27,572 nucleotides of DNA from a virus. Location: the IMG/VR virus record IMGVR_UViG_3300032288_002758, positions 1 through 27,572 of that record; one strand, given 5' to 3'. Shown one piece after another: positions 1 through 27,572 of this stretch (position 1 is the first letter of the stretch; the number at the start of each line of letters is the position of its first letter). The translations under genes were made by a program, and so were the position numbers. The notes beneath the pieces were generated by a model that saw only the letters and a list, made by a program, of their open reading frames with translations, was not told the origin of the DNA and ran no database searches.

Positions 1-1
1 A

Positions 2-2644
2 GTAAACAAAATTGATCCTGACAATTACTTGATAGCGTATGAGTTTAAAGACTTTGTTCAGTCTGTAAATGGAGACGTTACGACTCAGACCGGGATTAAC
101 TCTGTAAACATTACATTCTCACAGCCTATCTTAAACCAAGAGATCGGCAATCAGCTTCATTCATCAGGAGGTATCATTTCTGCTTATGATAGCCAGAACG
201 TAAATGAGCTTGGGTTTAATTTGTATCCTGAAAATTATGAAACTTCATATCTTAATAAAGGAGGCGCATTATATCAAGGAACATACGGATATGCTGTGAC
301 TTATGAATGGACAGATTCACAAGGTCAGATTCATAGAAGCGCACCAAGATATATTACTTTAGACATTACTGATGTTAATTCATATTTTGACGTCAACAAC
401 GGTTACGATGGCGCTCCATATCAGAGTTATTTATTTAGGTGTTTACCAGAATTTACACCTGCGCTTAGACCAAGCTTTTATAATAATTTTTTACAAAATG
501 TATATATTGGGCAAAAGGTTTATACTTCTTGGAGCGGTAACTCCTATATTAGAGGCTGTTTCCCAATAGACTACGCAAATCAGCCATATATTCACGGATC
601 TGTTCAATATGCTACGGCGTCATTGCTTTCTGGTACAATGACTGGCTTACCGGAACTTAATTATTTAGCTAGTTCAACAATTGGGCAAAACACGATCGAA
701 TTAGATCAAGTTCCATTCTTATCTTACATTGGTTCAACAACTATAGGATCTAATGTTATTGTTATGCCTAATACTAAGGGTATAGCTCCTGGAATGATGA
801 TTCTAAATGAAGGTGCTGGGACTAATTTTGGATCGGTGCTTTCTTCACCATATTTTAGTAAAATTATAAGCGTTACTGATACTTCAATTACAGTAAATGC
901 AACAGCAACACAGAAAAAGGATGGTATTATCTTCCATGTTGCTCTCCCAATTCAAGGAAATTTAGGGACAACAGCTGAAAAAAATGTCGGAAGAGTAAAT
1001 GGAGGGACAACTTCTCTTACCGTTACGCTTGCAACTGATCATTCTAATTATTTCATAGGGCAAGAAATATATTCATTAACAAACGTATTCCCAAATCAAT
1101 CAAATCAGCCAATTGCTTACACACCATCAGGAACAATTACTAATATTGTAAAAACAAGCACAACTTGGACATTAACCCTAACTCCTACTTTTGCTTCTAT
1201 TCCTTCAGGATACTATTCCGTTGGTGTGTTTCCTGCAAAAGATCTATATGTTAAACAAGTCTTAAGTATTTCAAATTACTTTTCTAATCCGGTAGAAATT
1301 ACTGCTTTAGAATCAGAGTCAGGAAAAGTTAATGGAAGCACAGTCACTTTTAACAAGTCTGCAACAAATACAGGTAACGTCAATTTTAGCATTACTTCAT
1401 TTGCAGCGCCTTCAATCACAATCGACACATTAAGGCTTACGGATAAAACAAACTCAGTAATAAATCTGTATAGAACTTTAAAAAATGGATCTGTATATTA
1501 TCAAATTAGCCCTATTGAAGGAATAGCAAACGACAAAACTATTGATAGCGTTACTTTTAGCGACAGTTTTCCTGATGAAATAATCATTGGAAATCAACAG
1601 CTTTACACCACAGGCGGAGAAGTAGAAAACATTGCGCCTCCTGCCGGTAATGTGATTGGTGCTTATAAAAACCGCCTTCTTGTTGTTCCTAATGAAGACC
1701 CACTTTCATTCTGGTATTCAAAACAAGTTAGAGCAAATACTCCGATTGAGTTTAACGATTCATTTGTTCAGCGTGTTCCTGAAAAAGGCGGAGCGATTAC
1801 AGCTCTTCAACAAATGGACGATAAACTTATTGTCTTTAAGCAAGACTATGTTTTCGTCATGGTCGGAGACGGCCCTAGCGTTAGCGGAGTAAACAATGAC
1901 TTCACAGATCCTCAGATTATTACAGCTGACGCCGGGTGTTCAGACAAAAAGTCTGTTGTGATTCTACCTACAGGCGTTATTTATAAATCTCAAAAAGGTT
2001 TCTACCTTCTTGATCGTGCCTTAAACGTGAAATATATCGGTGCAGACATTGAAGAGTATAATCAGTACAGCGTAACAAGTGCTCGAATGATTGAGACTGA
2101 AAACCAAGTTCGATTTACTATCTCAAATGGTACTTGCCTCGTGTATGATTATTATGTTGAGCAATGGGCAGTATTTAAAAACATTGATGCAAACGATGCA
2201 GTGAACTTCCAGGACAAATACACGTATATTGTTTCAAACGGCGATATTAAAAAAGAAACAAATGCATATCTTGATAATACGTCTTTTATCCCGATGAAGC
2301 TTGAAACGGGATGGCTTAACCTTGCTGGGATTATGAATTATCAGCGTATTTACCACATCATGCTGGTAGGGACATATAAGTCGCCGCACAGTCTTAAAAT
2401 AGAGCTATACCGTGACTTTATTGACACACCTTATGAGACTGTGACGATTCCTGTTTTGACATCTCCGACGAAGTATCAATACAGAATTTTCCCAAGTATT
2501 CAGAAGTGTGAGTCTATTAAAATAAAGATCACAGAACTTCAAACAGCTCCTTACGGTGAGGGGTTTGATATTTCTGCTATTAACATCGAAGTTGGTGTTA
2601 AGCGTGGTCAGAACAAGCTTTCTCCTGATGAATCTTATGGTTAA
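2..2644 (+). CDS. Tail nozzle / DNA-stabilisation-type protein, 5' truncated
   Basis: The frame is open to the left edge. A TTG at 29 could start it, but sense codons continue upstream without a stop, so the gene most likely begins outside the window. The visible part is about 880 residues, beta-rich, with no signal peptide. The C-terminal third has the layout I associate with podovirus stabilisation/nozzle proteins (P22 gp10-like, propeller-like): a KNRLLVVPNEDPLSFWYSK stretch, then ALQQMDDKLIVFKQDYVFVM, a GCSDKKSV segment and a GFYLLDR segment. In those phages the protein forms the tail channel below the portal. It is followed at once by ejection-type genes, which fits. The family is inferred from memory of sequence patterns; a structural virion role is fairly sure, the exact subunit is not. 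Confidence 0.7.
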   Translation, partial: VNKIDPDNYLIAYEFKDFVQSVNGDVTTQTGINSVNITFSQPILNQEIGNQLHSSGGIISAYDSQNVNELGFNLYPENYETSYLNKGGALYQGTYGYAVTYEWTDSQGQIHRSAPRYITLDITDVNSYFDVNNGYDGAPYQSYLFRCLPEFTPALRPSFYNNFLQNVYIGQKVYTSWSGNSYIRGCFPIDYANQPYIHGSVQYATASLLSGTMTGLPELNYLASSTIGQNTIELDQVPFLSYIGSTTIGSNVIVMPNTKGIAPGMMILNEGAGTNFGSVLSSPYFSKIISVTDTSITVNATATQKKDGIIFHVALPIQGNLGTTAEKNVGRVNGGTTSLTVTLATDHSNYFIGQEIYSLTNVFPNQSNQPIAYTPSGTITNIVKTSTTWTLTLTPTFASIPSGYYSVGVFPAKDLYVKQVLSISNYFSNPVEITALESESGKVNGSTVTFNKSATNTGNVNFSITSFAAPSITIDTLRLTDKTNSVINLYRTLKNGSVYYQISPIEGIANDKTIDSVTFSDSFPDEIIIGNQQLYTTGGEVENIAPPAGNVIGAYKNRLLVVPNEDPLSFWYSKQVRANTPIEFNDSFVQRVPEKGGAITALQQMDDKLIVFKQDYVFVMVGDGPSVSGVNNDFTDPQIITADAGCSDKKSVVILPTGVIYKSQKGFYLLDRALNVKYIGADIEEYNQYSVTSARMIETENQVRFTISNGTCLVYDYYVEQWAVFKNIDANDAVNFQDKYTYIVSNGDIKKETNAYLDNTSFIPMKLETGWLNLAGIMNYQRIYHIMLVGTYKSPHSLKIELYRDFIDTPYETVTIPVLTSPTKYQYRIFPSIQKCESIKIKITELQTAPYGEGFDISAINIEVGVKRGQNKLSPDESYG

Positions 2645-3014
2645 ACCACGGAAGTTTTTGCCTGAAGATTATGTTCAGTTAGAAGGGTGGGGGATTAGCA
2701 GGGAAGTTAAGCCTCCACCATTAAAATTACTGTCAGATACCGGGATGATTGTTGATGATGTTGCCTGTGGGTTTTTGTACCTGACAAACAGCGCAATAGG
2801 AATTCTCGAGGGCTTCTCGACTAATTCCAAGGCTGACAAAAATGATAGAAGTGAAGCGCTTAATGGTATTACACTAAGTTTAATAGAACTAGCAGAGTCA
2901 AAAGGCTGCAAGGTCTTAAAGTGCGACACTAAAATTGAAACGATAGTGAATAGAGCTAAGAGTTTTGGATTTATTGAATTGGTCGGATTTAAGACATTTG
3001 TAAAGGAGCTATAA
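2637..3014 (+). CDS. GNAT-fold-like small protein
   Basis: This is a 125-aa protein if it starts at the ATG at 2637, which overlaps the upstream stop by 8 nt. An in-frame ATG at 2628 is an alternative. After an N-terminal segment comes a strand-rich stretch (VACGFLYLTNSAIGILEGF), then a long helix (ALNGITLSLIELAESKGC), a strand with KVLKCDT, and a closing AKSFGFIELVGF segment. That order resembles the C-terminal half of a GNAT acetyltransferase fold, but the R/Q-x-x-G-x-G/A acetyl-CoA loop is not evident, so it may not be catalytic. T7-type phages carry an acetyltransferase-like internal virion protein A at this place in the tail cluster; that parallel is inference. Confidence 0.6.
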   Translation: MVKPRKFLPEDYVQLEGWGISREVKPPPLKLLSDTGMIVDDVACGFLYLTNSAIGILEGFSTNSKADKNDRSEALNGITLSLIELAESKGCKVLKCDTKIETIVNRAKSFGFIELVGFKTFVKEL

Positions 3015-3761
3015 GTGGGTTTTTTATATCAAGATACAAGCGGTGCACAGGGTGCGGTAACGGCAGGGCAGACTTCACTTGAGGAAGCTAGGAAGCAGCA
3101 AACAGGGCTTGCTCAAGCACTTCAACAGCAATACGCAGGTACAGGGCCAAACGCTGCTATGGGTGCTATGCAAAGAGGCACAGAAGAAGCAATCAAGCGT
3201 TCTGCTAGTGCTTTAGCTTCTCAGCGTGGGATTAACCCGGCTCTTGCTCAGAGACTATCATCTCAACAAGCCGCTGAACAGACTCAGCAAGCAGCACAAC
3301 AGGGTGCGATTCTCCAGGCTCAACAACAGCAACAGGCACTTGGGCAACTTGGATCGGTTTACGGTCAAATGGGTCAACAGGCTCTTGGTCAGTACGGATA
3401 CGCTCAGCAAGCTCTTTCAGAACAACAGAAAGCAAACCAAGCAACAACAGGGGCTTTGGTTGGCGGAGCAATGCAAGGTCTTGGAGCTATTGGTGCGAAA
3501 TTTTTTGCTGAAGGAGGAAAGATACCAGGTGAAGCCGAAGTTCCTGGCGATTCTTATGCCAATGATAAAGTTCCTGCAATGCTATCGCCGGGTGAGATCG
3601 TTGTCCCTAGATCAAAGGCTAAAGATCCCGAGAAAGCAAAACAGTTTATTGATCACATTATGGGCGGTGAAAAGTCAGACAGCAAAGAAGTAACCTACGC
3701 TGATGTTCTTGCCATGCAGAAGCAACTTGCGGAAATGATCAAAAAAATCGGTAAGAAATAA
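3015..3761 (+). CDS. Gln/Ala-rich internal virion (ejection-type) protein
   Basis: This 248-aa protein starts with GTG at 3015, directly after the previous stop; AAAGGAGCT at 3002-3010 gives a good Shine-Dalgarno. Residues 20-145 are extremely rich in Gln and Ala and are probably helical or coiled coil. Residues 145-165 form a Gly-rich hydrophobic stretch. Residues 164-200 hold the motif FAEGGKIPG...GDSYANDKVPAMLSPGEIVVPRS. The GDS..ND.VPAMLSPGEIVVPRS element is shared by many phage tape-measure and internal-core proteins. The end is basic and coupled to the next gene by TAATG. I infer a virion protein packaged or ejected with DNA, similar in position to T7 gp14. Confidence 0.65.
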   Translation: MGFLYQDTSGAQGAVTAGQTSLEEARKQQTGLAQALQQQYAGTGPNAAMGAMQRGTEEAIKRSASALASQRGINPALAQRLSSQQAAEQTQQAAQQGAILQAQQQQQALGQLGSVYGQMGQQALGQYGYAQQALSEQQKANQATTGALVGGAMQGLGAIGAKFFAEGGKIPGEAEVPGDSYANDKVPAMLSPGEIVVPRSKAKDPEKAKQFIDHIMGGEKSDSKEVTYADVLAMQKQLAEMIKKIGKK

Positions 3762-6700
3762 TGAAATTGATTGAAGATAATTACAGCACTTATGTACTTC
3801 GTCACCCTGATGGATCTTTAATTAAGATTGCGAAAGAGAACATATCGCCTGATCTTAAGGTCAAGATTCTAGCCATGGCTGACGGTGGTGTTGTACCGGA
3901 TAAAGGATTTATTCCTATCCGTGATATGCCGATGACGCCTCCTGAAGAAGTCGTACCGATTGGCGTACTTCCTACGACTCCTCCAGAAGCTAAGTTCACC
4001 GGTGTTACAAGAGCAACAAAAGAAGAGCAAATGCAACCGGCTACCTTTGCGCCTGGAACGGCTGACGTTTACAAGACTGCCGTTGATCAGCCTAGGCCTG
4101 TGAGACAATCGCCTGTTCAACCGTATGTGCCTGAACAAGCTCCTGGCGGTGCTGAAGAAGCTCCAATCTCTCCTCTTGATTTCCCTATGGAAGCGGCCTC
4201 ATTAGCTGGTGCTGGTGTTAAAATTGGAGCTAAAACAGCATTGCGTGGCGCTATGGCCGGTCGTGAAGCTCTTTACAAAGCTGTGCCTCGCCTTGCTAGT
4301 GAAGTTGGTGCGATTGGCGGTCGTAAGGTAGAGCCACGGCTTAATCCGCTTGGAATGTATTCCAAAATGGAGCAAACGATTTCTGAGAAAATGGGTGGTT
4401 CTGCTACTCCTGATCAGATTCTTGGAATGCTTCGTGATGTTAAGCCTGAAGAGATTCAATACAGCGGTTTAAATGATTTCCTTGCTGGTAAAAACAAGGT
4501 TAGCAAACAAGAGATTCTTGATTTTGTTAAGGCTAATGAATTGCAGATTCAGGAAGTGGTGAAAACACAAAGCCAATATGCCGACCCTAGGCTTGATAGA
4601 ACTAAATACTCTCAATACACACTTCCAGGCGGTGAGAATTACAGAGAAAAGCTGTATACGTTGCCGGAAAAAAGTGCAGTAAATAATGTTAAATATCAAA
4701 AAAATCCTGAAGGCGAATGGGATGTTTTAAATGAAAATGGAAGAGTAATTTTTACTGGCACAAGAGAACAAGAAGCAAAAGATTATATTAACGAACTTAA
4801 TATAGTAAGAAATAGGGATTTAAAAACAAATAAAGAAAACTACCAATCTTATCATTTCAATGAACCAAACATCCTTGCACACACACGTTTGAATGATCGT
4901 GTAGATGCTGAAGGAAGAAAGCATTTATTTGCTGAAGAGATTCAATCAGACTGGCATCAGGCAGGACGTGAAAAAGGGTATCAAGGTTCGCAAACAAAAA
5001 TTTCTAAATTACCAGAAGGATATAAAGTTGAAGAGTATAAACCGACCTTAAAGTTTGGCGAAGGTGAAGGACAACTAGAAACATATTGGACTGTTACATC
5101 TCCTGAAGGTAGAAAATTGCTTACAGGTATGCCAAGCAAAGATGAAGCAGTAAGTAGGGCTATTGATAAAATAAATCGCGAAAATGTTTCTGATAAAGTT
5201 CCCGATGCTCCAATGAAAAAAACCTGGCATGAGTTTGTGTCAAAAAACATTTTGGTCGATGCTGCCAAGGGCGGATACGATAATGTATCGTGGACTACAG
5301 GGGCGCAACAAGCAGACAGATATAGTTTAGCAAAATATGTTCATGAAATAGAATATACAAAAAATCCAAACGGCACTTATGATTTAGCCATAGGAATGAA
5401 AGATGATACTGGTAAAACATTATCTAATCTTACAGAAAAAGATTTAGAAGCACATTTAGGTAAAGAAGTAGCCAATAAGATTATATCTAATGAAGGTAAA
5501 AAATATCGTGGGCATGAAGGAAAAACTCTCGAAAATGTTGATCTTGAATTAGGCGGCGAAGGAATGAAGGGATTCTACGACAAAATCATTCCTGATTACA
5601 TGAGCAAGCTTGGGAAGAAATACGGAGTTAAGCCTGAATACACTGAACTTGCTACTGCCGCTCAAAATTACGATATGAATAAATTTGCCGAGTGGGCAAA
5701 AAGAGAACGTGGCATTGATATTGATCTCTTAACTGAAATGGGTGAAATTTCAGACGTTGCAAAGCTAGAGAGAGAATATAAAACAAAGGTACTTCCAAAA
5801 GTTCCAAAAAAAGAAAAGGTCTGGACGATGAAAATTACGCCTGAGATGCGTAAAGACATTCTTGAAAAAGGTCTTCCGCTTTATTCTGTTGGCGGCGCTG
5901 TAGCTGGTGGTATGCTAGGAAATAACGAGGCTGAAGCTAAAGATATGAACTATAAACTTCTTGAAAATAATAAAGATCATTATGTTATGCGTCACCCTGA
6001 TGGCTCTAGCTTCAAGGTAGCCAAAAAAGGATTGAATCCTGAGATCATGAAGAAGATCGAAGGCTACGCTGATTTTGTTCAACGTGCAGAAGGTCAGATT
6101 CCTGGCGTGGATATGCCTGAGCAAACAGCAAGCACTATGCCTGAACAGCCTAAAGAGCCAGACTTTGCACAGATGGTTCAGGAAAGCCCAAAAACTCAGC
6201 AAGACATTTACAAGGAAAAGATCGGCCAAGCGACAGGTGATATTTATAGAGGCTTAGAAAGCACTTACGGCGCAAGACTTGGAATGATCCCTGAAGAGTA
6301 TACTCCTGAAAAGATCAGAACTATGGCCGAAGAGCGAGTTCTTGGAACTTCTGAGCGTGAAGCGCTAAAAGCTAAAAATCAGGAATTTTTAAACAAGGAA
6401 GAAGAACAGCAAAAGCTTAATGAGACTCTTGCTTATAATCAGCGAGCTGCAAAGGTCGGAATGCCTCTTCGCCCTCTTCCAGGCCAGAAACAAGAACTTC
6501 CACTTGAAGCTCAAACTAAACAAATGGCACAGCCTGAACAACTACAGCCACAGCCACAAGTAGTACCGGCTGCCGATCCTTTTGCTCTTTACGAAAAAGG
6601 CATCAGAGGCGAATCCGCTGCTAAGGCTGAATTTGCTAAACAAGAAGCTGAGACATATAAAAAACTTCAAGAAGATGTAACCAACGGCAATAAAGTATTC

Positions 6701-7717
6701 AACGATAAGCTTGCCAAGGGATATGAAAACCTAGACGCATTTCAAAAGCATTTGCAGACAAAAGAAGTAGACCCTAATCGTTACTGGTCTAATGCAGGTG
6801 TTGCGAATAAAATTAGTGCTTCAATCGCTCTTATCCTTGGTGGCATCGGCGGAGCTTTGACGAAAACTGACAATGCAGCCTTGAAGATTATCGACAAGAC
6901 CATTGATAACGACATTGAAGCACAAAAGAAGAACATTGATCAGGGCAACAATCTGTACAAAATGAATCTTGAGCGTCTTAAAGACGATAAAGAAGCCTAT
7001 GCGATGACTAAGGCTCAAATGATTCAACTTGCAGAACTTCAGCTTAAGCAACAGCTCTCAAGAGCATCTTCAAAGGAAGCCATTGCACAGGGTGAGATTA
7101 ACCTTGGAAAACTTCAGCTTGCTAAGCAGGAATATCTTAAACAAACCGCTCTTGATACTGTCATTAAGCAAGCTCAGACTAATCCTCAGCTTTTGACTCC
7201 TGAGATTATTCAAAGACTCCCTGAGAAAGACCGTGAACTTGTTGTTCCAGGATACGGGTTTGCTATCTCTAAAGCCGGTGCTGAGAAAATCAGAACAGAG
7301 CTACTTCCTCAGAAAGATACATCGGTTCAAATGATTGATGATCTTATCAATATTAGAAAAAAATATGGTCGTGAAATAACAGACAGAGAAGTGGTAGCAA
7401 GAGCAAAGGCGCTAAAAACATTTATTGATGGAAATATGAGATTGTTTGTTGTTGGGCCTGGTGCTGTTACTCCAGATGAAAGAAAGATTATTGATAATGT
7501 AATCGCAGATCCTACTAAAGTTCTTTCTACTGATGCAGGAACTATCGCCTCTTTAACCGGATTAAAAGAAGGTATTGAAAGAAGCTTTAACAATCAGGCT
7601 AAAGCAAACGGCCTGCTTGTTCCACAAGCTCAGGCGCAAGGTCAACAGCCTGTTCGTGGTGCTGATGGAAAATTTTACATTCAACAAGGCCGTTACATGA
7701 TCCCGGTGAACAAATGA
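3761..7717 (+). CDS. Large multidomain internal virion / polyvalent-type protein
   Basis: This protein has 1318 aa; its ATG overlaps the previous stop. The N-terminus (residues 1-43) carries YVLRHPDGS..K.AK, and a second copy of the same head occurs at 731-773 (YVMRHPDGSSFKVAK). Between them, residues about 285-710 contain a conserved phage region with NILAHTRLNDR, EEIQSDWHQ (392-400) and WTTGAQQADRY (511-521), ending in ILEKGLPLYS followed by a Gly/Ala hydrophobic segment. I recall this combination from very large phage and conjugative-element proteins; its biochemical activity is unknown to me. The C-terminal 540 residues are Gln/Lys-rich and helical, with a hydrophobic GG-rich segment at about 1018-1033. 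The neighbours suggest an ejected virion protein. Confidence 0.6.
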   Translation: MKLIEDNYSTYVLRHPDGSLIKIAKENISPDLKVKILAMADGGVVPDKGFIPIRDMPMTPPEEVVPIGVLPTTPPEAKFTGVTRATKEEQMQPATFAPGTADVYKTAVDQPRPVRQSPVQPYVPEQAPGGAEEAPISPLDFPMEAASLAGAGVKIGAKTALRGAMAGREALYKAVPRLASEVGAIGGRKVEPRLNPLGMYSKMEQTISEKMGGSATPDQILGMLRDVKPEEIQYSGLNDFLAGKNKVSKQEILDFVKANELQIQEVVKTQSQYADPRLDRTKYSQYTLPGGENYREKLYTLPEKSAVNNVKYQKNPEGEWDVLNENGRVIFTGTREQEAKDYINELNIVRNRDLKTNKENYQSYHFNEPNILAHTRLNDRVDAEGRKHLFAEEIQSDWHQAGREKGYQGSQTKISKLPEGYKVEEYKPTLKFGEGEGQLETYWTVTSPEGRKLLTGMPSKDEAVSRAIDKINRENVSDKVPDAPMKKTWHEFVSKNILVDAAKGGYDNVSWTTGAQQADRYSLAKYVHEIEYTKNPNGTYDLAIGMKDDTGKTLSNLTEKDLEAHLGKEVANKIISNEGKKYRGHEGKTLENVDLELGGEGMKGFYDKIIPDYMSKLGKKYGVKPEYTELATAAQNYDMNKFAEWAKRERGIDIDLLTEMGEISDVAKLEREYKTKVLPKVPKKEKVWTMKITPEMRKDILEKGLPLYSVGGAVAGGMLGNNEAEAKDMNYKLLENNKDHYVMRHPDGSSFKVAKKGLNPEIMKKIEGYADFVQRAEGQIPGVDMPEQTASTMPEQPKEPDFAQMVQESPKTQQDIYKEKIGQATGDIYRGLESTYGARLGMIPEEYTPEKIRTMAEERVLGTSEREALKAKNQEFLNKEEEQQKLNETLAYNQRAAKVGMPLRPLPGQKQELPLEAQTKQMAQPEQLQPQPQVVPAADPFALYEKGIRGESAAKAEFAKQEAETYKKLQEDVTNGNKVFNDKLAKGYENLDAFQKHLQTKEVDPNRYWSNAGVANKISASIALILGGIGGALTKTDNAALKIIDKTIDNDIEAQKKNIDQGNNLYKMNLERLKDDKEAYAMTKAQMIQLAELQLKQQLSRASSKEAIAQGEINLGKLQLAKQEYLKQTALDTVIKQAQTNPQLLTPEIIQRLPEKDRELVVPGYGFAISKAGAEKIRTELLPQKDTSVQMIDDLINIRKKYGREITDREVVARAKALKTFIDGNMRLFVVGPGAVTPDERKIIDNVIADPTKVLSTDAGTIASLTGLKEGIERSFNNQAKANGLLVPQAQAQGQQPVRGADGKFYIQQGRYMIPVNK

Positions 7718-10386
7718 ACGAAAATATCCCTGAAGGCGCAATTCCGGCAGATCAGTTTCAAACGTATGAAGAGAAGTATGGCGCTCCTTCAGAACAGGCG
7801 AAGTTATTTGCTACTAAAGCCGCTGAAGCCGCTACTTTTGGGTTATCGACTAAGCTTTTAGCTCAGCAAGGGCTTTTAGATATTGAGGCTCAGCGTGCTC
7901 GGGAAGAAGTTAGCCCGGGTGTTGCTCTTGCTGGTGAAGCTACGGGTATCGCTGGAAGCTTGGCAATTCCTGGCTCTCCTGTTGGTGCTGTCTCGAGAGG
8001 CGCTGAGGCGGTAGCCGCTGCCGTTGAACCATCTGTAGCAAGAATCGTCAGCAAGATCGCCAATCCTGAGACAGCTGCAAGAGTTAATAAGATTTTGACC
8101 AAAGCAGGGTCTACAGCCATTGGTTCAGCTCTTGAAGGCGGTGTTTACGGTGTGGGTAGCGCAATCACTGAAGACGCTTTAGGTGAATCTAACCTTAATG
8201 CCGAATCTCTTTTATCTCATGTTGGGATTGGTGCGCTTTACGGTGGTCTAACTGGCGGTGCTGTAGGCGGTATTCTTGGCGCTATCGAGAAGCCTATTTC
8301 ACAAGTGGTTAAGACTGAGAAAGACCTACTTGCCGCTACAGGTGCAGAACTTGGGAATACTTATACAGATTTAATTACATCAGGTGGATTACCAGAAGCA
8401 GAGAAAGAAAAGCTTTTGTCTGGCCTTTCTAAATTAAAGCCAAACGTGCAAGAAATTGACGATGCAGCCAAAAGACTCGGTGTTGATACTCTTGTGGGTC
8501 AAAGAGCTAACGATGAAACTATTCAAAGGCTTTATTCTGTTCTTGGGGATTCTGCTTCTCCGTTTGGTGTTCAGGAGCGTCAGAAAGTTCAAACAGCTCT
8601 TGGAACAATCAAGGAAAAAGTTGGTCAGGCTCTTGGTGGTGCAGAACCTAAATATTCAAAAGCTCAACTAGGTGAAGCCTTGGCCGAGTCTATTGGTGGA
8701 AAATTTGAATCAGCATACAAACCTATTTCAGAGCTTTACGATGTGGTTAAAACACGGCTTGGAAAGATTGACATTACAGACGATGAAAAAATCAGCGTTA
8801 TGGAAGCAATCGACGCTTTTATTAAAAGAGAAATGCTGACTCCAGGAACAGAGCCGGAAAAGTTTGCACGACTTATTCAAAACGCTATTCCAATGCTTAA
8901 GACGTACAAAGACGTAGATACTTACGCAAAGAGCATCACTAAAAACATTTCTTATGATTTAAAATATGTTGCTCAAGGAATTAGAAATGAAATTGAGGAT
9001 ACAACAAGTAAAATTCTCATGGATTTTGCCGATCAAGTTAAGTCAAAAGACATAACTGGAGAAATTGCTACGACTCTTGCTGCTGCCGATGTTGCAAAAC
9101 CGGCGTATAAAAAACTTATCACTGATATGCAACAGCTCGGTAAGGTTATTGGAAATTCAAGAATCAAAGGCCCTGCCGATTTCATTGATTTCTTAACTGA
9201 ACGTCAAACGCCTGAAAAACTAGCGGATAAGCTATTTCAAAAACAAAATTCTAGGTTTCTAAAGAAATTTCAGCAAGATTTTCCTGAAGAATGGAATTTG
9301 ATTAAGAATTATCAAAAAGGTAAGATTTTCGAGAAATCTTTTGAAGACGGTGCTGTAAATCCTGTAAAAGTGGTTAAACAAGTAAATAAACTTGAGCCTG
9401 AACTTAAAAAAGCACTTTTTACTAAAAACGAACTTCAAACATTAAAAGACGCTGAGACGTGGATTGGTTCTCTTCCAGAAAGATGGAACTACTCAAACAC
9501 GGCTGTTTATAGCGCATGGCAAGCATTCTTTGAAGACCCAACAAAAGCCACTTTGACAACATTGAGAGACATTGGTTTTAAAGGAATGTTTAAAGGGCTT
9601 GGATTGACAGCCAAGGAAGAAAAACAGCTTAAGGTTCTTAAGAGCGTAGAAAAAGCGAAAATTGATACAGACCTGAAAATTAAGTCAGGGATTAAGGCTA
9701 TTTTTGACGTTACGGACAAAACGATCAAAGCAGAAATCACTAACATCGAAGAAGACGATTCTAAAATAAAAGAGAACTTGTCGAAGTATTCTGCCGATCC
9801 TGAGCTTTTTATTAACGACATGGAAGCCAAGACTCAGAATCTTTACAACAATGCTCCTAAGATTGCAGGGGCTTTCCAGGCTACTGCGACAAGAGCCACT
9901 ATGTTACTTGCAGAGAAGCTTCCAAAAGTACCACCTAAGAAGCCACTAGGAATGAATTATCAGATTAGTAAGGCCGATGTTGCCAAGTTTGGACGGTATC
10001 TTGACGCTGTAAATAACCCTACAAGGTTATTGAAGCAAATCGAGTCTGGTAATTTAACAATGGAATATGCTGAGACGGTAAAAACAGTTTACCCAGAACT
10101 ATATAAAAAGATTCAAGAAGAAGCGTTTTCACACATCACTGGGCTTGATTCTGAGAAGATTAAGAAAATGCCGTACAAGGTCAAAATCGGCCTTTCAATG
10201 CTTCTTGAAACAGACCTTGCAAGTGGTTTAAGTGCGCAAAGTATTGTTGCAAATCAGCCAAGTTTGAATCAACCTAAAACAGATAACCAAGGTGCAATAA
10301 GACCTACGCAAAAAGGTTTAAAAGATATTACAGTATCAAGCATGGCATTGACGCCGATGCAAAAGGCGATGAGAGGGAAAGTGTAA
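7714..10386 (+). CDS. Large internal virion / ejection-type protein
   Basis: This 890-aa protein is coupled to the upstream gene by an ATGA overlap. After a short acidic start, residues 66-104 and 134-194 are Ala/Gly-rich and hydrophobic (for example HVGIGALYGGLTGGAVGGIL), which suggests membrane insertion or channel formation during DNA ejection. The remaining 690 residues are charged and mostly helical (EKLLSGLSKLKPNVQEIDDA). No lysozyme or transglycosylase motif was found. The large size, the position after the nozzle and Gln-rich proteins, and the Gly-rich membrane-like segments are typical of podovirus ejection proteins of the T7 gp15/gp16 class. The assignment rests on architecture and context, not on recognised homology. 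Confidence 0.6.
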   Translation: MNENIPEGAIPADQFQTYEEKYGAPSEQAKLFATKAAEAATFGLSTKLLAQQGLLDIEAQRAREEVSPGVALAGEATGIAGSLAIPGSPVGAVSRGAEAVAAAVEPSVARIVSKIANPETAARVNKILTKAGSTAIGSALEGGVYGVGSAITEDALGESNLNAESLLSHVGIGALYGGLTGGAVGGILGAIEKPISQVVKTEKDLLAATGAELGNTYTDLITSGGLPEAEKEKLLSGLSKLKPNVQEIDDAAKRLGVDTLVGQRANDETIQRLYSVLGDSASPFGVQERQKVQTALGTIKEKVGQALGGAEPKYSKAQLGEALAESIGGKFESAYKPISELYDVVKTRLGKIDITDDEKISVMEAIDAFIKREMLTPGTEPEKFARLIQNAIPMLKTYKDVDTYAKSITKNISYDLKYVAQGIRNEIEDTTSKILMDFADQVKSKDITGEIATTLAAADVAKPAYKKLITDMQQLGKVIGNSRIKGPADFIDFLTERQTPEKLADKLFQKQNSRFLKKFQQDFPEEWNLIKNYQKGKIFEKSFEDGAVNPVKVVKQVNKLEPELKKALFTKNELQTLKDAETWIGSLPERWNYSNTAVYSAWQAFFEDPTKATLTTLRDIGFKGMFKGLGLTAKEEKQLKVLKSVEKAKIDTDLKIKSGIKAIFDVTDKTIKAEITNIEEDDSKIKENLSKYSADPELFINDMEAKTQNLYNNAPKIAGAFQATATRATMLLAEKLPKVPPKKPLGMNYQISKADVAKFGRYLDAVNNPTRLLKQIESGNLTMEYAETVKTVYPELYKKIQEEAFSHITGLDSEKIKKMPYKVKIGLSMLLETDLASGLSAQSIVANQPSLNQPKTDNQGAIRPTQKGLKDITVSSMALTPMQKAMRGKV

Positions 10387-10387
10387 G

Positions 10388-10753
10388 ATGGGCGCAAAAA
10401 AGACGTTACAGACGTTTAAACTTTTCGATAATGTAACCGTTCCGGCAAACGGGAGTGTAACATCGGATGCGGTAAATATTACAAACTTGGACAACATCAG
10501 CATTCAATTTAAATACAACACGGCAACCATTGGTGTCGATGACGATAGGCTGGAAGTTTTAGTTTCTAACGACAATATTGATTTTGTTCCGCTTAACATT
10601 CCTTCAATGATTAGCTTTGATCAAGAAACACTTTTTACGCTTGTGATTAATTTGACCCAACTTGCACAGCCTTGGATTAAATTAAGTTATTATTCTTTTG
10701 AACCTGGTGAAAGTTACGTTGATGCTTCAATCTTTGGTAAGGATCTAAACTAA
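10388..10753 (+). CDS. Small beta-sandwich virion protein
   Basis: This 121-aa protein starts with ATG at 10388, one base after the previous stop, with AGAGGG about 11 nt upstream. It is predicted to be all-beta: alternating hydrophobic strands (VTVPANGSVTSDAVNI, ISIQFKYN) and the segment LEVLVSNDNIDFVPL. The SND-x-x-x-F element recurs in the 107-aa protein at 14587-14910, so the two may share a fold and flank the appendage genes. No signal peptide. TAATG coupling to the next gene suggests that the products act together, perhaps as an adaptor or decoration between tail and fibre. The function is inferred from position only. Confidence 0.55.
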   Translation: MGAKKTLQTFKLFDNVTVPANGSVTSDAVNITNLDNISIQFKYNTATIGVDDDRLEVLVSNDNIDFVPLNIPSMISFDQETLFTLVINLTQLAQPWIKLSYYSFEPGESYVDASIFGKDLN

Positions 10754-12306
10754 TGAATTATTATACAATTAATTATCCAGAAACTCCGCAACCAGAACTT
10801 TCACTTGACCAACAAGACATGGCAAAAAGCTTGTCTGTTACTATTGCCTCAGATCAAACGGCAATTCCAATTAGTGGGACGATTGTAGCGAGTAACCCTT
10901 CTGTTGGCCCAAATAATTCTGGTAGTCCTTCAAATTCTACTCTTTTGGGGGGCGATGACGGTGGGACGCTGCGTGCGCTTAGTGCTACTTATACTGGTGG
11001 TGTAGGCTATCTTCGTGTTGATACTTCTGGATTTATTTCTCCTTCAGCTTCAACAAGTTCAAATCAAACTAACGGAAATCAAAAAACACAAGTTGTTGAT
11101 GGCTCTGGAAATGTAATTACTTCTACAAGCGTTTCTAGCAAACAAGCTCTTGATGTAGACGTTGCATCTCTTGAGGGTTTTGACGATTCTGCAAACAGCT
11201 CAACAACTCTTTTGAGTGGCGGTGCCACCTTTACAGGTGTTTGGATAGATATTACGAACTACAGCGCCATTTCACTTGGTGTTTATTCTGACGTTGCAAG
11301 TGCAACAGATGGATTAATTGCACAGTATTCTTATGATGGAGTTACTGTTCATCATCAGCACACTTATACTTATATCGGTGGGTCTGTTGGTATTGGTTAC
11401 AATCTAACGGCTGAATTTAAATATTACAGAATTAAATATACAAACGGAGCTTCTGCACAAGGCTCATTTGCTTTGCAAAGTATTTTGAAGCCTACTGCGC
11501 TTTCTCCTTCAATGTATAAGATTACAAATACATTGACCGACAACTCGCAAGCTATTGTGACTCGTTCAGTGATTACAGGCGTAACAACCGGCGGCGGCGG
11601 TGGTTATGTTAACGTCAAAGTAAATCCTTCTGGTGCGCTTGTAACAGATTCGACCGTATCTGGTACGGTTGCCGCTACGCAATCAGGCACTTGGAATATT
11701 ACTAACATTTCTGGAACGGTATCTCTCCCGACCGGTGCAGCAACAAGCGCAAATCAAACTACAGCAAACTCAAGTTTGTCTAGTATTGATGGAAAACTCA
11801 CTTCTGTTACTGTTGGAACTTTGCCTAGTATTCCTGCCGGATCTAATAACATTGGTTCTATTACAGATATTACTGGGACAATTTCTCTGCCAACTCTTGC
11901 TGCGACTTCTACCAAACAATCTGATGGCAGTCAGAAAACACAAATTGTTGACGGTTCAGGCAACGTCATTGCGGCTACTTCAAACGCACTGAACGTCAAT
12001 ATCCAAAATACAAGCATTCAGGCAAAGGCCGCTGTAAACCTTAACGGTTCTGGTTCTGGTGCGGGTGCTACGGTTTCAACCGTTATCACCTTGACCGCTC
12101 CTTCAAATGCGGTAGGCTTTATTTTAATGAATATGGATACTTCTACGGCTAACATTCGTTATGCAATCGGGAGAACGGCAAGTGCAACACTTGGTCAACA
12201 ACTTCAACCAGGTCGTGACACTGGCTTTATTCCATGTGGGGCTAACATTTCATTGTGTGCCGAATCTGGTACTCAAACTTACGACGTTCAATGGGTGTCT
12301 CAATAA
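10753..12306 (+). CDS. Repeat-containing tail fibre / appendage protein
   Basis: This 517-aa protein is rich in Ser, Thr, Gly and Asn, as in phage fibres. It contains imperfect repeats. NQKTQVVDGSGNVI near residue 109 recurs as SQKTQIVDGSGNVI near 392, and two elements of the type SGTVSLPTGAATS / TGTISLPTLAATS lie in between. The N-terminus (DMAKSLSVTIASDQTAIPIS) looks like the attachment module common in environmental phage fibres. The C-terminal 90 residues, from GSGSGAGATVSTVITL, form a beta domain ending in YDVQWVS. No enzyme motif is seen. It sits between two small beta proteins and a larger exported appendage gene, so a host-recognition structure is the best reading; the receptor cannot be told. 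Confidence 0.6.
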   Translation: MNYYTINYPETPQPELSLDQQDMAKSLSVTIASDQTAIPISGTIVASNPSVGPNNSGSPSNSTLLGGDDGGTLRALSATYTGGVGYLRVDTSGFISPSASTSSNQTNGNQKTQVVDGSGNVITSTSVSSKQALDVDVASLEGFDDSANSSTTLLSGGATFTGVWIDITNYSAISLGVYSDVASATDGLIAQYSYDGVTVHHQHTYTYIGGSVGIGYNLTAEFKYYRIKYTNGASAQGSFALQSILKPTALSPSMYKITNTLTDNSQAIVTRSVITGVTTGGGGGYVNVKVNPSGALVTDSTVSGTVAATQSGTWNITNISGTVSLPTGAATSANQTTANSSLSSIDGKLTSVTVGTLPSIPAGSNNIGSITDITGTISLPTLAATSTKQSDGSQKTQIVDGSGNVIAATSNALNVNIQNTSIQAKAAVNLNGSGSGAGATVSTVITLTAPSNAVGFILMNMDTSTANIRYAIGRTASATLGQQLQPGRDTGFIPCGANISLCAESGTQTYDVQWVSQ

Positions 12307-14273
12307 TGAATATGTTTAAAAAATTGTTAGCCGGTATTTTAATTTGTTCAACAGCGCATGGGGCGTATCCGCCAACTACCATTCAAGGTCAGTCTGATGC
12401 TACGGCTACAACAAAGTTTAACTTTCAGGTTCCCAATAATCAGTACACCGATCTTGGTGGTATCAAGTCGTTGATTGAAACGGGAAATAATAACCTTTTA
12501 AAAAATCCTGGTTTTGAAGCTTCTACATATTCAACTTCTTGGACAATCACAAATTCTACTGGGGCTGTTGACACAACAAACGAGGTTCAAGGTTTACAAG
12601 GTGCTGCCTTAACATTGTCGGCTCAAACTGGTGACATTATTCGTCAGTCAGTAGCTCCTTCAAACAATCTTGAATCGCAAAACTTTGAAGCATCTTGCAG
12701 AATTAAAACAAGTTTAACTTCGGTGCAATTGTGCGGTTTGGTTTCTAACACTGAACAAACGTGTCAAACCGTATCGCCAAACAATGTTTCTGGTCTTGTA
12801 ACAGCAAACTTCATTTCTACGGGTGGCGGTGCAACTGTTGGCGTAAAGGTTAAAGCAACTTCAACGGAAACCGGAACCATATATGTTGATGATTGTTATG
12901 TTGGTCAAGCTAGAAACATTGGAACAATTGCACAAGCAGCAAAAATTGGAACAATTAAGTATAGTGTTGCGGCACTTTGTGCGTGGACTACCACAAGTAC
13001 AACATACGCAAGTTTTGCAGCTGATACTGATTGCGGTACACCAACAGTAACAGGTATTGCTTCTGCGCCTTCGACAAAAATTCCTGCCATTAAATTTTCA
13101 ACATTACCGGCAGGATCTTATATGTTTATTTCAACAGGTAACTTTCAAGCAACAACTGCAAGTACAACTGCGGTTGCAGCGTATCGTTTTTCTGATGGTA
13201 CAAATACTTTTGCTCAACAAAGGTTTGGTGCTGGTGCGGCTGGTAACTTAGTAAGAGCTGATGCTATGGTCGTTGCCGGGACGGTTGATTATTCTTCACC
13301 ACAATCAAACATTACGATTGAAATTCAAGCTTTACAGTCTTCTTCTACTGACGCAAGAATTGCTGTAACAAGTTCAGATTTTGAAATTGATGTTTATTAT
13401 TTTCCAAACTCTGCGCAACAAGCATATAACGCTAACCAGCTTCCAGCGTCATGGTCTGGTTATCATGATATTAACTGCGGTTGGAACAGAGCCTCTACAA
13501 CTTATGCAAACTATGGGGAAGATAACAGCTGCACCTTTACAGAACGAACAAATAGAAACTTTGGAAGTGTAACTTCTGATATTGTTACTACAGGCCGTAT
13601 TCCTCGTATTATGTTTGTTCCAAACAAAGCCGGAATGTATCAGGTGTGCGCAAGCTTTGCGGCTTCTAGTGCAACGACTTCAAGCGCTACTGGTTACAAA
13701 ATGGTTGATGCTAGCGCAAACGAGCTTCTTACTAAAATTAATTACACGGCTGTATCTGGTAACCCTAACATTTTGCAAATGTGTTCAATTATAAATGCAA
13801 CAAGCACATCACAATATACTGTAAACATTCAAGGCCAAGCGGCAGGTGTTGCGACAAACTACATAAATCAAAACGCAAATAGTACCGTTGATTGGACTAT
13901 TTTAAGTCTCGATAATACATTTCCTGCGCCTGTTTTAACAAATATGGTTCAATCAAGTAATACTTCTGTTGAGCGTGTTGAGCGATTAAAAATCACGCCT
14001 TCTTGTACTTCTACTCCCTGTACAATTACTTCGCAATCTGGAAACTTTGCGTCAAGTGTAACAAGGGCTTCAAGTGGTAACTATACGGTAAATTTTACAA
14101 CTGCATTTTCTGCCGCTCCTAACTGTGTTGTTCAGCTTATGAACGGTGCAACTTCCGTTGGTTTTGTTGGTTCTGCCGCTCCTACAACTACGGCGTTTAA
14201 TTTTGGTATGTTTAATTCTGGTTCAACGGCTACTGATTTGCCATTTCAATTAATCTGTGTAGGGCCAAAATAA
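12306..14273 (+). CDS. Exported, cysteine-paired appendage protein with CBM-like module
   Basis: The ATG at 12306 overlaps the previous stop (TAATG), giving 655 aa; a longer frame from 12255 is less likely. Residues 1-20 look like a Sec signal peptide (MNMFKKLLAGILICSTAHGA), with possible cleavage after STAHG or A. Residues 63-200 begin with NLLKNPGFEAS and resemble carbohydrate-binding beta-sandwich modules. Two tandem modules follow, starting at C225-A-W and C391-G-W. Each has C-x-W, STTYA, an acidic turn and a second Cys (DTDC / DNSC), then an IP.I.F strand. A further Cys-containing beta domain ends the protein. Paired cysteines and export fit an oxidising compartment. It is probably a receptor-binding or surface-acting protein. 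Confidence 0.6.
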   Translation: MNMFKKLLAGILICSTAHGAYPPTTIQGQSDATATTKFNFQVPNNQYTDLGGIKSLIETGNNNLLKNPGFEASTYSTSWTITNSTGAVDTTNEVQGLQGAALTLSAQTGDIIRQSVAPSNNLESQNFEASCRIKTSLTSVQLCGLVSNTEQTCQTVSPNNVSGLVTANFISTGGGATVGVKVKATSTETGTIYVDDCYVGQARNIGTIAQAAKIGTIKYSVAALCAWTTTSTTYASFAADTDCGTPTVTGIASAPSTKIPAIKFSTLPAGSYMFISTGNFQATTASTTAVAAYRFSDGTNTFAQQRFGAGAAGNLVRADAMVVAGTVDYSSPQSNITIEIQALQSSSTDARIAVTSSDFEIDVYYFPNSAQQAYNANQLPASWSGYHDINCGWNRASTTYANYGEDNSCTFTERTNRNFGSVTSDIVTTGRIPRIMFVPNKAGMYQVCASFAASSATTSSATGYKMVDASANELLTKINYTAVSGNPNILQMCSIINATSTSQYTVNIQGQAAGVATNYINQNANSTVDWTILSLDNTFPAPVLTNMVQSSNTSVERVERLKITPSCTSTPCTITSQSGNFASSVTRASSGNYTVNFTTAFSAAPNCVVQLMNGATSVGFVGSAAPTTTAFNFGMFNSGSTATDLPFQLICVGPK

Positions 14274-14584
14274 TGAAAAAAGTAATTCTTAAAAAAGAAG
14301 GTTTGGAACTTGGTTTTGCAATTGTTGAAGATGATAAGGCTACAGAAATGGCCGACATCTACCACAACGATTATAAAGGCGAAGAATATTCTGTTGAGGT
14401 TTTGGATCTTAGCCAAGACTATGACTTTTTGCTTGCTGAGTGTATCAAAAACAGAATTGCCGAGTATCCTAAACCCGAAGAATTCATGAATCAATTTTTT
14501 GACAACAATGAAATCGGTCTTCAAGAACTTCAAGCAAAAAGACTACAAGTAAAATCAAAATACCCTAAGCCGGTGAAGGAGTAA
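14273..14584 (+). CDS. Small acidic protein of the fibre cluster
   Basis: This 103-aa protein has its start coupled to the fibre gene by TAATG. It opens with a short beta segment (KKVILKKEGLELGFAIVEDD) and ends in a helical, charged segment containing YPKPEEFMNQFFDN and VKSKYPKP. Small proteins with a YP-x-x-E-x-hydrophobic helix often follow phage tail fibre genes and may help fibre folding or attachment, but I do not recognise a named family. There is no signal peptide or membrane segment, so it would act in the host cytoplasm or in the virion. Confidence 0.5.
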   Translation: MKKVILKKEGLELGFAIVEDDKATEMADIYHNDYKGEEYSVEVLDLSQDYDFLLAECIKNRIAEYPKPEEFMNQFFDNNEIGLQELQAKRLQVKSKYPKPVKE

Positions 14585-14586
14585 CA

Positions 14587-14910
14587 ATGAGACCTTATTA
14601 TCATGAAATTTTAGAATCTACCGTAAACGCTGACGCATATTCTGACGTTGTAGATGTTCAGCATTTGACGTTTGTTAGTTATCAGCTTGTCGTTGTTAAC
14701 GGTAACTTAGAAGGAACTACTACTCTTCAGCTAAGTAATGACGGTGTAAATTTTGCGGATAGCGCAGGAACGGCTCAAAGTTTTAATGGTGTTGGGAATA
14801 CTGTGACAGAAGTGATTGACGTTTGTACTAAATACGTGCGTGTTAAAATTGACAATACTTCTGGAAGTTCTAAGGTAAAAATTATCATGGTCAACAAAGG
14901 AAACTCATAA
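14587..14910 (+). CDS. Small beta-sandwich virion protein, second copy type
   Basis: This 107-aa protein has AAGGAG about six nt before the ATG. The sequence is beta-rich: LTFVSYQLVVVNGNLEGTTT, then LQLSNDGVNFADSAG, then VRVKIDNTSGSSKVKIIMV. The SNDGVNF element matches SNDNIDF in the 121-aa protein at 10388, and both have about the same length. I infer that the two share a jelly-roll or discoidin-like fold and flank the fibre genes as related small virion components. Similarity is short and judged by eye. Confidence 0.55.
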   Translation: MRPYYHEILESTVNADAYSDVVDVQHLTFVSYQLVVVNGNLEGTTTLQLSNDGVNFADSAGTAQSFNGVGNTVTEVIDVCTKYVRVKIDNTSGSSKVKIIMVNKGNS

Positions 14911-14931
14911 GACAATATTTAAGAGGTGAAT

Positions 14932-15093
14932 ATGGATATTCTTCAAATTATTGCTAAAGGCCAAGAAGTTCTAACTCAGATTGTTGTAATTATTACAGCA
15001 ATGATCGCTATTGCTATGGTGATCCCAGGTGATGAGCCCGAAAAGACTTTGCAAAAGGTGTTAGATTTCATCAAAAAGTTTTCTAAAAAATAA
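14932..15093 (+). CDS. 53-aa membrane protein, holin candidate
   Basis: This short gene has AAGAGGTG just upstream of the ATG. The product has one membrane helix (about residues 15-34, TQIVVIITAMIAIAMVIPGD) and a charged C-terminal tail ending FIKKFSKK. The short N-terminus, single helix and basic tail fit small phage holins or holin partners, and it opens the run of lysis-type genes. It is coupled to the next gene by TAATG. No residue proves holin function; another small membrane protein role is possible. Confidence 0.6.
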   Translation: MDILQIIAKGQEVLTQIVVIITAMIAIAMVIPGDEPEKTLQKVLDFIKKFSKK

Positions 15094-15329
15094 TGGATTA
15101 CTTGCCTTTAATCAAAGAAGTCTTAACGCTTCTGAACAAACTTGTTCCTGATGAAGCGTCAAGAATTGCAAATAGAGTGAAGGCATTAGAGGAGCGCTGG
15201 GATGCTGAATACTCTAAGCAAGAAAATAGGAATGATAACGCTCTTGATCTCATTGAGCGTGAGCTGTGCGACATTCGCAAACTATTTTCTAGTGCCATTG
15301 AATCAGCGTCATTTAAGATTAAGCCTTAA
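15093..15329 (+). CDS. 78-aa coiled-coil protein hosting a nested gene
   Basis: This 78-aa protein starts at the ATG overlapping the upstream stop. It is highly charged and helical (ASRIANRVKALEERWDAEY, NALDLIERELCDIRKLF) and probably forms a coiled coil. The N-terminus (LPLIKEVLTLLNKLVPDE) is amphipathic rather than a clear membrane anchor. A second gene begins inside it in another frame at 15202, as in Rz/Rz1 spanin pairs, but the missing N-terminal membrane helix argues against a classical Rz. Its function is unknown; the lysis context is the only clue. Confidence 0.5.
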   Translation: MDYLPLIKEVLTLLNKLVPDEASRIANRVKALEERWDAEYSKQENRNDNALDLIERELCDIRKLFSSAIESASFKIKP

Positions 15330-15504
15330 AGGGGCTTATACCGAATATACTTACTCAAAACCGTATCCTTGCGGCCTGTTCAAAAAGTTTACCTGTTATC
15401 AAGATGAGACATTGATTGATTTTGATTTCACTAAACAAGAAGACCGTCTGAAATTTAATCAGATGGGATTCGATTGCAGCGTAAGGAAGCGCCCTAATGA
15501 ATGA
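15202..15504 (+). CDS. Nested exported protein, o-spanin-like candidate
   Basis: The ATG at 15202 lies inside the 78-aa gene in a different frame and has a strong Shine-Dalgarno (AGAGGAG at 15188-15194, 7 nt spacing), which supports real translation; the frame runs 175 nt beyond the host gene. The 100-aa product begins with KK and a hydrophobic run (GMITLLISLSVSCATFA), followed by a mature part with four more Cys. It could be cleaved by signal peptidase I after TFA, or be a lipoprotein at the Cys of SVSC, although that lipobox is poor because it has Ser at -3. A nested exported product next to a holin candidate is reminiscent of Rz1. A downstream ATG at 15232 is an alternative start. Confidence 0.5.
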   Translation: MLNTLSKKIGMITLLISLSVSCATFANYFLVPLNQRHLRLSLKGAYTEYTYSKPYPCGLFKKFTCYQDETLIDFDFTKQEDRLKFNQMGFDCSVRKRPNE

Positions 15505-15667
15505 CCATAATTACCTTTGGATTAAGATAGGTGTAGCTGTAGCAATGGCTACGTCTAGTCTTGTGACGTTTGTTTATTCTACTTTTGAGACAAAAGACCA
15601 TGCTCAAGAAGTAATGTCGCACCTTATTAGAATCGAGGCCAAAGTCGATAGGATTTTAGAGAAATGA
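15497..15667 (+). CDS. 56-aa membrane protein with coiled-coil tail
   Basis: The ATG at 15497 overlaps the upstream stop, and the stop forms an ATGA overlap with the next gene. The product has one N-terminal membrane helix (WIKIGVAVAMATSSLVTFVY, about residues 8-27), then a charged helix (AQEVMSHLIRIEAKVDRILE). A membrane anchor plus a short coiled coil would suit a small holin-like or i-spanin-like protein. It is too short for recognised Rz. Placement between an exported protein and a DUF5675-like protein supports a lysis role by context only. Confidence 0.55.
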   Translation: MNDHNYLWIKIGVAVAMATSSLVTFVYSTFETKDHAQEVMSHLIRIEAKVDRILEK

Positions 15668-16086
15668 AGCTAAAACTTATACGTCGCAATTACCGTCTAG
15701 ATGGCATTTTCGGCGAGCTTACCGATGAGGACGGTAACCATATCTGTTTTACTTTGGAACACTCCTACGCCGATTTAAACGCAAAAGAATGCCTATCGCC
15801 TAAACTTCCTAATGGAACATATACTTGTCAAAAGGGAATGCATCGGTTGAAGGGTATGCAGGAAGATTTTGAGACGTTTGAAGTCATGAAAGTGCCAGGG
15901 CATTGGGGTATCTTATTTCATACTGGCAATTACAATGAGGACTCTGAAGGGTGCGTTTTGTTAGGAGAGGGGCTTGGTAACAGATACAAAAATGGGGTCA
16001 TGTTGACCAATAGCAAAAAGGCGTTTGCCAAGTTTATGACGATGCTGAAAGACGTTGATCAATTTGAGCTAGTGGTTATCCTTTAA
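15664..16086 (+). CDS. DUF5675-like protein, possible cell-wall enzyme
   Basis: This 140-aa protein is coupled by ATGA to the upstream gene. It starts with a beta segment (KLKLIRRNYRLDGIFGEL), then CFTLE, and contains the signature ILFHTGNYNEDSEGCVLLGE with H86, S94 and C97. The H-x-GN....D.x-GC-x-L-G pattern is what I recall from the phage DUF5675 family. It also recalls the His...Cys catalytic arrangement of L,D-transpeptidase-like (YkuD) domains, so an action on peptidoglycan is possible. No signal peptide. It lies at the end of the lysis-type run and no other endolysin is visible in the window, which makes it the best candidate for that role; this is inference. Confidence 0.6.
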   Translation: MKLKLIRRNYRLDGIFGELTDEDGNHICFTLEHSYADLNAKECLSPKLPNGTYTCQKGMHRLKGMQEDFETFEVMKVPGHWGILFHTGNYNEDSEGCVLLGEGLGNRYKNGVMLTNSKKAFAKFMTMLKDVDQFELVVIL

Positions 16087-16101
16087 TCAGGGGGAAAACT
16101 A

Positions 16102-17046
16102 ATGTCAAATCTTGATCGTATCCATGAGGTCTATGCCTTGGTGAAACAGTTAGCTCTCGAGCTTAACAAAAATCCTAATTCTGACGATCTTCAAAAAGTA
16201 GGCATTAGTAAACACGAGATTTATACAAAGTTTGGAAGCCTTAGTCAGCTTCATCAGGCTTGTGGGCTAGAGCCAAACAAAAGACCAAAAATTACAAATG
16301 ACATTTTTAAAGTCGATCTTGAACAGCATTTAAGTAGCCACGAAGATAAAACAATTCAAAAGAGGAAGGCTTATCCAAAAATTGCTTGCCTTGGCGATCT
16401 TCATGAACCTTTTAGCCATGCCAATCTGAAACAAGATTTTAAGTTATTTGTTGAGAAGTTTAAGCCTGAGTACATCATTCAGCTCGGTGATGCGTTCGAT
16501 CAGTATTCATCGGGTCGTTTTCCAAGATCACACAATATTTTCACACCTAAACAAGAAGAAGAAATTGCAAAAAAGAACCTAATTGAGTTTTGGTCAGAAA
16601 TGGCTAAAGCAGCTCCAGAATCTAAACTTGTTCAGCTAGTTGGCAACCACGATGTTCGCCCTTTAAAGCAAACGCTAAGCGCTCTTCCAGTAATGGAACA
16701 TTGGATTCAAAAGTATTTTGAAGAGCTTTATACGTTCGACAATGTAAAAACAATCATCGACCCACGAGAAGAATTTATCATTGAAGATATTGCGTTTCAT
16801 CATGGTTATCGCTCAAAGCTTGGTGATCATAGGGATTACATCCAAATGAATTTTGTCGGAGGTCATACTCATACTGGCGGTGTTGTTTTTAGAAACATCA
16901 AAAACGCTGTGCTTTGGGAATTAAACGCAGGTCTTGCGGCAGATCCAACTAGCAAAGGTTTAAGCTATACCAATCAGCGAATGAATCACTGGACGCTTGG
17001 ATATGCTGCAATTGATGAGCTTGGCCCTCGTTTTATTCCGTATTAG
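16102..17046 (+). CDS. Calcineurin-like phosphoesterase with HNH-repeat-like N-terminus
   Basis: This 314-aa protein has AGGGGG upstream of the ATG. The metal-binding motifs of the metallophosphatase superfamily are complete and in order: G98-D-L-H, G129-D-A-F-D, G181-N-H-D, H233-H-G and G254-H-T-H. It should therefore bind two metal ions and hydrolyse a phosphoester; the substrate is unknown. Residues 1-60 (ALELNKNPNSDDLQKVGIS, then YTKFGSLSQLHQACGLEP) match the pattern of the small DNA-binding repeat associated with homing endonucleases (FGS...A.GL). That suggests a DNA or nucleic-acid target for the enzyme. It stands between the DUF5675-like gene and a HELIH protein in the same direction. 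Confidence 0.85.
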   Translation: MSNLDRIHEVYALVKQLALELNKNPNSDDLQKVGISKHEIYTKFGSLSQLHQACGLEPNKRPKITNDIFKVDLEQHLSSHEDKTIQKRKAYPKIACLGDLHEPFSHANLKQDFKLFVEKFKPEYIIQLGDAFDQYSSGRFPRSHNIFTPKQEEEIAKKNLIEFWSEMAKAAPESKLVQLVGNHDVRPLKQTLSALPVMEHWIQKYFEELYTFDNVKTIIDPREEFIIEDIAFHHGYRSKLGDHRDYIQMNFVGGHTHTGGVVFRNIKNAVLWELNAGLAADPTSKGLSYTNQRMNHWTLGYAAIDELGPRFIPY

Positions 17047-17055
17047 GAGAAACGC

Positions 17056-17379
17056 ATGAACATTTTAGTCGTTAATAAAAAATGGAAGATTATTGTACGG
17101 TCTGACAAGGTTCATGATTCTCGCTATCCTGATTGCCATGCCATAGCGATTATGGATGACAGAAAGATTCATGTAAGAAAATCATCTCTCAATGAAACAA
17201 CTGTGATTCATGAGCTAATTCATGCTTATTGCTATGAGCTTTCATTTCATGAACTACAATTAGACGATGATCAAGTAGAAGAATTCTATGCTGAGCTATT
17301 TGCTAAATACGGTAAACAAATCCTTCAAGACGCAAAACGTGCCGTTGATGGCATAAAAAACAAGAATGAAAAAGCATAG
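17056..17379 (+). CDS. HExxH metallopeptidase-like protein
   Basis: This 107-aa protein has AGGAGA before the ATG. Residues 50-60 hold the zinc-peptidase motif VIHELIHAYCYEL (H52, E53, H56). The preceding strand with KIHVRKSSLNETT is the usual edge strand before such a helix, and a downstream Glu (VEEFYAELFAKYG) could be the third ligand. The pattern is like small phage SprT/ImmA-type HExxH proteins without the zinc ribbon. It has no signal peptide, so it would act in the cytoplasm. The target is unknown. Its 3' end overlaps the next gene by 14 nt. Confidence 0.65.
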   Translation: MNILVVNKKWKIIVRSDKVHDSRYPDCHAIAIMDDRKIHVRKSSLNETTVIHELIHAYCYELSFHELQLDDDQVEEFYAELFAKYGKQILQDAKRAVDGIKNKNEKA

Positions 17380-17671
17380 CGTTCTTGTATTTGCTGTTAT
17401 TTGTTACACTTTTTCACAGCTTAAAAATGTTGAATGTAAATCGTATTGCAGGTTTTACGCAGGGTATGACACTGGCGTTTACGTTGAAAATATAAACAAA
17501 TGCTTTTGCCAGGATGAGATTGATCAAGAAAGACTAACTGAGAAGCGATTGATTTTGCCTAGCAAATCAATAAAAAGAACTGAAGACGTCGAGTATAATC
17601 CAAGCGACATACCACAATCACTGCCAGAAGAGCCGAAAATCCCGTTTAGATTACCTTGGGAAAATGAATAA
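17366..17671 (+). CDS. Small exported cysteine-containing protein
   Basis: This 101-aa protein begins with MKKHSVLVFAVICYTF, a basic start plus a hydrophobic run as in a signal peptide. It has Cys at 13, 24, 28, 46 and 48, so disulfides in the periplasm are plausible. The C-terminal half is charged and proline-rich (PSDIPQSLPEEPKIPFRLP). No convincing lipobox and no recognised family. The ribosome binding site is weak; the 14-nt overlap with the HELIH gene suggests coupled translation. It is the last plus-strand gene before the convergence point. Confidence 0.5.
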   Translation: MKKHSVLVFAVICYTFSQLKNVECKSYCRFYAGYDTGVYVENINKCFCQDEIDQERLTEKRLILPSKSIKRTEDVEYNPSDIPQSLPEEPKIPFRLPWENE

Positions 17672-17686
17672 CCCCGATTTTTTTTT
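17655..17686 (+). terminator. Weak end-of-operon T-tract
   Basis: A run of nine T (17678-17686) follows the last plus-strand stop. A very short GGG/CCC stem around the stop codon precedes it. A second inverted repeat, TTCAGG/CCTGAA (17694-17717), lies just after the T run and so does not fit a classical terminator. Termination of the plus-strand operon here is plausible but weakly supported. Confidence 0.3.
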
Positions 17687-17732
17687 GTTCTGGTTCAGGC
17701 TAACGAGCGTCCCTGAAATCGTCTGACAGAAA

Positions 17733-17879
17733 TTACTTCTTTTTAGCAGCTTCTTTTTTAGCCTTTTTAGCTACGTTTAAAGCAATTGCAACAGCTTGTT
17801 TTTGTGGTTTACCTGCTTTAATTTCAGTCTTAATATTCTTTGATACAGTTTTTTTACTATAGCCTTTAGAAAGTGGCAT
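17733..17879 (-). CDS. 48-aa basic small phage protein
   Basis: The ORF runs from the ATG at 17879 to the stop at 17733. The product MPLSKGYSKKTVSKNI continues with a KPQKQAVAIAL segment and ends in AAKKK; 17 of its 48 residues are Lys. I recall closely similar small proteins (start MPL.KGYSKKTI, motif GKPQKQAVAIAL) in many phages and prophages, of unknown function; the charge suggests nucleic-acid or ribosome contact. AAGGAAA lies about 6 nt before the ATG, and a promoter and an upstream terminator separate it from the rest of the minus-strand operon. Family resemblance is from memory. Confidence 0.75.
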   Translation of the reverse strand: MPLSKGYSKKTVSKNIKTEIKAGKPQKQAVAIALNVAKKAKKEAAKKK

Positions 17880-17896
17880 CGTGTTTCCTTTTTTGC

Positions 17897-17924
17897 ATTA
17901 CAAGTGCAGATATAAATTAAACAA
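17897..17924 (-). promoter_or_regulatory. Promoter for the 48-aa gene
   Basis: On the minus strand TTGTTT (17924-17919) and TGTAAT (17902-17897) are spaced 16 nt apart. The -10 matches consensus at five of six positions, the -35 at three. A start near 17890 would give a very short leader holding only the ribosome binding site. The placement just after a terminator supports it. Confidence 0.45.
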
Positions 17925-17948
17925 TTAGATTTATGAGACATAGAAATG

Positions 17949-17993
17949 AAAAAACCGCCTGGAAGTTTGGATGATTGCGTTCCCAGACGGTCT
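17949..17993 (-). terminator. Intrinsic terminator of the minus-strand operon
   Basis: Read on the minus strand, GACCGTCTGG pairs with CCAGGCGGT across a loop of about 20 nt, with one G-T wobble and one bulge. A run of six T (17954-17949) follows at once. It lies directly after the stop of the 11-codon ORF and would end the long minus-strand transcript. Read on the plus strand the same stem is followed by a moderately T-rich stretch, so it could also stop readthrough from the left. Confidence 0.75.
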
Positions 17994-17999
17994 ATTTAG

Positions 18000-18035
18000 T
18001 TATTTCTTTTTAACTGGTTTTTTAGATTTAGCCAT
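18000..18035 (-). CDS. 11-codon lysine-rich ORF
   Basis: The ATG at 18035 is preceded by AAAGGAGAG at optimal distance, and the ORF encodes MAKSKKPVKKK before a TAA at 18000. A terminator starts 7 nt later. A strong ribosome binding site with nothing else for it to serve is the argument for real translation. The short length makes this uncertain. Like the neighbouring 48-aa protein it is basic and ends in Lys residues. Confidence 0.4.
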   Translation of the reverse strand: MAKSKKPVKKK

Positions 18036-18077
18036 TTGATTACTCTCCTTTACTCAATCAGCATATATAAATCTGAC

Positions 18078-18674
18078 TCATTTGCAACACTGTTTAAATG
18101 CTGCATTGATGGAATAAGGAACGGAGAAGTCACGGCTTTTGCTGTAGCTAAAGTCATGGTCATATCCGCCTAGTACATGGCCAAGACCTTCATGAGCAAG
18201 GGTTGAAGCCCAATCACACACGTTAGTGTTACCCGTCCAATAGCGCTGATTAAAGTTAATATCCTGGCTAGGTGGATAACGAACGGCAATCTCTGAAGTG
18301 AATCGTTTGTAATAAAAGTTTACTTTGATCTTGCCTCGAACACTTTGAAGCTTGTTTACGACTTGAGAGTTTGTCTGGCCGTTAGTTTGGATCATGTCAC
18401 GGGCAAGCAAGAAATCAGAGAAGCATTTACCTTGAACGACTTCATTCACTTTATCGCTTGCAACCGTCACAAGCATGATCTCGTCTTTGTTTTTAGAGTT
18501 TGAAATAAAGGTAACGCCGCCGATTTCTGGGGGAGTCGGTGACGTTACCTTAGTAACCGGAGGAGTAATGTCAGTAACGTCCTCGGTTTTAATCATATTC
18601 GTTGTGCACCCGTAAAAAGCAGTGCCAAGAATAAGAGAAAGCCAAAAAATTGTAGGGTATAGGTCTTTATTCAT
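18078..18674 (-). CDS. Lipoprotein-like protein with HE...H motif
   Basis: This 198-aa protein has a hydrophobic N-terminus (TIFWLSLILGTAFYGC) with Cys23 as a possible lipidation site; Gly at -1 fits, Tyr and Phe at -2 and -3 are unusual. A Pro/Thr-rich linker (about 37-50) leads to a domain ending with LAHEGLGHVLGGYDHD and SVPYSINAAFKQCC. The motif recalls zinc metallopeptidases of the HExxHxxGxxH type, but the first two His (H161 and H166) are separated by four residues, not three, so zinc binding in the usual geometry is doubtful. It may be an envelope-acting protein expressed from the early-type operon. Its start overlaps the 33-aa gene. Confidence 0.6.
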   Translation of the reverse strand: MNKDLYPTIFWLSLILGTAFYGCTTNMIKTEDVTDITPPVTKVTSPTPPEIGGVTFISNSKNKDEIMLVTVASDKVNEVVQGKCFSDFLLARDMIQTNGQTNSQVVNKLQSVRGKIKVNFYYKRFTSEIAVRYPPSQDINFNQRYWTGNTNVCDWASTLAHEGLGHVLGGYDHDFSYSKSRDFSVPYSINAAFKQCCK

Positions 18675-18768
18675 TATCGCCTCGCATGAAGAAAATCATA
18701 GCAGTAAAAAACACTAGAGAGTAAATTATTAAAACTGTTACACCGACAACTATGTTCAGAAGATTCAT
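18667..18768 (-). CDS. 33-aa single-span membrane protein
   Basis: The ATG at 18768 overlaps the stop of the VRR-NUC gene (ATGA), and the stop lies 8 nt inside the lipoprotein-like gene, so it fills the gap exactly. The product is almost all membrane helix (NIVVGVTVLIIYSLVFFTAM) with the tail MRGDNE. The tight coupling on both sides supports translation. Function unknown; it might partner the adjacent envelope protein. Confidence 0.5.
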   Translation of the reverse strand: MNLLNIVVGVTVLIIYSLVFFTAMIFFMRGDNE

Positions 18769-19112
18769 TTATCACTCCAAACGGAAGAAAGCTCAGCCTC
18801 TACATCTTCAATCGACCTAGCCAAGAAAGCCTTGCCTCCATTTGCGTTTATTTGCCATATAAACTTTTTTTGTTCTTCGCTTGGTCTACCGGTAGCACTT
18901 TTCACTTCAATCGCTAGAAATCGGCCATCAGGAAGAATACCTAATATGTCGCTCACGCCTTTAATGTGAAACGGATTATTCGATTTTCTGTAAATCTTTT
19001 TGATCGGGTCATATACTCCTGTGCTTTGATTCTTCCAGGCGAAAATCTTTTTCTTATAAAGAAAATGAAGTATCTGGTTTTCTATCGCTTTTTCAGGGAT
19101 GACTCGCTTCAT
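18765..19112 (-). CDS. VRR-NUC nuclease
   Basis: This 115-aa protein starts at the ATG at 19112; an in-frame TTG at 19130 would add six residues without a better ribosome binding site. The compact VRR-NUC form of the PD-(D/E)XK fold is clear: E11 in the first helix, then KGVSDILGI with D55, then LAIEVKS with E69 and K71, then GRPSEEQKKFI and a GGKAFLARS strand. Phage versions are stand-alone structure-specific nucleases, such as junction or flap cutters. It lies with exonuclease and annealing genes, which fits recombination or replication. It is separated from the upstream gene by a folded 100-nt spacer. Confidence 0.85.
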   Translation of the reverse strand: MKRVIPEKAIENQILHFLYKKKIFAWKNQSTGVYDPIKKIYRKSNNPFHIKGVSDILGILPDGRFLAIEVKSATGRPSEEQKKFIWQINANGGKAFLARSIEDVEAELSSVWSDK

Positions 19113-19130
19113 GCCTAAAGCAAAACACAA

Positions 19131-19212
19131 AAGGGAAGCAGGTACAACAAAAACCCACTTCCCTTATTAGCCACGCTTGCGAGGCGTCGGATGAATAAAC
19201 CGACTAGGCTAA
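19131..19212 (-). other. Folded intergenic element, possible RNA structure
   Basis: The spacer between the annealing-protein stop and the VRR-NUC start folds well on paper. TTAGCC (19167-19172) pairs with GGCTAA (19207-19212). Inside it lie ACGC/GCGT (19173-19176 with 19184-19187) and CGG/CCG (19188-19190 with 19200-19202), giving a three-way junction. An adjacent perfect 8-bp stem AAGGGAAG/CTTCCCTT (19131-19138 with 19158-19165) follows in the minus direction. It could be an attenuator, a processing site or a small regulatory RNA. No family is recognised. Confidence 0.45.
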
Positions 19213-19215
19213 TCT

Positions 19216-19749
19216 TTAGAAATCCTCAAACGATGACTTTTTCGAAGCTGGTTTAATTGGCTGAGGCTTTGGCTGGAATGTTTGAGGCTTAGAATCGCTT
19301 GAAGACTCGTCTCCATCAGGCAAATCTTCGCCGGCAAAAATATATAGAGCAAATCCAAACATTGCCAAATTCTTAACAAAACATCTCATTATAGTTTTAT
19401 TTACATCAAACATTGTAAATGCTTGCACTGTTTTTTCGCCAGCTCTTGTCTGATATTTATATGGATGGCTTTTCATTGCCTTATTTGAGCTATCCATCAC
19501 AGGCAACCACATTTCATGAGTCATTCCGCTTGCTGTGACTTTTGTATATACCATTACGCCGCAATCAGATTCAAAGTATGGAAGATTCGTTTGTGGGTTT
19601 TTTATAACTTCATAGGTAGCATCAGGACAAACTTGCTTAAACTCATCCCATGCATAGGCCCAAGAAAGATAAGTTAGCCCTTCTTTTCTTTCTACTTTGT
19701 CATTAACATTGATTTTACGTAATTCTAAAAAAGTCTTTTTCGTTTCCAT
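19216..19749 (-). CDS. DUF1071-type single-strand annealing protein
   Basis: This protein has 177 aa from the ATG at 19749, with AGAGG about 9 nt upstream inside the end of the exonuclease gene; an upstream in-frame TTG is less likely. Landmarks of the family are present: YLSWAYAWDEF (27-37), DATYEV, MWLPVMDSSNKAM (80-92) and NKTIMRCFVKNLAMFG (117-132) followed by LYIFAGEDLP. The last 35 residues are a disordered, Ser/Pro/Gln-rich tail ending in an acidic-aromatic FEDF. Such proteins (Sak3 group, as I recall) bind single-stranded DNA and anneal complementary strands. It follows a RecE-like exonuclease, the usual two-component phage recombination unit. Confidence 0.85.
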   Translation of the reverse strand: METKKTFLELRKINVNDKVERKEGLTYLSWAYAWDEFKQVCPDATYEVIKNPQTNLPYFESDCGVMVYTKVTASGMTHEMWLPVMDSSNKAMKSHPYKYQTRAGEKTVQAFTMFDVNKTIMRCFVKNLAMFGFALYIFAGEDLPDGDESSSDSKPQTFQPKPQPIKPASKKSSFEDF

Positions 19750-19751
19750 GA

Positions 19752-20516
19752 TTACGCCTCTACCCAACTAGGAAGATCAAGCTTGACGATTGCTTGAGTA
19801 TATTTAGGAGGACACACAGTCATTTGAAGCACTTCTTTTGCCGTCTGTAGCGCTGTAGCGTACTTTCTAGCAACGTGTGCTGTGCTGATGAAAGCAGAGA
19901 CGTCGTAAAGAGCTACTTCACAGGTATCAGTCTCAACAGCGATGACAAACGCTTTGTTCTGAGTCTTGCCAGTAGCAAGTGCGTAATGCGCAAGCTGAAG
20001 ATCATAGTTCATGTTAATCATGGTCTTGGCAAAATCAGCGCTACTGGCATCTTTAGTAGTCTTAACGTCGATAATAAAGTGACCGCTTTCATCGACTAGA
20101 TCAAGTCTAGCCTTGCAAGCTGCACCTTGTACTTCAAACTGGAAAGTCTGCTCTTTTAGAAACGAGTCGAGTGCTTCCTGGATTTGTGGAAATGCTTTCA
20201 CATTCGCCACGATCTTTTGAATCTTCACAGCATCATCTTCGTCTAAAACAAGCTTTCCTTTATTGGCCGCCTCAAACGCTTCAGAAGCTTCTTTCCCTGC
20301 TTTTGTTCTACGATCAAATTTCTCACTCACGGTAAATTGTTCTGAGAACAGGTGAGGCTCTAAAAGCATCGTGTGAACAGCTGTGCCGAATTGCATAGCC
20401 TTAGTTGATTCTCTTGGCTGGTGAAGGAACTTATAGCCGTCATAAGCCGATTGATAACAAGCTTTCAAGAAGCTTGCTGAAATACCTGGTAGTTTTAAAT
20501 ATTCTTTGTGTGTCAT
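19752..20516 (-). CDS. RecE-like PD-(D/E)XK exonuclease
   Basis: This 254-aa protein fits the exonuclease VIII C-terminal/PDDEXK_1-like group. Landmarks are GTAVHTMLLEP with H48, FEVQGAACKARLDLV with E128 and D139, HFIIDVKTTKDAS with D150 and K152, and NYDLQLAHYAL with Q174 and Y178, giving the full metal-binding set. It should degrade one strand of linear duplex DNA and feed single strands to the annealing protein encoded 2 nt downstream. GAGG precedes the ATG at 20516. It is the first gene after a 208-nt spacer with promoter-like and palindromic sequences. Confidence 0.85.
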   Translation of the reverse strand: MTHKEYLKLPGISASFLKACYQSAYDGYKFLHQPRESTKAMQFGTAVHTMLLEPHLFSEQFTVSEKFDRRTKAGKEASEAFEAANKGKLVLDEDDAVKIQKIVANVKAFPQIQEALDSFLKEQTFQFEVQGAACKARLDLVDESGHFIIDVKTTKDASSADFAKTMINMNYDLQLAHYALATGKTQNKAFVIAVETDTCEVALYDVSAFISTAHVARKYATALQTAKEVLQMTVCPPKYTQAIVKLDLPSWVEA

Positions 20517-20544
20517 TTTTTTATCCTCGCAATTATTTTATTAA

Positions 20545-20703
20545 ACTCCTTACGGGAGTCACTCGCCGTCAGCTTTTAACCGTAGAACGGGTTCGGTGTG
20601 ATTCGTAGCCAGAATAATGCATGATGCATATATTTAATAATTATTTAAACTAATGACGTGCGCCGAGATTCAACTTTAACTATTTATAAATACAGCGCAC
20701 GCC
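20545..20703 (-). promoter_or_regulatory. Palindrome-rich leader and promoter region of the exonuclease gene
   Basis: The 208-nt spacer holds several elements. An inverted repeat GACGTGCGC (20655-20663) / GCGCACGCC (20695-20703) is matched at 8 of 9 and encloses the palindrome TATTTATAAATA (20681-20692). A minus-strand promoter candidate has TTGAAT (20673-20668) and TTTAAA (20649-20644) at 18 nt spacing. The tandem ATGCATGATGCAT lies at 20617-20629. Two leader hairpins, AACCGT/ACGGGTT (20578-20593) and ACTCC/GGAGT (20545-20559), follow in the transcript; the second would mask an AAGGAG. I read this as promoter plus operator plus regulated leader; the assignment is inference. Confidence 0.4.
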
Positions 20704-20706
20704 ACT

Positions 20707-20730
20707 ATTTGAGTAACCGCTTACTCAAAT
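20707..20730. repeat. Perfect 10-bp hairpin over a stop codon
   Basis: ATTTGAGTAA and TTACTCAAAT are perfect complements around the loop CCGC. On the minus strand the hairpin contains the TGA stop of the 56-aa gene. No clear T-tract follows on either strand, so it is not a classical terminator; it could be a protein-binding site or an mRNA end stabiliser. Confidence 0.6.
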
Positions 20731-20895
20731 TTCTTCAGCCTTTTTCTTTAGCCAGTCAGCAAAGCCGGAAGCGTAAAGCTCATGAAGCTCGTCGGCTTCC
20801 TTGGATAGTAAAAGCGCAATCGCTCGTTCATAGCCGAAATCAGCGCCGTCTTCAAAGCCTCGGTTATATTCGTGAGATAATTCTCTGTTGGTCAT
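20725..20895 (-). CDS. 56-aa charged helical protein
   Basis: The ORF starts at the ATG at 20895, 32 nt inside the end of the upstream gene. The product is MTNRELSHEYNRGFEDGADF, then YERAIALLLSKEADELHELY and FADWLKKKAEEI. The YNRGFEDG and YERA pattern is common in small phage proteins. It probably forms two helices; function unknown. The start is preceded by the same 15-nt leader (TAAAGGTGYGGAGTG) as the gene at 22077, which supports translation. Confidence 0.55.
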   Translation of the reverse strand: MTNRELSHEYNRGFEDGADFGYERAIALLLSKEADELHELYASGFADWLKKKAEEI

Positions 20896-21199
20896 CACTC
20901 CACACCTTTAACGCTTCACGAGCACGTTTTGACTCATCTTCAACATATCTTTTAAAATCATAAATTTCTAATTCTATTGAATCAAGTCTTTCAATAAGAT
21001 CATCAAGATCATATTTACGTTCTAGCTTTTTTCGTTCTTGCAAATAAAACTCGGCAAGCTTTTTTGAAATATCAGCTTCTAAAATACGCCAATGTTCAGG
21101 TTGTTTTGCAATTAAATCATTAACAACTTCTCGTGTAGCATCTGTTTTTGAAATGCATTTAATATTTCCTTCAATGTCTGTTTTTATAACGTATATCAT
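20864..21199 (-). CDS. Coiled-coil hypothetical protein
   Basis: This 111-aa protein has a short beta start (MIYVIKTDIEGNIKCI) followed by a long charged helix (about 45-100, including ERKYDLDDLIERLDSIELEI) that is probably a coiled coil. No enzyme motif. The start overlaps the stop of the 28-aa gene (ATGA); GGAG lies 12 nt upstream, so coupling probably drives translation. Function unknown. Confidence 0.5.
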   Translation of the reverse strand: MIYVIKTDIEGNIKCISKTDATREVVNDLIAKQPEHWRILEADISKKLAEFYLQERKKLERKYDLDDLIERLDSIELEIYDFKRYVEDESKRAREALKVWSDDQQRIISRI

Positions 21200-21282
21200 G
21201 AGTTAAATTCGCTCCAAGGCATAACCGAATACCCTGAATTGTCAGTTTCATCACAAATTAAAAATTCTAATGGTTTAATCAT
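21196..21282 (-). CDS. 28-aa small ORF coupled on both sides
   Basis: The product is MIKPLEFLICDETDNSGYSV followed by MPWSEFNS. The ATG at 21282 overlaps the upstream stop and the TGA overlaps the next ATG, both as ATGA. CGGAG lies about 10 nt before the start. The exact fit between two genes is the main evidence. The sequence does not look like a known motif. Confidence 0.4.
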   Translation of the reverse strand: MIKPLEFLICDETDNSGYSVMPWSEFNS

Positions 21283-21536
21283 TTTTGAATCTCCGCATAG
21301 TATTCAACAACCATTTCTGCAAATGTGTGCATGAGTATAGGCTTCTCATGATCTTCTTGCCTCATCCAGAATGCCCTACGCTCTTTAACTTCACTGTCTT
21401 GAGAGTCAAGGTACTTGGCTATACGCTGTGCGGCCTCTATGTATCCTGCCATAAAAACTTCTCGCCATTCAAAGGTGGATGATTCATCCCATTTACTTTC
21501 CGTGCAGACATAGAATGTCTTTAATCCGTGTGCCAT
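21279..21536 (-). CDS. Hypothetical protein, 85 aa
   Basis: This 85-aa helical protein is rich in aromatic and charged residues (STFEWREVFMAGYIEAAQRI, then EDHEKPILMHTFAEMVVEYY). The start overlaps the upstream stop as TAATG. Nothing suggests export or membrane location. Small phage proteins with a GYIEAAQRI-type helix occur in early regions, but no function is known to me. Confidence 0.5.
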   Translation of the reverse strand: MAHGLKTFYVCTESKWDESSTFEWREVFMAGYIEAAQRIAKYLDSQDSEVKERRAFWMRQEDHEKPILMHTFAEMVVEYYAEIQK

Positions 21537-21757
21537 TAGTCTTCCATAATCAGCGACATAATTGTTCCGGCTGATTCCTTAAATTTGTGAGTTACATCAA
21601 ACCCTAGCGGAGCATCTGTAAGACTGACCAGAGAATATCCTTGTTCTGTCATAGTAAATTGCCTGATATGATTTACATTCATAGCAACTTGATATTTGCT
21701 TTCAACAAACTTAGATCCATCCCAATAAATGGGAGTTAAAAAAATAAACTTACTCAT
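21536..21757 (-). CDS. Hypothetical small beta protein, 73 aa
   Basis: The ATG at 21757 has GGAG at good distance and overlaps the upstream stop. The 73-aa product opens with SKFIFLTPIYWDGSKFVES, then YQVAMNVNHIRQFTMTEQGY and LVSLTDAPLGFDVTHKFKES. The pattern of a strand, an N-x-x-x-I-R segment, and a strand ending in V-x-E/S is like that of FlbD-type small beta proteins seen in phages. Function unknown. Confidence 0.55.
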   Translation of the reverse strand: MSKFIFLTPIYWDGSKFVESKYQVAMNVNHIRQFTMTEQGYSLVSLTDAPLGFDVTHKFKESAGTIMSLIMED

Positions 21758-22077
21758 GGATGCTCCTTCCTGTACTTATCAATCGCCTCAATCGGCGTTA
21801 CGCACTTACTCCCAATGCGACTAGTTCCATCTGGTTCGGCAAGCCAGAAACTATCAATACCTTGCTTAACTACATACTCATTTTCAATAAGAAACAATAG
21901 TCGCTCAGTGTCTTCCTTTCGCATTTCAGCATCGGAAAGATCAACTTTAAGACGAGAGATTTCTTTTTTGAGTTCCGTGTTCTCGGCTTTCAAACGATCG
22001 AGTTCTGATGGTATTTTTGGAAATTTTGCTTCTGCAAAAAATATATCGTTGCAAATTTCACATATAACTTTTTCCAT
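21754..22077 (-). CDS. Coiled-coil protein with CxxC start
   Basis: This protein has 107 aa from the ATG at 22077; a GTG directly before it would add one residue. The N-terminus has CEIC (a single CxxC), residues about 25-65 form a coiled coil (LDRLKAENTELKKEISRLKV), and the end has SFWLAEPDG and CVTPIEAIDKYRKE. The leader TAAAGGTGYGGAGTG before the ATG also precedes the 56-aa gene at 20895. Its stop overlaps the next gene as ATGA. Function unknown. Confidence 0.5.
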   Translation of the reverse strand: MEKVICEICNDIFFAEAKFPKIPSELDRLKAENTELKKEISRLKVDLSDAEMRKEDTERLLFLIENEYVVKQGIDSFWLAEPDGTSRIGSKCVTPIEAIDKYRKEHP

Positions 22078-22089
22078 CACTCCGCACCT

Positions 22090-22409
22090 TTACCCTATGA
22101 TCTTCCTAAAGGTATAAGACAGCAATTCCAAGAGCACATAAAGACAGAAGAAATAAATAATTACACTCTTTTGGAATAAATTAAATTGAGATTGTGTAAA
22201 CTCAACCGATAGCGGAGTGGCTGGAAGAGATGTCACAGTCATTTTAGATGCTTGTGCACGTTTAGCAGCTGCAAGCTTGCGCTGGTAATTTCTTTGATAC
22301 TCAATAGAACGTTTAGGCAATAAGACTGCAAGCCGTCTTTATTGTTTCTATGTTTGCCAAACTCAATCGTGGGCTTAGATACCTTACAAAATAAACAAGT
22401 TTTAAACAT
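22090..22409 (-). pseudogene. Frameshifted zinc-finger-like small protein
   Basis: Translation should start at the ATG at 22409, with AAGGAG 5 nt upstream. The first 31 residues (MFKTCLFCKVSKPTIEFGKH, then RNNKDGLQSYC) match a common phage pattern: CxxC....P...F........DGLQ.YC..C followed by a basic YQR.Y helix. After SYC the frame runs into unrelated residues and stops at 22239. The expected basic helix (PKRSIEYQRNYQRKLAAAKR) is present in the frame one base back and continues to 22090, ending in a membrane-like segment (VIIYFFCLYVLLELLSYTF). A 7-nt loss that removed the last Cys would explain it. A real mutation, a sequencing error, or a -1 frameshift are all possible. Confidence 0.5.
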
Positions 22410-22471
22410 ATTACTCCTTATGCCCAAAATCTGGGTCTTTGTTTAAAGCACGCAATCTTTTGTGCTCTGCA

Positions 22472-22855
22472 TCAGAACGGCACGTCCTGTTCGGTCATTG
22501 TTGATTCAACGTAAGAGCCTTTTACAGGCGCTTTCGGTTTATCAAACTTACCATTCGCCACTTCTTGCATTGTGGTCTTAAACTCAGAGATAACGGCCTC
22601 GAGCTTGAATGTTGTTGATCCGTCTTGGTTCTTCTGAGGCGCATTCCTAAGCGCACCGATAGCGGTGATGTGTTGACCGTTCTGAAGCAGGTGTTCCATG
22701 TTCTGACCATCGTGCCAACAGGTGACTGGGATCTTGCTTGTATAGCCTTGATCGTTCTGGCATTCGATCATGAAGTTAATGACCTGTTTACCTGAAGCGG
22801 TTGAGCGGTGTTTTACGAAAAGGGCTGTGCCTTCGAGCTTGAACTTATTTACCAT
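22472..22855 (-). CDS. ssb: Single-stranded DNA-binding protein (SSB)
   Basis: This 127-aa OB-fold protein has AAGGAG before its ATG. Landmarks are NKFKLEGTALFVKHR, GKQVINFMIECQND, KIPVTCWH, LLQNGQHITAIGALRNAP and FKLEAVISEF, followed by a flexible Pro/Lys linker and the acidic tip MTEQDVPF, like the DDDIPF tail of bacterial SSB that binds partner proteins. It coats single strands made by replication or by the RecE-like exonuclease. It overlaps the previous gene by 11 nt. Identification is from fold pattern and tail. Confidence 0.85.
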   Translation of the reverse strand: MVNKFKLEGTALFVKHRSTASGKQVINFMIECQNDQGYTSKIPVTCWHDGQNMEHLLQNGQHITAIGALRNAPQKNQDGSTTFKLEAVISEFKTTMQEVANGKFDKPKAPVKGSYVESTMTEQDVPF

Positions 22856-23099
22856 AGATTACTCCTTGTAAGAAATAGGTGTTATGTGTTGGAAGGCCAA
22901 GGAATTGGTCACGAAGCACAACATAGTTATGCCACGCTTCCATTCTTGCCCTGATTGCTGTCTTAGATGAGTTAGTCCCAATATCGCTAAGCTTAGTATA
23001 GTTTAACCAAGCTTGTTTTACGTTGGGGTCATTAAGAAGGTTTTGAATAAGCTCGATTTTCTCAAGCGGTACTGGTGCAGTGTTGAATCTGTGAATCAT
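22845..23099 (-). CDS. Hypothetical helical protein, 84 aa
   Basis: This is the first protein gene after the tRNA on the minus strand, overlapping the SSB start by 11 nt. The 84-aa product is mainly helical (PLEKIELIQNLLNDPNVKQA, then TAIRARMEAWHNYVVLRDQF). The ribosome binding site is weak (AAGAAAG). It may act with SSB, judging only from the coupling. No family recognised. Confidence 0.5.
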   Translation of the reverse strand: MIHRFNTAPVPLEKIELIQNLLNDPNVKQAWLNYTKLSDIGTNSSKTAIRARMEAWHNYVVLRDQFLGLPTHNTYFLQGVIYGK

Positions 23100-23115
23100 A
23101 GTTTACTTTCTTTGT

Positions 23116-23190
23116 TGGCTGCCTCTCGTAGGATCGAACTACGGGCCATCGCATTAACAGTGCGCCGCTCTACCGCTGAGCTAAGAGGCA
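23116..23190 (-). tRNA. tRNA-Asn(GTT)
   Basis: A full cloverleaf is visible on the minus strand. The acceptor TGCCTCT/AGAGGCA is perfect, the D arm is GCTC...GAGC, the anticodon loop CTGTTAA has anticodon GTT, the T arm CGTAG/CTACG is perfect with loop TTCGATC, the discriminator is G and CCA is encoded. The anticodon stem has a G-A mismatch at its outer pair. It lies upstream of the SSB operon in the same direction and could be processed from that transcript. Confidence 0.93.
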
Positions 23191-23291
23191 ACGAGTGCAA
23201 TAAACCATAATGCTTAAACTGTTGCGAATTATTAAAACTGATGACTTATTTTTAAATGATAATCTTTATTTATTATATTCAGTTTGTTTAA

Positions 23292-23665
23292 TACGGTGTT
23301 ACACCGATAGCGTTTCCCCTACCTAAGTGTTTTCTGGGTACACGGTGCTGATAGCCCGAATGATTTATTTGCAGTGTCTCAGTAGAATTGCAGAGCCTAT
23401 AAACGAATGCTTATCGAATCTGTAAACCTACCGAGCAAGAGATAAACGCCTTCATCTCGCCAGCCTTGCCCACTTATAAATCTTGCAGTATTGCTCTTCG
23501 CCCCTGCTTTGCTACTGTTTCCAGTGCTAGGTTCAGCTACCCGGTCGCCGCCCGAATGCTATTTGTTTCCCCTAGATCAGTCTACCGAATCCTTCTCACC
23601 GATCTGGACGCTAATCAGCCAAGCCACTCTTGTCAGCTCATGCCTTTACGATTGCGCATAACTAA
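23292..23665 (-). ncRNA. Candidate structured non-coding RNA
   Basis: This stretch has no convincing gene and is richer in G and C than its AT-rich flanks. On the minus strand it shows GAAA-type loops, including ACTG-GAAA-CAGT (23525-23514), and a terminal hairpin CGGTG/CACCG (23294-23306). Two motifs occur twice: TAGGGGAAAC (23574-23565 and 23321-23312) and CATTCGGGC (23558-23550 and 23362-23354), in mirrored order about the centre. The next gene downstream is a tRNA. I found no signature of RNase P RNA, tmRNA or a group I intron. Large ornate phage RNAs such as GOLLD and ROOL often lie near tRNAs, but this is shorter. Limits are approximate. Confidence 0.45.
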
Positions 23666-23671
23666 ACCATT

Positions 23672-23702
23672 TTTACCCTAAGTTTTAAAAGTTGAGGGTA
23701 AA
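23672..23702. repeat. Palindrome between divergent units
   Basis: TTTACCCT (23672-23679) and AGGGTAAA (23695-23702) are perfect inverted repeats around a 15-nt spacer with TTTTAAAA at its centre. The dyad lies between the minus-strand RNA candidate and the plus-strand promoter, a typical place for an operator. Confidence 0.55.
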
Positions 23703-23714
23703 CATACTTTGCAA

Positions 23715-23741
23715 TTGATTCAACGATAGGAAAGATATAAT
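23715..23741 (+). promoter_or_regulatory. Plus-strand promoter candidate
   Basis: A perfect TATAAT lies at 23736-23741. TTGATT (23715-23720) is a possible -35 at a short 15-nt spacing; TTGCAA further upstream is too far. The transcript would start near 23748 and read toward the methyltransferase and packaging genes. Confidence 0.45.
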
Positions 23742-23747
23742 CTAGGC

Positions 23748-23821
23748 CCATCGTTGTTTGTGTTGCAACTTCAACATATAAAGGCTGGGCAGAGATTTCA
23801 AGATCGAACTCAGCCTTTTTC
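23748..23821 (+). ncRNA. Short terminated leader or small RNA
   Basis: Between the TATAAT promoter and the methyltransferase gene lies a possible transcript of about 75 nt. It has a small stem TGTTG/CAACA near 23760-23776, then AAAGGCTG (23780-23787) pairing with CAGCCTTT (23811-23818) across a 23-nt loop, followed by T residues to 23821. The last stem and T-run are an intrinsic terminator on the plus strand. It may be a small RNA or an attenuated leader of the downstream operon. Confidence 0.45.
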
Positions 23822-23859
23822 ATTGATTATCGTATAAGTTTGGGATCTATTTAGGTTTA

Positions 23860-25092
23860 ATGATCAATTTGATTAACGATGACTGTCTGAATGCTTTAAA
23901 ACATCTTGATGCCGATAGCATTGATTCACTGGTGACTGATCCGCCAGCCGGTATCTCATTCATGGGCAAGGAATGGGACTCAGATAAGGGTGGGCGTGAT
24001 GGATGGATTGCTTGGATGACTGAAGTAATGCGTGAATGCCATAGGGTATTGAAGCCAGGTGCGCATGGTCTTGTTTGGGCTATTCCACGGACTTCACATT
24101 GGACATCTACGGCACTAGAAAATGCAGGGTTTGAGGTGCGAGACGTTGTCACTCATCTATTCGGTTCTGGCTTTCCTAAGTCATTAGACATAAGCAAGGT
24201 TATTGATAAGGCGTCTGGCGCTGAGAGAAAGGTGATAGGAATAAATCCTAACCATAGAAGGTTAACTGATACTGAAACAATGTGCGGACAGCCTCATGTT
24301 GGAATTGGAAGTATAACCGTTCCTTCAACCGATTCAGCTAAGCAATGGCAAGGATGGGGAACAGCTTTGAAGCCAGCAAGCGAGCATTGGGTTTTAGTTA
24401 GGAAGCCACTTGGAGAAAAAACCGTAGCAGCGAATGTTTTGAAGCATGGAACGGGTGGAATCAACATTGATGCAAGTAGGGTTGGAGTTTCAGAAAGTGA
24501 TCCGAATCACAGAAAGCCAAGTGTCGATTGGCAGAATGCAGACAATCCAGCTTCTACTCATTTTGGAAGTGGTGGAAGACCTATTGAAAATTTGAACATT
24601 AAAGGTCGCTTCCCTGCTAACCTTGTTCTATCTCATTCCCAACATTGCCAAGACGATCAATGCGATATTGAGTGCGCTATATTGCAGCTTGATGCGCAGA
24701 GTTTGGCAGGAGGAATGCACTCGGCTGGCTGTAAAAAACAGAATAACTTTGTGGGAAACAAAGGAAGCAAAACAGTAAATATAGGCGGAGGGATTAGCGC
24801 TAATCGTTTTGGAGATTCAGGCGGAGCTTCCCGATTCTTCTACTGCGCTAAGATTTCCACAAGCGAGCGGAATGCAGGTGCTAATAATAATCACCCTACC
24901 GTTAAGCCTAAGAAGCTCATGAGTTACTTTTGCAAGATGATAACCCCACCTGAAGGCATTGTACTCGATCCATTCATGGGAAGTGGTAGCACTGGCATTG
25001 CAGCGAAGGAATGCGGATTTAAGTTTATCGGTATTGAACGTGAAACTGATTACTTTGAGATAGCGAGTAAACGTATAAAAAATACTGATTGA
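23860..25092 (+). CDS. Beta-class DNA methyltransferase (N4-cytosine or N6-adenine)
   Basis: This 410-aa protein has motif IV near the N-terminus (VTDPPAGISFMGKEWD, D27-P-P-A) and the AdoMet motif at the C-terminus (VLDPFMGSGSTG from D370), preceded by HPTVKPKKLM. That IV-to-I order is the beta class. The central 200 residues, with several Cys and His (CQDDQCDIEC), are probably the target-recognition part. DPPA in place of DPPY is unusual for amino-methyltransferases, but I recall it in a phage subgroup with FMGKEWD. No restriction gene is adjacent, so it is probably an orphan enzyme that modifies phage DNA. It opens the packaging-arm operon. Confidence 0.85.
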   Translation: MINLINDDCLNALKHLDADSIDSLVTDPPAGISFMGKEWDSDKGGRDGWIAWMTEVMRECHRVLKPGAHGLVWAIPRTSHWTSTALENAGFEVRDVVTHLFGSGFPKSLDISKVIDKASGAERKVIGINPNHRRLTDTETMCGQPHVGIGSITVPSTDSAKQWQGWGTALKPASEHWVLVRKPLGEKTVAANVLKHGTGGINIDASRVGVSESDPNHRKPSVDWQNADNPASTHFGSGGRPIENLNIKGRFPANLVLSHSQHCQDDQCDIECAILQLDAQSLAGGMHSAGCKKQNNFVGNKGSKTVNIGGGISANRFGDSGGASRFFYCAKISTSERNAGANNNHPTVKPKKLMSYFCKMITPPEGIVLDPFMGSGSTGIAAKECGFKFIGIERETDYFEIASKRIKNTD

Positions 25093-25101
25093 TTTATACC
25101 G

Positions 25102-25124
25102 CACCATAAGTGAACCTAATGGTG
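25102..25124 (+). promoter_or_regulatory. Hairpin just before a start codon
   Basis: CACCAT (25102-25107) pairs perfectly with ATGGTG (25119-25124) two nt before the ATG at 25127, which has no clear Shine-Dalgarno of its own. The hairpin could limit or reposition initiation at this start. Confidence 0.4.
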
Positions 25125-25126
25125 TT

Positions 25127-25321
25127 ATGAATCACACTGAAAGTAATCATATTGCATTCCAGGCCATCTTCAGCAAAGCCACAACCATCATCGACGGCTC
25201 TATTCGCATTTCACTAGACCTAACTCCTGACCAAGCGCAAGCCATGATCGACCTGATTCGCTTACAAGGCAGAATCCTAGAGGTCGCTATCGTTCCTCAT
25301 CCTAAAGGAAGTAAACTATGA
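25127..25321 (+). CDS. Hypothetical small protein, 64 aa
   Basis: This 64-aa alpha/beta protein has TIIDGSIRISLDLTPDQAQA, then MIDLIRLQGRILEVAIVPHP. The strand-helix-strand layout with LDLTPDQA is found in small phage proteins next to packaging genes, but the function is unknown. It has no evident ribosome binding site and is preceded by a hairpin. Its stop overlaps the terminase small subunit start as ATGA. Confidence 0.5.
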   Translation: MNHTESNHIAFQAIFSKATTIIDGSIRISLDLTPDQAQAMIDLIRLQGRILEVAIVPHPKGSKL

Positions 25322-25764
25322 GTACACTTGGAAGACCTTCTAAGTATAAACCTGAATATGATCAAATGCTTATAGATCATATGGCTTCAGGACTAAGCTT
25401 TGAATCCTTTGCCGGACTAATTCAAGTATGTGAAGACACGATTTATGAATGGGCTAAAGCTCATGCGTCATTTTCCGAGGCCAAAAGACAAGGATTCGCT
25501 AGAAATAGGCTTTGGTGGGAGCAAATGGGCAATGCGCACATCGTTCACACTGACTCCAAGTTCGAATCAAGCCCCAAGCTTAACTCCACAGTGTATATCT
25601 TTAACATGAAGAACCGCTTCCCTAAGCAATGGCGTGACCGCACCGAAGTGAAGTCTACCGTCAAGATTGATTCTGAGGCGATTAGGAAGCTTTCTGATGA
25701 GGAGCTGGTGTCAGCTCTTAAAGATGCCGTCAAAGGGCTAGAAACGGATTCTGACGATGAATAA
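25318..25764 (+). CDS. Terminase small subunit
   Basis: This 148-aa protein has the classic start GRPSKYKPEYDQMLIDHMAS followed by a helix-turn-helix (SFESFAGLIQVCEDTIYEWA), then EAKRQGFARNRLWWEQMG and the segment YIFNMKNRFPKQWRDRTEV. This order is typical of phage small terminases that recognise the packaging site and assemble into a ring. The tail is acidic. It is coupled to the previous gene by ATGA and overlaps the next by 8 nt. The large subunit lies 0.8 kb downstream. Confidence 0.85.
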   Translation: MSTLGRPSKYKPEYDQMLIDHMASGLSFESFAGLIQVCEDTIYEWAKAHASFSEAKRQGFARNRLWWEQMGNAHIVHTDSKFESSPKLNSTVYIFNMKNRFPKQWRDRTEVKSTVKIDSEAIRKLSDEELVSALKDAVKGLETDSDDE

Positions 25765-26191
25765 AGGCATTCCTGTAAAGATTCGCCAGGCTGTTGAGAC
25801 AGATCGGAACTTTATCTTCAGCAAATGGCTTAAGAACTACAAGTTTAGCTCTCGCTTTGCTAAGCGCATCAAGAATGATGTGTTTTACAAGTGGCATCAG
25901 CTGATCTTAGAAGGCATTCTTTCAAGACCCTCTACCCATGTTTACATTGCGCACCCAGACGATGAGCCTGACGTTTTGCTTGGGTTTATCTGCTTTGAAG
26001 ATGTGAACGACACTAAAGTGATTCATTACGTGTTTGTTAAGCCTGAGTTCAGAAGCTTCGGCCTTGGGCGCACCCTTTACAATCAAGCCATGAATGACTC
26101 TATCGGCGGTTACTTCACACACTGGACTTACCCGGTCGATCAACTTGAATCAAAACTGATTGGCCTAACTTATGACCCCTACAGAATTTAA
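25757..26191 (+). CDS. GNAT-family acetyltransferase-like protein
   Basis: This 144-aa protein shows GNAT landmarks: VKIRQAVETDRNFI at the start, LLGFICFEDVNDTKVIHYVF as strands 2-4, and KPEFRSFGLGRTLYNQ with the acetyl-CoA loop R99-S-F-G-L-G. Unlike the protein at 2637, this loop is intact, so acetyl-CoA binding is likely. The acceptor is unknown. Acetyltransferase-like genes beside terminase are known in several podovirus genomes. It overlaps both neighbours. Confidence 0.75.
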   Translation: MNKGIPVKIRQAVETDRNFIFSKWLKNYKFSSRFAKRIKNDVFYKWHQLILEGILSRPSTHVYIAHPDDEPDVLLGFICFEDVNDTKVIHYVFVKPEFRSFGLGRTLYNQAMNDSIGGYFTHWTYPVDQLESKLIGLTYDPYRI

Positions 26192-26363
26192 ACCCGATGA
26201 TTGGGAGTTTTATCTGACTGAGGAAGACCTGGGTAAGCTTCTCGGCCTTATGAAACGCATGAAGACCAATACCATTTACTTCTCATCACATAATTTACTA
26301 GAGTTAAGAGAAGACATTGATAGTATTGTTTACGATAAGAAACTGTTTGATATGAAAAACTAG
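26172..26363 (+). CDS. Hypothetical small protein, 63 aa
   Basis: This 63-aa acidic protein starts 20 nt inside the GNAT gene. It has WEFYLTEEDLGKLLGLMKRM, then TIYFSSHNLLELREDIDSIV. No motif and no membrane segment. Its start has no strong ribosome binding site, so translation probably depends on the overlap. Function unknown. Confidence 0.5.
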   Translation: MTPTEFKPDDWEFYLTEEDLGKLLGLMKRMKTNTIYFSSHNLLELREDIDSIVYDKKLFDMKN

Positions 26364-26374
26364 GAGAGTAACCC

Positions 26375-26599
26375 ATGGAAAAAAATAAAGTAGAATTAAG
26401 TAAAAAAGATTTCATCGTTCGCCAAATTGAACTTCACATCGCTGTGCTTTACGCTAATAACGCTAAAAGCTCATTCACTTCTAAAGAGTTTGAAATTGAA
26501 CACATCCCAGGTATCGGTTTCTCTGTTTACAAACAAGGCGCTTCTTACAAGAAAGCTGTTCCCTACAATCAGGTGAAGTCATTCGAGTTTGAAGTATAA
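26375..26599 (+). CDS. Hypothetical small protein, 74 aa
   Basis: This 74-aa protein has a strong ribosome binding site (AGGAG) before the ATG. A helix (KKDFIVRQIELHIAVLYANN) is followed by a beta segment (HIPGIGFSVYKQGASYKKAV) ending in VKSFEFEV. It lies directly before the terminase large subunit and overlaps its start by 11 nt. Function unknown. Confidence 0.55.
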   Translation: MEKNKVELSKKDFIVRQIELHIAVLYANNAKSSFTSKEFEIEHIPGIGFSVYKQGASYKKAVPYNQVKSFEFEV

Positions 26600-27572
26600 C
26601 CTAGACGATGTTCGATTGCTTCTTGCTGAGCTTGAGAGGCGCAAAAGCCTTCCTAAGTTCGTGCTCGATGATTATTGCTTTACGGAGCAAATCGAATTTA
26701 TTACCGATAAAAACCGCTTTAAAACGGCAGTGTGCTCACGGCGTGCAGGAAAGACCATATCTTGCGCCGTTCATCTGCTTGATCACGCTAGAAGCAATCC
26801 TAACCGTGTGTGCTTGTACATTACGCTTGATCGAAAGAATGCTAAACGAATCATTTGGAGAGACATCACGAAGATCAATAAAGAGTTTAACCTTGGTTTC
26901 CGCATCGACAATCAAGAACTAAGCCTTACCCATCACAACGGTTCAGTGATTTATATATCAGGAGCAAAAGACAAATCAGAGATCGAGAAGTACCGAGGTT
27001 TAGCTATCAGCCTTGTCTACATCGACGAATGCCAGTCATTCAGAAGCTATATCGAAGACCTTGTAGACGATGTTCTTGGTGCGGCTCTTTACGACTACAG
27101 CGGAACATTATGCCTCATCGGTACTCCTGGAGCTGTGCCGGCAGGGTACTTCTACCAAGCCACGCAGTCAGAGCGGTGGTCGCATCACTCGTGGACTATG
27201 TTTCAGAATCCCCATCTCGAGGCTAAATCTGGCCGTAAAATCATTGAGCTTGTTGAAGAAGACATGAAACGTATGGGTGTGACGATTGACCACCCTAAAA
27301 TTCAACGTGAATGCTTCGGCAAATGGGTAATTGATACCGAATCTCTTGTGCTTAGATATGACCCTGACAGAAACGACTACAACACAATTAACGAGTCAGG
27401 AGAATGGTCTTACATCATCGGTGTAGACCTTGGATGGCATGATTCTGACGCTATTGCAGTTATTGGATGGCGGAAGTACAGCCGTCAAAGTTATCTCATC
27501 AAAGAGATCGTGAAGCCCAAGCAAGGCATCACAGAACTAGCGAATCAGCTAAAACTTCTCTATGCCGAATAT
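26589..27572 (+). CDS. Terminase large subunit, 3' truncated
   Basis: The frame opens after a stop just upstream and offers TTG at 26589 as the best start (MKYNLDDVRLLLAELERRKS); no ATG occurs before the ATPase motifs, so a rare start coupled to the previous gene is likely. It runs off the right edge after 328 codons. ATPase motifs are clear: Walker A CSRRAGKT (49-56), Walker B LVYIDECQ with D146 and E147, and coupling motif CLIGTPG. The nuclease domain begins with IIGVDLGWHDSDA (D280). It drives DNA into the procapsid and cuts the concatemer. The remaining nuclease motifs are outside the window. Confidence 0.9.
   Translation, partial: MKYNLDDVRLLLAELERRKSLPKFVLDDYCFTEQIEFITDKNRFKTAVCSRRAGKTISCAVHLLDHARSNPNRVCLYITLDRKNAKRIIWRDITKINKEFNLGFRIDNQELSLTHHNGSVIYISGAKDKSEIEKYRGLAISLVYIDECQSFRSYIEDLVDDVLGAALYDYSGTLCLIGTPGAVPAGYFYQATQSERWSHHSWTMFQNPHLEAKSGRKIIELVEEDMKRMGVTIDHPKIQRECFGKWVIDTESLVLRYDPDRNDYNTINESGEWSYIIGVDLGWHDSDAIAVIGWRKYSRQSYLIKEIVKPKQGITELANQLKLLYAEY

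Follow-up and report, generated by a model that had tools for sequence, protein, structure and literature searches.

The window, a stretch of 27,572 nt that comes from an IMG/VR virus record (IMGVR_UViG_3300032288_002758), carries phage genes around a gene-free stretch that sits at a divergence point. Leftward lie genes for SSB, a Sak-type single-strand annealing protein, and an exonuclease VIII-like protein; rightward lie those for a DNA methyltransferase, the small terminase subunit, and an acetyltransferase. A virion protein is encoded elsewhere. Downstream of the stretch on the minus strand come tRNA-Asn, an 84-aa protein, and SSB. An earlier note had proposed a structured RNA on the minus strand at positions 23292 to 23665, in gene-free DNA that is richer in GC than its flanks and precedes the tRNA. 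We likewise found no convincing gene model within the stretch, a GC content of 0.45 to 0.52 (versus 0.34 to 0.38 in the windows just outside), and a tRNA-Asn(GTT) at 23190 to 23116 on the same strand. The locus was thus placed correctly, but the RNA runs about 100 nt past the proposed right edge, so that this much of its 5' part had been missed, and the promoter and inverted-repeat cassette at 23818 to 23773 had gone unnoticed. The extent of the RNA and its tRNA neighbor are as follows.

23290 to 23766, minus strand: structured non-coding RNA; 5' end placed from the promoter, 3' end approximate
23116 to 23190, minus strand: tRNA-Asn(GTT), downstream of the RNA and 100 nt away

There is good support for a large, previously undescribed structured phage RNA encoded on the minus strand at positions 23766 to 23290, measuring approximately 480 nt from the promoter to the end of the conserved sequence. 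Since the promoter boxes lie directly upstream, the RNA most likely starts near 23766.

Relatives of the locus

The RNA is known from two sequences, the window and the IMG/VR contig L002, the one relative that a search with SSB returned. The L002 homologue occupies the same locus at about 67 to 70% identity (BLASTN, window 23827 to 23310 against L002:2305-2817, 70% identity, E = 3e-52). There, the RNA stretch is still present although the methyltransferase gene is lacking and HNH genes flank the tRNA, one of them between the RNA and the tRNA. The solitary methyltransferase gene beside the RNA (window 23860 to 25092) is absent at L002:2254-2305, which makes the spot between the RNA and the terminase genes an apparent site of gene insertion. 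The L002 tRNA (L002:3304-3374), with HNH endonuclease genes on both sides, was called as Phe with anticodon AAA, and its anticodon arm looks degenerate compared with the tRNA-Asn of the window and of L085. In L085, a second relative, the same flanking genes and tRNA-Asn surround a gene for an HTH protein in the slot of the RNA, and the RNA sequence is absent from that slot. At L085:1499-1574, the slot has this gene, for an HTH_36 protein, with a long inverted repeat, AAACCTGTT...AACAGGTTT, in front of it.

DNA searches of phage and plasmid collections returned short chance matches or none. A 25-nt match to Methylophilales phage Venkman was set aside because no wider similarity was seen, and among contigs containing GAGAAGGATTCGGTA, L002 alone was homologous. 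Bacterial genomes yielded no GNAT relative. A covariance model of the 5' domain, run against the whole records behind eight loci, matched L002 alone, and models of the two domains gave no credible match in L085 or in three further contigs introduced below (L004, L178, and L244).

The stretch does not code for protein. Open reading frames of at least 50 aa within it lie on the opposite strand, apart from a 53-aa minus-strand frame that just touches the edge; its L002 counterpart has no frame of at least 50 aa, and indels between the two sequences break the reading frame. A conserved protein frame, which the earlier note had named as evidence against an RNA, was not found between the window and L002.

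A fold preserved by compensatory changes

For covariation, the minimum-energy structure of the window alone was read on L002. There, 126 pairs (85%) were kept, 27 of them through compensatory changes, and 22 were broken. Column shuffles that kept the identity and gap pattern gave 7.3 ± 2.4 compensatory pairs, and none of 150 reached 27. Three protein-gene controls from the same two phages, put through the same test, showed no clear excess (z = 1.6, -0.1, and -0.6). Previously, structures drawn from each of the two phages in turn had yielded 28 and 21 double changes, with about 7.5 in the null. The reverse complement showed an excess as well, smaller at 21 double changes, as is expected for hairpins. 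Since compensating substitutions in a related virus have preserved the fold, this is very probably a new functional RNA. The helices are listed below, all on the minus strand.

23721 to 23756: 5' hairpin (23756-23747 / 23730-23721); 2 compensatory, 1 broken, and 2 gapped pairs
23674 to 23700: invariant hairpin ACCCUC...UUAGGGU, whose 3' strand also holds a UAGGG(K)AAA motif
23530 to 23668: multibranch domain; closing helix (23668-23658 / 23540-23530) with 3 compensatory and 0 broken pairs
23644-23632 / 23627-23617 and 23607-23598 / 23581-23571: inner helices, each with 3 compensatory and 0 broken pairs
23511 to 23527: GNRA tetraloop hairpin, GAAA here and GCAA in L002; 1 compensatory and 0 broken pairs
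23362 to 23482: 3' domain; closing helix (23482-23476 / 23368-23362) with 2 compensatory pairs
23458-23439 and 23437-23375 (long): hairpins of the 3' domain, with 4 and 6 compensatory pairs

Most core helices had no broken pair in L002, and within them we saw one-sided changes to G-U. As for the GAAA-type loops noticed earlier, a tetraloop hairpin, CACUG-GAAA-CAGUAG, is present at about 23525 to 23511. The pairs of the invariant hairpin never vary and thus offer no covariation test; at the level of single helices, covariation from two sequences is thin. Support is poor for the 3' ~70 nt and for parts of the 5' 60 to 100 nt, the weakest parts being 23343 to 23290 and the helices 23768-23763 / 23714-23709 and 23708-23701 / 23288-23281.

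Folding energy is exceptional on the minus strand only. Over about 550 nt, z was -3.1 for the minus strand of the window and -3.6 for the matching strand of L002; for the segment from the promoter to the end of the RNA, the values were -3.1 and -3.5, whereas the opposite strands gave +0.5 and -0.6. Whole-structure strand tests of G-U versus A-C pairs gave mixed results, 14:6 from the window fold and 14:17 from the L002 fold. Alternatively, the conserved structure could act as DNA, for example as a replication origin or as a packaging site with hairpins, for which a location between divergent replication/recombination and packaging genes would be suitable. The strand-specific folding energy in both phages, the GNRA loop, the one-sided changes to G-U in core helices, and the absence of the sequence from L085 make this very unlikely.

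A promoter within a probable operator

Directly upstream of the RNA, the minus strand carries a cassette of two overlapping features.

23773 to 23801, minus strand: sigma-70-like promoter, TTGAAA-17-TATGTT; in an alignment of 5 contigs, the -10 columns T46, A47, and T50 never vary
23780 to 23818, minus strand: inverted repeat around the -35 box, AAAGGCTGAG / CCCAGCCTTT, a probable operator, with complementary arms in 5 phage contigs

The five cassette contigs are the window, L002, L004, L178, and L244. All five have a -35 box of TTGAAA (TTGACT in L244), followed after 17 to 18 nt by a -10 box of the form TANNNT, and four share the spacer TTYGATCTTGAAATCNCTG. Between the complementary arms lies TTCGATCTTGAAATCTCTG, where conservation at the right-hand edge is highest; this block recurs with different arms in L004 and L178 and in a modified form in L244. 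The arms themselves differ in sequence among the contigs while their pairing is kept: among 40 cells, there were 11 double changes, and none of the pairs was G-U. The lack of G-U pairs is more in line with an inverted repeat in DNA than with a hairpin in RNA, and the element looks like a probable operator for a phage regulator. The hairpin at 23818 to 23780 was accordingly dropped as a 5' element of the RNA, as it also contains the promoter boxes. That this promoter-proximal repeat behaves as DNA is a further point in favor of a DNA element at the locus.

Scanning about 4 Mb on both strands for the same architecture (arms of at least 6 unbroken pairs) recovered only the L244, L178, and L002 contigs and one further match without the TTGA loop. 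None of 54 promoter-core matches in bacterial genomes had matching arms of at least 6 pairs. In L178, the cassette stands directly before a protein gene, without the RNA. In L004 and L244, what follows it is DNA devoid of genes, about 350 and 570 nt long, respectively. These stretches likewise fold well, with z = -2.8 in L004 and -2.7 in L244 and a bias in L004 that is not strand specific; neither sequence nor covariance model revealed any homology to the window RNA. In L244, a 719-nt gene-free stretch behind the cassette (L244:1390-2108) leads to genes for a ParB_N-domain protein and a 412-aa protein, presumably a PAPS reductase-type enzyme. In L004, a segment with the promoter cassette and the 84-aa gene (L004:1404-2672) is inverted relative to the window, and an HNH gene follows the gene-free stretch.

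A repeated motif within the RNA

Two motifs had been described as each occurring twice, in mirrored order about the center of the stretch. Both do occur twice on the minus strand, with no further copy in the window: TAGGGGAAAC at 23574 to 23565 and 23321 to 23312, and CATTCGGGC at 23558 to 23550 and 23362 to 23354. Among 300 dinucleotide-shuffled versions of the stretch, just one contained both a repeat of at least 10 nt and another of at least 9 nt. The mirrored pair did not survive comparison with L002, where TAGGGGAAAC stays repeated and CATTCGGGC does not; the latter was therefore rejected as a conserved repeat.

23565 to 23574, minus strand: first copy of TAGGGGAAAC, AGGGGGAAT in L002
23312 to 23321, minus strand: second copy of TAGGGGAAAC, AGGGGGAAT in L002

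Under a simple substitution model, such an identical change of both copies would arise by chance with a probability of about 0.001. A third similar motif, UAGGGUAAA, forms the 3' strand of the invariant hairpin at 23700 to 23674. The TAGGGGAAAC repeat suggests two equivalent contacts. The repeated AGGGG(A/G)AA(C/U) could make these contacts with one partner or between RNA copies during early infection, and both AGGGGAAAC copies are candidate contacts in multimer formation.

Comparison with known RNAs

A search of the stretch against the 4227 families of Rfam 15, at gathering thresholds and at E values of up to 10, returned only chance-level matches to eukaryotic and sRNA models, in agreement with the earlier failure to place it in a known family. 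Nearest in general kind, and unrelated in sequence, are ROOL, a large structured RNA of phages and prophages that often lies near tRNA genes, and GOLLD, which is phage borne and also found near tRNA genes; the functions of both are unknown (PMC12286853). With ROOL, the RNA shares its large size, phage origin, and nearby tRNA gene (tRNA-Asn, 100 nt downstream here). It differs in matching neither the sequence nor the covariance model of ROOL, in its length (about 480 nt, versus 659 nt for the solved ROOL), and in its occurrence in two phages only; the homo-octameric cage is a feature of ROOL. GOLLD is likewise phage borne with a tRNA gene nearby, but its covariance model does not match, and many of its members exceed 800 nt. 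The likeness to GOLLD and ROOL drawn in the earlier note thus comes down to size, phage origin, and tRNA neighborhood.

The RNA could still belong to a known class of large RNAs or ribozymes (GOLLD, ROOL, OLE, or group I intron) but have diverged too far for the Rfam models to detect. Besides the three shared traits, the HNH genes beside the RNA of L002 and beside the comparable stretch of L004 are in keeping with such an origin. Given the results from all 4227 families, we regard it as highly improbable. A group I intron also fits poorly with the intergenic position, which leaves no flanking exons for an intron to join. The RNA has the covariation-supported conserved fold and the non-coding status of a large structured phage RNA.

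Proposed function

The RNA is the first segment transcribed after the promoter, and we found no terminator downstream of it, before the operon, so it may simply be a leader. As a leader acting only in cis on the early operon, it would bind RNA polymerase or another factor and prevent termination or gate the tRNA/SSB operon. A precedent is put of HK022, a phage-borne RNA of about 70 nt with two stem-loops, located downstream of early promoters (PMC9378689). The position downstream of an early promoter is shared, but the present RNA is several times larger (about 480 nt) and has multibranched domains; suppression of termination by binding RNA polymerase is a feature of put. Further, the downstream genes differ between the two carriers, with an HNH gene inserted in L002, while L085 keeps the operon genes without the RNA and L178 keeps the promoter without it. 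A purely cis-acting leader is therefore possible but rather doubtful.

We favor a trans-acting RNA over the leader on three grounds: its large size, its modularity, and the lack of a fixed gene downstream, which is implied by the promoter without RNA in L178, the HTH gene in the slot of L085, and the HNH insertion in L002. It is probably made at the start of the phage recombination/SSB operon, cut from the downstream tRNA-Asn, and active in trans. The promoter at 23801 to 23773, within its operator-like inverted repeat, would start leftward transcription toward the genes for tRNA-Asn, the 84-aa protein, SSB, and the single-strand annealing and exonuclease proteins. The first ~480 nt of the transcript would fold into two multibranched domains and several long hairpins with a GNRA loop. 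This part would then be separated from the downstream transcript, for which trimming of the tRNA 5' end by RNase P would suffice, and would accumulate as a stable RNA acting in trans. We consider this whole account, a new large structured RNA with a regulated promoter that is split from the downstream transcript and is stable and trans-acting, reasonably likely.

More tentatively, the RNA may represent a class of its own among large ornate phage RNAs, driven by a phage-regulated operator-promoter, with AGGGGRAA repeats that serve in self-assembly or in binding a single host partner; the structured, unrelated-looking stretches of L004 and L244 would then be fast-diverging members of the same functional slot. 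We see this as an unlikely extension.

Large structured phage RNAs known to date are few, and what they do is an open question. The present case also shows that metagenomic phages with very few relatives still have undiscovered RNA families. With its defined start, probably regulated promoter, and modular presence or absence, the RNA described here would make a compact system for studying the role of such an RNA in infection.
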